A DNA stretch of 64,000 nucleotides from positions 1,302,001 through 1,366,000 of the forward strand of contig NZ_CP160035.1 in assembly GCF_040703125.1 (NCBI RefSeq), given 5' to 3'. Origin of the DNA: Flavobacterium ovatum. Lineage in GTDB: Bacteria > Bacteroidota > Bacteroidia > Flavobacteriales > Flavobacteriaceae. The notes below the pieces were generated by a model. The model did no database searches. It was not told where the DNA came from and worked only from the letters and a program-made list of their open reading frames with translations. The position numbers were made by a program, and so were the translations under genes. Shown here one piece after another: positions 1-64,000 of this stretch. The first letter of the stretch is position 1; each line of letters begins with the position of its first letter.

Positions 1-3000
1 CGGCAGGGTAGTGTGCTTTTAGGTAAGCAGTTTGGTAGGCAATCCATGCGTAGCAAGTAGAGTGCGATTTGTTAAAGGCATAACTCGCAAAGGCTTCCCA
101 GTCTTTCCAGATTTTCTCCAAGACTACAGGGTCATGTCCTTTTTCTGCCGCTTGTTTGACAAATTGAGGTTTCATTTTATCTAGTACTTCCTTCTGTTTC
201 TTACCCATTGCTTTACGCAAAACGTCGGCTTCCCCTTTGGTAAATCCAGCCAAAGATTGAGACAAAAGCATCACCTGCTCTTGGTACACGGTAATTCCGT
301 AGGTTTCGCCAAGGTATTCTTCGCAGGCATCTAGATCGTATTTGATTTCTTCTTCGCCATTTTTTCTTCGAACAAAAGAAGGAATATATTCTAATGGACC
401 TGGACGATACAAGGCATTCATGGCAATTAAATCCCCAAAAACGGTGGGTTTCAATTCCTTCATGTATTTCTGCATTCCGGGTGACTCGTATTGGAAAATC
501 CCAACGGTTTCTCCACGCTGAAACAGCTCGTAGGTCTTGACATCATCAATAGGGAAGGTGTCAGGATCGAGCGTAATATCGTTTCTATATTTTACCAGTT
601 TAACGGTGTCTTTTATCAAAGTAAGGGTCTTCAGACCCAAGAAGTCCATCTTCAACAATCCGGCACTTTCGGCTACAGAGTTGTCAAATTGGGTTACATA
701 TAAATCGGAATCCTTGGCGGTGGTAACCGGAACGTAATTGGTAATATCTGATGGTGTGATAATCACCCCACAGGCGTGAATTCCCGTGTTACGCATCGAA
801 CCTTCTAGAATTTTTGCTTGCTGAATCGTTTCGGCAGCCAAATCATCACCGTTGGCAATGGCTATTAATTCCTTGACCAAGTCAAATTCGTCAGGACCTT
901 TTAGTGCTTTTCTAACCTCGTCTTCTGGTTCAGAAAGGAAACGTGCTAGATTCCATTTCCCAGGCATCATTGCAGGAATCAGCTTCGCAATCCTATCGGC
1001 TTCAAATAGTGGTAAATCCAGTACACGCGCCGTATCACGAATCGCGGATTTGGTCGCCATTTTACCATAAGTGATAATTTGTGCCACCTGATTGGCTCCG
1101 TATTTATTGATTACATAATCCATAACACGACCACGACCTTCATCATCAAAATCGATATCAATATCGGGCATAGACACACGGTCGGGATTCAAGAAACGCT
1201 CAAAAAGCAAATCGTACTTAATCGGGTCAATATTCGTAATTCCTAAACAATACGCAACGGCAGAACCCGCTGCCGAACCACGTCCAGGTCCCACAGATAC
1301 GTCCATCTCTCGCGCCTTGGCAATAAAATCCTGAACAATCAAGAAATAACCAGGGTATCCTGAGTTCGAAATGGTCAACAACTCAAAATCCAATCGCTCC
1401 TGAATCGATTCGGTTATTTCGCCATATCGTTTTCGAGCTCCAATCATTGTTAAGTCACGCAAATACGCATTTTCACCACGTACCCCATTATCTAAATCAT
1501 CTTCGGGATTTACAAATTCTTGCGGAATATCGTATTTAGGTAACAATACATCTCGGTACAAAGAATACACTTCGACCTTGTCAATAATTTCCTGAATATT
1601 GATAATTGCATCGGGCAAGTCGGCAAAAATTTGCTTCATCTCGTCACCCGACTTATAATAGTATTCTTGATTGGGTAAGCCATAACGGTATCCGCGTCCA
1701 CGCCCAATTGGGGTAGCTTGTTTTTCTCCGTCTTTTACACACAACAAAATATCGTGTGCGTTGGCATCCTCTTTATTTACGTAATAGGTGTTGTTGGAAG
1801 CGATTAATTTTACGTCATGTTTTCGAGCAAAAGCAATCAAGGTTTTGTTCACACGGTTTTCGTCCTCTTGGTTGTGACGCATGATTTCGAGGTAAAAATC
1901 AGCTCCAAACTGCTCTTTCCACCAAATCAAAGCTTCTTCGGCTTGGTTTTCTCCCAAGTTCAAAATCTTACCCGGAATTTCTCCGTACAAGTTTCCCGAG
2001 AGCACCATGATATCTTCCTTGTATTTCTCGACCAATTTTTTGTCAATACGAGGCACATAATAAAAACCATTGATATTGGCAATTGATGCCATTTTGGCCA
2101 AATTATGGTACCCATTTTTATTTTTGGCCAACAACACCACTTGGTACCCATTGTCTTTTTTGGACTTGTCCAAATGGTTTTCGCAAATGTTGAACTCCAA
2201 ACCTACAATCGGTTTGATTTCGGTTTCAGTCGGTTCTTCGCCGTTTTCAATCAAGGCTGCATTTTTGGCTTTGGCTGCTTTGGTGTGGTTCATCACCGCA
2301 CTCACAAAGTGAAAAGCCCCCATCATATTGGCCGTATCGGTCATGGCAACCGCAGGCATTTTGAATTTGGCGGTAGCCTTCACAATGTCTGCAATACCAA
2401 TCGTTGATTGTAAAACCGAAAACTGGGTGTGGTTGTGTAAATGCGCATACGGCACATCGGTCAAAACGGCTTTGTTCTCGTTTAGTTCCTGTTTTGAAAC
2501 CGTTTGAGTAGTTGTGTCCCCAAATTGCTGACGAATTTTCTCCGACGCTTGCTTAAGGTTGATGTGCTTTAACCCAATAAGCTGAATCTCTCTTGGGTTT
2601 TTATTTTGGAAATCAACAAAGTACGAACCAGGAACATCCAGTTCTTCTTTAGTGAAAATTTCTTTTCGAATTAACTCTAAAAAACAACGAGTCGTTGCCT
2701 CCACATCGGCAGTTGCGTTGTGTGCTTCGCCAAAGGGAGCGTTGAATAAATATTGGTGTAATTCGGTTAAGGTTGGTAGTTTGAATTTTCCACCACGACC
2801 ACCAGGCAATTGCAATAATTTGGCAGTAACCTCGGTACACGTATCCAAAACCGGCATCGAAGCCATCGGACTTTCAACCGAAAGTCGGTGGAACTCCGCC
2901 CCCATAATATTCACATCAAAACCTAGATTCTGACCCACAATAAATTTGGCTTTCCCCAAAGCGACATTGAATTTCTCCAAAACTTCCGCCAACGGAATAC

Positions 3001-3229
3001 CGTCATGCTGCGCCAACTCGGTCGAAATCCCGTGAATACGCTCGGCATCATACGGAATGTTAAACCCCTCTGGCTGTACCAAATAATCCTCATGCTCTAC
3101 CAGTTTTCCCATCTCATCATGCAACTGCCATGCAATCTGAATACAACGCGGCCAGTTAGCAGAATCGGTTATGGGCGCGTCCCAACGCTTTGGTAATCCA
3201 GTAGTTTCCGTATCAAATATTAAATACAT
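1..3229 (-). CDS. dnaE: DNA polymerase III alpha subunit with N-terminal exonuclease domain (3' end beyond window)
   Basis: Replicative DNA polymerase catalytic subunit; 1076 codons are visible and the C-terminus lies beyond base 1. The start is the ATG at 3229, giving MYLIFDTETTGLP. Residues 1-180 form a DnaQ/RNase T-type DEDDh exonuclease (D6, E8, and H170/D175 in HNATADVEAT). A PHP domain begins near residue 260 with HLHNHTQFS (H265, H267). The polymerase core carries GRGSAAGSAVAYCLG near residue 648 and the catalytic PDIDIDFDD with D689, D691 and D693. Fusing the proofreading exonuclease to DnaE is, from family knowledge, usual in Bacteroidota, where a separate epsilon subunit is not needed in cis. 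No frameshift is seen in the visible part. Confidence 0.95.
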   Translation of the reverse strand, partial: MYLIFDTETTGLPKRWDAPITDSANWPRCIQIAWQLHDEMGKLVEHEDYLVQPEGFNIPYDAERIHGISTELAQHDGIPLAEVLEKFNVALGKAKFIVGQNLGFDVNIMGAEFHRLSVESPMASMPVLDTCTEVTAKLLQLPGGRGGKFKLPTLTELHQYLFNAPFGEAHNATADVEATTRCFLELIRKEIFTKEELDVPGSYFVDFQNKNPREIQLIGLKHINLKQASEKIRQQFGDTTTQTVSKQELNENKAVLTDVPYAHLHNHTQFSVLQSTIGIADIVKATAKFKMPAVAMTDTANMMGAFHFVSAVMNHTKAAKAKNAALIENGEEPTETEIKPIVGLEFNICENHLDKSKKDNGYQVVLLAKNKNGYHNLAKMASIANINGFYYVPRIDKKLVEKYKEDIMVLSGNLYGEIPGKILNLGENQAEEALIWWKEQFGADFYLEIMRHNQEDENRVNKTLIAFARKHDVKLIASNNTYYVNKEDANAHDILLCVKDGEKQATPIGRGRGYRYGLPNQEYYYKSGDEMKQIFADLPDAIINIQEIIDKVEVYSLYRDVLLPKYDIPQEFVNPEDDLDNGVRGENAYLRDLTMIGARKRYGEITESIQERLDFELLTISNSGYPGYFLIVQDFIAKAREMDVSVGPGRGSAAGSAVAYCLGITNIDPIKYDLLFERFLNPDRVSMPDIDIDFDDEGRGRVMDYVINKYGANQVAQIITYGKMATKSAIRDTARVLDLPLFEADRIAKLIPAMMPGKWNLARFLSEPEDEVRKALKGPDEFDLVKELIAIANGDDLAAETIQQAKILEGSMRNTGIHACGVIITPSDITNYVPVTTAKDSDLYVTQFDNSVAESAGLLKMDFLGLKTLTLIKDTVKLVKYRNDITLDPDTFPIDDVKTYELFQRGETVGIFQYESPGMQKYMKELKPTVFGDLIAMNALYRPGPLEYIPSFVRRKNGEEEIKYDLDACEEYLGETYGITVYQEQVMLLSQSLAGFTKGEADVLRKAMGKKQKEVLDKMKPQFVKQAAEKGHDPVVLEKIWKDWEAFASYAFNKSHSTCYAWIAYQTAYLKAHYPA

Positions 3230-3279
3230 AGCTGTTATTGAGGTGGTTATAATTCAACGGCTTCCCGAAAAATGAATTT

Positions 3280-3287
3280 CAAATTTA
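3280..3287 (-). promoter_or_regulatory. Candidate -7 element for dnaE
   Basis: Read on the minus strand this is TAAATTTG, an exact match to the Bacteroidota -7 consensus TAnnTTTG, about 50 nt upstream of the dnaE ATG. No convincing -33 TTTG is visible at the right distance, so it is only half a promoter. Confidence 0.45.
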
Positions 3288-3549
3288 GGGTTTTTTTAGG
3301 CTAAAGGAAAGGTAAGTTATTAACAAAAAGACGAGAAGAAGGACAGAGGTACTAATTGGGTAGAAACTTTAAAAAATATTTTGCATGTTTATTTAAACAT
3401 GATTTTGGGTTGTGAGTTAATAGGTTATAAAGGAGTAAAATAGCTATAGAGAAAATATGGAAATTTTGAGAAATTATGAAGTGAAGGGTATTTGTGTTGG
3501 AGTGAGGGAATGAACTACTTTCTCTATATTATAGAAATTAAAAAAGCTG

Positions 3550-3568
3550 GCCCAAAATAATATTGGGC
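3550..3568. terminator. Short hairpin downstream of the AraC gene and remnant
   Basis: A 6-bp perfect stem (GCCCAA/TTGGGC) with a 7-nt loop. On the minus strand it is followed by AGC and a run of T (complement of 3541-3546), so it could end transcripts coming from the AraC-family gene. The rest of the gene-free stretch 3230-3742 shows nothing else recognisable apart from the coding remnant listed separately. Confidence 0.45.
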
Positions 3569-3595
3569 ACTGTCTCTTTAACCAAAATTATTATT

Positions 3596-3736
3596 TTAAG
3601 CAACTATACCTTCGTTAAAACTGATTTTAATAAAGTAAATATCAGGTGTTAATACTATTTGCGAACTATTTACAATTTTAGTAAATAGTGCTTTTCCGTT
3701 TGCATATATAACTTCAACATTGGTTTTTATCAAAAA
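3596..3736 (-). pseudogene. Possible remnant of a T9SS C-terminal sorting domain
   Basis: Immediately beyond the AraC gene stop, in the same frame and after two more stop codons, 46 codons stay open: it begins FLIKTNVEVIYANGKALFTK and ends with LTPDIYFIKISFNEGIVA before TAA. The pattern of a short beta-strand, NG turn, and a (G/D)xYxIKxS strand resembles the C-terminal signal of type IX secretion cargo. It has no start codon of its own. This may be the tail of a lost secreted-protein gene; it is short enough to be coincidence. Confidence 0.3.
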
Positions 3737-3742
3737 CTACTA

Positions 3743-4819
3743 TTAGTTTAATGAATAATCAGGGCGTACTTCTGAGGGGAGTTTATCAAACTTTTTCTTG
3801 AAAGTAGCACTAAATTTACTTGGACTTTCATAGCCAACTTCTTGGGCGATATGTTTGATTTGCATATCGGTATTTAGTAGTAATTGCATGGCAAACTGCA
3901 TTTTTTTATCAATATTGTACCGCAATATTGATGTGCCATAAACCAATTTAAAATCTGTTTTAAGTTTTGAAGGTGATAGATTTAATTTCTTTGCAACAGC
4001 CTCAATACCTATAAAAGGTTCTGCTAAATTTGTAGAAATTAACCGTTCACAATTGGCTATTTTTTTATAATCTACTCCGTCTTTGGCTTCAAAATTTTGC
4101 TTTCGTAAATCAGCAAAAGCATTCTTAAAAAAAGTAGAGACCAAACTCAATGTCTGTGATTTTAATAAAGTTTCGCTAAGAATATTAGTGTTGTAATTTT
4201 TAAAAGTATCTTCAATTTCATGCGACAACTCTTCGGCATTTAGAACAATATCTTGGTAGGATATAAAGCCTTTGTCTGAATTCAAAAACTTTTTGAACGG
4301 AAGATCTGGCGTTAATTTATCCAAAGGAATATTTCTTTTTATCCAGTCGGGACTAAAGTGATAAATATAAAACTCACATTTAGAGCCTTTGTAAAAATAA
4401 GCACCTACCTCTGTTCCTGGTTTTTTGAACCCCCAAAATTTATTATGGAAAGGCATGTTGTCGATAAACTTATTTTGTAATTTAACCTGACTTTCGTACA
4501 AAGTGAAAGTAAGGGTATGATGTTCACTAGGGATATCTTTGTCGTAAACGGTTTTAATTAAAGTGTTTTGTTTGAATTGAAGCTTAGTTATGGTTAGCCA
4601 ACAACCGTCTTCTATTTTTCGATAACGGAAAGTACCTTTTATAAATGGATTGTTTCTGTAAACAATCTGTTCCTTAGGATCATGTTTGCTTCCGGGTGTT
4701 TTTATTGTTGCCTCTATCATTAATTCTGGCGTATTCGCCAAAAAAGGGAACTCAAAAAAGCCGTCCTGATAGAACTTGAAGTTAGGCTTTATAAATTGTA
4801 ACCATTTAGATAAAATCAT
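3743..4819 (-). CDS. AraC-family transcriptional regulator
   Basis: Predicted 358-residue DNA-binding regulator. The C-terminal ~95 residues form an AraC/XylS double helix-turn-helix: the first recognition segment is around AVAKKLNLSPSKLKTDFK and the second around IKHIAQEVGYESPSKFSATF, ending in the usual F(K)KKF...P sequence. The N-terminal 250 residues are not a recognisable cupin and give no ligand clue. The gene stands alone: it is convergent with nothing and 0.9 kb from the leucine operon, so a target cannot be inferred. Family membership is secure, function unknown. Confidence 0.85.
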   Translation of the reverse strand: MILSKWLQFIKPNFKFYQDGFFEFPFLANTPELMIEATIKTPGSKHDPKEQIVYRNNPFIKGTFRYRKIEDGCWLTITKLQFKQNTLIKTVYDKDIPSEHHTLTFTLYESQVKLQNKFIDNMPFHNKFWGFKKPGTEVGAYFYKGSKCEFYIYHFSPDWIKRNIPLDKLTPDLPFKKFLNSDKGFISYQDIVLNAEELSHEIEDTFKNYNTNILSETLLKSQTLSLVSTFFKNAFADLRKQNFEAKDGVDYKKIANCERLISTNLAEPFIGIEAVAKKLNLSPSKLKTDFKLVYGTSILRYNIDKKMQFAMQLLLNTDMQIKHIAQEVGYESPSKFSATFKKKFDKLPSEVRPDYSLN

Positions 4820-5731
4820 ATTTCTATGTCTATTAATTTCCTAATAGCAAAGCCGTTCTCGTTAGGATTCATCGAAGAAATGAATATTAAAAGGAGCATG
4901 TTACCAACTACAATAAATAGGAATAAATTTGTAGCAAATTAATGAAAAACTAAGAGTTTAAAAAATGCAGGTATATGAGGTTACAGATGATTTTAGGAAT
5001 TGCAATACTTGTTTTTCATCGAGAAATTTATATTTGATAGCTGTTTGTATCTGTAATTTATTGCGGGTTATTTAGTTAGGTGTAAAAGTGTTTTCTTTTA
5101 GGGTAATGTAAATCAGTGAAAAAAAGGAGAAAAATATTTTTTCAGCAGTTTATTAAAGGACATGTGTAGGTAAGAAATTAAATGCAAATTAATAATTTGT
5201 AGTTAAATTTTATAATTAATAATTCAGCCATTATAGTACAGTAAATTCTTGAAATCAAAAGATAATTAGGATTTGGATGTCGTAGAATTTAGTAAAAAAT
5301 CAATGTATAAATTTCGATAAAAAGATACATTTTAGAGAAAGAATTGAAGCCTATTGTATAACTTAAGACAAGTCAAATTTATAGGAAATGAAAGTGTAAT
5401 AATTTATTTTTCGAGTTATTTTTTTAAAAATGTTGCGATTTTTAATGGTTTTTCAATGATTAGGTTAATATTTTGTATTTTTTCAAAAAAATAAAAGCAC
5501 TAAAATTAGATAGTATTAACAGCAGTAAAAACAAGATTAAAAAAACGAAATAAAATTGTAAACTAGCCAAAATAAGTTCGATGTTGGTTCAAAATCATTT
5601 TGGGTATCGTATATAATGTATAAACCCAATTGACAACATGGTTTCTTTTTAGTAATTTTGTTCCTTTGTTATTACAATTACAGTTAGTTAACTGGTATTG
5701 TGAATAGAATTACACTTAAAAAATATTAAAA
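4820..5731. other. Gene-free AT-rich region between AraC gene and leu operon
   Basis: About 900 bases without a credible gene. The longest open stretches are under 40 codons and match no family I recognise. The right end holds the leuC promoter. A lone TAAATTTG at 4924-4931 (plus strand) has no gene downstream and is probably chance in such AT-rich DNA. I see no RNA gene or IS remnant. Confidence 0.6.
5630..5660 (+). promoter_or_regulatory. leu operon promoter
   Basis: TTG at 5630-5632, a 20-nt gap, then TAATTTTG at 5653-5660, matching the Flavobacterium -33/-7 consensus. It places the transcript start near 5667 and leaves a leader of about 65 nt before leuC. No leader peptide rich in leucine codons or T-box is visible. 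Confidence 0.65.
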
Positions 5732-7126
5732 ATGAGTACTACATTATTTGACAAAGTATGGGATTCGCACGTTGTGCGCAAAATTGAAGATGGACCAGAT
5801 GTGTTTTTTATTGACCGTCATTTCATCCATGAAGTAACTAGTCCTGTGGCTTTCTTAGGTTTAAAATCTAGAGGTGTTTCAGTTTTATATCCAGAGCGTA
5901 CTTTTGCTACTGCGGATCACAATACACCAACAATTAACCAGCATTTACCAGTTGAAGATTTTTTATCTGCAACTCAATTAAAAGCATTAGAAGACAATGC
6001 TGCTGAATATGGTATTTCACACTGGGGATTAGGTCATGCGAAAAATGGAATTGTACACGTTGTAGGTCCTGAAAACGGAATTACATTGCCTGGTGCAACT
6101 ATTGTTTGTGGAGATTCACATACATCTACTCACGGTGCTTTTGGAGCGATTGCTTTTGGTATTGGTACTTCAGAGGTAGAGATGGTACTTTCTACACAAT
6201 GTATCATGCAACCTAAACCAAAGAAAATGCGTATCAACGTAAACGGAACGTTGAGTAAAGGTGTGGGACCAAAAGATGTAGCCTTATATATTATTTCAAA
6301 ATTATCGACTTCAGGAGGAACAGGTTATTTTGCAGAATACGCAGGAAATGTATTCGAAGAAATGTCTATGGAAGGTCGTATGACAGTTTGTAACTTAAGT
6401 ATCGAAATGGGTGCTCGTGGAGGTATGATTGCTCCAGACCAAAAAACATTCGATTTCTTAGAAGGTCGTTTGCATGCTCCTAAAGGAGAAGCTTGGACTA
6501 AAGCTGTTGCTTACTGGAAAACATTAAAAACAGATGCTGACGCTAAATTTGATTCTGAATTGAATTTTGACGCTGCAGACATCGAGCCAATGATTACTTA
6601 TGGTACTAATCCTGGAATGGGAATTGGTATTTCTAAACATATTCCATCTGCTAAAGATGTAGAAGGTGGAGCTGAAACTTACAAAAAGTCATTAGCATAT
6701 ATGGGCTTTGGCGAAGATGATGTAATGATTGGGAAACCGATTGATTATGTTTTCTTAGGAAGTTGTACAAACGGACGTATCGAAGACTTTAGAGCGTTTA
6801 CAGAAATTGTAAAAGGTCGCAAAAAAGCAGATAACGTTACGGCTTGGTTGGTTCCAGGTTCTCACGTTGTTGAAGCACAAATCAAAGAAGAAGGATTGTT
6901 AGATATTCTTACTGAAGCTGGTTTCGTTTTACGTCAACCAGGTTGTTCCGCTTGTTTAGCAATGAACGATGATAAAGTACCTGCTGGAAAGTATGCAGTA
7001 AGTACCTCAAACAGAAACTTTGAAGGTCGTCAAGGTCCAGGTTCAAGAACATTGTTAGCTTCTCCAATTATGGCAGCAGCAGCAGCGGTTACTGGGAAAT
7101 TGACTGATCCAAGAGAGTTGATGTAA
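5732..7126 (+). CDS. leuC: 3-isopropylmalate dehydratase large subunit
   Basis: Aconitase-family subunit that, with LeuD, isomerises 2-isopropylmalate to 3-isopropylmalate in leucine biosynthesis. The 464-residue length is typical. The 4Fe-4S ligands are present: Cys near 345 in [13 protein letters not shown] and two Cys near 405/408 in [25 protein letters not shown] near the N-terminus and [13 protein letters not shown] are family hallmarks. First gene of leuCDAB, preceded by a consensus promoter; the spacer to leuD is 183 bp and repeat-rich. Confidence 0.97.
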
Positions 7127-7135
7127 AAGATTTAA

Positions 7136-7305
7136 GAATGATGATTAACGATTTTTGATTTAAGATTTAAAAATCAATCGTCATTTGTTTATGATTCTTT
7201 TACAAAACATTTAATTTTTATAAAATATAAGATTTTAGGTTTTGACATTCAATTTCCACACAGTGCAAATCTGAATTCAAAAATCGTTAATCAAAAATCA
7301 AAAAT
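7136..7305. repeat. AATC-rich repeat words in inverted pair between leuC and leuD
   Basis: A stretch reading GATTAACGATTTTTGATTT near 7142 and the opposite orientation AAAAATCGTTAATCAAAAAT near 7278 flank the leuC-leuD spacer. The same core (CGTTAATC or its complement) recurs at 19303, 40757 and 49085, always between genes. It is a dispersed low-complexity repeat of this genome. Confidence 0.55.
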
Positions 7306-7309
7306 AACA

Positions 7310-7906
7310 ATGGCATACGATAAATTTAATATCCTTACCAGTAGTGCAGTGCCACTACCTATTGAAAACGTAGATACAGACCAAATTATTCCTGCTCGTT
7401 TCTTGAAAGCTACGAAACGTGAAGGTTTTGGAGACAACCTTTTCCGTGACTGGAGATACAATGGAGATGATACTCCAAAAGCTGATTTTGTATTGAATGA
7501 CGCAACTTACTCAGGGAAAATCTTGGTAGGAGGGAAAAACTTCGGTTCAGGTTCTTCTCGTGAGCACGCTGCTTGGGCAGTGTACGACTACGGATTCCGT
7601 GCAGTAGTTTCTTCTTTCTTTGCGGATATCTTCAAAGGAAACTGTTTGAATGTTGGTGTTTTGCCAGTACAAGTAAGTGCTGAATTTGCAGCTAAAATAT
7701 TTGCAGCAATCGAAGCGGATCCTAAAACTGAATTAGAAATCAACTTGCAAGAGCAAACGATTACTTTGAAAGCTTCAGGTGATAAAGAATCTTTTGATAT
7801 CAACGGATACAAAAAGAATAATATGTTGCATGGTTATGATGATATCGATTATCTACAAAATATCAAAGAAGATATTGTGACTTTTGCAGAGAAGCTTCCT
7901 TTCTAA
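7310..7906 (+). CDS. leuD: 3-isopropylmalate dehydratase small subunit
   Basis: 198-residue swivel-domain partner of LeuC. Hallmarks are NVDTDQIIPARFLK at residues 20-33 and the substrate-binding loop GGKNFGSGSSREHAAWA around residues 74-90. The protein has the normal length and starts with ATG at 7310. It is the second leu gene and is followed within 25 bp by a long hairpin, suggesting that transcription past leuD is modulated or that the message is processed there. Confidence 0.97.
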   Translation: MAYDKFNILTSSAVPLPIENVDTDQIIPARFLKATKREGFGDNLFRDWRYNGDDTPKADFVLNDATYSGKILVGGKNFGSGSSREHAAWAVYDYGFRAVVSSFFADIFKGNCLNVGVLPVQVSAEFAAKIFAAIEADPKTELEINLQEQTITLKASGDKESFDINGYKKNNMLHGYDDIDYLQNIKEDIVTFAEKLPF

Positions 7907-7928
7907 ATAAAAAATAATTAATAAATAC

Positions 7929-7976
7929 GCAGTTACTAAGCTTGATTGGATCAATTGAGTTTAGTAACTGCTTTTA
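7929..7976 (+). terminator. Strong hairpin plus short T run between leuD and leuA
   Basis: Perfect 11-bp arms (GCAGTTACTAA at 7929-7939, its complement at 7961-7971) enclose a further partially paired inner stem, followed by TTTT at 7972. Shape and position fit an intrinsic terminator or a partial one that lowers expression of leuA and leuB. No separate promoter with the full consensus is seen before leuA. Confidence 0.65.
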
Positions 7977-8039
7977 CGATTATATACTTTCATTTATTTT
8001 AACATTGAAAAATACAATCGTATTAGCATCTAATAGATA

Positions 8040-9563
8040 ATGGAGAAAAGAAAAATTGAAATAATGGATACAACGCTTCGTGATGGTGAACAAACCTCCG
8101 GAGTCTCTTTTTCTGCTGCAGAAAAATTAACCATTGCCCAATTATTATTAGAAGAGTTACAGGTTGATCGTATCGAAATTGCTTCGGCTCGTGTTAGTGA
8201 AGGGGAATTTGAAGGTGTAAAAGGAATTATGGCTTGGGCTGAACAGAAAGGATATACTGATAAAATTGAGGTATTGACTTTTGTTGATAAAGGTCTTTCT
8301 ATCGAATGGATGAAAAAGTCAGGCGCGAAAGTTCAAAATTTGTTGACCAAAGGCTCTTTGAATCATTTGGTACACCAACTTAAAAAAACTCCTGAACAAC
8401 ATTTTGGCGAAATTGCCGAAAGTATTGCTCTTGCCAATGAGAACGGAATCGCAACCAATGTCTATCTTGAAGATTGGAGTAACGGAATGCATCATTCGCC
8501 AGAATATGTGTTTCAATATTTGGATTTCATCAGTACGCAACCCGTAAAAAGAATTTTACTTCCAGATACTTTAGGGGTGTTGATTCCTTCGGATACGTTC
8601 GAATTTATTTCGACCATTACTAAAAAATATCCAAATATTCATTTTGATTTCCACGCACATAACGATTACGATTTAAGTGTGTCGAATGTCATGGAAGCTA
8701 TAAAAGCAGGAATTCACGGTTTGCACGTAACAGTAAACGGAATGGGAGAGCGTGCCGGAAACGCACCTCTTGCTAGTACGGTTGCGGTTATCAATGACTT
8801 TATGCCTGAGATTAGTATTGGTGTCAAAGAAACTTCTTTGTACTCGGTAAGTAAATTGGTAGAAGCGTTTACGGGATATAGAATCCCTGCTAACAAACCT
8901 ATTGTTGGAGACAATGTATTTACACAAACGGCAGGTATTCACGCCGATGGTGACAATAAGAAAAACTTATATTTCAATGATTTACTTCCAGAACGTTTTG
9001 GACGTAAAAGACAATATGCTTTAGGTAAAACTTCGGGCAAAGCCAACATTGAAAAAAATCTTCAAGAATTAGGGCTAAAGCTAAATGATGTAGATTTGAA
9101 ATTAGTGACGCAACGTATCATTGAGTTGGGTGATAAAAAAGAAACGGTAACCAAAGAGGATTTACCTTATATCATTTCGGATGTTTTAGGCAGTCATGCG
9201 TATGAGGAGAAAATCACTTTCGAATCGTACTTATTGTCTCATGCCAAAGGCATGCGTCCTTCAACCACTTTATGTTTGAAAATGGATGGTCAAATCATCG
9301 AAGAGCATGCTCAAGGTGACGGACAATTTGATGCTTTTATGAATGCTCTGGCAAAAATTTACAAAAGCAAAAAATTAGAATTACCTAAGTTAATTGACTA
9401 TGCGGTGAGGATTCCTCCTGGAAGTAGTTCGGATGCTTTGTGTGAAACAGTTATTACCTGGATATTTGAAGGTAAAGAATATAAAACACGTGGTTTGGAT
9501 TCAGACCAAACGGTAGCGGCAATTATCGCTACTCAAAAAATGCTGAATGTTGCCGCAAATTAA
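8040..9563 (+). CDS. leuA: 2-isopropylmalate synthase family protein
   Basis: DRE-TIM metallolyase that condenses acetyl-CoA with a 2-oxo acid at the entry to leucine synthesis (2-oxoisovalerate) or, in citramalate synthases, pyruvate. The 507 residues start with the HMGL signature DTTLRDGEQTSG; the metal-binding HxH is in FDFHAHNDYD; NGMGERAGNAPL follows. Residues ~370-507 form a LeuA allosteric domain, so feedback inhibition is likely. The position between leuD and leuB argues for the leucine pathway. The divergent form common in Bacteroidota makes citramalate synthase a real alternative that the sequence alone does not exclude. Confidence 0.85.
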   Translation: MEKRKIEIMDTTLRDGEQTSGVSFSAAEKLTIAQLLLEELQVDRIEIASARVSEGEFEGVKGIMAWAEQKGYTDKIEVLTFVDKGLSIEWMKKSGAKVQNLLTKGSLNHLVHQLKKTPEQHFGEIAESIALANENGIATNVYLEDWSNGMHHSPEYVFQYLDFISTQPVKRILLPDTLGVLIPSDTFEFISTITKKYPNIHFDFHAHNDYDLSVSNVMEAIKAGIHGLHVTVNGMGERAGNAPLASTVAVINDFMPEISIGVKETSLYSVSKLVEAFTGYRIPANKPIVGDNVFTQTAGIHADGDNKKNLYFNDLLPERFGRKRQYALGKTSGKANIEKNLQELGLKLNDVDLKLVTQRIIELGDKKETVTKEDLPYIISDVLGSHAYEEKITFESYLLSHAKGMRPSTTLCLKMDGQIIEEHAQGDGQFDAFMNALAKIYKSKKLELPKLIDYAVRIPPGSSSDALCETVITWIFEGKEYKTRGLDSDQTVAAIIATQKMLNVAAN

Positions 9564-9572
9564 AAATAAGGT

Positions 9573-9716
9573 ACTAAGTTGCTAAGCGACTAAGTTTCTA
9601 AGATTTAAAAAAGACTTAGAAACTCAGAAATTTAGGGATTTGGAACCGTAATATACTAAGCTATAAAGTTGCAAAAACTTAGAAACTTAGAAACTCAGAA
9701 TCTTAGAAACTTTAAA
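9573..9716. repeat. CTTAGAAA-type low-complexity repeat block
   Basis: The leuA-leuB spacer is built from variants of an 8-nt word (CTTAGAAA) in both orientations: CTAAGTTTCTAAG near 9590, then AACTTAGAAACTTAGAAACT near 9680. The inverted parts can pair. It appears to be the genome's dispersed simple repeat rather than coding DNA. Confidence 0.6.
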
Positions 9717-9727
9717 AAATAAAATAG

Positions 9728-10783
9728 ATGAAATATAATATCGCACTTTTAGCAGGGGACGGAATCGGACCAGAAGTAATTGATCAAGCAGTAAAAGTAT
9801 CTGATGCAATTGCGAAAAAATTTGGACATGAAATCACATGGAAACCAGCTTTGACTGGTGCTGCTGCGATTGATGCAGTAGGAGTTCCTTATCCTGATGA
9901 AACGCATGAGATATGTGTAAATGCTGATGCTGTTCTTTTTGGAGCTATTGGTCACCCAAAATACGATAATGATCCATCTGCACCAGTTCGTCCAGAGCAA
10001 GGATTATTGTTAATGCGTAAAAAATTAGGTTTGTTCGCCAATGTACGTCCTACATTTACATTCCCTTCTTTGTTAGATAAATCTCCTTTAAAAAGAGAGC
10101 GTATCGAAGGTACTGACTTGGTTTTCTTGAGAGAGTTAACAGGAGGTATTTACTTTGGAGAAAAAGGAAGAAGAGACGGTGGAGAAACTGCTTTTGACAA
10201 CTGTGTGTACACAAGACATGAAGTACAGCGTTTAGCTAAAAAAGGTTTTGAATTGGCAATGACTCGTTCAAAAAAATTATGTTGTGTAGACAAAGCAAAC
10301 GTACTTGAAACATCTCGTTTATGGAGAGAAACTGTACAAGCTATGGAAAAAGATTATCCAGAAGTGACTGTTTCTTACGAATTTGTTGATGCTGTAGCCA
10401 TGCGTTTGGTACAATGGCCAAATTCTTATGATGTATTAATTACGGAGAACTTATTTGGAGACATCTTAACAGATGAAGCTTCGGTAATCTCTGGATCTAT
10501 GGGATTAATGCCGTCTGCATCTATGGGAGATAAAATAGCTTTATTTGAGCCTATTCACGGTTCTTACCCACAAGCAACTGGATTAAATATTGCTAACCCT
10601 ATGGCTACTGTTTTATCGGCTGCTATGATGTTCGAAAACTTCGGATTGATGGAAGAAGGTCAAGCCATGAGAGATGCAGTAAACAAAGCACTAGAAGCAG
10701 GAATCGTTACTGAAGATCTTGCAGACGGTGGAAAAGCATACGGAACTAAAGAAGTTGGAGATTGGTTAGCTGCTAATATCTAA
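9728..10783 (+). CDS. leuB: 3-isopropylmalate dehydrogenase
   Basis: NAD-dependent oxidative decarboxylation of 3-isopropylmalate to 2-oxoisocaproate, the last LeuCDAB-specific step. The 351 residues show LLAGDGIGPEV at the N-terminus, LRELTGGIYFGE (substrate loop), and NLFGDILTDEASVISGSMGLMPSASMG with the metal-binding aspartates, then the adenosine-binding EPIHGSYP. Length is normal and the start is ATG. It closes the operon and is followed 25 bp later by an intrinsic terminator. Confidence 0.97.
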   Translation: MKYNIALLAGDGIGPEVIDQAVKVSDAIAKKFGHEITWKPALTGAAAIDAVGVPYPDETHEICVNADAVLFGAIGHPKYDNDPSAPVRPEQGLLLMRKKLGLFANVRPTFTFPSLLDKSPLKRERIEGTDLVFLRELTGGIYFGEKGRRDGGETAFDNCVYTRHEVQRLAKKGFELAMTRSKKLCCVDKANVLETSRLWRETVQAMEKDYPEVTVSYEFVDAVAMRLVQWPNSYDVLITENLFGDILTDEASVISGSMGLMPSASMGDKIALFEPIHGSYPQATGLNIANPMATVLSAAMMFENFGLMEEGQAMRDAVNKALEAGIVTEDLADGGKAYGTKEVGDWLAANI

Positions 10784-10806
10784 TATTTAAAAACACTATA
10801 GTAGAA

Positions 10807-10838
10807 GAGCTGTCTCGTTAATTCGGGGCAGCTTTTTT
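10807..10838 (+). terminator. leu operon terminator
   Basis: GCTGTCTC at 10809-10816 pairs with GGGGCAGC at 10825-10832 (two G-U pairs), followed by six T. It sits 25 bp after the leuB stop. A CTTTGCG-type dispersed repeat in reverse orientation fills 10846-10915. Confidence 0.75.
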
Positions 10839-10920
10839 GTTGAAGGCTGTTTCGCAAAGATGCACAGAAAAGACACGAAGATTAGCAAAAGAGCTTTGGG
10901 AAAATCTCTGCGTAATAACC

Positions 10921-11589
10921 CTACCCGAATAGCTCTTTTTTTACCAATTCATAATAACTATCACTAACTGGAATAGCAATGGTTCCTAAAAATAAATCTC
11001 TACTTTTCATACCAGTAACTTTGGTTTTGTTAATGATATAAGAACGATGAACTCTAATAAAAACTGCTGGGTCTAAGGTTTTTTCTAATGATTTTAGAGA
11101 CTGCAAACTCATTACTTTTTTGCTGTCAGTATGAAAAACAGCGTATTCACTATCGCTTTCGATATGGGTGATGTCGGCGTATTTTAATTTGAATAAATCA
11201 TAACCCGATTTTACGGTAATGCTATCCAGAACGGGAATTGTTTCTTTTTTAATTTTCTGAACTGCTTTCAAAAAACGATCAAACCCAATAGGTTTTAGTA
11301 AGTAATCGGTAGCGCTTAGTTCAAATCCCTCTAAAGCATAATCAGAATAAGCAGTTGTGAAAATAATATTTGCAGTTGGTGGAATCAATTTCGCAAAGTC
11401 AGTTCCCTTAATTTGTGGCATTTGAATATCTAAAAAAACAACATCAATAGTTTCTTTTTTAAGAAGATTCATGGCGTCCAAAGGATTTTCGAATGAACCA
11501 GCCAACGTCAAAAAATCTAATTTTTCGATATAGCTTTCAATTAATTTCCGAGCCAATTCTTCATCATCAATAACGATACATTTAAGCAT
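10921..11589 (-). CDS. LytTR-family response regulator
   Basis: 222-residue two-component regulator. The receiver domain (residues 1-115) has the acidic pair in IDDEE and the phosphoacceptor Asp in VFLDIQMP (about residue 54), with the conserved Lys in LLKPIGF. The LytTR DNA-binding domain (residues ~120-222) has SDSEYAVFHT and the typical FIRVHRSYIIN. The gene overlaps the upstream kinase gene by 8 bp, so the two are translationally coupled. The divergent neighbour is the CotH-like gene cluster, the obvious candidate target. Confidence 0.93.
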   Translation of the reverse strand: MLKCIVIDDEELARKLIESYIEKLDFLTLAGSFENPLDAMNLLKKETIDVVFLDIQMPQIKGTDFAKLIPPTANIIFTTAYSDYALEGFELSATDYLLKPIGFDRFLKAVQKIKKETIPVLDSITVKSGYDLFKLKYADITHIESDSEYAVFHTDSKKVMSLQSLKSLEKTLDPAVFIRVHRSYIINKTKVTGMKSRDLFLGTIAIPVSDSYYELVKKELFG

Positions 11590-12652
11590 TCGTGTTAATT
11601 TTTAGTTCAACTTTAAAAGTACTATTAATTTCTGAAATGACTAATGTATGTTTGTCTGGATATAATAAGTTTAAACGTTTTTTTACATTTTGTATGCCAA
11701 TTCCTCCAACGGCATCTTGAACTTTTGGGCCTTTTTTGAAAGTGTTTTCGACACTAAAGAGAATGGCATCGTCAGAAGAATGGATGTTAATCTTGATAAA
11801 CGATTCTTCAATATTTTCAATATTACTGTGTTTGAAAGCATTTTCTACAAAAGGAATAAGGAGCATAGGAGCAATTTGTACTGCATTATTTTCGATAAAA
11901 AATTGAGTTTCAATTGGATATTTTTTACTGCTTTTCAATAAAAATAATTGGATAAAATCTTTAATGTACGTTACTTCTCTTTCGATAGATACCAATGGTT
12001 TTTCACAATCGTACAAAACATATCGCAGCATGTCTGAAAGATACAGGATACTCTGCTGCGCTTTATTCGAATCAATCATAGAGAGCGAATAAATATTATT
12101 CAAAGAGTTAAATAAAAAATGAGGATTGATTTGTGACTTCAAAAACTTCAATTCATTTTCGATATTCTCGCTTTTACTCAAAATAAGATCTTCTTCTTTT
12201 TTTTGAGCAAAAGAAAACGTTTCTAAAAAAATAGCCAAAATATAGGAGACGCTTAACATTAGCAAATTGATCATGATAGGTGAAGGCAAATTGTTTTGTC
12301 GCAAACCTTCGATTTCACCTCTACCGTCGCTTGGTGGCGGTGGCGGCATTTCCATTCCTGGTGCTTGGCGTTGCATTCTTCCACCGATGTGGGGTTGCAT
12401 AATACTTGTAGAAATTATAGCCGATATAAGTAAGGATCCGAGGGATATTAAGGTGAAAGAAATGTATTTTTTTTTGAATAGAAATTGTGGAGCTACTTGG
12501 TAAACAAGCACAATAATTAGCACTGCTTGTAATAAATAAGCAAGCCAATTTTCGTTAAAAAAGTGCATGATTTTTCGTTGATTAATTCCAAGAATTATCC
12601 AAACGGCAGCCCACAGAAAAAGCTGAAAAACGGTTCTATTTAATTTATTCAT
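11582..12652 (-). CDS. LytS/YehU-type sensor histidine kinase
   Basis: 356-residue membrane kinase that should phosphorylate the LytTR regulator encoded just downstream. Four hydrophobic segments lie at about residues 8-24, 37-54, 62-84 and 124-146. The His_kinase domain has SQINPHFLFNSLNNIYSL with phospho-acceptor H178, and GGIGIQNVKKRLNLLY is the ATP-binding G box. Between segments 3 and 4 is a 38-residue loop with M85, H88, M93, M100 and M102, then a run of five prolines. The loop probably faces the periplasm and could be the sensor. Metal sensing is inference only; proline-rich loops are frequent in this family. Confidence 0.9.
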   Translation of the reverse strand: MNKLNRTVFQLFLWAAVWIILGINQRKIMHFFNENWLAYLLQAVLIIVLVYQVAPQFLFKKKYISFTLISLGSLLISAIISTSIMQPHIGGRMQRQAPGMEMPPPPPSDGRGEIEGLRQNNLPSPIMINLLMLSVSYILAIFLETFSFAQKKEEDLILSKSENIENELKFLKSQINPHFLFNSLNNIYSLSMIDSNKAQQSILYLSDMLRYVLYDCEKPLVSIEREVTYIKDFIQLFLLKSSKKYPIETQFFIENNAVQIAPMLLIPFVENAFKHSNIENIEESFIKINIHSSDDAILFSVENTFKKGPKVQDAVGGIGIQNVKKRLNLLYPDKHTLVISEINSTFKVELKINTNA

Positions 12653-12841
12653 ACTGCAAATAAATAAAATAAAAATGAATCAATTTCCAAATAAAGCGTT
12701 TTTAATCCTTGTAGAACAAAAGTCTGTAGAGTGACTAATGGCGTTTACAGATTTCTTTTGCCAGTTCGCTGAATAAAAAAAATACACTTTGATAATTTTC
12801 CAAAATTTGTAATCAATTGTAACTGCAAAAAAATAATATTT

Positions 12842-14245
12842 ATGAAAAAAATAACCATTTTACTAGTACTAGCACTTCAGCTGTTTTTTGTAACATCCTG
12901 TTCAAAGGAAGATTCAACCGTTGATGTGGTCGAAGAAATAGAAGAGGTTGAAGCAGATGATACCGTATTTGAGATTCCGGATTGGACAACAGCGACCCAC
13001 AGTAAAAAAGCAGATCCTAATTTTGTTGAAATATTTGATGATAATTCGGTAAAAAGATTGGATATCGTGATAACTAGTACGCGCTGGAAAAAAATGCTTG
13101 CAGACATGACAGCTACCTATGGTACTTTTGGTAAAAGTTCTGGTGGCCCTGGTCTTGTATCATCAGATGAAGATCCTTTAATGGTTCCAGCCGAAGTTTT
13201 TTACAAAGGAAAAGAATGGTATCGTGTGGGTGTTCGATTCAAAGGGAATTCAAGCTTGCAATCTACTTGGTCTAGCGGAAATCTAAAACTGTCCTTTAAA
13301 TTAGACTTTGACGAATATGAAGATACTTACCCTCAAATTGATAATCAACGTTTTTATGGTTTCAAGAAATTAAGCTTAAAAAACAACTACAATGACAAAT
13401 CTATGTTACGCGAAAAAGTGGCTACAGATATTTTTAGAGCCTCTGGAGTTATAAGTTCACATGCTGCTATTTACGAGGTATATGTTGATTATGGTAACGG
13501 TCCAACTTACTTTGGAGTGTACACTTTGGTCGAAGAAGTAGATGACACTTTGATTGATGAGTTTTCTAACAACGATGGAAACTTATACAAGCCTGATGGC
13601 ACTGGTGCTAGTTTCGCTAATGGTAGTTTTACACAATCGGTTTTTGTAAAGAAAACAAATGAAGACGCTGCTGATTATACTGATATTCAAAATTTATTCA
13701 CAGCCTTGCATGCCAGTAACAGAACAACTGATGCTGCTGCTTGGAGAACGAATTTAGAATCTGTTTTTGACACCGATACTTTTTTGAAATATTTAGCCGT
13801 CAATACGGTAATTCAAAACTGGGATACCTATGGTAGAATGACGCATAATTATTTTTTATACAACAATCCTGATACAAAAAAATTATCGTGGATACCATGG
13901 GATAACAATGAAGCCTTACAAACAGGAAACCAAGGAGGTTCTTATGCTTTAAATTTCTCCGGTTTGAGTTCTTCTTCTTGGCCATTGATTGGGTATTTGT
14001 ATAATGACGCTACTTACAAGGCTAAGTACGATACCTATGTAAAAAGTGTGATCGATAATGCTTTTAATGAGACCACCATGAAAGCTAAGTATACTGCTTA
14101 TGCAGCGCTTGTTAAGCCTTATGCAATAAAAGAGGTCAAAGGCTATACTTTTTTAAACAGTACTTCCGATTTCCAAACTGCTATTGATGCTTTAAGTGCT
14201 CATGTTACAGCACGTACTACCGCAGTAAATACTTATTTAAAATAA
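12842..14245 (+). CDS. CotH kinase family lipoprotein
   Basis: 467 residues with a lipoprotein signal (lipobox at FVTSC, Cys about 20) followed by an acidic stretch. The CotH kinase domain (about residues 70-440) shows VGVRFKGNSS, LKNNYNDKSMLREKVA (181-194), the YFGVYTLVEEVD strand, NWDTYGRMTHNYFLY (326-340) and WIPWDNNEAL with the metal-binding Asp (350-359). CotH proteins are secreted atypical kinases; in spore coats they phosphorylate CotB and CotG. The substrate here is unknown. First gene of the cluster; divergent from the LytS/LytTR pair. Confidence 0.88.
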   Translation: MKKITILLVLALQLFFVTSCSKEDSTVDVVEEIEEVEADDTVFEIPDWTTATHSKKADPNFVEIFDDNSVKRLDIVITSTRWKKMLADMTATYGTFGKSSGGPGLVSSDEDPLMVPAEVFYKGKEWYRVGVRFKGNSSLQSTWSSGNLKLSFKLDFDEYEDTYPQIDNQRFYGFKKLSLKNNYNDKSMLREKVATDIFRASGVISSHAAIYEVYVDYGNGPTYFGVYTLVEEVDDTLIDEFSNNDGNLYKPDGTGASFANGSFTQSVFVKKTNEDAADYTDIQNLFTALHASNRTTDAAAWRTNLESVFDTDTFLKYLAVNTVIQNWDTYGRMTHNYFLYNNPDTKKLSWIPWDNNEALQTGNQGGSYALNFSGLSSSSWPLIGYLYNDATYKAKYDTYVKSVIDNAFNETTMKAKYTAYAALVKPYAIKEVKGYTFLNSTSDFQTAIDALSAHVTARTTAVNTYLK

Positions 14246-14417
14246 ACAATATTCGATTTACTCATAAAATGGGTTAGTTTGCGTGTGTTTAATTATAACG
14301 CAATCTATGGAGATCCGTCATTCACAGATAATTTCCGCTCATTCACTGAAAACTAAAAAAGTGCATTGTTTATTTACTCAACTTTGTAATAGTCAAAAAC
14401 AATTTAATTATTAAATC

Positions 14418-14702
14418 ATGAAAAATAGAATATTGAAAATAGTTTGCAGTCTAGTATTGTTTTTAGGAACAGCCAATGCTTTTGCACAACCAAATGAAAA
14501 TCAAGAACGCAAAGCACCACCAACAGCAGAGCAATTGATTAAAGAGATGGACGCAAACAAAGACGGAAAATTATCTAAAGAGGAACTAAAAGGCCCGATA
14601 AAAAATGATTTTACTAAAATAGACACCAATAAAGACGGCTTTTTAAGTCTTGAAGAGTTAAAAAAAGCGCCTAAGCCAGAGCGTAAAAAACCAACTGAAT
14701 AA
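14418..14702 (+). CDS. Small secreted EF-hand protein
   Basis: 94 residues: a signal peptide ending near ANAFAQ, then two canonical EF-hand calcium loops, DANKDGKLSKEEL (about 45-57) and DTNKDGFLSLEEL (about 69-81), with all acidic ligands present. The lysine-rich tail follows. It likely binds calcium in the periplasm or outside the cell. It lies 45 bp before the YHYH gene and is probably co-transcribed with it; a 172-bp gap separates it from the CotH gene. Confidence 0.85.
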   Translation: MKNRILKIVCSLVLFLGTANAFAQPNENQERKAPPTAEQLIKEMDANKDGKLSKEELKGPIKNDFTKIDTNKDGFLSLEELKKAPKPERKKPTE

Positions 14703-14747
14703 AACGATTAAAACAAACAAACAATTCAATTTAAACCCTTATCAACA

Positions 14748-15527
14748 ATGAAAAAAATAAATTTAATAATAACTGGTATGAGTGTTATTGCTTTGGCGGT
14801 AACTAGCTTCTCCTGTAGTAGTAGTGATGACTCAACTAACGCTACAACAGATGCAGGAACGACTACTGGTTGTACAGCAGTTCCAGCAGTTTTTAGTAGT
14901 AATTATAAAACGGCTGTAACGTTATCTGCTGATTGTACCACGGTAACTATGAAATCTAACGGAACGCCAGATCACGTAACGCCTTATTGGGGAGTTGGAC
15001 ATGCATTATATGAAACGCAAACAACGGGGCAAACGCTAACTCCCGGTAGTCTTTCAGCGCAAGTTTTTTCGATGACTATTCCAGTCAATCCAGTTGCCGC
15101 AACTACAAAAGAGGCGACTTCTCTTGGACCAATTGGTATGGCATTGAATGGAGTTGCAATATATAATGATCGTGAAGGTGGAAATGTACCTGTAGATTCC
15201 AATACCCTTACAACTTTTGATAGAGCAGGAGCTCATAGTGGTCCTGGAGGATTGTACCATTACCATTTTAATGGAGATTTTACTTCGGATGACGATGCAA
15301 AATTAATTGGTTGGTTAAGAGATGGATTCCCAATTTATGGTCGAAAAGATAAAGACGGAACCTATCCTTCTACTTTGGATTCAAATGGAGGTCATATTGG
15401 TGCAACAGTTGAATATCCAAATGGTATTTATCATTACCATTGTTCGAATGTGAATTATTTGAACTCTGGTTACTATATATTAAAAGCAGGAAGTTATCAT
15501 GGTACAAAAGGTACGTTTAGTTCATAA
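14748..15527 (+). CDS. YHYH-domain lipoprotein
   Basis: 259 residues with a lipoprotein signal (SFSCSSSDDS). The YHYH family is named for its repeated motif, seen here twice: GLYHYHFNGDF (about 168-178) and GIYHYHCSNVNYL (about 226-238). GIALNG-like (IGMALNGVAIYNDREGG) and DGFPIYGRKDKDG are also family features. The biochemical role of YHYH proteins is not established; the His/Tyr clusters suggest metal binding, which is inference. The next gene starts inside its 3' end (29-bp overlap). Confidence 0.88.
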   Translation: MKKINLIITGMSVIALAVTSFSCSSSDDSTNATTDAGTTTGCTAVPAVFSSNYKTAVTLSADCTTVTMKSNGTPDHVTPYWGVGHALYETQTTGQTLTPGSLSAQVFSMTIPVNPVAATTKEATSLGPIGMALNGVAIYNDREGGNVPVDSNTLTTFDRAGAHSGPGGLYHYHFNGDFTSDDDAKLIGWLRDGFPIYGRKDKDGTYPSTLDSNGGHIGATVEYPNGIYHYHCSNVNYLNSGYYILKAGSYHGTKGTFSS

Positions 15528-16140
15528 GATTTTTTTTTTGTTGATTATTGCAATTGTAACCACGTGTTGTAGTAAAAAGATTGAGGACGAAGGTGCATTG
15601 CCTTCGTCTTTAATTGTTTCTACTATAGGGATTCCAAAAGATACTATTTTGGTTACTGATCCAAATTTAACTTTAGGAAACGGAATTTATTATTTAAATA
15701 AGAGAGCCTATTCTGGTTATATCAAAGAAATGTATGCTCCAAATCAAGTCAAATGCGTTTTTAGTTTTTTGAACGGACAACAACATGGTTTGAGTTTATC
15801 TTATTTTCTTGATGAAAAATTAAAAGAATCCCGTTCTTATAAACTAGGAAGGTCTTATGGTAGATCATTTGGTTTCTGGGAAAATGGAAATCCAAAATTT
15901 GATTATATATACATGGACGATAGTAGAGAAGGATTGCAAAAACAATGGTATGAAAGCGGAGGGAAATATTCGTTCCTGAATTTTAAAAATGATAGGGAAG
16001 AAGGTATGCAAAATGCTTGGCGCGAAAACGGAAAGCCGTACATAAGTTACGAAGCAAAAGATGGCCGCCGATATGGTTTGCAAAAATCAAACTTGTGTTA
16101 TACGCTCAAAGATCAAAAACTAAAAATGAAATCCAAATGA
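15499..16140 (+). CDS. YwqK/MORN-type repeat lipoprotein
   Basis: 213 residues. A hydrophobic signal ends in VTTCC followed by SKK, a lipobox. Residues ~65-190 consist of ~23-residue beta-hairpin repeats such as GLSLSYFLDEKLKESRSYK, GFWENGNPKFDY and GLQKQWYESGGKYSFLNF, the pattern of YwqK (MORN_2) proteins. The label antitoxin used for YwqK families is not supported by context: there is no toxin gene beside it. It overlaps the YHYH gene upstream and shares ATGA with the SCO gene downstream, so the three are translationally coupled. Confidence 0.75.
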   Translation: MVQKVRLVHKIFFLLIIAIVTTCCSKKIEDEGALPSSLIVSTIGIPKDTILVTDPNLTLGNGIYYLNKRAYSGYIKEMYAPNQVKCVFSFLNGQQHGLSLSYFLDEKLKESRSYKLGRSYGRSFGFWENGNPKFDYIYMDDSREGLQKQWYESGGKYSFLNFKNDREEGMQNAWRENGKPYISYEAKDGRRYGLQKSNLCYTLKDQKLKMKSK

Positions 16141-16763
16141 AGTTAAACTATTATATCATCGTATTACTGGGAGTTTTGGTGCTTTCTTGCCAAGAGAAAA
16201 CTAGGAAATTACCTTATTACAACACATCCGATTTTGTACCCGTTTGGGAAACTCCAGAAAGTGAGTCCTTTCATAAAATTCGTCCATTTAATTTGGTAGA
16301 CCAAGAAGGAAAAGCATTTTCAGAGAAAAATCTAGAAGGAAAAATAACTGTAGTAGATTTCTTTTTTACCAGTTGTCCGGGGATTTGTCCAAAAATGACC
16401 AATAGTATGTCTAAGATTCAGGAGGAGTTTAAGAATGATAATCAGATACAATTGGTTTCGCATTCGGTTACGCCAGATAAGGATAGTGTTTCTGTTATGG
16501 CTGCTTATGGCAAAAAAAATAACATCCAATACAATAAGTGGAAACTGCTTACTGGGGACAAAGAAGAAATCTATAATCTAGGTCGAAAGTTTTATTTTGT
16601 CGAAGAGGACTTAGGAGAAAACAATGACAGCTCTATTTTCCTTCATACTGAAAATTTTGTTTTGATAGATAAAAACAGAATCATCCGCGGTATTTATAAT
16701 AGTTTAGATCCCAGTAGTATGCAGGCTTTGGTTGAAGATATAAAAGTGTTAGAGAAGGAATAA
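16137..16763 (+). CDS. SCO1/SenC family copper chaperone-like lipoprotein
   Basis: 208 residues when started at the ATG overlapping the previous stop (ATGA). That start yields a clean lipoprotein signal ending in VLSC, whereas a longer reading starting at 16017 would add a charged non-signal extension. The thioredoxin-fold domain has the copper-binding CxxxC (C80 PGI C84) and the distal His (H170 in LHTENFVLID), as in SCO proteins that deliver Cu to cytochrome oxidase CuA or act as thiol reductases. No oxidase genes are nearby; instead it ends the CotH/EF-hand/YHYH cluster. Confidence 0.9.
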   Translation: MKLNYYIIVLLGVLVLSCQEKTRKLPYYNTSDFVPVWETPESESFHKIRPFNLVDQEGKAFSEKNLEGKITVVDFFFTSCPGICPKMTNSMSKIQEEFKNDNQIQLVSHSVTPDKDSVSVMAAYGKKNNIQYNKWKLLTGDKEEIYNLGRKFYFVEEDLGENNDSSIFLHTENFVLIDKNRIIRGIYNSLDPSSMQALVEDIKVLEKE

Positions 16764-16826
16764 GAATTTTGGATGGAACAGGAGTTGCTTTCCAGTTGGT
16801 ATGAGGTAAACAGAATTTAGTGCTAA

Positions 16827-16862
16827 TAAAAAAAGGGTGTCAATAAAATTGACACCCTTTTT
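16827..16862. terminator. Bidirectional terminator
   Basis: A 13-bp perfect stem (AAAAGGGTGTCAA / TTGACACCCTTTT) with a 5-nt loop and A/T runs on both sides, between the convergent SCO and RNA-binding-protein genes. Confidence 0.85.
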
Positions 16863-16883
16863 GGTATATTGTAGAAAAAAATA

Positions 16884-17243
16884 TTAATATCCTCCTCTGT
16901 TTCCACCACCACGGTTTTCTCCACCACGGCTGTTTCCACCATAACCACCACGTGAATCTCCTCCACCACGGTTGTTGTTAAAACTTTTTCTTTCGCCTTC
17001 TGGTTTTGGCTCAGATTTGTTTACTACAATTGTACGTCCTTGAACAGTAGCTCCGTTCAATTCGTCAATCGCTTTTTGAGCATCGTCATCACTTGGCATT
17101 TCAACAAAACCAAATCCTTTGCTTCTTCCTGTAAATTTATCAGTGATAATTTTAACTGAATCAACTGCTCCGTAAGCCTCGAAAGACTCTCTTAAATCTG
17201 CTTCCTCAATACTGAATGGAAGGCTTCCAACAAAAATATTCAT
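16884..17243 (-). CDS. RRM-domain RNA-binding protein with glycine-rich tail
   Basis: 119 residues. One RNA recognition motif spans residues 1-82, with RNP2 IFVGSLP at 3-9 and RNP1 SKGFGFVEM at 41-49, both aromatic positions kept. Residues ~88-119 are Arg/Gly/Asn-rich (RGGY-type repeats). Such small RRM proteins are common in Bacteroidota and cyanobacteria and are often linked to cold response or post-transcriptional control; the target RNAs are unknown. TACATTTG (minus strand, 17269-17276) is a good -7 element upstream. Confidence 0.93.
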   Translation of the reverse strand: MNIFVGSLPFSIEEADLRESFEAYGAVDSVKIITDKFTGRSKGFGFVEMPSDDDAQKAIDELNGATVQGRTIVVNKSEPKPEGERKSFNNNRGGGDSRGGYGGNSRGGENRGGGNRGGY

Positions 17244-17268
17244 ATGTGCTTATTTATAATAATTGAAG

Positions 17269-17276
17269 CAAATGTA
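17269..17276 (-). promoter_or_regulatory. Candidate -7 element of the RRM gene
   Basis: TACATTTG on the minus strand matches TAnnTTTG, 26 nt before the start codon; the -33 box is not clear. Confidence 0.45.
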
Positions 17277-17384
17277 ATCTAAATATTTTCTAATCTACTA
17301 TAAATAAGCTTATTTAATAAATTAATTTTATAATTTGCTAAAGCTGCCTTTGTCTTAAGTAGTGGATTAATTGATTATGAAATA

Positions 17385-17864
17385 TTAAGGAGAAGTAGGT
17401 ACTTTGTAAAATACTCCTTGCTGGAAATTCAAAGCAGGTTCTGCAATAGGATTGTTTGTAGTGTTTACGGCATTAAATCTAAAAGTTCCTGAAATGGTTT
17501 TGTTAGTGCTATCGTATTCGGTGATGGTAATTTGTCCGTCCCCTTTTCCTGTACTTGTTGCAAAAGTGATGTTGCCTGCAGGGTCTGTCAATATATAGGT
17601 TGCTGTAATGGTGTTGCTGGTTCCTAGGTCGTAAGATTTTACGGTAGTGGCATTTGTTTTTAAAATCACTTGTTCGTTTCTAGTGTATGCATTTACGGTA
17701 AGTGAGCCGCCAGAGCTAATGGTTGCGGTGGAGGTGACTGCCCTCCAAAAAACATTGTCTTTTACCCCTTGAAAGGATGGGTTATTGAACTTTACGTTTT
17801 CTTCACAGGAGATGAAACAAATAACGAGGATGCTATATAGGAGGCCTTTTTTCATAAAAAACAT
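17385..17864 (-). CDS. Small lipoprotein, DUF6252-like
   Basis: 159 residues. The start is near 17864 or at the second Met (MKKGLL, 17855); both give a lipoprotein signal with lipobox CFISC. The mature part is beta-rich: FWRAVTSTATISSGG near the N-terminus and the late strand ISGTFRFNAVNT resemble DUF6252 lipoproteins of Flavobacteriia. No function is known. The gene stands alone between the RRM gene and rpsP. Confidence 0.65.
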   Translation of the reverse strand: MFFMKKGLLYSILVICFISCEENVKFNNPSFQGVKDNVFWRAVTSTATISSGGSLTVNAYTRNEQVILKTNATTVKSYDLGTSNTITATYILTDPAGNITFATSTGKGDGQITITEYDSTNKTISGTFRFNAVNTTNNPIAEPALNFQQGVFYKVPTSP

Positions 17865-17984
17865 GCTTATTAGACTAACAAAAGTATGATATTATAGGTA
17901 GAAAACAGAATTATAAATAAAAAATGTATGGAAAAACAGGATTAATGTCGTTAAAATCGGTTAGTTTTTTTAAAATAAAAAGCA

Positions 17985-17992
17985 TATCTTTG
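17985..17992 (+). promoter_or_regulatory. rpsP -7 promoter element
   Basis: TATCTTTG matches the consensus, about 50 nt upstream of the rpsP start codon. The -33 region is T-rich without a clear TTTG. Confidence 0.5.
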
Positions 17993-18042
17993 CGCCCTTA
18001 ATTAATAGAGGTCGAGTACCTCAAAATTTAATCAATAAGATT

Positions 18043-18600
18043 ATGTCAGTAAAAATTAGATTACAAAGACACGGTAAAAAAGGAAAACCTTTTTACTGGG
18101 TTGTAGCTGCAGATGCACGCTCAAAAAGAGATGGTAAATACTTAGAGAAAATCGGTACTTACAATCCAAACACTAACCCAGCAACTATCGATTTGAATAT
18201 TGATAGCGCAGTACAATGGTTGCACAATGGTGCTCAACCAACTGATACTGCTAGAGCAATTCTTTCTTACAAAGGAGCTTTATTGAAACACCACCTTGAT
18301 GGAGGAGTTCGTAAAGGTGCTTTAACTCAAGAACAAGCTGATGCTAAATTAGCTACTTGGTTAGAATCTAAATCAGGAATTGTTGATGCTAAGAAAGATG
18401 GTTTGTCAAAAGCGCAAGCTGATGTTAAAGCTGTTGCTTTCAAAGCAGAACAAGAAGTAAATGCAAAACGTATCGCTACAGCTGCTCAGGCAGAAGCTGA
18501 TGCCATTGCTGCTGCTGCACCTGCTGTAGAAGAAGTTGCAGAAGTTGAGGCTGAAGAGGCTCCAGCTGCTGAAGAATCTAACGAAGAAACTCAAGCTTAA
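18043..18600 (+). CDS. rpsP: 30S ribosomal protein S16
   Basis: Small-subunit assembly protein. Residues 1-80 are standard S16 (MSVKIRLQRHGKKGKPFYW, KIGTYNPNTNP). The total of 185 residues is about twice the E. coli length; the extension (residues ~100-185) is Ala/Glu/Lys-rich, predicted helical then acidic and disordered. Long S16 tails are common in Bacteroidota. rimM follows 14 bp downstream, the usual pair in ribosome maturation. Confidence 0.97.
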   Translation: MSVKIRLQRHGKKGKPFYWVVAADARSKRDGKYLEKIGTYNPNTNPATIDLNIDSAVQWLHNGAQPTDTARAILSYKGALLKHHLDGGVRKGALTQEQADAKLATWLESKSGIVDAKKDGLSKAQADVKAVAFKAEQEVNAKRIATAAQAEADAIAAAAPAVEEVAEVEAEEAPAAEESNEETQA

Positions 18601-18613
18601 TTCAACTGCGATA

Positions 18614-19138
18614 ATGCGTAAAGAAGATTGTTTCTATTTGGGTAAAATCGCTAAAAAATTTAGTTTCAAAGGGGAAGTTCTGGCCTATTTAGACACGGAT
18701 GAACCTGAGTTATACGAAAACTTGGAATCAGTGTTTGTTGAATGCAACAAACACTTGATTCCTTTTTTTATTGAAAATTCTTCCCTTCACAAAAACGATT
18801 TTTTACGTATTCGTTTTGAAGAAGTCAAAAACGAAGGAGATGCCGATGCCATTATGGGTAACGAGTTGTTCCTTCCGCTTAATATGTTGCCTAGACTTAG
18901 TGGTAACAAATTTTATTTTCACGAAGTTGTTGGTTTTGAAATAGAAGACCAACGTTTAGGAATCTTTGGCGTGATTCAATCTGTCAATGATACTTCTGCT
19001 CAGCCTTTATTTGAAGTATTGAACGGAAATGTGGAAATATTAGTTCCGATGATTGACCATTTCTTGGTAGAAGTCGATCGTGAAAACAAAAAAGTCATCA
19101 TGGACCTTCCAGAAGGTTTGGTAGAAATGTACTTGTAG
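18614..19138 (+). CDS. rimM: Ribosome maturation factor RimM
   Basis: 174 residues starting at the ATG at 18614 (MRKEDCFYLGKIAKKFSFKG), just after the rpsP stop. A longer reading beginning at 18536 would overlap rpsP and add a lysine-rich stretch unlike the family. The N-terminal RimM barrel (YLGKIAKKFSFKGEVLAYL) and the C-terminal PRC-like barrel (EVVGFEIEDQRLGIFGVI, ILVPMIDHFLVEVD) are both present. It assists 16S rRNA processing and 30S head assembly, consistent with cotranscription with rpsP. Confidence 0.95.
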   Translation: MRKEDCFYLGKIAKKFSFKGEVLAYLDTDEPELYENLESVFVECNKHLIPFFIENSSLHKNDFLRIRFEEVKNEGDADAIMGNELFLPLNMLPRLSGNKFYFHEVVGFEIEDQRLGIFGVIQSVNDTSAQPLFEVLNGNVEILVPMIDHFLVEVDRENKKVIMDLPEGLVEMYL

Positions 19139-19333
19139 GTTTGAAGTAAGGAGTTAGAGGTTAGAAGTTGTCGAAAGAAGAATTCGAATGTATCTAAAAT
19201 TCTCAAATCATTTAATTCATAATTCTCAAATCCTGAATCCATAATTATATTATCCATCATCCCCCTTTTTTTGATGTTTTGCTACAAATCAAAAATCATA
19301 GTTCGTTAATCTGCAATCTTAAATCTTTTTTCT

Positions 19334-20041
19334 GTGTTTCAATTCAAGCAATTTTCTATCGAGCAGGATAACACTGCTATGAAAGTAGGTACCGATGGTG
19401 TTCTTTTGGGTGCTTGGGCGCCTGTTAGTCATCGTCCTTTTAGTATTTTGGATATTGGTGCAGGCACAGGGCTTGTTGCTTTGATGCTGGCGCAACGCAC
19501 GTCTGCGGAGCAAATAGATGCTTTGGAGATTGATGAAGATGCGTACGAGCAAGCCGTGGGAAATTTTGAAAATTCTCCCTGGGGAGACCGTTTGTTTTGC
19601 TATCATGCAGGTCTGGATGAGTTTGTAGAAGAGCCAGAGGATGAGTATGATTTGATAGTTTCGAATCCGCCGTTTTATAGTGAAGATTATAAGTCAAATG
19701 TCGAGCAGCGAGATTTAGCTCGTTTTCAAGATGCGATGCCTTTTGAGGAATTGATTGAGGCGGCTGATTTGTTTTTGTCTGAAAATGGTGTCTTTGCGGT
19801 TGTTATTCCGTTTAAGGAGGAGGAGAAATTCGTGGATTTAGCTAAAGAGTATGAATTGTACCCTTTTAAAGTCACTCGTGTAAAAGGTACTCCACAGTCA
19901 GAAATAAAAAGAAGTTTGTTGGCTTTTGGTCGCGATGCGGAAGTAGAAGTTGTGGTTTCGGATTTGATTATTGAAGTTGCTAGACATGATTATACCGAAG
20001 ATTATATTCAATTGACTAAAGAGTTTTATTTGAAAATGTAG
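19334..20041 (+). CDS. trmN6: tRNA1(Val) (adenine(37)-N6)-methyltransferase
   Basis: 235-residue SAM-dependent methyltransferase. The start is GTG at 19334, chosen because FQFKQFSIEQDNTAMKVGTDGVLLGAWA is the conserved N-terminus of the TrmN6/YfiC family. Motif I is ILDIGAGTGLVALMLAQ and the adenine-N6 catalytic motif is SNPPFY (about residue 115). It modifies A37 next to the anticodon. The preceding 195 bp contain AATC-type repeat words and no promoter that I can defend; a dispersed hairpin repeat starts right after the stop. Confidence 0.9.
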   Translation: MFQFKQFSIEQDNTAMKVGTDGVLLGAWAPVSHRPFSILDIGAGTGLVALMLAQRTSAEQIDALEIDEDAYEQAVGNFENSPWGDRLFCYHAGLDEFVEEPEDEYDLIVSNPPFYSEDYKSNVEQRDLARFQDAMPFEELIEAADLFLSENGVFAVVIPFKEEEKFVDLAKEYELYPFKVTRVKGTPQSEIKRSLLAFGRDAEVEVVVSDLIIEVARHDYTEDYIQLTKEFYLKM

Positions 20042-20049
20042 CGTTTTTT

Positions 20050-20126
20050 AGCCCTGATAGAAGCGTTATCCTCTTGTGTAGCGGTAGCGGAACAAGAGAT
20101 ATAGTGGATAGCAGGAATAGCTTCTA
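20050..20126 (-). repeat. Dispersed hairpin repeat, family 1, copy A
   Basis: On the minus strand: TAGAAGCTATTCCTGCTATC at one end, CTATCAGGGCTA at the other. The inner stem CTCTTGT (20071-20077) pairs with ACAAGAG (20092-20098). Copies B (34148-34221) and C (50578-50660) share the ends but carry different, still complementary, inner stems. This copy lies directly after a gene end. Confidence 0.8.
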
Positions 20127-20174
20127 ATAAAAATTATCAATATAGAAATAGTTAAAACTAATTTAACAATAGTG

Positions 20175-20202
20175 TTTGGTTTGTTTTAAATTTCTAAATT
20201 TG
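20175..20202 (+). promoter_or_regulatory. trxA promoter
   Basis: TTTG at 20175-20178, a 16-nt gap, and TAAATTTG at 20195-20202. The gap is slightly short. The start codon is 72 nt downstream. Confidence 0.55.
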
Positions 20203-20274
20203 TATTCGAGTTAAGGAACTCGATCATTAATTCCCTGAGTGAAGTGTAGGGTTAACAAGTAAAAGATAAATAAT

Positions 20275-20592
20275 ATGGCATTAGCAATAACAGATGCTAC
20301 TTTTGAAGAAGTAGTTTTGAAATCAGATAAACCAGTACTAGTAGATTTTTGGGCAGCTTGGTGTGGACCATGTAGAATGGTTGGGCCAATCATTGAAGAA
20401 TTAAGCAATGATTACGAAGGTAAAGTTGTAGTAGGTAAAGTAGATGTAGACGCAAATCAAGAATTTGCTGCAAAATACGGTGTAAGAAATATCCCAACAG
20501 TATTGGTTTTTCATAACGGAGAAGTAGTAGGGAAGCAAGTAGGAGTAGCTCCTAAGCAGACTTACGCAGATAGTTTAGATGCTTTATTGTAA
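20275..20592 (+). CDS. trxA: Thioredoxin
   Basis: 105-residue cytoplasmic thiol-disulfide reductase. The active site WCGPC has C30 and C33; DFWAAWCGPCRMVGP and the cis-proline segment RNIPTVLVFHNGE are standard. Normal length and no signal peptide. It has its own promoter and terminator, so it is monocistronic. Confidence 0.97.
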   Translation: MALAITDATFEEVVLKSDKPVLVDFWAAWCGPCRMVGPIIEELSNDYEGKVVVGKVDVDANQEFAAKYGVRNIPTVLVFHNGEVVGKQVGVAPKQTYADSLDALL

Positions 20593-20621
20593 TATTTAAA
20601 GAATCTAAGATAATTAATATT

Positions 20622-20652
20622 AAAGGTTTGGCGAAAGTCAAGCCTTTTTTTG
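20622..20652 (+). terminator. trxA terminator
   Basis: AAGGTTTG (20623-20630) pairs with CAAGCCTT (20639-20646) with one G-U pair, followed by a T run to 20651. Confidence 0.8.
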
Positions 20653-20760
20653 TAGTTGTTTGCTGCGAATTGTTGTGGTTTTTTGGAGTTTTAGCTCTGT
20701 TTATCTTTTGGTAGTCTAAAAGGAATAGCTTTCTATTCATTGATAAACAGCTCCATATTG

Positions 20761-20826
20761 TTTGTCACGCTGAAAGCGTCTCACGATAGGTGAGCAACTT
20801 TGCTGAGACGCTTTCAGCATGACAAA
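20761..20826. repeat. REP-like 23-bp palindrome
   Basis: Arms at 20761-20783 and 20804-20826 are complementary at 22 of 23 positions (TTTGTCACGCTGAAAGCGTC against its partner), enclosing a 20-nt loop that itself holds CTCAC/GTGAG. This is the form of REP/MITE-type palindromes. It occupies the middle of the 420-bp gene-free stretch between trxA and the DUF58 gene; nothing else is recognised there. Confidence 0.8.
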
Positions 20827-21014
20827 TTGTTGCGCGTAGTAGCTGACTTAGCTACGTTGAATTGTAAAACAAATAGAGTTGTTGTAGTTTTAATTTTTTA
20901 TTAGGATGTTTGTAATTAGTGTAATTGCTTCGCTTGTTCACTTTTGCTTGGGTCGTATCCAAAATAAAATTGTGACATTAAATGGCTCGTGATTATTTTT
21001 AATACATTTGAGAA

Positions 21015-21941
21015 ATGAAGATGGAATCACAATTAGAAAAAATAGCTCGTTTCCAACATCTGGAGCTTTTGGCGAATCAAATCGTCGAAGGTTTTATTTC
21101 GGGTATGCACAAAAGTCCGTTTCATGGCTTTTCGGCTGAGTTTGCAGAGCATAAGCTGTATAATGTAGGCGAAAGCACTCGGCACATTGATTGGAAGCTG
21201 TTTGCAAAGACCGATAGACTTTATACGAAGCGATTTGAGGAGGAAACTAATTTGCGGTGTCATATTATTATAGATAACTCCTCGTCGATGCATTATCCAA
21301 AGCTGGATTCTAATCAGCATTTTTACGAAAATAAGATAGGTTTTTCTGTTTTAGCTTCAGCAGTGTTGATGCATTTACTCAAGAAACAACGTGATGCGGT
21401 TGGTTTGAGTGTGTTTTCTGATGATTATGACTATTATGCGCCCGAAAAGGGTAGTGATCGTCATCATCGAATGATTTTGAATCAATTGGAAGCTATTCTA
21501 GAAAAACCGCAGGTAGCGAAAACTACAGATACGGTTTCTTTTCTGCATCAAATCGCCGAAAAGATCCATCGTCGCTCGATGATTGTGCTATTTACAGATA
21601 TGTTTCAGTTGGAAGACGACGAAAAGTTGTTTGAAGCGTTGCAGCATTTGTGTCACAATAAACATAAAGTGGTGCTTTTTCATGTGATTGATCGTAAAAC
21701 AGAACTTAATTTTGACTTTGATAACACGCCCAGAAAGTTTATTGATGTGGAAACGGGTGAGGAAGTAGCTCTTTTTTCGGATAATGTTCAAGAAGTTTAT
21801 AAAAAAGAGGCGGAAGTCTATTTTAAAAAAATAGCGTTAACCTGTGCGCGGAACCGAATTCGGTACGTTCCTGTTGATGTAGGGGATGATTTTGAAAAAA
21901 TATTACTTACTTATCTTGTTGAGAAACAAAAGTTTGGATGA
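21015..21941 (+). CDS. DUF58 domain protein
   Basis: 308 residues; start at 21015 or at the next Met (21021). It carries the DUF58 core: GESTRHIDWKLFAKTDRLYTKRFEEE around residues 54-79 and a von Willebrand A-like fold with a MIDAS-like DNSSSMHYP at about 87-95. In family context DUF58 proteins sit beside MoxR AAA+ ATPases and VWA/BatA genes in Bacteroidota. Here no MoxR gene is adjacent, so the partner must be elsewhere. Cytoplasmic, without membrane segments. Confidence 0.88.
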   Translation: MKMESQLEKIARFQHLELLANQIVEGFISGMHKSPFHGFSAEFAEHKLYNVGESTRHIDWKLFAKTDRLYTKRFEEETNLRCHIIIDNSSSMHYPKLDSNQHFYENKIGFSVLASAVLMHLLKKQRDAVGLSVFSDDYDYYAPEKGSDRHHRMILNQLEAILEKPQVAKTTDTVSFLHQIAEKIHRRSMIVLFTDMFQLEDDEKLFEALQHLCHNKHKVVLFHVIDRKTELNFDFDNTPRKFIDVETGEEVALFSDNVQEVYKKEAEVYFKKIALTCARNRIRYVPVDVGDDFEKILLTYLVEKQKFG

Positions 21942-21979
21942 TTTCTTCGAAATTATTTAAAAATAATTGGTAAAAACGC

Positions 21980-22009
21980 TTGTAGAAACGGAAATCTATT
22001 GTATCTTTG
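21980..22009 (+). promoter_or_regulatory. Promoter of first tRNA-Asp gene
   Basis: TTG at 21980-21982, a 19-nt gap and TATCTTTG at 22002-22009, about 20 nt upstream of the tRNA. Confidence 0.7.
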
Positions 22010-22028
22010 CCACCGCAATAGCGCAGTT

Positions 22029-22102
22029 GGTCTGGTAGTTCAGTTGGTTAGAATACCTGCCTGTCACGCAGGGGGTCGCGGGTTCGAGTCCCGTCCAGAC
22101 CG
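22029..22102 (+). tRNA. tRNA-Asp (anticodon GTC), copy 1
   Basis: 74-nt cloverleaf. The acceptor stem GGTCTGG pairs with CCAGACC at 22095-22101, the discriminator is G, and CCA is not encoded. The anticodon GTC is at 22063-22065; the T-arm has GGTTCGAGTCC. A terminator follows directly. Confidence 0.97.
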
Positions 22103-22110
22103 CGAATATT

Positions 22111-22148
22111 GGGGAAGCCTTTCAGAAATGAGAGGCTTTTTTTTCCAA
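22111..22148 (+). terminator. Terminator after first tRNA-Asp
   Basis: GCCTTTCA, GAAA loop, TGAGAGGC (one G-U pair) then eight T; the flanking GGAA/TTCC extends the stem. Confidence 0.85.
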
Positions 22149-22270
22149 TAGATTATTGCAAGTGTTTTTGTATTGTGATTGGTTAATTGAACTCATCATA
22201 ATGGTTGAACAAAAAGAAAATGTATTTTGCTTAAGAGTAGATTCGTTTTCGATAATAAAAAAAGTATTAG

Positions 22271-22303
22271 TTTGATTAATTTTGGGTTTTATTGATATAT
22301 TTG
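22271..22303 (+). promoter_or_regulatory. Promoter of second tRNA-Asp gene
   Basis: TTTG at 22271-22274, a 21-nt gap and TATATTTG at 22296-22303, 36 nt before the tRNA. Confidence 0.6.
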
Positions 22304-22339
22304 ATTTAAATCCTGAAGTTAAGATTAAATAGCGCAGTT

Positions 22340-22413
22340 GGTCTGGTAGTTCAGTTGGTTAGAATACCTGCCTGTCACGCAGGGGGTCGCGGGTTCGAGT
22401 CCCGTCCAGACCG
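22340..22413 (+). tRNA. tRNA-Asp (anticodon GTC), copy 2
   Basis: Identical over all 74 nt to the copy at 22029, and the identity continues 10 nt upstream (AATAGCGCAGTT) and a few nt downstream (CGCGAA), so the pair arose by duplication of the gene with its immediate flanks. The anticodon is at 22374-22376. Each copy keeps its own promoter and terminator. Confidence 0.97.
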
Positions 22414-22420
22414 CGAAATT

Positions 22421-22460
22421 GGAAAAAAAAGTCTTTTAGAAATAAAAGACTTTTTTTTCC
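22421..22460 (+). terminator. Terminator after second tRNA-Asp
   Basis: An 18-bp perfect stem (22421-22438 with 22443-22460) closed by a GAAA tetraloop, T-rich on the 3' side. Confidence 0.88.
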
Positions 22461-22693
22461 AATAAATCGAATCTAAAATTAGTTGTGTTGTGATCAGTCT
22501 AGTTAACTGATCCTGGTTTAGTAGTTAGGCCAATGAAAAGCTTTCCACTTTATTCTGAATTTATTTCAGGATCTAGGGATGGCTTTTTTGATTTTAAAGA
22601 GACTTTGGTTTTAAAAAATTTTAGATCATGTTCAGAAAAGTCTTAAAAATAAAAGAATCAAGAACAAAACGGATCAAGAACAAAAGTTGGGGA

Positions 22694-23130
22694 TTAGGCA
22701 AATAATTTAGTTAATCTAAAGAGAAAGAAATCCACTTTTCGTACTCCTCTAAATTGATTTCTGAATGCTTTTATTTTAGCATTAAAAGATTCTGCCGAAG
22801 CATTTGTACTTCTATTATCAAAGTAGTTTAAAATCGAATCATAGTTGTATTAAAGCTTTAGTGTTTATTAGTTTCTTTTGAAAAATGACGCAAGCTCCTG
22901 TGTTGTGCGAGTTTCATCAGCTACTAAATCTCGGTTTTTTCAATTCTGCCTTACCGGTATCTTTGTTAATTCTTCTTCTTTGAGTGATATGAAGATGCAT
23001 ATGGTTTTCTGTAATTGGAAAGTTCGGAGTTGTTACTCTATATAATGAGTTCTTAAGAGCTCGGTTTGTGATACCTATATTTTTTAGGAATGGAATTAAT
23101 CTCCTTTCTTAGTAAGAACTCAATTCAATA
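22694..23130 (-). mobile_element. Remnant of an ISAon1-type (ISL3-like) insertion sequence
   Basis: Read on the minus strand, the left part (22694-22850) encodes a transposase C-terminus: ILNYFDNRSTNASAESFNAK continues to FRGVRKVDFFLFRLTKLFA and a stop. To its right are pieces in shifted frames of the companion N-region protein: NFPITENHMHLHITQRRR (about 22990-23030) and DLVADETRTTQELASFFK (about 22880-22935). The middle of the transposase is missing and stops and frameshifts interrupt the rest, so it is inactive. No terminal repeats could be identified. The flanks (22461-22693, 23131-23475) show nothing else recognisable. Confidence 0.78.
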
Positions 23131-23475
23131 TATTCAATGGTAATTAAATGGGATAACAATTATAGAAGCTATATACTCTATGAGAGGAATTGTGTATGGG
23201 TTTAATTTGAGTTGATGCATATCTTGTTTTCCTCTGCTTTTCTACTTGATTCTTGTTTTTGTTGTGTGATCTTGTCTTGATTCGTGTGTTTTCAGCAGTT
23301 TAACAGAAATAAATGTAGATTGCCGTTAATGTTTTAGAATTTGTTTTTATTGACATTAATTTGTCTCATCAAAATAAAACAAATGATTTTATTTTTATTT
23401 TGAAAAAAAAATTAACAAAAAAATTAAAGATAAAATCCCCCGAATTTATCGATAAACATTAGACCTACAATTATT

Positions 23476-24033
23476 ATGAAAAAATTATCATTATTAGCTA
23501 TAATAGCTATTGCTGCATTCTCAAACAATGTAAACGCTCAAACGAATACTGAAGATACTGAAACGACAAATGCACATGCTAAACTTATTAAAGTAATGAG
23601 TGTGGCAAATGCTGATACAGACGGCTTGGATTTTGGAACTATTGTTCTTACTGCAGCTGGGGCAAGTACAGTTACTATGGCGGCTGTAGATGCAACTAGG
23701 GTTTATGGAGCAAATAGTGCGGCAGCTGTAAATGCAAATCAATCTGCAAACACTGCAAAATATGATGTAACAGGTACGCCAAATGAGACTTATGCTTTGA
23801 CTTTGCCTACTACAGTAAGTTTGACGACTGCAACTTTAGGAACAGGCCTTGCTACAATGACGATTGGTAATTTGAAAGCTCGTTTTAGTGGAGGTAGTGC
23901 TGATGCAGTTGTTAGTAAACTATCTACAACAGGTACTGATTCATTTGCAGTAGGAGGGACTCTAAATATTGATGCTACTCAAAAACCTGGAGACTATACA
24001 GGTACATTTAATGTTACTGTAGATTATAACTAG
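23476..24033 (+). CDS. DUF4402 protein, putative major pilin-like subunit
   Basis: 185 residues with a signal peptide ending near NVNAQ. DUF4402 features: LDFGTIVLTAAGASTVTM (about 54-71) in the first half, and the C-terminal VGGTLNI...QKPGDYTGTFNVTVDYN strand pair. DUF4402 proteins are small Ig-like secreted domains that occur with PapD-like chaperones. Followed by its own terminator at 24052, it is transcribed apart from, and probably at a higher level than, the chaperone-usher genes. That fits a major structural subunit, which is an inference from layout. Confidence 0.82.
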   Translation: MKKLSLLAIIAIAAFSNNVNAQTNTEDTETTNAHAKLIKVMSVANADTDGLDFGTIVLTAAGASTVTMAAVDATRVYGANSAAAVNANQSANTAKYDVTGTPNETYALTLPTTVSLTTATLGTGLATMTIGNLKARFSGGSADAVVSKLSTTGTDSFAVGGTLNIDATQKPGDYTGTFNVTVDYN

Positions 24034-24051
24034 AAAAAAAATATCATAAAT

Positions 24052-24092
24052 AAGAGGAATGTGCTATTTGGGTACATTCCTCTTTTTTTTTG
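24052..24092 (+). terminator. Terminator after first DUF4402 gene
   Basis: AAGAGGAATGT (24052-24062) pairs with ACATTCCTCTT (24074-24084), followed by about eight T. Confidence 0.85.
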
Positions 24093-24100
24093 TATTTTTG
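24067..24100 (+). promoter_or_regulatory. Promoter of chaperone-usher operon
   Basis: TTTG at 24067-24070, a 22-nt gap and TATTTTTG at 24093-24100, overlapping the preceding terminator. The leader to the chaperone start is short (about 25 nt). Confidence 0.5.
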
Positions 24101-24128
24101 TAGCTTATTATAAATACTACCCCTATTA

Positions 24129-24941
24129 ATGCAAAAAAAGTTAATTGTATTCGTCAATCTATTTGTATCCCTTTTTTGTTTAAGTGTATTTGCCCAAGGT
24201 AATTTATATGTAACACCTAATAGGGTTGTGTTCGAAGGTAGAAATATCAAGGAAGTTTTGAGCTTAGCCAATACTGGTAATGAAACGGCAACCTATTCTA
24301 TTTCATTTGTGCAACGGCGTATGAATGAAGATGGTAGTTTTACAATTATTGAGACTCCAGACGAAGATGCTCCATTTGCAGATCCCTATTTGAGAATTTA
24401 TCCTCGTCAGGTGACTTTAGAGCCGAAAGAAGGTCAGTCAATAGTGCTTCAAGTGAAACGCACTGGTACTATGCCAGAAGGTGAATACCGTTCTCATATT
24501 TATTTTCGTTCGGAAAATGACTATGTTCCACTTGGTAAAGAAGCTAAAGATACTTTGAAAACGGTTAGTGTAAAATTAATTCCTGTTTTTGGTATCAGTA
24601 TTCCGATTATTATTCGAGTGGGAAATACTAGTGCAACAACTACCTTGAATGATTTGTCTCTTGATTTGAAGAATAAAAAGAATGAATTAACTTTTACTAT
24701 AAACCGAGAGGGTAATGCTTCCGTATATGGAGATTTAAAAGTGGAATATATTCAGCAAAACAAAAAGCCTATTGAGATAGGTGAAATTAGTGGCGTAGCA
24801 GTTTATACTAATATTAAGAAAAGAAAAATGGCTATTCAGCTCAATGCTCAGGATGTTAACTTAAGTAAAGGCAAGCTAAAGATAAGTTACATTGGTAGAG
24901 GTGATAAGGAAGTTATTGCTGAGGCCGAAATCAATTTATGA
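24129..24941 (+). CDS. PapD-like periplasmic fimbrial chaperone
   Basis: 270 residues. Signal peptide ends at SVFAQ. Residues ~22-150 form a PapD N-domain-like Ig fold: NLYVTPNRVVFEGRNIKEVLSLANTGNETATYSIS, then the long G1-type strand LRIYPRQVTLEPKEGQSIVLQVKR with PEGEYRSHIYFR. In classical systems this domain caps subunits by donor-strand complementation. The C-terminal half (about 165-270) is a second beta domain. First gene of an operon with a second DUF4402 gene (44 bp later) and the usher-like gene. Confidence 0.85.
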   Translation: MQKKLIVFVNLFVSLFCLSVFAQGNLYVTPNRVVFEGRNIKEVLSLANTGNETATYSISFVQRRMNEDGSFTIIETPDEDAPFADPYLRIYPRQVTLEPKEGQSIVLQVKRTGTMPEGEYRSHIYFRSENDYVPLGKEAKDTLKTVSVKLIPVFGISIPIIIRVGNTSATTTLNDLSLDLKNKKNELTFTINREGNASVYGDLKVEYIQQNKKPIEIGEISGVAVYTNIKKRKMAIQLNAQDVNLSKGKLKISYIGRGDKEVIAEAEINL

Positions 24942-24985
24942 TTATTAGATTTTTTACAAACTTTTTACCCTTACAATATTATTAA

Positions 24986-25522
24986 ATGCAAAGAGGATAT
25001 TTATATAAATCAAGTTTTAAATTGCCATTTCTTGGGGCAATTTACTTCTTTATAACATCTATTTATGCTCAGCCTGCTTTGCCACCAAGAGGTGTCTCTG
25101 TACAATCAACACAAGCATTGCATTTTGGTACATTTGCTCTCACTGGTGGAGGGGATGGTATTCTTTCCGTTGGGACAGACGGATATAGAAATGCAATTCA
25201 AAATGTATTTCTGTCGGAATTGACACCTACAGCCCAACCTGCCATTTTTGAAATTAAATTATGTCAAGGTAGAAATGTAACTATTAATTATGATTCTACA
25301 ACACCATTAATACGTATTGGAGGCGGTACAATGACACTTAATATTGGGCCAGCAAAAAGAGAGGGAATAAATACTACTTTGCAAAATGGGGATACTTTTT
25401 CATTACAAGGCAATTGTAACTTTATTACAATTTTGCGGGTTGGTGGAACTTTGCATATACCTTCAAATTCCTTACCGGGTATTTATACTGGCAGTTTTGA
25501 AATTACTTTTAATCAAGAATAA
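24986..25522 (+). CDS. Second DUF4402-like subunit, possible tip or anchor protein
   Basis: 178 residues. Hydrophobic segment LPFLGAIYFFITSIYAQ serves as signal sequence. The mature part repeats the DUF4402 layout: LHFGTFALTGGGDGILSVG, then VGGTLHIPSNSLPGIYTGSFEITF at the C-terminus. Unlike the first DUF4402 protein it has two cysteines (CQGRN and NCNF), which could form a disulfide. Its stop is immediately followed by the usher ATG (TAAATG), so translation is coupled. Low copy relative to the first subunit would fit a tip or base subunit. Confidence 0.75.
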   Translation: MQRGYLYKSSFKLPFLGAIYFFITSIYAQPALPPRGVSVQSTQALHFGTFALTGGGDGILSVGTDGYRNAIQNVFLSELTPTAQPAIFEIKLCQGRNVTINYDSTTPLIRIGGGTMTLNIGPAKREGINTTLQNGDTFSLQGNCNFITILRVGGTLHIPSNSLPGIYTGSFEITFNQE

Positions 25523-28500
25523 ATGAGACTTTTTTTTAAAGTGCTATATGATTTTCTTGATGAATTTCGATATTTGAAGTCTTATCTATTGTATTTTACA
25601 ATTTTTAGCTCTTTTACAATGTTTGGAAACAACGGTATTAAGAAGGAGAATAATTTGGATCCAGTAAACAATTTTGATATTATACCTGTAGAGGTAAATG
25701 TCAAAGGAATTCTCCATTTTGAAACAGAAGTTATTATAACGGACTCCAAAATTTTGTACTTTAATGTTGAAGATTTATTTAATAAATTAGGTATTAATGT
25801 AAAGATTGAAAATAATGGGAATATATTAAGTGGGTTTGTTGAGAATGAAAATAAAACCTATAGAATTGATATAGAGAATAGTCAGATTATTGTAGGCGGT
25901 AAAAATATAAAATCTATAAATGGTATTGTACAAAAAATGAATTCTATTTATGTAGAATCAAATTTGTTAACGGAAGCATTTGGTTTAAATATAATATTCA
26001 ATTTTCGTTCGTTATCTGTAAAATTGGACGCTACTTTTGAACTTCCAAAAATTAAACAGGCAAGATTAGAGAAGATGCGTAATAATATAAGTAAACTTCA
26101 AACTAATACTGAAAATTTCAAAGATACAATTGTAGGTAGAAATTATCATTTATTTAAAGCCGGTACATTAAATTGGTCTGCAAGTACTTTTCAAACATCT
26201 CAATCAGGAGGAGCTAATAATTTTGGATTGGGTTTAGGAAGTGAATTATTGTATGGTGAAGCAAATGTCTCTATATTTCTAAACTCACAAAGTGAATTTG
26301 ATAGTCGACAACTATTATATAATTGGCGATGGATAGATAATGAAAAAAAATATATAAAGCAGGCCCAAGTAGGTAAAGTAAATAGTCAAAGTATTTCCTT
26401 TTTAAAAGCACCACTTGTAGGAGCTAGTATAACGAACTCTTCTAATGCGGTAAGGAAAGCCAAAGGAACATTTACAATAAGCGAATATACCGAACCAAAC
26501 TGGACTGTTGAATTGTATATAAACGATGCCTTAGTGGATTACACTTCTGCGGATGCTTCGGGTTTGTATCTGTTTAAAGTGCCTATCGTATATGGTTATA
26601 CCACCTTGAAATTAAAATTTTATGGGCTTTTGGGAGAAGAGCGCATAGAAGAACGAGTTATGAATACACCTTATACTTTTATGCCTGTAAATGTATTGGA
26701 ATATAATCTTGTAGGAGGAGTTTTGGAAGATGAAAATTCAAGCCAGTTTGGCCGCGGTGAAGTTAATTATGGCCTTACTAGATTTTTAACAATTGGTGGT
26801 GGTTTAGAATACTTATCAAATATTCCGGAACATACTGCAATTCCATTTGCACATGCCGCCATACAGCCGTTTTCTAAAATGGTGATTAATATGGAATATG
26901 CGCATAATGTAAGTATTAAAGGATTGGTAAACTATTACCTGGGTAGTAGTTCTTTTTTAGAATTAGATTATCGCAAATATGTTGAAGGGCAGCAGGCGAC
27001 TTTTAATACTGCAAATGAAGAGCGAAGAGTGAAATTTTCATTTCCAAGTAAACTATATGCTATTTCAACTAATACAAAGTTGAGTTATAATCAATTTATA
27101 TATAATACTTTTAATTATAATCAGGTTAATACCGTGTTTTCGGGTAACTATAAAAATTATTCTGCTAATTTTTCATTAGCTTCAAACTGGATTAGTAATA
27201 GTGATGTTTTTTTAACTTCCAATTTAGCAATGTCCTTTAAAATGACAAATGGCTTGGTCATTCGTCCGTCAATTGATTATAATTTTTCTTCTAATCAATT
27301 AATGCGTTATGGTACAGTTTTAGAAAAGAGGGTTTCTAAAATGTCTTTTTCTGCGACTATAGAGAGAAACGAACAAATAAAATCGAACAATTTTTTATTG
27401 AATTTTAAATACGATTTGAATTTTGCACGAACGTATTTTTCAGTATCACATAATAATAATGGTTTTAATTCATCTCAAAGTGCACAAGGAAGTTTGGCTT
27501 TTGGTGGGGATAATGGCTATGTGAAAACGGGGAACAACTCTGCATTGGGAAAAGGCGGTATTTTATTATATCCGTTTCTTGATTTGAATAACAATGGCAG
27601 AAAAGATGTAGGTGAACCAACAGTTTTTGTAAAAGATGTGAAAATGACAAATGGCAAGGCAATTACCAGTGAAAGAGATTCCATAGTAAGGATCTCTGAT
27701 TTAAATGCTTTTGTGAATTATAATATACAGTTTGCGGATGCGGAGTTGGAGAGTATATCTTGGAGGTTTAAACACCATTCCTACCAAGTCTTAGTAGATC
27801 CAAACCAGTATAAAAAAGTGGAAGTGCCTATTTTGGTAGTAGGTGAAGTAAGCGGAATGATTTATCTGAATACAGCGGATGATTTAAAAGGTCAAGGTCG
27901 TATTACTATACAGATATACAATGATCACAACCAAAAAGTAGCTGAAACATTGAGTGAATCAGATGGTTATTATAATTATTTAGGGTTAAAGCCAGGGAAT
28001 TACACGATACGCGTTGATGACAATCAATTGGATAAACTGGATTATCAATCGACTCCTCAGATGCATAAAGTTGTGATTAAAGTGTCTGAAGAAGGAACAA
28101 TTGTTGAAGGATTGGATTTTCAAATTAAATCTAAGGGAACGCCAGAAGGGGTACAGGCGAATATTGCTGAAACTAATTTGCAGGTCAATGAGGGTGTGAT
28201 TTCAGAGTTTATAACGGCAAAACCTATTGAAAGTATTACCAATACAAATGAAGTTTTTTATAGTGTTCAGCTTGGAGTTTATAAAGGTCATACAATACCA
28301 AAAGAATTACATAATCTTGACCTAGTTTTTTATGAAGATTTAGCTGGCGGCAATGTTCAATTTTATTATGGTTTTTTTAGAACTAAAGAAAAAGCCCTTA
28401 TTGCTAAGAATACCCTTGTGTTAAGAGGGGTTCTTGATTCGTCAATAGTTGCATATCAATTTGGAAAAAAAATCGCGACACCTGTAACAACAGTGTCAAA

Positions 28501-28843
28501 AGAAGAAGATACGAAAGAGATAAGTATTCCAATTAAAAGGGATGAACAAATCAATTATAAAGTAAATATTTCTTTTGGTAAAATTTCAGATATTAAAGAA
28601 GATTTTTTTGGTGTACAAATTGGTGTGTTCAGAAATTATGTACCTTCGAAGCATCTTGTTAACTTTAATCCAATATATTACGAAATTATAACTGAGGATA
28701 GGATACGTTATATCTCAGGGAAATTTAAAACCTTTCAAGAGGCTAAAAGAATGAAGAATGAAATCGTTAGTAAGGGAATTAAAGACGCTTACATTGTTAA
28801 ATACAATGACGGTAAACGGGTTGGTCCTTCTTCAAAAGAATAG
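25523..28843 (+). CDS. Usher-like outer membrane barrel with two SPOR-like domains
   Basis: 1106 residues. After a signal segment (~19-36), residues 51-175 form an N-domain: VEDLFNKLGINVKIENN, ILSGFVENENKTYRIDIEN and IYVESNLLTEAFGLN, resembling the N-domain of usher-like proteins paired with DUF4402 genes in Proteobacteria. Residues ~210-665 are alternating barrel strands interrupted near 327-390 by a plug-like segment (WTVELYINDALVDYTSAD, then GYTTLKLKFYGLLGEERIEE) that matches the usher pattern. Next come an SdrD-type DLNNNGRKDVGEP (about 687) and a second Ig-like module GEVSGMIYL (774). The C-terminus has tandem SPOR-like domains, FYSVQLGVYKG (911-980) and FFGVQIGVFRN (1027-1100). The SPOR addition is unusual for an usher. 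Confidence 0.75.
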   Translation: MRLFFKVLYDFLDEFRYLKSYLLYFTIFSSFTMFGNNGIKKENNLDPVNNFDIIPVEVNVKGILHFETEVIITDSKILYFNVEDLFNKLGINVKIENNGNILSGFVENENKTYRIDIENSQIIVGGKNIKSINGIVQKMNSIYVESNLLTEAFGLNIIFNFRSLSVKLDATFELPKIKQARLEKMRNNISKLQTNTENFKDTIVGRNYHLFKAGTLNWSASTFQTSQSGGANNFGLGLGSELLYGEANVSIFLNSQSEFDSRQLLYNWRWIDNEKKYIKQAQVGKVNSQSISFLKAPLVGASITNSSNAVRKAKGTFTISEYTEPNWTVELYINDALVDYTSADASGLYLFKVPIVYGYTTLKLKFYGLLGEERIEERVMNTPYTFMPVNVLEYNLVGGVLEDENSSQFGRGEVNYGLTRFLTIGGGLEYLSNIPEHTAIPFAHAAIQPFSKMVINMEYAHNVSIKGLVNYYLGSSSFLELDYRKYVEGQQATFNTANEERRVKFSFPSKLYAISTNTKLSYNQFIYNTFNYNQVNTVFSGNYKNYSANFSLASNWISNSDVFLTSNLAMSFKMTNGLVIRPSIDYNFSSNQLMRYGTVLEKRVSKMSFSATIERNEQIKSNNFLLNFKYDLNFARTYFSVSHNNNGFNSSQSAQGSLAFGGDNGYVKTGNNSALGKGGILLYPFLDLNNNGRKDVGEPTVFVKDVKMTNGKAITSERDSIVRISDLNAFVNYNIQFADAELESISWRFKHHSYQVLVDPNQYKKVEVPILVVGEVSGMIYLNTADDLKGQGRITIQIYNDHNQKVAETLSESDGYYNYLGLKPGNYTIRVDDNQLDKLDYQSTPQMHKVVIKVSEEGTIVEGLDFQIKSKGTPEGVQANIAETNLQVNEGVISEFITAKPIESITNTNEVFYSVQLGVYKGHTIPKELHNLDLVFYEDLAGGNVQFYYGFFRTKEKALIAKNTLVLRGVLDSSIVAYQFGKKIATPVTTVSKEEDTKEISIPIKRDEQINYKVNISFGKISDIKEDFFGVQIGVFRNYVPSKHLVNFNPIYYEIITEDRIRYISGKFKTFQEAKRMKNEIVSKGIKDAYIVKYNDGKRVGPSSKE

Positions 28844-28988
28844 TAGTTAGGATCGCTGAATTTGATGATATACATGGAGTTTAATTTAGGGTTGAATTTT
28901 ATAAATAATTGGTATAGTTAGGGATTGGTATATCTAGTAATAGTACGATGATTAATTAATAAGTTACAGTTGTAACTTGAATTTAGAT

Positions 28989-31900
28989 ATGAAAAAAAAT
29001 ACTTTTTCAAAAAAAATAATTAAAACAATAGCTAGAGCAAATTATGTGAAAACAATCTTTGTATTGTTTTTGGTGTTTGGATCTACCGCTGCTTTTGGTC
29101 AAACGGAAGTAACACGTACTGCTGCAGGGACGACAAGTTTTACAGCTCCTACAGGTATTACAGCTGTTACGGTACAAGCTTGGGGTTCAGGTGGAGCAGG
29201 TGGAGGTTCATCATCAAACAAAAGTGCAGGTAGTGGAGGTGGAGGAGGAGCTTATAGTTTTAATAATGCAGTAATCGTTTTGCCTGGAACTACATATACT
29301 AGTGGTATAGTGGTAGGAGCTGCTGGAGCTGCTGGCAGTGTTAGTGGAGCTGCCGGAGGGAATGGAAATCCTTCTTCGGTTGTATTCGGTACAACAGTAA
29401 CCGCAAATGGAGGACAGGGTGGTAATGGAAATGGTATAAATGCAACTCCAGTTGGAGATGGAGGTGCAGCAGGAATTTATTCAGGAGGAAATGGTGGAAG
29501 TGGAACTCAGGGAGCAGATGGGCCTGGAGGAGGAGGAGGAAGTAGTGCTGGAATTTCAGCCGCTGGAAATAACGGAGCGATCACTACTGCTGGTGCTGCT
29601 GTTACAGGTGGTGGAGCTGGTGGAGCGGGAGGAGCTTCGGGTGTAATTGGGTCGGTAGGATTGTCTCCAGGCGGTGGAGGCGGTGGAGGTGGTGATAGAA
29701 ATGGAGCTACAAGCTCTATTGGCGGAAATGGTGCAGTTGGTAAGGTAATCATATCTTATTTTCAATTATCAAGTACACCTAACGTTGCTGGTTGTATAGG
29801 CACTTCAGCAACCATAACTGTCACGGGTACCGCCGTAAATTTGCCAGCTGGAACTTATACTGTGGTTTATGATTTAAGTGCTCCAAATGCTTCAACTAAT
29901 AACAGTACAACCATGACGGTAAGTGCCGCTGGTACTGGAACATTTGGAACAGTAGCGTTAAATAGCGTAGGGGTGACAACGCTTACGATTACTTCTATTG
30001 CTTCCACAATAGGAAGTGTGCTACATAAAACGACCTACGATAGTACCGGAAATGCAAAAAACAAAGCAACAATTACTGTAGCTTCAAATAACACAGTAGG
30101 AGCAGCATCATCAACTCCTACTTTATGTATTAACACAGCAATGACTTCAATCACCCACAGTACGACTGGCGCTACTGGTATTGGATTAGCTACTGGTTTA
30201 CCAACTGGAGTTACTGCTTCTTGGGTGTTAAATACAATTACTATTAGTGGAACTCCAACTAACTCTGGGGCTTTTAACTATAGTATTCCATTAACGGGAG
30301 GTTGCGGAACAGTAAATGCTACAGGTACTATAACTGTCACTCCTGTCCCAGCTACCCCAGGCGCAATTACAGGAAAAGCTACACAATGTCCATCATTAAC
30401 TTCACAAACCTATAGTATTTCAGCAGTAACAAATGCTACGACTTATAATTGGGTTGTGCCAACAGGCTGGACAATAACTGCGGGTTCAGGTACTACTTCT
30501 ATTACCGTTACAACAGGAACAGCAGGTCAAAATGTAAATATAGCCGTTTCTGCACAAAACAGTTGCGGTACAAGTGCAGCGCAAACCTTGGCAGTTACGG
30601 TTAGTGCAGCTACACCAGCTACACCAGGCTCAATTACAGGAACCGCTACACAATGTCCGTCATTAACTTCACAAACCTATAGTGTTTCAGCAGTTGCCAA
30701 TGCTACAACTTATAATTGGGTTGTACCAACTGGCTGGACAATTACTGCGGGTTCAGGGACTTCTTCTATTACCGTTACAACTGGAACAGCAGGTCAAAAT
30801 GGAAATATTACCGTATCAGCACAAAACAGTTGTGGAGCAAGTGCTTTACAAACTTTGGCAGTGACGGTTTCAGCTATACCTGCTACGCCAGGTTCAATTT
30901 CAGGGACAATTAAGCAATATCCGGGGATTACAAATCAGGTATATAGTATTTCTGCAGTTGCCAACGCAACTACTTACTCATGGGCGGTACCAACCGGTTG
31001 GTCAATTACTTCAGGAGTAGGAACAACATCAATTTCCGTGACCACGGGATCGGCTGGTCAGAATGGAAACATAACAGTCTCTGCAGGTAACTCCTGTGGC
31101 ACTAGTGCAGGTGTAGCTACAGTTCAGGTAGCGGTAACTGTTAATCTTCGATCAATTGAAAATTTCACTCTTTATTCTTCTTCAGGAGCGGTATCAAATA
31201 CTGCTATTTCAGATGTTACAGGTAATATTGGTACAAATCTGGGTTCAGTAACTGGCTTTGGAGCTCCTTCAGTTGTAAGTGGAAGTATTGAAACTGCTAA
31301 TAGTATTACTGCACAAGCAGCCTTAGATTTAAATAGTATTTGTACTCAAATAACCAATACCATAACTACAAATTCAACTAGTGGTGCCAGAGCTATGGGT
31401 AATGGCGAGACGCTGGTACCAGGGGTTTATTTTATTGGAGGTGCAACATCTATAGGAGGGATTCTTACCTTAGATGGGCAAGGAGATCCGAACGCACAAT
31501 TTATTTTTAAAATAGGAGGTGCTTTCACGACTGCAGCTAATGCTACCGTAGTTTTGATTAATGGCGCTTCATCAGCTAATATATTTTGGATGGCTAATGG
31601 TGCAATTGCTATGGCTGCTTCAACGAACATGAGTGGGACTCTAATAGGTAATCCTGGAGCAGTTTCTATGGGGGCAGATGGACAATTACTGGGGAGATTA
31701 CTTTCTACCGATGGTGCTATTTCTATTTATGGTACTGTTGCTTCAAATGTGAATATAAATAAATGGAAAGGCTCTATAAGCAATAACTGGAATATTTCCG
31801 GAAACTGGACTAAAAATTCAGTACCAGCAGCTGATGCGAGTATCCTTTTTGATGAAGCTCCTTCGAATCATTTAGTACTGGATCAGAATCGATCAGTTAC

Positions 31901-33608
31901 TAATATTGTAAATGCACAATCTGTCTATAGAGTAGTTTGCAATGGCTATAAACTTACTTTGAAAGGGAATGTGCTTTTTACAAACGGAGCACAGATAGAT
32001 GCCTTAGCGACTAATTCGATCGTTGAGTATGCTGGTATTTCATCACAAACCATTGAAAGCAGTCAATATCTCAACGAAAAAATATTTAATTTATACATCG
32101 AGAATACAGTAGGGGTGGATCTCAATACCGACTTCACTCTTGATAATAATCTGATAATTAATTCAGGGAAAATATTCACAATTCAAGCTGCTAAAAGCCT
32201 AACCGTTTCAGGTTCGATTACTAATAATTCTAATACTTCAGGACTAGTTCTAAAATCGACTGCTACTGGTACTGCTTCTCTAATCCATTATTCTGATAAT
32301 GTTTCTGCAACTGTACAAAGATACATCAGCGGTGTAAAAGAAGCTTGGCATTTTCTGTCGGCACCAGTTTCTGATCAAGTTATAGCAGGGACTTCTTGGG
32401 CACCTTCTGGAACTTATGGCAATGGAACAGGTTATGATTTGTACCTTTGGAATGAGCCAACTCCTTGTTGGACTTACTTATTAAACACAACAGTAGCACC
32501 AACTTGGCCTTCTCTTCATCCTACAGGGAATTTTGTAAAAGGAAGAGGGTATTTGTATTCGACTCAAGCGCTAAACCCTACCAAAGAATTTACAGGATTA
32601 TTGAATAATGGAAATATAACGTATCCACTTACCAATAGCAGTCCAGATTTGACTGTGAAAGGATTTAATTTAATTGGAAATCCATATCCATCATCAATAG
32701 ATTGGAAATCCATTTCAGGTTGGACACGATCAGATTTAATGACTTCTGTTGGGGGGTATGATATGTGGATTTGGAATCCTGATGCTAATAATTATGGCGT
32801 GTATAACTCTTTAGGGACAACGGGAACTAATAGTGTTACCCAATATATTCCGCCAACTCAAGGTTTTTTTGTTAGAGCTTCAACTGAAGGTTCTGTTGCC
32901 ATGAGCAATGCGGTTAGAGTAAATAATGGTGCTAGCAATTGGATGAAAATTAAAGCCGAAAAAGAGAATCGTCTGAAAGTAAAGATAGAATCTAAGGATG
33001 GTAATGGTTTTGATGAGGTTTTAGCAGAATTTGGTTATGACTCAAATGAAGCAGGAGCTTTAAAGCTCTTTAGTCGTAGTTTAGTAGCTCCGTCTATATA
33101 CTGGAACGAGTCTAATAAGGATTTAACAGTACGTTATTTGACAAATGTAATCGAAAATTCTAAACTCCCGTTGCTGTTCAAAGCAGGGAAAAGTGGTTCG
33201 TTTACTATGACCTTGGATTATCATATTTCAAATCTTTCAACCTTTTTATTAGAAGATAAAAAAACGAATACAATCCAAGATTTAAATGAATCTCCAAGTT
33301 ATCAATTTAACGCTACGGTTAATGATGCGGATGATAGATTTGTATTGCATTTTGCTCCTATCATAGTAGAGCCGGTGAAATTACCAGCACTTATTTACTA
33401 CAACGGTAGTGAAATTGTGGTAGATTTGACACTGGTCGAAAACAAAACAACCATTAAAATCTATGATATTGCAGGTAAATTATTAGCAGATAAATGGGTT
33501 GATGGTAAAATGGTGCATCGTTTTGTGGTAAATAATAAAAACGAAATTTATATTGTGCTGGCAAATAGTAATGGTAAATTAATTAGCCAAAAGGTCTTTG
33601 TCTATTAA
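28989..33608 (+). CDS. Giant T9SS-secreted adhesin-like protein with DUF3494 domain
   Basis: 1539 residues from the ATG at 28989; an in-frame TTG at 28977 is less likely. Order: signal peptide to AAFGQ (~36), glycine-rich domain (~43-254), two Ig-like domains (~261-453), three tandem PKD-like repeats of ~88 residues (~453-718), a DUF3494 ice-binding-type beta-helix (~722-925: [36 protein letters not shown]), a beta-rich region, and a T9SS type A sorting tail ([17 protein letters not shown] to VFVY). It is likely exported and attached to the surface. DUF3494 proteins bind ice in some species; others act in adhesion. It lies 145 bp after the usher gene. Confidence 0.88.
30346..31140 (+). repeat. 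Three tandem ~264-bp repeats inside the adhesin gene
   Basis: Each unit encodes one PKD-like domain with [15 protein letters not shown]. Units 1 (30346-30612) and 2 (30613-30876) are very similar even at synonymous sites, whereas unit 3 (30877-31140) is more diverged, indicating a recent duplication of units 1 and 2. Confidence 0.8.
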
Positions 33609-33651
33609 TTTAAAAAAAAAATATTGTATTTTTATCCAGTATTAAGTTTAA

Positions 33652-34143
33652 TTGAAATTCCAAACCTTGAAGCATTACTCATTTTTTTTAATTATTATAT
33701 TTTTTAATTCCTGTCAATTTTTTGACAAGCAATCGCCCTCGGAAAAGGAATTGTTGCAAAAGGAACTGAAATCGATAAACTGGAAAGAAGTAGACGAATA
33801 TCCTTCATTTGTGGATTGTAACCAAATTGAAGGCAAGGTTGAACGTCAAAAATGCTTTTTTCAATTTTTAACTGAGTTAATTCAAGAGAAAATACGCATT
33901 GATACTCTTTCTACCTTGTATCCAGAATTAGACACCATTGAAGTAAAAGTAACCATTTACCCCAATTCTAGAATTCAATTTGAGCCTCTGTTTCCCAAAG
34001 ATTCAGTTGCTTATGATAGAGTGAAGATTGACAGTATTCTGAGACGAAGATTGGTTGGCTTCCCTAAAGTTAATCCTGCTATAAAACGAGGAATTCCTGT
34101 GAAAACACAATTTATATTACCTGTAATTCTTAAAGTAGAGTAA
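33652..34143 (+). CDS. Small lipoprotein with TonB_C-like end
   Basis: 163 residues from a TTG start at 33652; no in-frame ATG exists before the signal, and starting here gives a lipobox (FFNSC). The mature part has two cysteines (DCNQIEG and KCFFQF) and ends in RRLVGFPKVNPAIKRGIPVK followed by TQFILPVILK, which resembles the closing strand of TonB C-terminal domains (proline, RGxPV, hydrophobic strand). There is no TonB transmembrane anchor, so it is probably a periplasmic or outer-membrane lipoprotein. It follows the adhesin by 43 bp and could be co-transcribed. Confidence 0.65.
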   Translation: MKFQTLKHYSFFLIIIFFNSCQFFDKQSPSEKELLQKELKSINWKEVDEYPSFVDCNQIEGKVERQKCFFQFLTELIQEKIRIDTLSTLYPELDTIEVKVTIYPNSRIQFEPLFPKDSVAYDRVKIDSILRRRLVGFPKVNPAIKRGIPVKTQFILPVILKVE

Positions 34144-34147
34144 TTTT

Positions 34148-34221
34148 TAGGAGCTATTTCCAGCTTTCGCCTTTATCTCGTTCCGTTTCACTCCACGAGG
34201 ATATCAGCTCTATCAGGGCTA
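34148..34221 (+). repeat. Dispersed hairpin repeat, family 1, copy B
   Basis: TAGGAGCTATTTCC at the left end, CTATCAGGGCTA at the right; inner stem CTCGT (34177-34181) with ACGAG (34195-34199). Lies between two convergent genes, close to both stops. Confidence 0.8.
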
Positions 34222-34245
34222 GGACATTTCAATTCGATTCTCATA

Positions 34246-35328
34246 TCATTTTTCAAAGTGACGTCCTTTCCATTCGTATTTCCCTAAAAGGCTAAACAAT
34301 GCAACAGATACCGACCAAAAAGGATACAAAATACTACTAGCAATTAAATACTTGGGTTTGTAATTCAAGAAACGATTGGATTGCATAATCAAAACGGTAT
34401 CTACACTTATTTTTAGCAAAAATAAAGAAACGATAACCCATAGATTCAAAAAAAAGAATCCCAAAATGATAGCTAAATTTCCAGTAAAAACAACAAGTCC
34501 CAATCCTTTTCCAAAATCACTTTTATAAGAACTCGTTTTGGCAGCCCAGCGTACTCTTTGATGAAAAACGGATTTCCAATTATCCAGTGGTTTTGTGGTT
34601 ATAATATTGTCGTTCGATTTTAGATAATGTACTTGGTCTGGAGTATAGGCAATGGCTTTCTGTAATAGGAAAACATCATCTCCGCTGGCAATCGAATCAT
34701 TGCCTTCAAATCCTTTTAACTCCTGAAAAAAGGCTTTAGAGTAAGCTAAATTTGCACCGTTGCACATAAAACCATTCCCAAGTCCAAAACTACCAATAGT
34801 TGCTCCTTGTAAACTCGATAAATCCAATTGTTGAAAATGATGTAAAAACGAATTTTGACACTCATAGCTTACCGCTCCAGCTATCATTTGGACAGTGTTA
34901 TTTTGAATGTATTGATCTAAAGTCAATAGCCAGTTTTTAGGAACAGTACAATCGGCATCGGTAGTGATGACCCAATCAGTAGTGACCATTTGCATGGCGG
35001 TTACAATTGCGTCCTTTTTAGGGGAATTGGAAACTCTTTTGTTGTCAATTAAATGGACTTGAAACTTGAAACTTGAAACTGAAAACTTTTCTCCAGACTC
35101 ATCATCAACCAAAATCACCTCAAATAAATGGGTTGGGTAATCGAGTTGTGAAATGCTTTCTAAAAGATGAGGTAGATTTTCGGTTTCATTTCGAAAAGGA
35201 ACAATAATCGTGAACTTTGTTTTAGGTGTCGAATGCGGTATTGTATATTCTTTGATGTTCGTAAAGCCATAAATTAATCCTAAAATGGAAAGACAATAAA
35301 GGAGTATAAGGAATACAGCTATAACCAT
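34246..35328 (-). CDS. Family 2 glycosyltransferase, membrane-associated
   Basis: 360 residues. An N-terminal membrane segment (3-22) precedes a GT-A domain: TIIVPFRNETENLPHLLESI (40-59), VILVDDES (71-78), TDADCTVPKNW (DxD-type metal site). Membrane segments follow at ~280-340. Such enzymes transfer sugars to lipid carriers or polysaccharide. Residues 81-91 (KFSVSSFKFQV) are encoded by a three-unit heptamer repeat and look like an insertion between two conserved strands. The gene lies 10 bp downstream of the flippase-like gene, likely one operon. Confidence 0.88.
   Translation of the reverse strand: MVIAVFLILLYCLSILGLIYGFTNIKEYTIPHSTPKTKFTIIVPFRNETENLPHLLESISQLDYPTHLFEVILVDDESGEKFSVSSFKFQVHLIDNKRVSNSPKKDAIVTAMQMVTTDWVITTDADCTVPKNWLLTLDQYIQNNTVQMIAGAVSYECQNSFLHHFQQLDLSSLQGATIGSFGLGNGFMCNGANLAYSKAFFQELKGFEGNDSIASGDDVFLLQKAIAYTPDQVHYLKSNDNIITTKPLDNWKSVFHQRVRWAAKTSSYKSDFGKGLGLVVFTGNLAIILGFFFLNLWVIVSLFLLKISVDTVLIMQSNRFLNYKPKYLIASSILYPFWSVSVALFSLLGKYEWKGRHFEK
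35057..35080. repeat. Heptamer repeat inside the glycosyltransferase gene
   Basis: ACTTGAA occurs three times in a row plus ACT. The same kind of word (GAAACTTTGAAC, AAACTTGAAAC) is found between genes at 36310-36345. Three 7-nt units add 21 bases, so the frame is kept. Confidence 0.75.
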
Positions 35329-35338
35329 TTTTTTTGAT

Positions 35339-36295
35339 TTAAGTTTCGGTTCCTGTAATGAGCGAACTTTTGAAATTCAAAACATAAATACTTCCAATTA
35401 CTACTGGAATCACCACATTCAAAAACCACATCAAAGTAGAAACGAAAATGATAATCCATTCGTTTACGCCTAGAATTCCTAAGAAAAATAAAGCGACACT
35501 TCCTTTTATCGCAAATTCCAAAAACTGAAAACTAGGTAGGGAAGAAGCCAAGAAGTAAACGCTAGAGACAGCTGCCATCAAGGTCAAATAAGGCAAATCG
35601 ACATCAAAACCCAAGAACAAAAAATAATATTGATGCGAAAAAACGATGTAGCGAAAACAGCCTAAGAGGATATTTCGTCTGTGAATACCTTTGGGGATAG
35701 CATTGATTTTTTTTATTAATTTTTCAATCGAATAGCCTTTGATAGTAATTTTTTTTATCGAAAAAAGAACGATAAACAAACTGATGAATCCCAACAAGAT
35801 ATAAAAAACAGTTTGATTTGGTATTACCTGGTATTTATAATTAAAATAGAATAAACCAAAAAAACCAAAAATAACGGTAAGCACCATTTGAATTCCGTTG
35901 CAAATCAGATTTAAGAAAACGACTTGTTTAGCGTCTTTTTTGTCAAAATACAGTGCCTTTCCAGCATATTCACCTACGCCATTTGGAGTAAAAACTCCAG
36001 CTGTCAAAGCCGCCAAAACCTGCTTAGTAGATTCTAATGTAGAAATTGGATGAATAGGAGAAGCTAAATTCTTCCATTTCAAAATTTCAAAATAGCGATT
36101 CAAAACACTCAAAAGCAATATAAATCCAACGCCAGAGATGGACTTGTTTTTGTTAAAAATTTCGATGAACTGTTGCCAATCGAGTTTATCATTGTTGGCT
36201 AGTTGGTTGTAAATAAAATAAAAAGCACCGCCTACAATCAAAAGTTTGATTAGAAGTACAAGGAATTGCTTAGTTTTGTGTGAAATCGAAATCAT
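35339..36295 (-). CDS. Lysylphosphatidylglycerol synthase-like/UPF0104 membrane protein
   Basis: 318 residues from the ATG at 36295 (MISISHKTKQFLVLL). A longer reading from 36481 would run antisense through ruvC and is rejected. About eight membrane segments; the conserved TPNGVGEYAGKALYF is a hallmark of the AglD/MprF flippase-domain family. Likely moves or binds lipid-linked substrate for the neighbouring glycosyltransferase, which follows 10 bp downstream. Divergent from ruvC with 55 bp between the starts. Confidence 0.8.
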   Translation of the reverse strand: MISISHKTKQFLVLLIKLLIVGGAFYFIYNQLANNDKLDWQQFIEIFNKNKSISGVGFILLLSVLNRYFEILKWKNLASPIHPISTLESTKQVLAALTAGVFTPNGVGEYAGKALYFDKKDAKQVVFLNLICNGIQMVLTVIFGFFGLFYFNYKYQVIPNQTVFYILLGFISLFIVLFSIKKITIKGYSIEKLIKKINAIPKGIHRRNILLGCFRYIVFSHQYYFLFLGFDVDLPYLTLMAAVSSVYFLASSLPSFQFLEFAIKGSVALFFLGILGVNEWIIIFVSTLMWFLNVVIPVVIGSIYVLNFKSSLITGTET

Positions 36296-36350
36296 TGGAG
36301 CAAAGAAACAAAACTTTGAACTTTGAAACGTTAAACTTGAAACAAAACTT

Positions 36351-36905
36351 TTGGCAAACGAACGCATCATATTAGGGATTGACCCAGGGACCACCATCAT
36401 GGGTTTTGGATTGATTCGGGTTATCAATAAAAAAATGGAATTTGTGCAACTCAATGAACTCCAATTGTCTAAATATGACAACCATTATCAAAAATTAAAA
36501 CTCATTTTTGAGCGTACCATCGAATTAATAGATACGCATCATCCAGACGAAATCGCTATTGAAGCACCCTTTTTTGGGAAAAACGTGCAATCGATGTTGA
36601 AGTTGGGTCGTGCTCAAGGAGTAGCTATGGCAGCAGGACTTTCGAGAGATATTCCTATTACCGAGTACGAACCTAAGAAGATAAAAATGGCCATAACCGG
36701 TAACGGTAACGCCAGTAAAGAGCAAGTCGCCAAAATGCTCCAACAACTTTTAGGTTTGAAAGAATTACCAAAAAACCTAGATTCCACTGATGGATTAGCG
36801 GCAGCAGTTTGTCACTTTTTCAATTCAGGGAAAGTAGTTGGTGAAAAGAGCTATTCTGGTTGGGATGCTTTTGTGAAGAATAACGAATCTCGAGTTAAGA
36901 AATAG
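36351..36905 (+). CDS. ruvC: Holliday junction resolvase RuvC
   Basis: 184-residue endonuclease that resolves four-way junctions with RuvAB. The start is TTG at 36351, giving [20 protein letters not shown]; no ATG fits. Catalytic acids are visible in GIDPGT (D11), [12 protein letters not shown] and the C-terminal [14 protein letters not shown]. Length is typical. A short repeat-rich spacer separates it from hemW. Confidence 0.93.
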
Positions 36906-36910
36906 TGGTC

Positions 36911-36948
36911 AGTCTCAGTTTTCGGTCTCAGTACTGAAAACCGAGACT
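36911..36948. repeat. CAGTCTC-type inverted repeat
   Basis: AGTCTCAGTTTTC (36911-36923) and its near-complement (36936-36948, one mismatch) form a hairpin between ruvC and hemW. There is no T run, so it reads as a simple intergenic repeat, not a terminator. Confidence 0.55.
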
Positions 36949-36967
36949 GCGACTGAATACTAAAAAA

Positions 36968-38125
36968 ATGTCCGGAATCTACATCCACATACCCTTCTGC
37001 AAACAAGCTTGCAATTACTGTGACTTTCATTTTTCGACTTCCATGAAAAAGAAAGACGAAATGGTTTTGGCTATTGCCAAAGAAATTCGCTTACGCAAAA
37101 ATGAATCTGAACTTCTCGACTCCGCTCGAACTGACATAAAAGTAGAAACCATTTATTTTGGAGGAGGAACACCTTCGGTTTTGACTTTAGAAGAAATCAA
37201 TTTTTTAATTGAAGTAGTTTATGATAATTTTCAAGTGATTGAAAACCCAGAAATCACTTTGGAGGCCAATCCAGACGATTTAACAGACGAAAGAATTATA
37301 GATTTTTCGAAAAGTAAAATTAATAGATTAAGTATCGGAATTCAGTCTTTCTTTGAAGAAGATTTGAAGATGATGAATCGCGCTCACAATTCAGTTGAAG
37401 CAAAAAAATGTTTGGAGATTGCAACTCAATATTTCGATAATATTTCTTTGGATTTAATTTATGGCGTTCCTGGTATGAGTAACGAAAAATGGAAGCAGAA
37501 TATAGAAACCGCTTTGAGTTTTGGGATTCCACATATTTCGAGCTACGCTTTGACCGTTGAACCCAAAACAGCTTTGAAAAAACTTATTGAAACAGGTAAA
37601 GTAGCAGAACCTAACGATGAAGTCGCTCAGGAACATTTTATGATTCTGGTGGAGACCTTAGAAAAAAATAATTTTATCCATTATGAACTATCTAATTTTG
37701 GCAAAGAGAATTATTTTTCGAAAAACAATTCGAGTTATTGGTTAGGGAAAAAATACATTGGAATTGGACCTTCGGCACACAGTTATGACGGCAAATCTAG
37801 AAGTTGGAATATCGCCAACAATACATTGTATTTAAAATCCATTCAAGCAGATAAATTGCCTCGCGAAACCGAAATTTTATCATCCGCGGATCGTTATAAC
37901 GAATATGTGATGACTGGATTGCGTACCATTTGGGGTGTTTCGTTGAGTCGAATTGAATCTGAATTTGGGAAAACCTATTTAGATTATTTGAAAAAACAAG
38001 CACATAAATTCTTGAATGATGATTTGCTTTTTATCGAAAATAACATTCTCAAACCTACTAGAAAAGGAAAATTCTTGACTGATGGAATAGCAAGTGACCT
38101 ATTTTTATTAAATTTGGAAGAGTAG
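36968..38125 (+). CDS. hemW: HemW-type radical SAM protein
   Basis: 385 residues. Radical SAM cluster CxxxCxxC at C11, C15 and C18 (FCKQACNYCDFHF), followed by TIYFGGGTPSVL and the SIGIQSFFEEDLKMMNRAH segment. The HemN-type C-terminal domain is present (RYNEYVMTGLRTIWG). HemW binds and inserts or traffics haem; the presence of Phe (CDFHF) rather than the extra cysteine of true coproporphyrinogen dehydrogenase HemN supports HemW. Its stop codon abuts a 35-bp inverted repeat. Confidence 0.92.
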   Translation: MSGIYIHIPFCKQACNYCDFHFSTSMKKKDEMVLAIAKEIRLRKNESELLDSARTDIKVETIYFGGGTPSVLTLEEINFLIEVVYDNFQVIENPEITLEANPDDLTDERIIDFSKSKINRLSIGIQSFFEEDLKMMNRAHNSVEAKKCLEIATQYFDNISLDLIYGVPGMSNEKWKQNIETALSFGIPHISSYALTVEPKTALKKLIETGKVAEPNDEVAQEHFMILVETLEKNNFIHYELSNFGKENYFSKNNSSYWLGKKYIGIGPSAHSYDGKSRSWNIANNTLYLKSIQADKLPRETEILSSADRYNEYVMTGLRTIWGVSLSRIESEFGKTYLDYLKKQAHKFLNDDLLFIENNILKPTRKGKFLTDGIASDLFLLNLEE

Positions 38126-38160
38126 TTTAACCGCAAAGTTCGCAAAGGTTTTACGCAAAG
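38126..38160 (+). repeat. Left inverted repeat flanking the GxxExxY gene
   Basis: Begins TTTAACCGCAAAGTTCGCAA directly after the hemW TAG stop. Its first 22 nt match the complement of 38648-38669 with one mismatch; one indel follows and then TACGCAA is shared. Confidence 0.8.
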
Positions 38161-38243
38161 GGCACAAGGGTTTTATGTGTGACTATAAATAAAATGACGT
38201 ATTTGGAATAGTTATTAACTGCGAGGAGCACAAAATCTTATCT

Positions 38244-38621
38244 ATGACTGAAAATGAATTGTCAAAAGTTGTATTTGATTGTGCTTTGAAAGTACACAAA
38301 ACTCTTGGTCCTGGATTGCTAGAGAGTGCTTATGAGGAATGTTTGTTTTATGAATTGAAAAAAGCAGATTTGGATGTCATTAAGCAGAAAGCCTTGCCTT
38401 TGGTTTATGAAGAGGTTAAGTTAGATGTTGGTTATAGAATAGATATTATTGTGGAGAATAAATTGATTTTGGAAATAAAATCAGTTGAAGCTCTTAATGA
38501 TGTCCATTTTGCTCAACTGTTAACATACTTGAAATTGACAGGTTGTAAACTGGGGTTACTTATAAACTTTAATGTAGTTTTGATTAAAAATGGTATAAAA
38601 CGAATTGCAAATAATCTGTAA
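38244..38621 (+). CDS. GxxExxY protein with PD-(D/E)xK nuclease fold
   Basis: 125 residues. The name-giving motif is G24-L-L-E27-S-A-Y30 in LGPGLLESAYEECLFYEL. D67 (YRIDIIV) and E77-x-K79 (LEIKS) make a PD-(D/E)xK signature (PDDEXK_3 family), so a nuclease or nuclease-derived role is likely, but no substrate is established for the family. The gene is bracketed by inverted repeats at 38126 and 38635 that touch the neighbouring hemW stop and cyclase start, suggesting it arrived as a small mobile unit. Confidence 0.9.
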   Translation: MTENELSKVVFDCALKVHKTLGPGLLESAYEECLFYELKKADLDVIKQKALPLVYEEVKLDVGYRIDIIVENKLILEIKSVEALNDVHFAQLLTYLKLTGCKLGLLINFNVVLIKNGIKRIANNL

Positions 38622-38634
38622 TAATTCTTTGCGA

Positions 38635-38669
38635 ACCTTGCGTAAATCTTTGCGAACTTAGCGGTTAAA
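38635..38669 (-). repeat. Right inverted repeat flanking the GxxExxY gene
   Basis: Complement of the left copy with one indel and a few mismatches; ends GCGGTTAAA, followed by TAG (38670-38672). TAG also precedes the left repeat (38123-38125), a possible 3-bp target duplication. Confidence 0.8.
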
Positions 38670-38673
38670 TAGT

Positions 38674-39435
38674 ATGATAGCAACAATAAACAACCACCAA
38701 ATAGACTTATCAAAACCCATTGATATTTCGATTCCGATTACTAATACGGACGAAAATCCTATTGCTTGGTATTTGGATAAGCCAACAATCGAACCTGTTC
38801 GGTTTGGTGAATGGGTTGGCAAAGTCTCTGAAGGAGTTTCTTCGATAAATTTCAATACCATAACGTTTAATCCACATAGTCACGGCACACATACAGAGTG
38901 TCTGGGACATATTACTCGAGAGTTTTACAGTGTTAATCAATCATTGAAGACCTTTTTCTTCTGGGCTGAATTGGTGTCAATTCCGTTGGAAATTGATGGC
39001 GATGATTTTGTGATTACCGAAAGAGTAATAAGAAAAGCATTGAGAGGAAAAAACACTGAAGCGATTGTAATTCGGACTTTGCCAAATGATGTGATTAAAC
39101 TTTCAAAGAAATATTCGAATACTAATCCACCATATTTGTCGGAAGCTGCGGCGCGGTTTATTAGCGAAAGCGGAATCCAACATCTCTTGATAGATTTGCC
39201 AAGTGTGGATAAAGAAAATGATGGCGGCGAATTGTTGGCTCATAAAGCGTTTTGGAATGTCAATGATGTACAGAATTTGAATGCTGATGCACGATTGGAA
39301 GCAACCATAACCGAAATGATTTATGTTCCTGATGAGGTATCTGATGGGAGTTATTTGTTGAATTTACAGATTGTATCCTTTGAAAATGATGCGAGTCCTA
39401 GCAAACCTATTTTATACGCAATAGAAAAATCATAA
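38674..39435 (+). CDS. Cyclase family protein (kynurenine formamidase-like)
   Basis: 253 residues. Metal-binding motif PHSHGTHTECLGH at about residues 69-81 (HxGTHxD-type, with E in the last position) is characteristic of the cyclase/KynB family. These are metal-dependent amidohydrolase-like enzymes; the actual substrate cannot be read from sequence, and no tryptophan-degradation genes are adjacent. The start codon follows the right inverted repeat by four bases. A 4-bp gap leads to the MmcQ/YjbR gene, likely one transcript. Confidence 0.85.
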   Translation: MIATINNHQIDLSKPIDISIPITNTDENPIAWYLDKPTIEPVRFGEWVGKVSEGVSSINFNTITFNPHSHGTHTECLGHITREFYSVNQSLKTFFFWAELVSIPLEIDGDDFVITERVIRKALRGKNTEAIVIRTLPNDVIKLSKKYSNTNPPYLSEAAARFISESGIQHLLIDLPSVDKENDGGELLAHKAFWNVNDVQNLNADARLEATITEMIYVPDEVSDGSYLLNLQIVSFENDASPSKPILYAIEKS

Positions 39436-39439
39436 GAGT

Positions 39440-39805
39440 ATGAATTTAGAAAGTTATTACGAATATTGTTTGTCAAAAAAAGGAGTAACCGAACATTTTC
39501 CATTCGACGAAAATACATTGGTGTTTAAAGTGGGAGAAAAAATGTTTGCTTTAAGTTCCTTAGTGCAATGGGAAAATGGGAATCCCTCGGTCAATTTAAA
39601 ATGCAATCCTGAACGTGCGTTGGAGTTGCGAGCTGAGTATGATTCCGTTCAACCTGGATATCACATGAGTAAAGTGCATTGGAATACCATTGCTTTTAAT
39701 CAGGATGTTTCTGATGAGATGATGAGAGGACTAATTGATGATTCCTATAATTTGGTTTTTAAGAGTTTGACAAAAAAAATCCAAGAAGAAATCAAGGAGA
39801 GTTGA
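39440..39805 (+). CDS. MmcQ/YjbR family protein
   Basis: 121 residues with the CyaY-like fold pattern: SYYEYCLSKKGVTEHFPFDE at the start, VFKVGEKMFAL, NLKCNPERALELRAEYDSV, PGYHMSKVHWNTI and the helix LIDDSYNLVFKSL at the end. Usually described as DNA-binding-like, but its function is unproven. Follows the cyclase gene by 4 bp. Confidence 0.9.
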   Translation: MNLESYYEYCLSKKGVTEHFPFDENTLVFKVGEKMFALSSLVQWENGNPSVNLKCNPERALELRAEYDSVQPGYHMSKVHWNTIAFNQDVSDEMMRGLIDDSYNLVFKSLTKKIQEEIKES

Positions 39806-39958
39806 GTTTATAACTCTTATTACCAAAAAAAATAGTTAATTGTTAATCGTTATTTCTGTAATCTGATTAACTTTATTTTTTAAAAAGAATGATGACAATA
39901 GATTGTTGACAAACTCGTTCAGTTGGTTATAAATAGATTTTAAGTTGCGTACATAATT

Positions 39959-40630
39959 ATGAAAGATCAAATAAAAAAGTTTTTAAACGAAGATCAAGAT
40001 CCTAAAGCGATTGAAAAAATCACTTCAAAATTGCAGGATTTATTGATGAAAAACGAAGAAGTAGGATATATTGGCGTTCAAAAAAAGCCGGCTATAACTG
40101 TTTTTCCGGATAGTATTGTCTTGACTAATAAACGAATTATTTTGTGTAAACCTAAGAATTTAGGATTGTCAATGGATTTTGTGGATTACGATTGGGAAGA
40201 TGTTGCTGGAGCATTTGTAAAAGAAAATTTGTTGGGTTCAGAGTTTTCGTTTTCAACCAAAACTGATCTAACAATATCTATTGATTACATACCCAAGACT
40301 CAAGCTCGAAAATTATATACTTTTGCCAAAGAGCAGATGGATAATTTAAAAAGTTTGTCCGTTCCAAATGCGTCTATTGTACCGCCGGTGATAGAAGTGG
40401 AAGAAGTGGAGACGGAAGAAGTAACGAATTATGCTGAAATTGTCTCTGTAACGCCACCCGAATATCAATCTATGCCAACAGAGAATGCAACTCAAGAAAG
40501 TTCATTAAAAGATTTGTCTGCAAATGAACTATTTGAAAAACTGCAAAACTTTAAAAAATTACTAGACAACGGATTGATTCTTCAAGGTGAGTACGATGCA
40601 CTCAAAAAAGAAATTATGGGTTATATGTAA
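39959..40630 (+). CDS. PH-domain protein with SHOCT-like C-terminus
   Basis: 223 residues, cytoplasmic. Residues ~45-125 resemble a bacterial PH (YvbH/bPH) domain: IGVQKKPAITVFPDSIVLTNKRIIL, then DFVDYDWEDVAGAFVKE. A charged linker (~130-185) leads to a SHOCT-like end: ANELFEKLQNFKKLLDNGLI followed by LQGEYDALKKEIMGYM. Bacterial PH proteins of this type have no assigned reaction. It has a 150-bp leader without a clear promoter and a strong terminator shared with pckA. Confidence 0.75.
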   Translation: MKDQIKKFLNEDQDPKAIEKITSKLQDLLMKNEEVGYIGVQKKPAITVFPDSIVLTNKRIILCKPKNLGLSMDFVDYDWEDVAGAFVKENLLGSEFSFSTKTDLTISIDYIPKTQARKLYTFAKEQMDNLKSLSVPNASIVPPVIEVEEVETEEVTNYAEIVSVTPPEYQSMPTENATQESSLKDLSANELFEKLQNFKKLLDNGLILQGEYDALKKEIMGYM

Positions 40631-40648
40631 TCTTTTAACTCACTAAAA

Positions 40649-40697
40649 ATAAAAGCCTTACTTGCGAAAGTTTATTTTCGAAAGTAAGGCTTTTTTC
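40649..40697. terminator. Bidirectional terminator
   Basis: AAAAGCCTTACTTGCGAAA (40651-40669) pairs with 40677-40694, with T runs on both strands, between the convergent PH-domain gene and pckA. An AATCGTTAATC repeat follows at 40750-40775. Confidence 0.85.
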
Positions 40698-40771
40698 AAA
40701 AGTCAAAAGTCAATTTCAAAAAATCCTTTACGAACTACGTTTTTAAAAAATCAAAAATCGTTAATCAAAAA

Positions 40772-42370
40772 TCAAATCTTTGGCGCTCCTGCCATAATCT
40801 CGTCATTTGCATAAGACGAAAATTGCTTGAAGTTGGCTTTAAATCTTTTTGCTAATTCTTTGGCTTTGGTATCATATAAATCTTTGTTGTTCCAAGTATC
40901 TCTTGGATTCAAAATTTCACTTGGAACATTAGGGCAAGATTGCGGAATCGCCATTCCAAATACGGAATGATTTTCATATTCTACTTTGTCCAATTCTCCG
41001 TGTAGTGCAGCGTCAATCATGGCGCGAGTATATTTCAATTTCATACGGCTTCCTGTTCCGTAGGCGCCACCAGTCCATCCAGTATTTATCAGCCAAACGG
41101 TAGCGTCGTCTTCTTTTATTTTCTGACTTAACATCTCTGCATATCGAGTGGGGTGTAAGGGCATGAAAGGTGCGCCAAAACAAGCCGAAAAGTTAGGCGT
41201 GGGTTCTGTGACACCCGCTTCTGTTCCTGCTATTTTTGCAGTGTAACCCGAGATAAAATGATAGGCCGCCTGTCCCGGTGTCAATTTAGAAATAGGAGGT
41301 AAGATTCCGAAAGAATCTGCTGTTAAGAAAAAGATGTTTTTAGGATTGCCTCCTATAGAGCCAGGTTGTATGTTGTCAATGTTTTCAATAGGATAGCTAA
41401 CACGAGTATTTGGAGTCACCGAAATATCAGTATAATCAACTTCGTTAGTGCCCTTTTTGTAAACGATATTTTCTAGCAAAGCGCCTTTTCGTACCGCTCT
41501 ATAAATATCGGGTTCGTTTTCTTCTGATAAGTTTACCACTTTGGCATAGCAACCACCTTCAAAATTAAAAACCGTATTCTCAGGTGTCCAACCGTGTTCA
41601 TCGTCGCCAATCAATTTTCGTTTTGGATCTGCTGATAAAGTTGTTTTTCCAGTGCCGGATAATCCAAAGAAAATTGCCGTTTCACCATTAGTCCCAACAT
41701 TAGCACTGCAGTGCATTGAAAGGACATTTCGTGTAACAGGAAGTATGAAATTCAGGGCTGAGAAAATCCCTTTTTTTATTTCTCCCGTATAACCCGTGCC
41801 GCCAATCATGGCAATTTTTCGAGTAAAATTCAAAATCGCAAAATTCCCTTGTCTAGTGTGGTCTGTAGCTGGATCTGCTAAGAAACTTGGCGCGCAAATT
41901 ACCGTCCAGTCTGCCGTAAAATGTTCTAATTCATCTGGATTTAAACGTAAAAACATATTGTGACAAAACAAATTTGCCCAAGCGGTTTCGGTAACCACAC
42001 GCACATTTAAGCGGTAATTGGGGTCAGCACATACATAAGCATCCCTTACATATAGTTCTTTATTCGATAAGTATGCCGTCAGTTTATTGTATAAAGCGTC
42101 AAAATGTGCTGGTTCAAAAGGGATGTTGACATCTCCCCACCACACATCATTTTCTGTAATAGCATCTTTGACAATAAACCGATCTAGTGGAGAGCGTCCA
42201 GAAAATTTTCCGGTTTGAATTGCTAGTGCGCCAGTATTCGTTTCAGTTCCTTGCCCAACAGCTATAGTTCTTTTTTGTAATTCTTCGGGAGATAGTTGAT
42301 AGTGAATTTGTGTATGTTTAATCCCAATATTATCAAGATAATGTATAGCGTTTAAGGTGTTGTTATTCAT
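40772..42370 (-). CDS. pckA: Phosphoenolpyruvate carboxykinase (ATP)
   Basis: 532 residues; converts oxaloacetate and ATP to phosphoenolpyruvate, the entry to gluconeogenesis. GLSGTGKTTLSADP is the P-loop, GDDEHGWTPENTVFNFEGGC the kinase-2/metal segment, and RVSYPIENIDN the adenine-binding segment; the substrate loop SGRSPLDRFIV is near the N-terminus. Length is normal. A TATCTTTA sequence upstream is close to, but not exactly, a -7 box. Confidence 0.97.
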   Translation of the reverse strand: MNNNTLNAIHYLDNIGIKHTQIHYQLSPEELQKRTIAVGQGTETNTGALAIQTGKFSGRSPLDRFIVKDAITENDVWWGDVNIPFEPAHFDALYNKLTAYLSNKELYVRDAYVCADPNYRLNVRVVTETAWANLFCHNMFLRLNPDELEHFTADWTVICAPSFLADPATDHTRQGNFAILNFTRKIAMIGGTGYTGEIKKGIFSALNFILPVTRNVLSMHCSANVGTNGETAIFFGLSGTGKTTLSADPKRKLIGDDEHGWTPENTVFNFEGGCYAKVVNLSEENEPDIYRAVRKGALLENIVYKKGTNEVDYTDISVTPNTRVSYPIENIDNIQPGSIGGNPKNIFFLTADSFGILPPISKLTPGQAAYHFISGYTAKIAGTEAGVTEPTPNFSACFGAPFMPLHPTRYAEMLSQKIKEDDATVWLINTGWTGGAYGTGSRMKLKYTRAMIDAALHGELDKVEYENHSVFGMAIPQSCPNVPSEILNPRDTWNNKDLYDTKAKELAKRFKANFKQFSSYANDEIMAGAPKI

Positions 42371-42433
42371 AAATAGTAGTATTTAGCGTTGTTAAAACCT
42401 ACATTAAAGATAACGATTTAAACCCGTAAAACC

Positions 42434-42820
42434 CTAGGGTTTGCTCTTTAAATAACGGAAAAACAAGGTCCCCCAGCCTATAATTAGCAGTAGTCCGCCA
42501 ATTGGAGTGATAAATCCAATCGTCTTAAAGTCAAAAGGAGTTAAATAGTTTGTCGCCAATCCATATATCGATCCTGAAAACAAAACTACGCCAACGACAA
42601 TCAGGTAATAAATAGTGTTTTTGGTCTTGTTTGAAAGAACTTTGAAGCTAGGCAATAACAACAAGAAAAACGCCTGATACATTTGGTAACGCACTCCAGT
42701 TTCAAAAGTGGCTAGCAATTCGGGAGTCAGTATTTTTTTCAAAGCATGAGCCCCAAAAGCTCCAAAAATGATAGCAATCATCCCCATCAATGCGCCTGTA
42801 TAAATGATTTTTTTGTCCAT
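42434..42820 (-). CDS. DUF423 membrane protein (YwdK-like)
   Basis: 128 residues with four membrane segments. DUF423 features: GAFGAHALKK near residue 22, FETGVRYQMYQAFFLL near 39, and GSIYGLATN followed by GFITPIGGLLLIIGW near the end. Small inner-membrane protein without known function. It stands between pckA and a dispersed repeat; the minus-strand TACTTTTG at 42844-42851 is a good -7 element. Confidence 0.9.
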   Translation of the reverse strand: MDKKIIYTGALMGMIAIIFGAFGAHALKKILTPELLATFETGVRYQMYQAFFLLLLPSFKVLSNKTKNTIYYLIVVGVVLFSGSIYGLATNYLTPFDFKTIGFITPIGGLLLIIGWGTLFFRYLKSKP

Positions 42821-42843
42821 TTTGTCGTGATTTTTTTGAATTA

Positions 42844-42851
42844 CAAAAGTA
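42844..42851 (-). promoter_or_regulatory. -7 element of the DUF423 gene
   Basis: TACTTTTG on the minus strand, 24 nt before the start codon; no clear -33 box. Confidence 0.45.
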
Positions 42852-42899
42852 TTCTATCTCAGGAGAAATCAGTCATTATTTTTGAATAATTAGAAACAT

Positions 42900-43060
42900 T
42901 TGGGCGCCCCGAAGCTTCGGGGCCATCCTAAAAAAGTGCTATTCAGTTTGTGGATAAGGCCCTTTTTCAGTATGCTGTCGTGTCATCCGCTATATCTTTT
43001 GTGTTTGCTATCGCAACCCAATAGGATGTCTCCCGAAACTTCAGGACTACCACTCCCGCA
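42900..43060 (+). repeat. Dispersed hairpin repeat, family 2, degenerate copy
   Basis: Opens with GGGCG, an 18-bp perfect palindrome GCCCCGAAGCTTCGGGGC (42906-42923), then TCATCCGCTATATCTTTTGTG near 42992 and AGGATG near 43023, ending ACTCCCGCAG. Shares these blocks with the copy at 61194-61300 (reverse orientation). The rest of the 470-bp gap before the dehydrogenase gene has nothing else recognisable. Confidence 0.65.
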
Positions 43061-43291
43061 GACTCGTGTGAAAAGCCTATTTTTATTATCAGTTGAAAAA
43101 GGGATTATTAGAATTCTCTTTTTGTAAATTTGTTTGTAAGGTCTTCTTAGTAGTTACGAATCGCTAGGGATTCAAAAAATAATTTTACAAATTTCTATGT
43201 TTGCGTAGCAATTTTTACTAATTCCTTTAAAATTAATTCGTGAACATTCGTGGCAAAAAATTTTCATTGTCCAAAACAAAAATCAATCAAT

Positions 43292-44647
43292 ATGAGAAAC
43301 ATACTAATTATAGGAGCAGGACGATCAGCATCATCTTTGATTCGGTATCTATTGGATAAATCTACTGTAGAAAAATTACAATTAGTAATTGCAGATATCT
43401 CATTAGAATTGGCTCAAAAAAAGACTCTCAATCATCCCAATGCAACCGCAATTGCTTTGGATATTTTTGATCAAGAACAAAGGAGTGAAGCCATCCAAAA
43501 AGCCAGTTTGGTCATTTCAATGTTGCCCGCACATTTGCATATAGAAGTAGCTAAAGGTTGTGTTCGATTCAAAAAACATTTGGTAACCGCTTCTTACATC
43601 AGTGACCAAATGCAAGAATTGGATGAAGCCGCCAAAGCCAATAGTTTAATTTTCATGAACGAAATAGGACTAGATCCAGGAATTGATCACATGAGTGCCA
43701 TGAAAGTTATTGACGAAATACGAGATAAAGGCGGGAAAATGCTGCTGTTTGAATCTTTTTGTGGTGGACTCGTAGCGCCAGAATCCGACAACAATCTGTG
43801 GAATTACAAATTCACTTGGGCGCCTCGCAATGTAGTTTTGGCAGGACAAGGTGGCTCGGCTAAATTTCTTCAGGAAGGGACTTATAAATATATTCCGTAT
43901 TGCAATCTGTTTCGCAGAACCGAATTTCTAGAAGTGGCCGGTTACGGTAAATTCGAAGCGTATCCCAACAGAGATTCTTTAAAATACAAATCGGTTTACG
44001 GTCTCGATGAGGTATTGACTTTGTACCGCGGTACTATTCGTAGAGTAGGTTTTTCTAAAGCTTGGAATATGTTCGTGCAACTCGGAATGACGGATGATAG
44101 TTATGTGATGGAAGATTCTGAAAACATGAATTATCGTCAATATGTAAACTCTTTTTTGCCTTATCACGCCACAGATTCAGTTGAAATAAAAATGCGTTTG
44201 CTTCTTAAAATTGACCAAGACGATATTATGTGGGAAAAATTAGAAGAATTAGATTTGTTTAATACTAATAAAATCGTTGGATTGCCCAATGCTACTCCCG
44301 CACAAATTCTGGAAAAAATCCTAAATGATAGTTGGACATTACAAGCAGCGGATAAAGACATGATTGTGATGTATCATAAATTTGGTTTTGAATTGGAAGG
44401 GGTGAAAAAGCAAATAGATTCCAAAATGGTGTGTATTGGCGATGATCAGACTTATACTGCCATGGCGAAAACAGTTGGATTGCCCGTGGCGATTGCCAGT
44501 TTGTTAATTCTAAATGGTAAAATCAAAACTTATGGAGTACAATTGCCTATTCGAAAAGAAGTATATGAACCTATCCTTAGAGAATTAGAAGATTATGGTG
44601 TTCATTTTAAGGAAGAAATCATGCCGTATTTTGGGTATAAAATATGA
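43292..44647 (+). CDS. Saccharopine dehydrogenase family protein
   Basis: 451 residues from the ATG at 43292 (MRNILIIGAGRSASSLIRYL); an upstream start at 43250 would add a 14-residue tail that spoils the Rossmann start. N-terminal NAD(P)-binding fold with GAGRSASS, and the saccharopine dehydrogenase C-terminal domain from about residue 135 (GLDPGIDHMSAMKVID). In eukaryotes and some bacteria this reductase makes or breaks saccharopine in lysine metabolism. Bacteroidota keep it widely; whether it acts in lysine degradation here is not shown. Confidence 0.88.
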   Translation: MRNILIIGAGRSASSLIRYLLDKSTVEKLQLVIADISLELAQKKTLNHPNATAIALDIFDQEQRSEAIQKASLVISMLPAHLHIEVAKGCVRFKKHLVTASYISDQMQELDEAAKANSLIFMNEIGLDPGIDHMSAMKVIDEIRDKGGKMLLFESFCGGLVAPESDNNLWNYKFTWAPRNVVLAGQGGSAKFLQEGTYKYIPYCNLFRRTEFLEVAGYGKFEAYPNRDSLKYKSVYGLDEVLTLYRGTIRRVGFSKAWNMFVQLGMTDDSYVMEDSENMNYRQYVNSFLPYHATDSVEIKMRLLLKIDQDDIMWEKLEELDLFNTNKIVGLPNATPAQILEKILNDSWTLQAADKDMIVMYHKFGFELEGVKKQIDSKMVCIGDDQTYTAMAKTVGLPVAIASLLILNGKIKTYGVQLPIRKEVYEPILRELEDYGVHFKEEIMPYFGYKI

Positions 44648-44774
44648 AAAGGGATCATTAATTAAATGAACTGAATGATTTATTATAAAATATCGTCTAA
44701 ATTTAAATGCCTTTACAATTTATTACTAATACCATTTGAGTTTTAAATTTACTGGTATATGATGGTTAACGTTT

Positions 44775-44880
44775 GTCAGGTTGAGCGCAGTCGAAACCTC
44801 GTTCTGGCGTTGTAAATAATCAATACTTGAGCCCGTACTGAGTGCTAGTCGAAGTGTTCGATTTCACAAAATGTAAAACA
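44775..44880 (+). repeat. GTCGAA-type intergenic repeat
   Basis: TTGAGCGCAGTCGAAACCTCG near 44782 and GAGCCCGTACTGAGTGCTAG with GTCGAAGTG near 44829 are variants of a common dispersed sequence; a third variant CTGAGCCTGTCGAAGACTAC lies at 51410. The 283-bp spacer holds no gene. Confidence 0.6.
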
Positions 44881-44930
44881 GTAAATTCAAAGGCAAATTA
44901 GTATAAGGTTTAATTAGTAAAACTACCTTT

Positions 44931-46271
44931 ATGTATACAGATCGAAAAATAAGCTTGTTATTCTATTTTCTATTGTCAATTTTCATCTCTTGTGGGGAAG
45001 ATGATGCAACTCCTGTAATTACTCCAATTGTTACGACCACCCAAGCTCCCAATATCGTATTTATTGTCGCCGATGATATGGGTTGGGATGTGTTTGGGAA
45101 ATATATTGGAGACAGTTCCAGTAAGGCAACTACTCCAATTCTTGATTCTTTGGCAACCAAAGGAGTGACTTTTACCAATTTTTGGACAAATCCCGAATGT
45201 TCGCCAACCAGAGCAGCAATACTTACGGGTCGATATGGTTTTAGAACCAGTGTAGGTGGGGTTGAAGCACCTCAAGTAGGGTATTTGAAAAGTACAGAGA
45301 CTGTAATTCAGAAATACATCAATGATAAAACGTCGAATGCCTATGCAACGGCGCTGATTGGAAAATGGCATGTGAGTTTGAACTCTCAACTAGATGCACC
45401 AGAAAGTTTTGGGATTCAGTATTACTCTGGATTTTTGACAGGGGGTGTGACCGATTATTACAATTGGACACAAACTAGTAATGGCGTTCAGTCCAATGTT
45501 ACCACTTATTCGACTACTCATTTTGTTAATCAATCGGTAGATTGGATGAAGAAGCAAACAAATCCGTTCTTTCTGTGGTTGGCTTTCAATGCGCCACATA
45601 CGCCATTTCATAGGCCACCTTTGAGTTTGATTTCGAATCAAACCTTAAGCGACAATAGTGCGACTATAAGTTCGAATCCGTTTCCGTATTATCTGGCAGC
45701 TATTGAGGCTATGGATACTGAAATTGGGAGAATGATTCATTCTATGACTGCTGCCCAAAAAGAAAATACCGTTTTTGTGATTATAGGTGATAATGGAACT
45801 CCGCCACGAGTAGCTCAAAGTCCATACTCTTCTACAAGGGTGAAAAGTACTTTGTATCAAGGAGGTGTAAATACGCCTTTAATTATTTGTGGTAAAAACG
45901 TGAGTCGTAAAAATCAAATCGAAACTACTTTGGTACAGGCTCCGGATTTGTTTAGCACTTTTGCCGATATTGCGGGAACAGGAACGACTTCTTATCAAGA
46001 TGGTGTAAGTATTAAACCTTTTTTGACTGGAAGTTCTTCGGCCAAAAGAACGTTTGTGTATAGCGAATTGTTTACTTCTTTGAATTCTTCTACCGAAGGG
46101 TATACGTTGAGAAACGATAATTACAAACTAATTCACTTAACTAGTGGAACAGAATATTTGTATAAAATCAATACCGATCAGTTTGAACAAACTAATTTGC
46201 TGTTGAGTTCTTTGTCATCAGAAGCACAAACGAATTTGGATAATTTGCGATTAATTAAAACAGGATTGTAA
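44931..46271 (+). CDS. Sulfatase-family lipoprotein
   Basis: 446 residues. Lipoprotein signal with lipobox IFISC. Sulfatase signature CSPTRAAILTGRYG, in which C90 is the residue converted to formylglycine, and IVADDMGWD supplies the metal-binding aspartates; GKWHVSL and FVIIGDNGTPP complete the active site. It should hydrolyse a sulfate ester of a polysaccharide or small molecule outside the inner membrane. No maturase or other polysaccharide-utilisation gene is adjacent, so the substrate is unknown. Confidence 0.9.
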   Translation: MYTDRKISLLFYFLLSIFISCGEDDATPVITPIVTTTQAPNIVFIVADDMGWDVFGKYIGDSSSKATTPILDSLATKGVTFTNFWTNPECSPTRAAILTGRYGFRTSVGGVEAPQVGYLKSTETVIQKYINDKTSNAYATALIGKWHVSLNSQLDAPESFGIQYYSGFLTGGVTDYYNWTQTSNGVQSNVTTYSTTHFVNQSVDWMKKQTNPFFLWLAFNAPHTPFHRPPLSLISNQTLSDNSATISSNPFPYYLAAIEAMDTEIGRMIHSMTAAQKENTVFVIIGDNGTPPRVAQSPYSSTRVKSTLYQGGVNTPLIICGKNVSRKNQIETTLVQAPDLFSTFADIAGTGTTSYQDGVSIKPFLTGSSSAKRTFVYSELFTSLNSSTEGYTLRNDNYKLIHLTSGTEYLYKINTDQFEQTNLLLSSLSSEAQTNLDNLRLIKTGL

Positions 46272-46325
46272 ATGTGAACTTATTTTTGATTGTAGATTGA
46301 GGGATTCATATTTTTTACTTTATTA

Positions 46326-46372
46326 GACAAAACGACAAATATTTACATTATTTAAATATTTGTCGTTTTGTC
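46326..46372. terminator. Bidirectional terminator with 20-bp perfect stem
   Basis: 46326-46345 (GACAAAACGACAAATATTTA) pairs perfectly with 46353-46372 around a 7-nt loop, between the convergent sulfatase and TonB_C genes. The stem is AT-rich and longer than usual. Confidence 0.75.
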
Positions 46373-46443
46373 TTTCTGGATTTTATAAATAATTAAATTT
46401 GAATATTTGTTGCTCTCCTGAAGCTTATTAGTTTTTAGGGGTG

Positions 46444-47220
46444 TTATTCTGTTTGAATAGTTATTGGTACGCTATATTGACACCGTACTGTTTTGCCATT
46501 TATGATTCCGGGACTCCATTTAGGGCTAAGTTTCAATACCCTAATTATCTCTTCTCCTGTTCCGTAACCCAAATCATTAAGGATTTTGAAATCAGACAAT
46601 GATCCGTCTTTTTCTACTACAAAAGCGGCATGTACTTTTCCTTTTATTTTATTATCGAATGCTTCTTTAGTGATTTTGAAATTATCATGTATAAATTGAT
46701 AAAAGTCTTTGATTCCTCCTGGGAAAGATGGTTTTATTGAGTCTAAAGTGGTTAATTCTTGTTGTTTGAGATTTTGAAGATTTTCTTTTTCTCGTCGGTC
46801 TGGCTCTTGAATCGCAATAGGTAAAGTATATTGCACACGAACATTTTTTTCGTTTATTTTGCCGGGTATCCATTTAGGACATAATCTCAATACCCTCAAA
46901 CTTTCTTCGCCTGTTCCATAGCCAATATCTCTGATTATCCTTTCGTTGCTAATCGATCCATCTTTTTCAACGATAAAAGTAATATATATACTTCCTTTTA
47001 ATTTAATGTTAGGGGGTGTTTCTGGAACCTTGTATAGCTTTGATATGAAAATATAAAACTTTTGCATACCTCCTGGGAAGGTTGTTTCTTTAGTTAGTTC
47101 AGAAGTTTTATATATTTTTTCTTCTGGAATAATAGTGGTTTCAAGAGGCATTTCTTGAGCTAGATTTATTGTAGTACTGAAAATTAATATAATAAATAAA
47201 ATAGTTGAATGGAATTTCAT
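46444..47220 (-). CDS. Secreted protein with two tandem TonB C-terminal domains
   Basis: 258 residues. Signal peptide ends at INLAQ. Two copies of a ~95-residue TonB_C domain follow (about 45-137 and 165-258): each has FPGG, a VEKDGS(I/L)S hairpin, GYGTGEE, a (L/V)(R/K)L(C/S)PKWxPG segment and a closing QY(T/S)(L/V)PI strand. There is no cytoplasmic membrane anchor, so it is not a classical energy transducer. It could bind TonB boxes or partner proteins in the periplasm. It lies 13 bp after the dipeptidase gene on the same strand. Confidence 0.85.
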   Translation of the reverse strand: MKFHSTILFIILIFSTTINLAQEMPLETTIIPEEKIYKTSELTKETTFPGGMQKFYIFISKLYKVPETPPNIKLKGSIYITFIVEKDGSISNERIIRDIGYGTGEESLRVLRLCPKWIPGKINEKNVRVQYTLPIAIQEPDRREKENLQNLKQQELTTLDSIKPSFPGGIKDFYQFIHDNFKITKEAFDNKIKGKVHAAFVVEKDGSLSDFKILNDLGYGTGEEIIRVLKLSPKWSPGIINGKTVRCQYSVPITIQTE

Positions 47221-47233
47221 TTTTAGAAATTGT

Positions 47234-48622
47234 TTATCTTGATAATTCTACAAAATATTTATAAAATAACGGAATCGTTTCGATTCCTTTTAGGTAATTA
47301 AAAATTCCGAAATGCTCGTTTGGTGAGTGAATGGAATCGCTGTCGAGTCCAAATCCCATCAAAATCGTTTTACTTTTTAATTCTTTTTCGAATAAAGCTA
47401 CAATAGGGATACTTCCTCCTGAACGAACAGGAATGGCTGGAATTCCAAAGGTTTCGGTATAAGCCATGTTTGCGGCTTTGTAGCCAATACTATCAATTGG
47501 GGTTACGTAACCTTGACCTCCGTGATGCGGTTTTACCTTAACTGTAACTCCAGCTGGAGCGATAGCGGTAAAATGTTTCGAGAACAATTCGGTGATTTCT
47601 TCCCAGTCTTGATTGGGAACCAATCGCATGGATATTTTGGCAAACGCTTTGCTGGCAATGACCGTTTTAGCACCTTCACCAATGTATCCGCCCCAAATTC
47701 CGTTTACGTCTAAAGTGGGACGAATAGAATTACGCTCGTTGGTAGTGTATCCTGCTTCGCCATAGACATCGTTGAGGTCGAGTGCTTTTTTATATTTTTC
47801 GATGTCGAAAGGTGCTTTGGCCATTTCGGCTCGTTCTTCGGTAGACAATTCTTGTACTTTGTCATAAAACCCAGGAATGGTAATATGGTTGTTTTCGTCG
47901 TGTAGTGACGCAATCATTTTGGCTAAAATATTGATAGGATTGGCAACGGCTCCGCCGTATAATCCAGAATGTAAGTCTCTATTAGGTCCTGTAACTTCGA
48001 CTTCTACATAGCTCAAGCCACGCAATCCTGTGGTAATAGAGGGTTGCTGGTTTGAAATCATTCCGGTATCGGAAATCAGTATGACGTCGTTTTGGAGTTT
48101 CTTAGTATTGTTTTCTACAAATGTTTTTAGGTTAACGCTTCCTACTTCTTCTTCACCTTCGATCATGAATTTGACGTTGCAAGGCAAGCAGTCGTTTTTA
48201 ATCATGTATTCGAATGCTTTGACATGCATGTACATTTGTCCTTTGTCATCACAAGCACCACGGGCGAATATTGCGCCTTCGGGATGGGTATCGGTGATTT
48301 TTATTTCGGGTTCAAATGGGGGAGAAGTCCATAATTCGATTGGGTCTGCTGGTTGTACGTCATAATGTCCGTAAACTAGGATGGTTGGTAATTTTGGGTC
48401 TATGATTTTTTCGCCATAAACGATAGGGTAGCCTTCCGTTTCGCATATTTCGACAAAATCGCAGCCTGCTTTTTCTAAACTTTCTTTGATGTGTTCTGAG
48501 GTATCAATGACATCTTGTGAGTACACGGGGTCTGCACTGACAGATGGGATTTTAAGTAACTCAATGAGTTCGTTGATAATACGGTCTTTGTTTTCTTGAA
48601 TGTAAATCTTGATGTTATCCAT
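47234..48622 (-). CDS. M20 family dipeptidase (CNDP-like)
   Basis: 462 residues; metal-dependent peptidase, cytoplasmic by lack of a signal. Metal ligands and catalytic residues are visible: LVYGHYDVQPADP, RGACDDKGQMYMH, EGEEEVGS and the late SIHSPNEHF. The internal dimerisation domain (GLRGLSYVEVEVTGPNRDLHSG) is intact. This subgroup cleaves dipeptides such as Cys-Gly or carnosine-like substrates; the exact one is not readable. Probably co-transcribed with the TonB_C protein gene. Confidence 0.93.
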   Translation of the reverse strand: MDNIKIYIQENKDRIINELIELLKIPSVSADPVYSQDVIDTSEHIKESLEKAGCDFVEICETEGYPIVYGEKIIDPKLPTILVYGHYDVQPADPIELWTSPPFEPEIKITDTHPEGAIFARGACDDKGQMYMHVKAFEYMIKNDCLPCNVKFMIEGEEEVGSVNLKTFVENNTKKLQNDVILISDTGMISNQQPSITTGLRGLSYVEVEVTGPNRDLHSGLYGGAVANPINILAKMIASLHDENNHITIPGFYDKVQELSTEERAEMAKAPFDIEKYKKALDLNDVYGEAGYTTNERNSIRPTLDVNGIWGGYIGEGAKTVIASKAFAKISMRLVPNQDWEEITELFSKHFTAIAPAGVTVKVKPHHGGQGYVTPIDSIGYKAANMAYTETFGIPAIPVRSGGSIPIVALFEKELKSKTILMGFGLDSDSIHSPNEHFGIFNYLKGIETIPLFYKYFVELSR

Positions 48623-48690
48623 ATTGTAAGTAAACTTTAGGTACTTTCAAAAATACAAAAAAATGGCAATTAATTTTTTTTAAAAATTGC

Positions 48691-48720
48691 TTTGTATATT
48701 GGAACTTATGTTTATATTTG
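48691..48720 (+). promoter_or_regulatory. tRNA-Leu promoter
   Basis: TTTG (48691-48694), an 18-nt gap and TATATTTG (48713-48720): the best consensus promoter in the window, 15 nt before the tRNA. Confidence 0.78.
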
Positions 48721-48735
48721 CACCCACAATTGCAC

Positions 48736-48820
48736 GCGGATATGGTGAAATTGGTAGACATGCCAGACTTAGGATCTGGTGCCGCAAGGCGTGTAGGTTC
48801 GAGTCCTATTATCCGCACCA
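48736..48820 (+). tRNA. tRNA-Leu (anticodon TAG)
   Basis: 85 nt including an encoded CCA. Acceptor stem GCGGATA with TATCCGC (48810-48816), discriminator A. Long variable arm (TGCCGCAAGGCGT) as in class II tRNAs. Anticodon TAG at 48770-48772; T-arm GGTTCGAGTCC. Confidence 0.97.
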
Positions 48821-48821
48821 G

Positions 48822-48854
48822 AAAAACCCAAAATACTCAGTATTTTGGGTTTTT
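48822..48854 (+). terminator. tRNA-Leu terminator
   Basis: AAAAACCCAAAATA pairs with TATTTTGGGTTTTT around CTCAG, then more T. Confidence 0.85.
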
Positions 48855-49022
48855 TGTTTTTATTATTTCTGATACTATTTCAATAATAGTAAGAAGCGTG
48901 CAATTTTGTTTTATGCTTATTTGTAAATTGTAAAGTAATTTGATCAAAATTCAGATTCTATTAGTTTTATTCTATGGGCGATATTTAGATAAATATTATT
49001 CTTTTTAATTGTAGAAAATGAA

Positions 49023-49070
49023 AAACCCTCGCATTCAAACTGAATTTAGTTCAGTTTTTAGCGAGGGTTT
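49023..49070 (-). terminator. ahcY terminator
   Basis: AAACCCTCGC (49023-49032) pairs with GCGAGGGTTT (49061-49070), with an inner AAACTGAA/TTCAGTTT stem. On the minus strand it lies downstream of ahcY and ends in T residues. Confidence 0.8.
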
Positions 49071-49117
49071 CTATAAATCTGCAATCGTTAATCTATAATC
49101 AACAATCAAAAATATTT

Positions 49118-50434
49118 CTAGTATCTGTAGTATTCTGGTTTGAATGGTCCTTCAACTCCAACTCCAATATAAGCAGCCTGTTCAGTGCTCAAAGTTTCCA
49201 ATTCAACACCCAATTTAGCAAGGTGCAACATAGCCACTTTTTCATCAAGGTATTTAGGTAACATGTACACTTCATTTTTGTAAGCAGCACTGTTTTTCCA
49301 CAATTCTATTTGAGCCAAAGTTTGGTTCGTAAATGAGTTACTCATTACAAAACTTGGGTGACCTGTAGCACAACCAAGGTTTACCAAACGACCTTCAGCC
49401 AAAAGGATGATGTCTTTACCATTGATAGTATATTTGTCAACCTGAGGTTTGATTTCGATTTTCGAAGCTCCGTGGTTAGTATTCAACCAAGCAACAGCAA
49501 TTTCGTTATCAAAATGCCCGATGTTGCAAACGATCGTTTTATCTTTCATTTGCTCAAAGTGACTTCCTTGAATAATATCTTTATTTCCAGTTGTCGTAAT
49601 GATGATATCAGCATTAGCAACAACAGTGTTTAATTTTTTAACTTCAAAACCGTCCATTGCAGCTTGTAGCGCACAAATTGGGTCAATTTCAGTAACTGTA
49701 ACAATAGAACCAGCACCTCTAAAAGAAGCTGCAGTACCTTTACCTACATCACCGTAACCACAAACGATCACTCTTTTTCCAGCTAACATAATGTCAGTAG
49801 CACGACGAACTGCATCAACTGCAGATTCTTTACAACCGTATTTGTTATCAAACTTCGATTTAGTAACCGAGTCATTAACGTTGATCGCTGGCATTGGCAA
49901 TGTTCCCGCTTTCATTCTTTCGTATAATCTGTGAACTCCAGTAGTCGTTTCTTCAGACAATCCTTTGATTCCAGGAACCAATTCAGGGAAACGGTCAATA
50001 ACCATATTTGTCAAATCTCCACCATCATCAAGAATCATGTTCAATGGTTTTTTATCTTCACCAAAGAATAATGTTTGCTCAATACACCAGTCAAAATCCA
50101 CATCGTTCAAACCTTTCCAAGCATAAACCTGAATTCCAGCAGCAGCCATTGCAGCAGCAGCCTGATCTTGAGTAGAGAAAATGTTACATGATGACCAAGT
50201 CACTTCAGCACCAAGAGCGATCAAAGTTTCGATCAAAACCGCTGTTTGAATCGTCATGTGCAAACATCCTGCAATACGAGCTCCAGCAAGTGGTTGTTCG
50301 TCTTTGTATTCAGCACGAAGTGCCATTAAACCTGGCATTTCAGCTTCTGCCAATTCAATTTCTTTTCTTCCCCAAGCCGCTAGAGAAATATCTTTTACTT
50401 TGAAAGCCACATAAGGCATAGTCGATGTACTCAT
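49118..50434 (-). CDS. ahcY: Adenosylhomocysteinase
   Basis: 438 residues; splits S-adenosylhomocysteine into adenosine and homocysteine with bound NAD, removing the methylation by-product. NAD-binding [20 protein letters not shown], substrate segment [13 protein letters not shown] near 57, [10 protein letters not shown], and the C-terminal PFKPEYYRY with the conserved Lys and Tyr. Length is normal. TAAATTTG on the minus strand at 50467-50474 is a -7 box; the ~30-nt leader is too short for an SAH or SAM riboswitch. Confidence 0.97.
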
Positions 50435-50466
50435 TTATAGTATATTTGTAATTATAAAATTCGGTG

Positions 50467-50474
50467 CAAATTTA
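50467..50474 (-). promoter_or_regulatory. ahcY -7 element
   Basis: TAAATTTG on the minus strand; the -33 region is T-rich but lacks a perfect TTTG. Confidence 0.5.
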
Positions 50475-50577
50475 CGTAATAAGTTACGATTTAAAAAAGA
50501 TTTACAAACATTTATGAATTGTTTACGAGTCTAAGTTTTTAAAAACCAGCAAAATAAATAGTTCAAGCTTAGTTGAT

Positions 50578-50660
50578 TAGGAGCTATTTCCCGCTATTCG
50601 TTACAATCTTTTGGGGGCAAAACAAAAGCCCCCAAAAGGATTTTCACTACTATCGGGGCT
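50578..50660 (+). repeat. Dispersed hairpin repeat, family 1, copy C
   Basis: TAGGAGCTATTTCCCGCTAT at the left, CTATCGGGGCTA at the right; inner stem CTTTTGGGGGC (50608-50618) with its perfect complement (50628-50638), 11 bp. Sits between two divergent genes, so the family is not confined to gene ends. Confidence 0.85.
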
Positions 50661-50684
50661 AAAAAACCCAGCAAAACCAACAAA

Positions 50685-51320
50685 ATGCCGTTATACAAAA
50701 ACTTTTTTTTCGACCCACAAACCCAAATTCTCGTTTGGAAAATCACCGAAACCTACGATCAGCTTTTCTCTGAAGTAGTGTTAAACATGAAGAACCGCGA
50801 ACGACTAAACGGAATGAAATCCGAATTGCACCAACGCGGATTTTTGAGTGTTCGCAAACTCCTTCAAGAAGCAGGGTATAATGATTTAGAGTTGTATTAT
50901 GACGAGTTCGGGAAACCACACCTCAAGGATGATAAATGCATTTCCATCACCCATTCGCATGAGTTTTCGGCAATCATCATCAGTAATAGGCCAGTAGGAA
51001 TCGATGTCGAACTACACCGAGAAAAAATCATTCGCATCGCAGACAAATTTATAACAGCTGAGTCTGAATACCTCAATAAAGCAGATGTAGAAAACTACAT
51101 TCAAAAGCTCACCGTAATCTGGGGAACCAAAGAGGCAATTTTCAAAATCCAAAACGAAAAAGGAATCAGTTTCAAAGACCATATCTCAGTCCTTCCTTTT
51201 GAGTTAGAAGAAATAAAAACTACCGCCAACCTGAATTTTGGAAACATTCAAAAACAGTTCCATGTCTATTACGAAGCCATAGAAAACTTTGGACTAGTCT
51301 ATGCTTTTGAGAAAGAGTAG
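50685..51320 (+). CDS. 4'-phosphopantetheinyl transferase superfamily protein
   Basis: 211 residues. Sfp-type core: ISITHSHEFSAIIIS, PVGIDVELHREKI with the Mg-binding Asp, and WGTKEAIFKI with the catalytic Glu/Lys. Transfers phosphopantetheine from CoA to a carrier-protein serine. No polyketide or peptide-synthetase genes lie near, so its carrier may be acyl-carrier protein or lie elsewhere. Divergent from ahcY across a dispersed repeat. Confidence 0.9.
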   Translation: MPLYKNFFFDPQTQILVWKITETYDQLFSEVVLNMKNRERLNGMKSELHQRGFLSVRKLLQEAGYNDLELYYDEFGKPHLKDDKCISITHSHEFSAIIISNRPVGIDVELHREKIIRIADKFITAESEYLNKADVENYIQKLTVIWGTKEAIFKIQNEKGISFKDHISVLPFELEEIKTTANLNFGNIQKQFHVYYEAIENFGLVYAFEKE

Positions 51321-51706
51321 CTTTAGTTGTGAGTTTTGAATTATAAGTTATGAGTTCGAAGATTGAACACTAATTGTACTGAGAAAAAACAGATGTTATT
51401 GGTGTCCGTCTGAGCCTGTCGAAGACTACGAGAACTGTATGTTTTTTGGATGTAATAAATAATTAAGTTTTAAAACGCAAAACTTATATGTACTTAGATC
51501 TCCGCTATGTTTTAAAAACCTTAGCGCAACTTTGTGTTTTTTCTTAGTGCATCTCTGCGGAACTAAAAACTCAAAAAACTTATATGTTTGATAAAGTAGC
51601 AGCGTAACCGCCGCGCTTATATGGGCTTATGTTTCTTATATGTTTTAAAAACGTTTGCGTACCTCTGCGTCTTCTTTAGCGCATCTCTGTGGAACTAAAA
51701 ATCGCT
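51321..51706. repeat. Repeat-filled spacer between convergent genes
   Basis: Two direct copies of a ~62-bp repeat (51507-51570 and 51640-51701) begin ATGTTTTAAAAAC and end GCATCTCTG(C/T)GGAACTAAAA. The word CTTATATG occurs four times, and a GTCGAA-type repeat is at 51410. No gene or RNA is seen. Confidence 0.7.
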
Positions 51707-52099
51707 CTAGCTACGACTGTTAAATATTCCCATATAGATAAAAGTCCCCATTTTTCTAGCTCTACGCTTCAAGATGTCTACATTTTCACCTTCAAAAAGG
51801 TCATCTAAAGTTTGCGCCCAATGGTTTAGCCAAATCCCAAATTCATTAGGGCCAATTTTCGCGCCAAAATGAGTGTCCACTTTTACATGAGCTTGCAAAG
51901 GATCACCTTTATATTTTTTACCACCAAAGAGGTTCATTTCCCAAAAATCAGTCAATTTTTCCAGATGCTCTTCCCAATCTTGAATCATTTCGTTAAAATA
52001 AAAACTAATTTCTTCATCTGCTCTTATCTTATCATAAAACGTATGAACTAATAAAGAGATGTCTTCTCTGTTGGTAATGTCTTTTTGCATTTTGTTCAT
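51707..52099 (-). CDS. Group III truncated haemoglobin
   Basis: 130 residues of the 2-on-2 globin fold. Start MNKMQKDITNREDISLLVHTFYDKIRADEEI; the haem pocket shows FYFNEM with HLEKLTDFWE, and the proximal His is probably in LQAHVKVD; GIWLNHWAQTLDDLF is the G-helix region. Group III forms are thought to bind O2 or NO or act in redox chemistry; the physiological role is unknown. TATATTTG on the minus strand at 52144-52151 is its likely -7 element. Confidence 0.9.
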   Translation of the reverse strand: MNKMQKDITNREDISLLVHTFYDKIRADEEISFYFNEMIQDWEEHLEKLTDFWEMNLFGGKKYKGDPLQAHVKVDTHFGAKIGPNEFGIWLNHWAQTLDDLFEGENVDILKRRARKMGTFIYMGIFNSRS

Positions 52100-52143
52100 G
52101 ATAGTGTATTTAATGATAGTACTGCGGGAAGTACGGGTTTATG

Positions 52144-52151
52144 CAAATATA
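52144..52151 (-). promoter_or_regulatory. -7 element of the truncated haemoglobin gene
   Basis: TATATTTG on the minus strand, 45 nt before the start; -33 not clear. Confidence 0.45.
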
Positions 52152-52269
52152 GTTTTATAAAAATCTTTTCTTTATGATTTTAATCATGTCTTGAAGAAAC
52201 GGTTTAAGCTGTTATCTCTTGAGTATTGTACTAAAATAGTTAAGAAAAAACCGTTACTTTTACAGCCTG

Positions 52270-53016
52270 ATGCAAAAAAACAACAAGATATACCAAGAAA
52301 TTCTAGTATGTAAAGCTAATAAAAAGAAATTATTAGCAATTCTATTAGACCCAGACAAAATTGTTTGGGAAACTTTGGGGTCTTTGTCTGATAAAATTAA
52401 TCAATCACCTGCTACCCATATTTTTATTGGCGGAAGCCTTGTAACTTCCACAAGAATCGATGAATTGATTGTTCTATTAAAACAAAAAATAAGTCTGCCA
52501 ATAGTCTTGTTCCCTGGAAATCCTTCGCAAATATCTAACGAAGCTGATGGGATTTTATTTCTCTCATTGCTTTCAGGTAGGAATCCTGATTTTTTGATTG
52601 AACACCAAGTCAAAGCGGCTCCACTTTTGAAACAAACTCAACTTGAAATCATTCCAACGGGCTATATCTTAATTGAAAGCGGTACAACTACGGCGGTCGA
52701 AACAGTGAGCCAAACCAAACCATTGAATCGCAATAACAATGATTTAGTACTAGCAACGGCACAAGCAGGCGAAATGTTAGGGAATCATTTGATTTATCTT
52801 GAAGCAGGAAGTGGAGCGCAACAATCTGTTCCTCAAGAAATGATTCAGTTAGTGTCAGGTAATCTTGAAATTCCATTAATTGTGGGAGGCGGAATTATTT
52901 CATTGTTAGAAATAAATAAAATGTACGATGCAGGAGCTGATCTAGTGGTGATTGGAACTGCTTTTGAAAATGATACTCATTTTTTTGAAAAGGGTCATGC
53001 CTTTGAAAATCTTTAA
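52270..53016 (+). CDS. Geranylgeranylglyceryl/heptaprenylglyceryl phosphate synthase
   Basis: 248-residue TIM barrel of the PcrB/GGGPS family. LLAILLDPDKI is the N-terminal catalytic/Mg segment, THIFIGGSLVT follows, and the phosphate-binding loops are YLEAGSGA, VGGGI and VVIGTAFEN. It joins a long prenyl diphosphate to sn-glycerol-1-phosphate, the archaeal-type ether lipid step; Bacteroidota carry group II members whose in vivo product is not settled. pnuC follows after 9 bp, likely the same operon. Confidence 0.9.
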   Translation: MQKNNKIYQEILVCKANKKKLLAILLDPDKIVWETLGSLSDKINQSPATHIFIGGSLVTSTRIDELIVLLKQKISLPIVLFPGNPSQISNEADGILFLSLLSGRNPDFLIEHQVKAAPLLKQTQLEIIPTGYILIESGTTTAVETVSQTKPLNRNNNDLVLATAQAGEMLGNHLIYLEAGSGAQQSVPQEMIQLVSGNLEIPLIVGGGIISLLEINKMYDAGADLVVIGTAFENDTHFFEKGHAFENL

Positions 53017-53025
53017 ATTTTTATA

Positions 53026-53664
53026 ATGTTAGACTTTTTTTTAAACGCTTATCAAGAGACGCCTATTAGTCATATAATTCTCGAATTTATCGCTTTTGTA
53101 TGCGGAATTTGGAGCGTGCTATTAGCAAAAAAAGAAAATATATTGCTTTATCCAATTGGGTTGATTGCAACAGTGATTACTATGTATTTGCTCTTTCTTG
53201 CGGGCTATTTAGGGGACATGTTGATCAATGCTTATTTTAGTGTCATGAGTATTTATGGTTGGTATAAATGGTCAGTCAAAGGAGATGATGACACTACTTT
53301 GCCGATAACGAGAACTAACTCAAAAGAGAAAATGATTGGCGTTTTTCTATTTATACTCACAGTTATTGTTGTCTATGGTGTTTACATCCTTTTTGATTAT
53401 ACCATTCTTTGGGATAATTATGTAGATATTTTTACCGCTGGATTATTTTTTACAGGGATGTGGTATATGGCAAATAAGAAAATTGAAAATTGGACATTAT
53501 GGATAATAGGTGATGCAATAGCCACTCCACTCTATGGTTACAGAGGTTTAGGAATGTTAGCTTTACAATATTTTATTTTTACATTTTTAGCCATTAGTGC
53601 CTATCGAGAATGGTACCGAATTTTAAAATCGAAAAATACAATAGCAATTACACAAACGATTTAG
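53026..53664 (+). CDS. pnuC: PnuC-family vitamin transporter
   Basis: 212 residues, about seven membrane segments. The Pnu family diagnostic region is SIYGWYKW with WxxW (W79, W82), which in PnuC binds nicotinamide riboside. Pnu transporters act as facilitators coupled to cytoplasmic phosphorylation. A thiamine-specific PnuT is an alternative because a TPP-riboswitch-controlled outer-membrane receptor lies 2.2 kb downstream, but this gene itself has no riboswitch. Sits 9 bp after the prenylglyceryl phosphate synthase gene. Confidence 0.85.
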   Translation: MLDFFLNAYQETPISHIILEFIAFVCGIWSVLLAKKENILLYPIGLIATVITMYLLFLAGYLGDMLINAYFSVMSIYGWYKWSVKGDDDTTLPITRTNSKEKMIGVFLFILTVIVVYGVYILFDYTILWDNYVDIFTAGLFFTGMWYMANKKIENWTLWIIGDAIATPLYGYRGLGMLALQYFIFTFLAISAYREWYRILKSKNTIAITQTI

Positions 53665-53742
53665 TTAAAAAATGTTAAATTTGGCGCATGTATTTAAATA
53701 ATGTAATTTGAAATTAGGTTGCTAACATTGTAATATGTAATA

Positions 53743-55341
53743 ATGATAAGAACTATAAATAATCAAGAATTGGAAGAAAAAGGAGTTGGTTTAGGTTTTT
53801 CGGTTTCAGATAATAAGCAAATTGTATCACATGGTATTTCAATAGATAATATCAAAAAACAGGTGTATTTTTTGAAGAATGGAATTGCTAAAACAAATCT
53901 AATTGCTGCAGCTACATTGGATAATGGTATTCTTAATTTGTCTGAAAATGATTTTGAGAACCGTGCTTTGTTTTTTGATGCTAATAAAACCAATTTGAAA
54001 TTATTGAAGTTTGTTCCTGCTTCTGGGGCAGCAACAAGAATGTTTAAGTTTTTAAATGCCTTTTTGAAAGAGTTTGATATTGAGAAAGATTCTATTAACG
54101 CATATATTAATCGAAAGAAAGCTAAAGATTTAACCATTTTCATTGTTGGAATGGATAAGCTTCCCTTTTTTGAGGAAGTGTATACTAAACTTAAAGAAGT
54201 CTATCCTAACTTTGATTCTTTGTCTAGGGATTATAAAAATTATTATTTTATAAAAATATTACTATCCCCTGATTATTTTGATTTTGCTAATAAACCTAAA
54301 GGGATTTTGCCTTTTCACGTTTATCTAAATAATATTGCCACTCCTATTGAAGAGCATTTGTATGAATGTGGATATTATTCGAGTGTGGACGGGATTTCTA
54401 ATTTACATTTCACCGTTTCTGAAGCGCACCAGTCTCAATTTGAGTGGATTATTAATAAAGTGAAACATTCCGTTGAAAAAGAAACTCAAACAGCCGTAGC
54501 AGTAAGCTATTCTTATCAAAATAAGAGCACAGATTCGATTGCAGTGGATATGTTTGAAAATCCATTCAGAAACGCTGATGGAACTTTGGTGTTTAGACCT
54601 GGTGGACATGGTGCATTGATTGAAAACTTAAATCAATTTGACGCAGATATTATTTTTGTTAAAAATATTGATAATGTCATTTTGCATAATAATGAAAATG
54701 TGGCTTTGTACAAAAAAGGCTTGGCTGGAGTATTGTTAAATATTCAACAGCAGATATTTGAATATTTAAAGCAAATAGAAAAAGCAACCTTAAAAGAAGA
54801 TCAAGTTCAAGAGGTTGTACATTTTATTAAGAAGAAATTAAATACTGATATGGAGTTTGGTTTTAGTGTTTTTTCTTTTGAAGATAAAATAAAGACAATC
54901 CAAAAAGCCTTAAATAAACCGATTCGTGTTTGCGGAATGGTGAAAAATGAAGGTGAGCCTGGAGGAGGTCCTTTCTGGGTGATAAATGATAAAAAAGAAA
55001 TTTCGTTACAAATTGTTGAGTCTAATCAAGTGGATTTAAATAATCCAAAACAGCTTAAGATTTTACAAGAATCCACTCATTTTAATCCAGTAGATTTAGT
55101 TTGTGGTATTAAAAATTTCAAAGGAGAAAAGTTTGATTTGATGAAATTTGTAGATAATAATAGTGGTTTTATTGTTGAAAAGAATATTTCGGGAACTACT
55201 ATCAAAGCGTATGAGCTACCTGGTTTATGGAACGGAGCTATGGCCGAGTGGTTGACAATTTTTGTGCAGGTACCATTGGTTACTTTTAATCCTGTGAAAA
55301 CAGTAAATGATTTGTTGAAACCCGCTCATCAAAGATCATAG
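53743..55341 (+). CDS. DUF4301 family protein
   Basis: 532 residues, cytoplasmic. FVPASGAATRMFKFL (about 86-100) resembles a nucleotidyltransferase-type glycine/arginine loop; FRPGGHGALIENLN and VCGMVKNEGEPGGGPFWV are strongly conserved in DUF4301. Those features suggest a sugar-nucleotidyltransferase-like fold, which is inference; no reaction is established. arfB follows after 3 bp. Confidence 0.85.
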   Translation: MIRTINNQELEEKGVGLGFSVSDNKQIVSHGISIDNIKKQVYFLKNGIAKTNLIAAATLDNGILNLSENDFENRALFFDANKTNLKLLKFVPASGAATRMFKFLNAFLKEFDIEKDSINAYINRKKAKDLTIFIVGMDKLPFFEEVYTKLKEVYPNFDSLSRDYKNYYFIKILLSPDYFDFANKPKGILPFHVYLNNIATPIEEHLYECGYYSSVDGISNLHFTVSEAHQSQFEWIINKVKHSVEKETQTAVAVSYSYQNKSTDSIAVDMFENPFRNADGTLVFRPGGHGALIENLNQFDADIIFVKNIDNVILHNNENVALYKKGLAGVLLNIQQQIFEYLKQIEKATLKEDQVQEVVHFIKKKLNTDMEFGFSVFSFEDKIKTIQKALNKPIRVCGMVKNEGEPGGGPFWVINDKKEISLQIVESNQVDLNNPKQLKILQESTHFNPVDLVCGIKNFKGEKFDLMKFVDNNSGFIVEKNISGTTIKAYELPGLWNGAMAEWLTIFVQVPLVTFNPVKTVNDLLKPAHQRS

Positions 55342-55344
55342 ACT

Positions 55345-55746
55345 GTGGAAATTCAAAAATTAATATTAGAATTAAAATTCAAAGCAGTAAGGAGTAGCGG
55401 AGCAGGTGGGCAAAATGTGAATAAAGTTTCTTCAAAAGTTATTTTGACTTTCGATTTGAATAATTCGCAAGTGCTTTCCGAATCAGAGAAATTAGTTTTA
55501 GAATCTAAACTGCGTTCGAGATTAACTTCAGAGAATATTTTGATGTTGCAGTGCGATGAAGATCGCTCACAATTAAAAAATAAAAGTATTGTTATTAAGC
55601 GCTTTTTATCTTTAATCGAACAAGGATTAGTGATACCAAAGATTCGAAAAGCAACCAAAATTCCAAAATCAGTCATTAGAAAGCGAATAAAAGATAAGAA
55701 AAACACATCAGAAATAAAGAAATCTAGAAGAAATCCAGATGTTTAA
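55345..55746 (+). CDS. arfB: Ribosome rescue peptidyl-tRNA hydrolase ArfB
   Basis: 133 residues from a GTG start. The release-factor GGQ motif is at G21-G22-Q23 (GAGGQNVNK) and the lysine/arginine-rich C-terminal tail (IRKRIKDKKN to KKSRRNPDV) would enter the empty mRNA channel. It frees stalled ribosomes by hydrolysing peptidyl-tRNA. Tail basic residues are all present, so it should be functional. Confidence 0.92.
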   Translation: MEIQKLILELKFKAVRSSGAGGQNVNKVSSKVILTFDLNNSQVLSESEKLVLESKLRSRLTSENILMLQCDEDRSQLKNKSIVIKRFLSLIEQGLVIPKIRKATKIPKSVIRKRIKDKKNTSEIKKSRRNPDV

Positions 55747-55823
55747 TTGTTTGGTGTGTAGTGATTTATATTTTTTTATTGGGAAATAATTAAGAAAGTG
55801 AATTTTTAAACTGTTTCTTTTTT

Positions 55824-55831
55824 TACCTTTG
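55824..55831 (+). promoter_or_regulatory. -7 element upstream of the TPP riboswitch
   Basis: TACCTTTG matches TAnnTTTG just before the riboswitch. Confidence 0.55.
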
Positions 55832-55837
55832 CGCCGT

Positions 55838-55926
55838 CTCAAAGGGGTGCTTTATTCTGATTTTATTTAGAACAAGGCTGAGATTATACCCAACGAACCT
55901 GGACGAGTAATGTTGTCAAGGGAAAA
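55838..55926 (+). promoter_or_regulatory. TPP riboswitch (THI element)
   Basis: Conserved blocks in order: GGGGTGC (55844-55850), GGCTGAGATTATACCC (55876-55891), AACGAACCTG (55892-55902) and the closing GTAATGTTGTCAAGGGA. This is the thiamine-pyrophosphate sensor. The downstream gene starts 95 nt later; no strong terminator hairpin is seen, so control may be at translation or by another mechanism. Confidence 0.93.
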
Positions 55927-56020
55927 AATGATTGATCAATTACATTAGTAGTTAACAATCAAAATGGAAAATCAATTAACAACTGGATAATTGCCCCTTT
56001 TATTCGTGAAATCTTTACGA

Positions 56021-58243
56021 ATGAAAACTATTTTTAAAACAAAGAGCCAAGAGCCAAGCGCCAAGACTCGAAAACAGAGCAATCTTTCAATTTCTTTATT
56101 CTTCCTTCTTTCTTCTTTCTTCTTTTCTCTTTTCTCTTTTGCACAAGTAAAAGACACTACTAAAGTAAATCAACTGGATGAAGTGTTGATTTCAGCAGTT
56201 CGTGCGACTCAAAAGACGCCTGTTAGTTTTAGTAATTTAGATAAAAAAGAAATTGCTCCCCGTAATTTAGGACAAGATATTCCAATTTTGATGAATTATA
56301 TGCCGTCTGTGGTGACTACTACTGATGCTGGAAATGGTGTAGGTTATACCGGAATTAGAGTGCGTGGTAGCGATGCGACACGTGTGAATGTTACCATTAA
56401 CGGAATTCCATATAATGATTCTGAAAGTCATGGTACGTATTGGGTAAATATGCCTGATTTCGCATCTTCTGTAGAAAGTTTGCAGTTACAGCGTGGTGTA
56501 GGAACTTCTACAAATGGTTCTGGAGCTTTCGGAGCAAGTTTGAATATGTTGACCGATAATTATGCAAAAGCAAGTAACGGTGAGATTTCCAATTCTTACG
56601 GAAGTTTCAATACGCACAAACATACTGTGAAATTTAGTACAGGTTTGATGAATGATCATTTTGAACTTGCAGGTCGTTTGTCAACTTTAAAATCAGATGG
56701 ATATGTGGATAGAGCTAGTTCTGATTTAAAATCATATTTCTTACAAGGTACTTATGTAGCTAAGACTACCTTAATCAAAGCCTTGGTTTTTGGAGGGTTC
56801 GAACGCACTTATCAGTCTTGGAATGGTGTGGATGCTGCAACTTTAGTAACAAACAGAACCTATAATTCAGTAGGAGAAAAATACAGCGATTCGGGAGATT
56901 TTCAAGGTTATTATGAAAATCAAGTAGATAATTATAATCAAGATCATGTGCAATTGCATTGGAATGAGAAAGTTTCTGATTATTGGAGTACGAATTTAGC
57001 TTTTCATTATACTAAAGGAAAGGGATATTATGAAGAGTTTGTTGACGACTGGTTTTATACAAATATATATTGGAGTGAGGATTCGCAATATTCTTTCTTA
57101 GGTTTAAACCCAATTACAGTTGATGGTAATACAATAACTTCAACGGATTACACCAGAAGAAAATGGTTGAATAATGACTTTTATGGAACAACATTTTCTG
57201 CTAATTATAAAAAGGATAAAATGGATTTTGTAATTGGTGGAGGTTATAATAAATATGACGGTAGGCATTTTGATGAAATTCTTTGGGCTCAATACCCATC
57301 AAATAGTCAATCGGGAGATATTTATGACTCAAGTAATTCAGTAAAAACGGATGGTAATATTTTTGCGAAAGCTAATTATCAATTGGATGCTCAATGGAGT
57401 TTGTTTGGAGATTTACAATTAAGAAATGTACATTATAAAACGAGTAGTAATGAAACGGGAGTTGTAAATGATAATTTCAATTTCTTTAATCCAAAAGCAG
57501 GATTGACGTATGAGGTTAATAAACAAAACGCTTTGTACTTTTCGTATGCAAGAGCAAATCGAGAGCCTAACAGAAGTGATTATAAGAATGGAAATCCAAT
57601 ACCTGAGAAATTAAATGATTTTGAATTGGGTTGGAGACATGCAGATAAGAATGTGAAATTGAATGCTAATGTATATTATATGGCATACAAAGATCAGTTG
57701 GTGTTAACAGGGCAATTAGACAATGTGGGAAGCCCAATTCGTAAGAATAGTGGCGATAGTTATCGTTTAGGTTTAGAATTGGATGCAACAATAATGATCA
57801 AAGATAATTGGATGATTAGTCCAAATGCTACGATTAGTGCCAATAAGAATAAAGATTATTATGAAGATAACGGGACTTCAGTAGTTAATTTAGGAGATAC
57901 TAATATTGCTTATTCTCCTAATTTTATAGCCGGAAATAATATTACTTTCTTGCCACTGAAAAAACTGCAGTTGACTTTATTAAGCAAAATGGTTGGGGAG
58001 CAATATTTGTCGAATAATGATGTAAAGGAGTCAAAATTAGAATCTTATTTCATTAATGATTTTAATTTTTCATATACAATTAGTCCTAAATCGGTATTTA
58101 AATCTATTGTTTTTTCTGGATTGGTAAACAATATTTTTGATGTAGATTATGTTTCGAACGGAGCAGATTATGGAGGAGGTTATGTTTATTATTACCCTCA
58201 AGCAGGAATTAATTTCTTAGCAGGAATTACTCTTAAATTTTAG
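56021..58243 (+). CDS. TPP-regulated TonB-dependent receptor (putative thiamine uptake)
   Basis: 740 residues from the ATG at 56021. Signal peptide ends at FSFAQ; the plug (about 45-170) has VTINGIPYNDSESHGTYWVN and SGAFGASLNM, and the barrel ends in INFLAGITLKF with a terminal Phe. The TPP riboswitch upstream implies thiamine or a thiamine derivative as substrate, matching the predicted Bacteroidota outer-membrane thiamine transporter. Odd: residues ~9-16 come from a GAGCCAA heptamer repeat, and the signal peptide core comes from a pyrimidine-only tract (56092-56140). Confidence 0.88.
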   Translation: MKTIFKTKSQEPSAKTRKQSNLSISLFFLLSSFFFSLFSFAQVKDTTKVNQLDEVLISAVRATQKTPVSFSNLDKKEIAPRNLGQDIPILMNYMPSVVTTTDAGNGVGYTGIRVRGSDATRVNVTINGIPYNDSESHGTYWVNMPDFASSVESLQLQRGVGTSTNGSGAFGASLNMLTDNYAKASNGEISNSYGSFNTHKHTVKFSTGLMNDHFELAGRLSTLKSDGYVDRASSDLKSYFLQGTYVAKTTLIKALVFGGFERTYQSWNGVDAATLVTNRTYNSVGEKYSDSGDFQGYYENQVDNYNQDHVQLHWNEKVSDYWSTNLAFHYTKGKGYYEEFVDDWFYTNIYWSEDSQYSFLGLNPITVDGNTITSTDYTRRKWLNNDFYGTTFSANYKKDKMDFVIGGGYNKYDGRHFDEILWAQYPSNSQSGDIYDSSNSVKTDGNIFAKANYQLDAQWSLFGDLQLRNVHYKTSSNETGVVNDNFNFFNPKAGLTYEVNKQNALYFSYARANREPNRSDYKNGNPIPEKLNDFELGWRHADKNVKLNANVYYMAYKDQLVLTGQLDNVGSPIRKNSGDSYRLGLELDATIMIKDNWMISPNATISANKNKDYYEDNGTSVVNLGDTNIAYSPNFIAGNNITFLPLKKLQLTLLSKMVGEQYLSNNDVKESKLESYFINDFNFSYTISPKSVFKSIVFSGLVNNIFDVDYVSNGADYGGGYVYYYPQAGINFLAGITLKF
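56044..56064. repeat. GAGCCAA heptamer repeat at the start of the receptor gene
   Basis: GAGCCAA, GAGCCAA, GCGCCAA in series (three units, 21 bases, frame kept), followed downstream by a TTC/TTT pyrimidine tract at 56092-56140. Both look like intergenic simple repeats captured by the coding region. Confidence 0.7.
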
Positions 58244-58258
58244 TTGCAATAGTCAACC

Positions 58259-58296
58259 AAAAAAAGCCTGAAAAAATTATATTTCAGGCTTTTTGG
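58259..58296. terminator. Bidirectional terminator
   Basis: AAAAAGCCTGAAA (58261-58273) pairs with TTTCAGGCTTTTT (58282-58294) between convergent genes. Confidence 0.87.
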
Positions 58297-58299
58297 GTT

Positions 58300-58713
58300 T
58301 TAATTATAAACTCTTATAATACTTCCGTTTACTTCTACTCGATATTGCTTCAATGGGTATTTTAAACTGCTTAATCCTGTAAATAAACTATATTCTTCAC
58401 TATCGCAAGCGCAAATAACATTAATGCCTTTGATGGTCATGGTAGAGCATGCGCTGATTTGTTGGTTCGGACAAGTTGCATCGAAAGCATTATAGCCACT
58501 TCCAGTATTGAAAACAAAAATCCCTCTGGCTCCTACGCCACCGTAATAAATGGCATTACTGGCAAATTTTAAATTGTTGTAAGTGGGTAAGTCAGTATTG
58601 ATAGAAACAGTGAAAGAATAATTGGGAATATAGGGGTTGCTATTGTTAATACTGTTGGAGCTACAGTTGGTTAATAGTAAAGTAATAAGTGACAAAAAGA
58701 TTATTTTTTTCAT
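58300..58713 (-). CDS. Small Rieske-like lipoprotein lacking cluster ligands
   Basis: 137 residues; lipoprotein signal with lipobox LLTNC. The rest follows a Rieske layout: GIFVFNTGSGYNAFDATCPN, then CACDSEEYSLFTG and the final YPLKQYRVEVNGSIIRVYN. In a true Rieske protein the two boxes are CxH and CxxH. Here the histidines are absent (TCPN and CACD), so a 2Fe-2S cluster of the normal kind cannot form. Similar proteins occur in Flavobacterium. Function unknown. Confidence 0.6.
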   Translation of the reverse strand: MKKIIFLSLITLLLTNCSSNSINNSNPYIPNYSFTVSINTDLPTYNNLKFASNAIYYGGVGARGIFVFNTGSGYNAFDATCPNQQISACSTMTIKGINVICACDSEEYSLFTGLSSLKYPLKQYRVEVNGSIIRVYN

Positions 58714-58814
58714 TATTTAAAATTAATTAAAACAATTAGTGAAACAAAATTAATTTATTTAACTTTGAAATTCATACTGATTAACATATAATTTTAGACT
58801 AACAAAAATAATAG

Positions 58815-58856
58815 TACCTTTGTGGAAAGAAATCCCGTCCTGATGGGATTTTTTCT
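58815..58856 (+). promoter_or_regulatory. greA promoter with terminator-like leader hairpin
   Basis: TACCTTTG (-7 box, 58815-58822) is followed at once by AAATCCC (58830-58836) pairing with GGGATTT (58845-58851) and a T run, all before the greA start at 58878. It could be a leader attenuator or 5' stabilising hairpin. Confidence 0.6.
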
Positions 58857-58877
58857 ATTTATATAAACGACATAACT

Positions 58878-59354
58878 ATGAGTGCAATATCTTATTATAC
58901 AGCAGAAGGATTAAAAAAATTAAGAGAAGAGTTAGATTACTTGAAGTCGGTGATGCGTCCAAAAGCATCTGCTGATATTGCTGAAGCAAGAGATAAAGGC
59001 GATTTGTCTGAAAATGCAGAATATGATGCAGCCAAAGAAGCACAAGGTATGCTTGAAATGCGTATTGCTAAACTGGAAGATGTTCATTCTAATGCTCGTT
59101 TGATTGATGAAACACATTTAGATCTTTCCAAAGTTTTGGTTTTATCGATAGTGAAAATCAAAAATCAAGCAAACGGAATGGAAATGAATTACACACTAGT
59201 AGCCGAAAGTGAAGCCGATTTGAAAACTGGGAAAATATCTGTCACCTCTCCTATTGGAAAAGGTTTATTAGGAAAATCAGTAGGAGATATTGCTGAAATC
59301 ACTGTGCCTAGTGGAGCTTTGAAATTTGAAATATTAGAAATTTCAAGAGCATAA
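58878..59354 (+). CDS. greA: Transcription elongation factor GreA
   Basis: 158 residues. The N-terminal coiled coil includes the tip sequence RDKGDLSENAEYDAAKEAQ with the acidic residues that enter the RNA polymerase secondary channel; the C-terminal domain has ISVTSPIGKGLLGKSVGD. It stimulates cleavage of backtracked RNA. Gene preceded by a consensus -7 box and a leader hairpin. The HIT protein gene follows 60 bp downstream across an inverted repeat. Confidence 0.97.
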   Translation: MSAISYYTAEGLKKLREELDYLKSVMRPKASADIAEARDKGDLSENAEYDAAKEAQGMLEMRIAKLEDVHSNARLIDETHLDLSKVLVLSIVKIKNQANGMEMNYTLVAESEADLKTGKISVTSPIGKGLLGKSVGDIAEITVPSGALKFEILEISRA

Positions 59355-59360
59355 TAAGTT

Positions 59361-59405
59361 TAATCGGTTAATTGTTTAACCGATTAATCAATTAACCGAT
59401 TAAAC
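59361..59405. repeat. TTAACCGATTAA repeat cluster
   Basis: TAATCGGTTAA (59361-59371) pairs with TTAACCGATTA (59376-59386); a further TTAACCGATTAA follows at 59392. Simple intergenic repeat without T run between greA and the HIT gene. Confidence 0.6.
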
Positions 59406-59414
59406 AATTCTATA

Positions 59415-59804
59415 ATGTCTAGTATCTTTTCAAAAATTATAAAAGGAGAGATTCCTTGTTATAAAGTAGCCGAAGATGATAATTATTTAGCTTTCCTGGA
59501 TGTTAATCCTAATGCTAAAGGACATACGCTTTGTGTTCCTAAGGTTGAAGTGGACAAGATTTTTGATTTGGATGAAGAACACTATATAGGCTTGATGCGT
59601 TTTTCTAGAAAAGTAGCCATAGCAATCGAAAAAACAGTTCTTTGTAATAGAGTAGGCTTGTCTGTCATTGGGCTTGAAGTTCCTCATGCGCATGTTCATT
59701 TGATTCCGATAAACGGTATGGATGAAATGCGTTTTTTGTCGAAAGTAAAAATGACCAAAGAAGAATTTGAAAGTTTAGCCATTGCAATTCAGTCGAATTT
59801 GTAA
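59415..59804 (+). CDS. HIT family hydrolase
   Basis: 129 residues. Histidine triad HAHVHLIPI (about 91-99) and the N-terminal SIFSKIIKGEIPCYKVAEDD are typical of HINT/HIT nucleotide hydrolases acting on adenosine phosphoramidates. The cytoplasmic protein is close to the usual family length. Likely co-transcribed with greA, a common arrangement in Bacteroidota. Confidence 0.92.
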   Translation: MSSIFSKIIKGEIPCYKVAEDDNYLAFLDVNPNAKGHTLCVPKVEVDKIFDLDEEHYIGLMRFSRKVAIAIEKTVLCNRVGLSVIGLEVPHAHVHLIPINGMDEMRFLSKVKMTKEEFESLAIAIQSNL

Positions 59805-59907
59805 ACTATTTTAGTGGCTTTTGATTTAAAGTTAATCTTTAAATTAGATTAGAAACTTGTGAAAATTAAGATTTACTAAAATAGGAAGTTATAGGGGTTT
59901 TACTGAA

Positions 59908-61056
59908 TTAAGCATTCATTTTAAAGCTAATTTGAATCGTAGTTCCAATTCCAATTTCAGATTTTAATACTTTTATTTTTCCTTTGTGGTATTCTTCTAC
60001 AATTCTTTTGGTTAATGATAAACCAAGTCCCCAGCCTCTTTTTTTGGTGGTAAATCCAGTTTCAAAAATTGTTTGAAATTGGTTTTTATGTATTCCACTG
60101 CCTGTATCCGATACATTTATTTTTAAAATCCCTTTGTCTTCTTCAATTTTCAAAACTAATTTTCCTTTTCCTTTCATAGCATCAATAGCATTTTTGACTA
60201 AGTTTTCAATCGTCCAGCCATGTAAAGTGGGGTTGATAGGTATGAAAACTTCTTTGTCCGGAGCTTCAAAATGAAATTCAATCTGTTTAGAAAAGCGAGA
60301 TTGCAAATAAGTGTAAGCTTGAAAAGTTTCTTCAATAATATTTTTTGTTTCTAACAATGGAACAGAGCCGATTTTTGAAAAACGTTCCGTTATAGTTTGC
60401 AAGCGTTGAATGTCTTTTTCGATCTCTAGTGTTATGCTTTCATCTACTTCATCGGCTTTTAGGATTTCGACCCAACCTATTAATGAAGATAAAGGAGTTC
60501 CTATTTGATGTGCCGTTTCTTTGGCCATTCCTGCCCAAAGTTTGTTTTGGGTAGCCGACTTGGTACTTTTGTAAAAGTTGTAGACCAATAAACCAAACAA
60601 AAAGATGATGAGTAATAAGGCAATAGGATAGTATTTTAGATTATTCAGTAATGCCGAATTGCCATAGTATAATTTTTGAAATTGTCCAGGAACATATTCA
60701 ATCACAATGGGGTCATTTTCTTTTTTTAATCGGTCTAGGATTTTATGTGTCGAGGGGCTGTTAAGTCCTAAACTTTCATCTATGTTAATGGTATTGATGA
60801 TTGTGCTTCCTTCTGTAAGTATAATGGGGATAGAGGAATTATTGCTCAGGATTTCAAGAGGCAAGTCAACATCTGTATTTTCATCGGCATTAATTAATGT
60901 TTTTTGAGCATTGGCCCAGAGGTTCATTTTAAGTCTTTCCTCATTTTTGAAAATTTGAAAAAAGGTATAAGTGTTCCAAAGGATTAAGGAGACAATCAAA
61001 AATGAGATGAAGATGATAACCCAGCGAGTTGTATTCCTTTTTTCAGAAAACTGCAT
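59908..61056 (-). CDS. Membrane sensor histidine kinase
   Basis: 382 residues. Membrane segments at about 11-34 and 142-163 enclose a ~105-residue periplasmic sensor. The H-box is MAKETAHQIGTPLSSLIGW with phospho-acceptor H183; N box VKNAIDAMKGKG, G1 VSDTGSGI and G2 RGWGLGLSLTKRI follow. No response-regulator gene is adjacent, so it is an orphan in this window. Input signal unknown. Confidence 0.92.
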   Translation of the reverse strand: MQFSEKRNTTRWVIIFISFLIVSLILWNTYTFFQIFKNEERLKMNLWANAQKTLINADENTDVDLPLEILSNNSSIPIILTEGSTIINTINIDESLGLNSPSTHKILDRLKKENDPIVIEYVPGQFQKLYYGNSALLNNLKYYPIALLLIIFLFGLLVYNFYKSTKSATQNKLWAGMAKETAHQIGTPLSSLIGWVEILKADEVDESITLEIEKDIQRLQTITERFSKIGSVPLLETKNIIEETFQAYTYLQSRFSKQIEFHFEAPDKEVFIPINPTLHGWTIENLVKNAIDAMKGKGKLVLKIEEDKGILKINVSDTGSGIHKNQFQTIFETGFTTKKRGWGLGLSLTKRIVEEYHKGKIKVLKSEIGIGTTIQISFKMNA

Positions 61057-61193
61057 ACATGAAATTTAAAGGTATAAATATAGTAAAATATACTTTGGAA
61101 CTATATTTTGTGGGTATTGCTTTAAACCTTTTTGCGTCATTAGGGTCATAAGGAACCTTGGAATGTTGTTTTTGTGTTATAATCGGACGATAT

Positions 61194-61300
61194 TGCGTGA
61201 GGGACAGGAGTGAAAATCCTTGTGGAGGCTGTGATTTATGCCTCCACAAGATTGAAATGAATAGCCCGACCCGTAGTCTTTACGAAGGGTCACGCCCAAA
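61194..61300 (-). repeat. Dispersed hairpin repeat, family 2
   Basis: On the minus strand it runs GGGCGTGACCCTTCG, GGGTCGGGCTATTCATTTCA, hairpin, AAGGATTTTCACTCCTGTCC, CTCACGCAATA. The inner stem is an 11-bp perfect pair (61219-61229 with 61240-61250, CTTGTGGAGGC). It takes most of the 316-bp gap 61057-61372; the remainder holds nothing recognisable. Confidence 0.8.
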
Positions 61301-61372
61301 ATAATAGCATTCTGTTTATTAGCCGTAGTCCGGTTATTCATAATTTTAAAATAAAGTGCTGAAAAAATATTA

Positions 61373-62185
61373 ATGAAAGAATCTATTGCTGTTTATACTA
61401 AAATTCCAAATGTAACAGATGTCAAAATTGAACCTTTTGATGTTAATAAAAGGTACACAAAGCCCCATCGTCATAATAAATATATTGAATTAGTTTATTT
61501 TAAAGCGGGTTCAGGTTTTCATTATATGGATTCCATCGCTTATGAAATAAAACCTCCAGTGGTATTTGTAGTCAATAATAACGAAGTGCATCATTGGGAA
61601 ATTGATAGTATTCCAGAAGGTTTTGTCATAATTGTAAAAGAGGATTTTTTGGAGAAGATAATTGATAAACATATCAACCAACAATTATATAGGTTGAAGA
61701 AAGAACAAATGATTACGCTTCAGTATGATGAATCGATTGATAAGTTGTTTCAGGTATTGTGTCTTGAAATGAAACAAACTTCAATTCAAAAGGAAGTTAT
61801 AGAAGGTGGGTTAAAAGCTTTGTTTGCTAAAATTATTGGGTATTCTAATCGTACAGAACGTTTAGATAATACAGATAAAACGATACATTTTGAAGAATTG
61901 TTGAAACAGGAATTACGAAATGACGTCTCTTTTTATGCAGATTTGTTGAGTATTAATACGCAACAGTTGAATGCTATTTGTAAAAAGAGTTTTTCTAAAA
62001 CGGCCTCTCAAGTGATTAGTGCGCATATCGTTCAAGAGGCCAAAAGGCAATTGGTTTACACTGATCGAACAATATCTGAAATAGGTTATAGTCTTGATTT
62101 TAAGGATGTATCTCATTTTGTGAAATATTTTAAGAGACATACTGAGATTACACCACTTGTTTTCAAGCAAGCATCAATTATTTAA
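61373..62185 (+). CDS. AraC-family regulator with cupin-like sensor domain
   Basis: 270 residues. The N-terminal half is an AraC-binding cupin: KPHRHNKYIELVYFKAGSG, PVVFVVNNNEVHHWEI. The C-terminal ~95 residues contain the two HTH units (FYADLLSINTQQLNAICKKS and ISEIGYSLDFKDVSHFVKYF). It lies 90 bp upstream of, and in the same direction as, a TonB-dependent receptor gene, so control of that receptor is the obvious hypothesis. Confidence 0.92.
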   Translation: MKESIAVYTKIPNVTDVKIEPFDVNKRYTKPHRHNKYIELVYFKAGSGFHYMDSIAYEIKPPVVFVVNNNEVHHWEIDSIPEGFVIIVKEDFLEKIIDKHINQQLYRLKKEQMITLQYDESIDKLFQVLCLEMKQTSIQKEVIEGGLKALFAKIIGYSNRTERLDNTDKTIHFEELLKQELRNDVSFYADLLSINTQQLNAICKKSFSKTASQVISAHIVQEAKRQLVYTDRTISEIGYSLDFKDVSHFVKYFKRHTEITPLVFKQASII

Positions 62186-62275
62186 TAAAAACACATTTAT
62201 ATACCTTAAAATCACCATATGTACCAAGGTTATTGTATTAATTACAGTATTTTTGGCATTCAAAAAAAAATTATA

Positions 62276-64000
62276 ATGAAATTAAATCAATTTGTTACAT
62301 TCCTTGCGTTTCTAGTAACAGCTGCTGTTTTTGGTCAGGTCTCAGGAAAGGTCGTTGACGGAGATTTTCCGTTAGAATATGCTACAGCCACTTTGTTCTC
62401 AACGCAAAATAAGACGGTAGTTGCAGGTGTTGTTTCCAATAATGACGGTACATTTAAAATTGGAAATTTGAAGAACGGAAATTACTACCTAGAAGTTTCT
62501 TTTATAGGTTTCCAAAAAAAGACTTTCAATGATATTCTGATTAATAATAAAAATAAATCATTAAATGTTGGTGTTGTTTCTTTGATTTCGGGAGAAAATC
62601 AACTTAGTAATGTAGTTATTAAATCTGAAAAAAGTACTGTTGTAAGCAAGATTGACCGTCAAGTTTATGATGCAAAGTCTTTTCAGAATAGTCAAGGTGG
62701 TACCGCAACTGATGTGTTGAAAAATTTACCTTCTATTGCTATCGACAGTCAGGGCGACATTAGTGTAAGAGGAACTACTGGTTTTATGGTTTTGTTAAAT
62801 GGTAAGCCTACACAAGGAAGTATTTCGACTATTTTGGGTCAGTTGCCAGCCAATGCAATTGATAGAGTAGAAGTAGTGACTGCTCCATCTGCTAAATATG
62901 ATCCAGATGGGAAAGCAGGTATTTTGAATATTATCACCAAAAAAGGAGCTACCGATGGTTCTTATGCGCAAATTAACGTAAAAGGTGGATTCCCTTCTAT
63001 AGAAAATTACGACAATAAAGAAAATGCACAACGTTACGGAATTGACGGAACCTATAATTTCAAAAAAGATAAATGGGATGTTTCATTGGGTGGTAGTTTT
63101 GGAAGAAACGATATTCAAGGTCGTAGAGAAGGGTACGTTTTTACCAATAACGTAACCGAGAATTATAAAACCGAATTTCCTTCAGACGGAGAACGTAGTA
63201 CCAATGAGTTAAACTACAGCGGACGTTTTACGGTTGATTATACACCAAATACAGCGGATAATTTCTCTGTAGGTTTCTATGCAGGAAAACGTAAAAATGA
63301 CAGACAAGCCGATATTTATTACAACAATAAAAGAACCGATTTGACTACTGGAGCTGTTCTTAAAACTTTCGATTATTACAATGAAAATTTGAGAATTCGT
63401 GACGGTGATTTCGCTTTAGGAAGTTTTGATTATTCTCATAAATTTTTAGATAAATCAAAATTAACTGCTTCGGTTTTATATGAATATACTTTGTTGGGTG
63501 GTCCAACGACCAATTTGAACTTAGGATATACAGATCCTTCAATCGTATATCAAGACGAATACAATACCAATGACAATCCTTTATACGGAAGCAGAGCCCA
63601 ATTGGATTATGAATTCAAACCTTTTTCTTTTGGAAAACTAGAAGCGGGTTACCAATTTAGAAAACTAAAACACAACGGTAATTTTATTTACGAAAGACGT
63701 AATCTTACTTCTGGAGTATTCGAAATTGTTCCAGAGTTTACCAGTGTTGTAAACCTTGATCGTTTGATACATTCTGGATATTTGCAATTGAACGGAGCTA
63801 AAGAGAAATGGGAGTATGCTGCAGGGTTAAGATTAGAATCTATGAATCGTGATTTTTATCTAAAAGGATTCAATACAGCAGCAGAAAACCTAGAGTATGA
63901 TTATGTGAAATTGTTTCCATCAGCTTCGGCTCAATACACCATGGATAATAATGTAAAAGTGAAAGCGGCTTACAGCAAAAGAGTCGATCGTGCGCCAACG
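62276..64000 (+). CDS. TonB-dependent outer membrane receptor (3' end beyond window)
   Basis: 575 codons visible from the ATG at 62276. Signal peptide ends at AAVFGQ; residues ~20-95 are a CarboxypepD_reg-like domain (VSGKVVDGDFPLEYATATL, KNGNYYLEVSFIGFQ); the plug follows (SQGGTATDVLKNLPSIAIDS, LPANAIDRVEVVTAPSAKYD), then barrel strands of the outer membrane beta-barrel (OMP_b-brl_3) type. It probably imports an organic or metal ligand; the substrate is not indicated by neighbours. No TPP-type riboswitch upstream. Confidence 0.9.
   Translation, partial: MKLNQFVTFLAFLVTAAVFGQVSGKVVDGDFPLEYATATLFSTQNKTVVAGVVSNNDGTFKIGNLKNGNYYLEVSFIGFQKKTFNDILINNKNKSLNVGVVSLISGENQLSNVVIKSEKSTVVSKIDRQVYDAKSFQNSQGGTATDVLKNLPSIAIDSQGDISVRGTTGFMVLLNGKPTQGSISTILGQLPANAIDRVEVVTAPSAKYDPDGKAGILNIITKKGATDGSYAQINVKGGFPSIENYDNKENAQRYGIDGTYNFKKDKWDVSLGGSFGRNDIQGRREGYVFTNNVTENYKTEFPSDGERSTNELNYSGRFTVDYTPNTADNFSVGFYAGKRKNDRQADIYYNNKRTDLTTGAVLKTFDYYNENLRIRDGDFALGSFDYSHKFLDKSKLTASVLYEYTLLGGPTTNLNLGYTDPSIVYQDEYNTNDNPLYGSRAQLDYEFKPFSFGKLEAGYQFRKLKHNGNFIYERRNLTSGVFEIVPEFTSVVNLDRLIHSGYLQLNGAKEKWEYAAGLRLESMNRDFYLKGFNTAAENLEYDYVKLFPSASAQYTMDNNVKVKAAYSKRVDRAPT

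Follow-up and report, generated by a model that had tools for sequence, protein, structure and literature searches.

The known chaperone-usher (CU) systems closest to the one described here, the type 1 and P pili of E. coli (FimC-FimD-FimA and PapD-PapC-PapA), are encoded by operons that hold a pilin, a chaperone and an usher. The plug of FimD lies after strand 6 of the barrel, the active-site pair of the chaperone is Arg8 and Lys112, and the pilins share a C-terminal motif with a penultimate aromatic residue and a Gly at -14 (in E. coli K-12, Gly in 13/13 pilins and a penultimate Tyr in 12/13). We know of no tie between classical ushers and the cell wall, and six E. coli K-12 ushers that were scanned show no peptidoglycan-binding domain. 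The alternative (CS1/Ecp) clade, represented by EcpC of E. coli K-12, follows the same CU logic, and type V (Mfa/Fim) pili are surface fibres of the phylum Bacteroidota. The window analyzed here is a stretch of 64,000 nucleotides from Flavobacterium ovatum, in which four genes in the order D1-CH-D2-US (Table 1) very probably constitute a complete CU operon, a relative of the E. coli pilus machine. The homologies, predicted folds, conservation of operon and hairpin, and recurrent usher tails described below were all computed here. The system belongs to a divergent branch of CU systems found in Bacteroidota and some Proteobacteria.

Table 1. Features of the D1-CH-D2-US locus and its downstream neighbour (positions in the window; residue numbers refer to the usher)
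Feature	Position	Strand	Basis
D1, probable major pilin	23476..24033	+	185 aa, complete ORF; DUF4402, 82.7 bits; model pLDDT 88.2
Hairpin with T run (terminator-like) in the D1-CH spacer	24052..24094	+	14 pairs (24052-24084)
CH, PapD-like periplasmic chaperone	24129..24941	+	270 aa, complete ORF; hhalign to E. coli K-12 fimbrial chaperones
D2, probable tip or initiating subunit	24986..25522	+	178 aa, complete ORF; DUF4402, 62.4 bits; coupled to usher
US, outer-membrane usher with C-terminal peptidoglycan-binding-type tail	25523..28843	+	1106 aa, complete ORF; model
Usher N-terminal periplasmic domain, ~ residues 45-170	25655..26032	+	model
Usher beta-barrel, residues 211-661 (plug preceded by 6 strands and followed by 18)	26153..27505	+	element list
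Usher plug, ~ residues 312-381	26456..26665	+	model element list
Usher C-terminal domains, ~ residues 677-870, second SdrD_B/CarboxypepD_reg-like	27551..28132	+	Pfam, model
First SPOR-like segment, ~ residues 931-1010	28313..28552	+	weakly supported
Second SPOR domain, ~ residues 1028-1095	28604..28807	+	PF05036, 21.3 bits
Large secreted protein: Gly-rich, three PKD-like domains, ice-binding-like domains	28989..33608	+	Pfam

The four genes proposed by the first-pass annotation are all present as complete ORFs in the order given, and its assignment of the two small genes to DUF4402 is confirmed by scores above the family cut-off of 25.2 bits. The stop of D2 and the start of US adjoin without overlap and read TAAATG (25522/25523), as expected of the coupled pair that had been described, and the terminator placed after the first gene corresponds to a hairpin followed by a T run. 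The locus shares with the type 1 and P systems not only its operon content but also the pilin fold, the C-terminal motif and a chaperone Arg aligned with Arg8, and FimD and PapC are the best matches of the usher model. For the AlphaFold2 model (pLDDT 78), the first 19 PDB matches are all FimD or PapC (Foldseek E 8e-27), and the model bears out the anticipated barrel and plug, with 24 strands by our reading of the model's listed elements and the plug, as in FimD, after strand 6; the predicted protein would combine an N-terminal domain, this barrel and C-terminal domains. In the VIA-align superposition on FimD (3rfz_E), model residues 49-868 are aligned with an rmsd of 14.3 over the whole chain, residues 213-658 corresponding to FimD 139-656. 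However, identity to FimD and PapC in structure alignments is only ~10-12%, the last C-terminal domain is SdrD/CarboxypepD-like, and part of the family differs from the type 1 and P systems in its peptidoglycan-binding tails and giant secreted neighbours. The usher is also missed by the Pfam models Usher, PapC_N and PapC_C: PF00577 (Usher) finds nothing at E <=1 in the window protein or 13 relatives, and across 395 sampled Bacteroidota genomes it exceeds its cut-off in none and matches below it in four. Searching the PDB by sequence or profile retrieved no CU protein.

The chaperone had been called PapD-like, and this identification is upheld by a CH profile that is collinear with FimC and matches six E. 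coli K-12 fimbrial chaperones at 91.8% in hhalign (E 7e-7, 195 columns), a result that predicts a two-domain periplasmic chaperone. Pfam PapD_N matches weakly in 8 of the 15 members of the CH alignment (best E 3.8e-4) and exceeds its cut-off solely in a plasmid homologue from Polaromonas, while Pfam and NCBIfam scans of the window's own proteins return no PapD or Usher model above cut-off. Arg32 of CH, which aligns with Arg8 of FimC, is invariant (54/54), and the column of FimC Lys112 is Pro in the CH family consensus.

Both small proteins appear to be Ig-like pilins with an N-terminal extension and the C-terminal motif, the fold scores of D1 being moderate, and DUF4402, a domain of unknown function, gains a probable role as a pilin. 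D1 comprises a signal peptide (~ residues 1-21), the extension, the Ig-like core and the penultimate Tyr (present in 139/153 D1 proteins), and the first PDB matches of its model are CU pilins, each moderate in both Foldseek and VIA-align. The Foldseek list is headed by Caf1 and CfaB subunits, and one to three copies of D1 lie upstream in 85 of 93 loci, as might be expected if the same machine produced a thin flexible fibre or a capsule-like coat (as Caf1 does) and not a rod pilus. Such a product is quite possible, though not the outcome we expect; the VIA-align scores of the PapG pilin domain, FimG, Csu and Caf1 subunits fall within ~1 Z unit, so that the D1 match cannot distinguish a rod from a coat. 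D2, a probable tip or initiating subunit, usually occurs once per locus, is coupled to the usher (a gap of <=20 nt in 58/75 pairs) and has an N-terminal stretch ~9 residues shorter than that of D1 (lengths parsable in 122/153 D1 and 56/80 D2). Five terminator-like sites were counted in the region, where 2.5 are expected, and none is longer than the hairpin that follows D1. Comparable hairpins occur in 37 of 63 D1-CH spacers (40-600 nt long) versus 0.4 in letter-shuffled spacers, and no terminator-like site was found in 33 CH-D2 spacers. The hairpin probably attenuates transcription beyond the D1 gene and leaves D1 in excess.

The C-terminus of EcpC has a CarboxypepD_reg match below cut-off that recalls the window usher; however, the TcfC and CooC_C domains found in EcpC are absent from this usher and the relatives scanned, and membership of the alternative (CS1) clade was rejected on these grounds (hhalign to EcpC gives 0.8%, a weak test with a single sequence). 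The structural matches of D1 include subunits of archaic pili (CsuA/B, CsuE, CupE), whereas the pilins here are DUF4402 proteins; no archaic usher appears in the VIA-align listing, which is no evidence against kinship. A type V pilus was likewise rejected, since the Pfam scan assigns D1 and D2 to DUF4402 and to none of the Mfa/Fim families, and neither has a lipoprotein Cys where the signal peptide ends; the locus also encodes a chaperone and an usher.

The gene order D1-CH-D2-US recurs across Bacteroidota, and D1-CH-US occurs on proteobacterial plasmids (five plasmid records have a chaperone match, of which four were opened). The predicted linkage holds in relatives, 74/93 chaperone-bearing loci including D2 as well as US within the stretch retrieved, several of the others running off contig or locus ends and the loci being partly non-independent. 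This count drops L033 and L039 (copies of L085 and L055) and the fragment L042, L043 has no chaperone in its fetched stretch, and near-copies (e.g., L080/L084, L065/L068, L123/L125) are retained. Of the 199 Flavobacterium genomes sampled, 12 carry an usher of this family, including that of the window, and the chaperone occurs in 52 of 395 Bacteroidota genomes (20 at E <1e-57). No near-identical copy of the locus was matched on plasmids, no usher relative was found in the viral contigs searched, and no natural chaperone-pilin fusion was noticed in the gene orders of the surveyed loci. A block of ~4.6 kb shows 97% identity to F. gillisiae, against 67-88% around it. In a finer profile identity drops at ~28040 (usher residue ~840), ~30 residues before the linker, and an exchange breakpoint exactly at the usher-tail boundary was therefore rejected. 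An orphan third DUF4402 gene of the genome was considered as the displaced copy of the F. gillisiae upstream pilin, which is not supported (only 96 bases align, at 71%). The ushers of three relatives (L045, L053, L121) are in pieces, as in a decayed, non-functional relic of a CU system; for the window this is highly improbable, as all four genes are open, the core nearly identical to F. gillisiae DNA keeps its frames open in both species, and the motifs are conserved over the phylum.

Two SPOR-like domains had been described in the usher tail, of which the second stands narrowly and the first is weak. Only the second exceeds the PF05036 cut-off (21 bits), and does so when the tail alone is scanned (whole usher: 13.6 bits, E 0.086); it is modelled as strand-helix-strand-strand-helix-strand, a SPOR-like order. 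The first has no Pfam match and a pLDDT of ~30, and its assignment draws on 41/54 identities to the same segment of the usher of relative L037 and 17/54 to the second copy. Among 60 of 62 complete ushers (L033 and L039 dropped), peptidoglycan-binding-type tails of three kinds end 24, the window's included (13 over Pfam's cut-off), and 32 are tail-less, with four unassigned tails left out; those counted as SPOR include 10 under the Pfam cut-off (E <0.1) and that of L036, by homology to L048. On a quick usher tree SPOR changed at least nine times, and this repeated gain or loss of unlike tails, against which stand the 32 tail-less ushers, supports the proposed tie between usher and wall through putative peptidoglycan binding. 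We consider it fairly likely that the SPOR tail tethers the usher to the cell wall. In E. coli, SPOR domains recognize denuded glycan at the septum, and 21 of the 24 counted tails carry SPOR only, so the tail could instead steer the usher to division sites or denuded glycan and place pili there with no mechanical anchoring. This is unlikely, however, since OmpA-type domains (as in L061) and PG_binding_1 domains (as in L085), which bind the wall in general, occur in relatives alongside SPOR or in its place, and such ligands are more in keeping with tethering than with targeting to the septum.

The large protein encoded downstream has a T9SS-like C-terminus (about 33393-33602) that is matched at E 2.7e-8 by a profile of the other loci's neighbours. 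It is possibly a surface adhesin and a putative member of the system. Same-strand neighbours with such C-termini occur in 45/74 complete loci, of which 20 have them placed between CH and D2, compared with no more than 15 C-termini of this type in all 4.25 Mb of the window's genome, a distribution that would suit a platform on which the DUF4402 fibre displays T9SS-looking giant proteins that perform the adhesion. However, the profile was built from these same neighbours, the T9SS label is our own reading, and a Pfam sorting-domain model matches one of six neighbours scanned, under cut-off (no Pfam or NCBIfam sorting-domain model matches the window's protein). With 29/74 complete loci showing no such C-terminus in the fetched stretch (some cut by contig ends) and no physical link between giant proteins and fibre known, the display platform is rather unlikely.

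By homology with FimC/FimD, on which the mechanism is modelled, we infer donor-strand exchange, fibre formation, tip and shaft roles and peptidoglycan binding. D1 and D2 would cross into the periplasm as Ig-like but incomplete pilins, and the chaperone would complete each pilin and hand it to the usher N-terminal domain, the usher then opening its plug and threading the fibre through the barrel. D2 would go first as the tip, D1, made in excess, would form the shaft, and the flexible linker and SPOR tail would extend down to the peptidoglycan and fasten the usher, and with it the base of the fibre, to the wall. A wider reading, tentative and somewhat doubtful, joins these parts into a wall-anchored surface organelle in which the usher core, a portable cassette, repeatedly exchanges tails among SPOR, OmpA and PG_binding_1, and the fibre cooperates with giant adhesins exported by the T9SS from the same locus. 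The neighbourhood may also unite chaperone-usher export with T9SS export. The branch is easily overlooked. Putative wall ties came and went repeatedly here, and how pili resist pulling force thus becomes testable by removing one tail.

The four genes at 23476-28843 encode a probable major pilin of the DUF4402 type (D1), a PapD-like periplasmic chaperone (CH), a second DUF4402 protein that is the probable tip or initiating subunit (D2) and an outer-membrane usher (US). All are present, as the first-pass annotation had described; they are intact, tightly packed and on the same strand. A Pfam scan recognises three pieces of the usher: an SdrD_B/CarboxypepD_reg-like domain at residues 790-833, an N-terminus resembling Cu_amine_oxidN1 and a SPOR domain that scores weakly; fibre formation, donor-strand exchange and wall binding by this system are predictions drawn from homology. 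The host genome (4.25 Mb, one contig) also carries a third, orphan DUF4402 gene ~55 kb upstream of the locus (G000:C1:1270669-1271046; L005, L047).

Features of the window locus and of the corresponding Flavobacterium gillisiae locus
Feature	Coordinates	Strand	Reading
D1	23476-24033	+	complete ORF; DUF4402 above cut-off
CH	24129-24941	+	complete ORF; no curated match of expected kind
D2	24986-25522	+	complete ORF; DUF4402 above cut-off
US	25523-28843	+	complete ORF; no curated match of expected kind
Large secreted protein after US	28989-33608		Gly-rich, PKD-like and ice-binding-like domains (Pfam scan)
Genes flanking the F. gillisiae locus (L048 numbering)	2053-2913, 4781-5464, 18155-19147		gene reading by eye

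The proposed linkage of these genes recurs in relatives, with at least one D1 upstream of the chaperone in 87 of 93 loci and D2 (76 loci), an usher (78) or both (74) downstream; several of the other loci reach contig ends, or their fetched stretch is taken up by a very large gene between CH and D2. In 58 of 75 pairs, no more than 20 nt separate D2 from US, overlaps counted. Three loci (L045, L053, L121) have usher genes split into two or three pieces and apparently broken. Among 199 sampled family genomes, usher relatives span the barrel in six (the window's counted), and any usher match occurs in 11, five of them in the SPOR part only; at genus level, usher relatives occur in 12 of 199, some truncated by contig ends. 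Across the phylum, 52 of 395 genomes gave a match to the chaperone profile (20 strong, 32 weak). A chaperone pattern search of one-genome-per-species contigs gave 349 loci, and titles among the best 80 retained include Flavobacteriia, Bacteroidales, Chitinophagaceae, Sphingobacteria and one Williamsia MAG, probably mis-binned.

The terminator attributed to D1 was also recovered, as a terminator-like hairpin 3' of the gene. Among spacers of 40-600 nt, such hairpins recur in 37 of 63 between D1 and CH (0.4 in letter-shuffled spacers), but in 0/33 between CH and D2 and 0/6 between D2 and US. This pattern fits D1 being a major pilin produced in excess.

Peptidoglycan-binding modules exceeded the Pfam cut-off in 13 of 30 usher tails scanned: SPOR alone in 10, including the window's, OmpA with SPOR in L061 and L067, and PG_binding_1 in Salinimicrobium catena (L085). 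A further 10 had SPOR below cut-off only and seven lacked any match. Six ushers of E. coli K-12 lack such modules. A quick tree built from 60 usher cores includes 24 with peptidoglycan-binding-type tails (counting sub-cut-off matches and one usher assigned by homology), 32 that are tailless and four whose tail is unassigned; the SPOR label requires 11 changes on it, nine forced by starred branches. Such tails also occur outside the core group. In four distant relatives (L152-L155; three from sampled family f24, one from f22), chaperone-usher pairs adjoin pilin-like genes. Among the three scanned, L152 carries SPOR (55.6 bits), L155 carries OmpA and SPOR, and L154 has neither. Pfam Usher had four matches in the phylum search, all in f24 and below cut-off. 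L152 matches Pfam Usher at E 2e-4, again below cut-off, which is a link, at the level of sequence, to the classical usher family.

The chaperone was matched on five plasmid records, four of which (Sphingopyxis, two Polaromonas, Pseudoalteromonas) were examined for gene content. The Sphingopyxis and Polaromonas plasmids carry DUF4402 genes and a chaperone (annotated "molecular" or "fimbria/pilus periplasmic") directly adjacent to an 893-896 aa "carboxypeptidase-like regulatory" protein. On the Pseudoalteromonas plasmid, the chaperone is followed by a 1062 aa "SdrD B-like" protein, and the preceding gene matches neither DUF4402 nor the window-family pilin profiles. The usher profile matched the usher-position protein in 3/4 records (E 1e-57 to 4.6e-38), the Sphingopyxis genes, for which ORF calling took other frames, being compared solely within the chaperone and usher profile comparisons. 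SPOR is present in the Pseudoalteromonas plasmid usher, outside the core group.

Large proteins accompany many loci. Between CH and D2, 36 large ORFs (410 to >3300 aa) lie within the operon (L032, L034, many of L079-L125). Of six scanned, four had no Pfam family, and one (L119) matched the Pfam sorting-domain model (23.5 bits, cut-off 27); the L034 protein contains a SUEL lectin domain. A C-terminal profile built from 18 such CH-D2 proteins of other loci looks like a type IX secretion sorting domain and matches the last 70 residues of the window's post-usher protein (E 2.7e-8), in which the Pfam sorting-domain model found no match. The C-terminal part of this protein is 59-68% identical to post-usher proteins of L037 and L036. 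Of the 74 complete loci, 45 have a same-strand neighbour ending in the profile C-terminus (CH-D2 interval, 20; before, 15; after, 11), and across the host genome 15 C-termini of this kind occur, that of the window's post-usher protein counted. The enrichment near loci is suggestive only, because the profile derives from these very neighbours.

Window positions 23344-28129 are 97% identical in DNA to the F. gillisiae genome, and the chaperone shares 99% identity with its counterpart in strain DSM 22376; other longer matches in the two window stretches tested reach 67-88%, with housekeeping matches on different contigs of the draft genome. A finer profile places one border at ~23455, shortly ahead of the D1 start, and the other at ~28040, at usher residue ~840 and ~30 residues before the tail. 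The usher N-domains and barrels are 98% identical, and identity to the window is 67-68% in the usher tail and the possible adhesin downstream, both of which lie on the contig that carries the F. gillisiae core; the F. gillisiae usher, 995 aa long, has one SPOR-like segment, and the window's usher, at 1106 aa, has two. The genes flanking the F. gillisiae locus were read by eye as a tyrosine integrase and transposases, and window 22671-22834 matches one of these at 73%, a transposase-like remnant beside the locus. Given a 97% core amid 67-88% surroundings and mobile-element-like flanks, the pilin-chaperone-usher core seems to have been recently exchanged as one unit.
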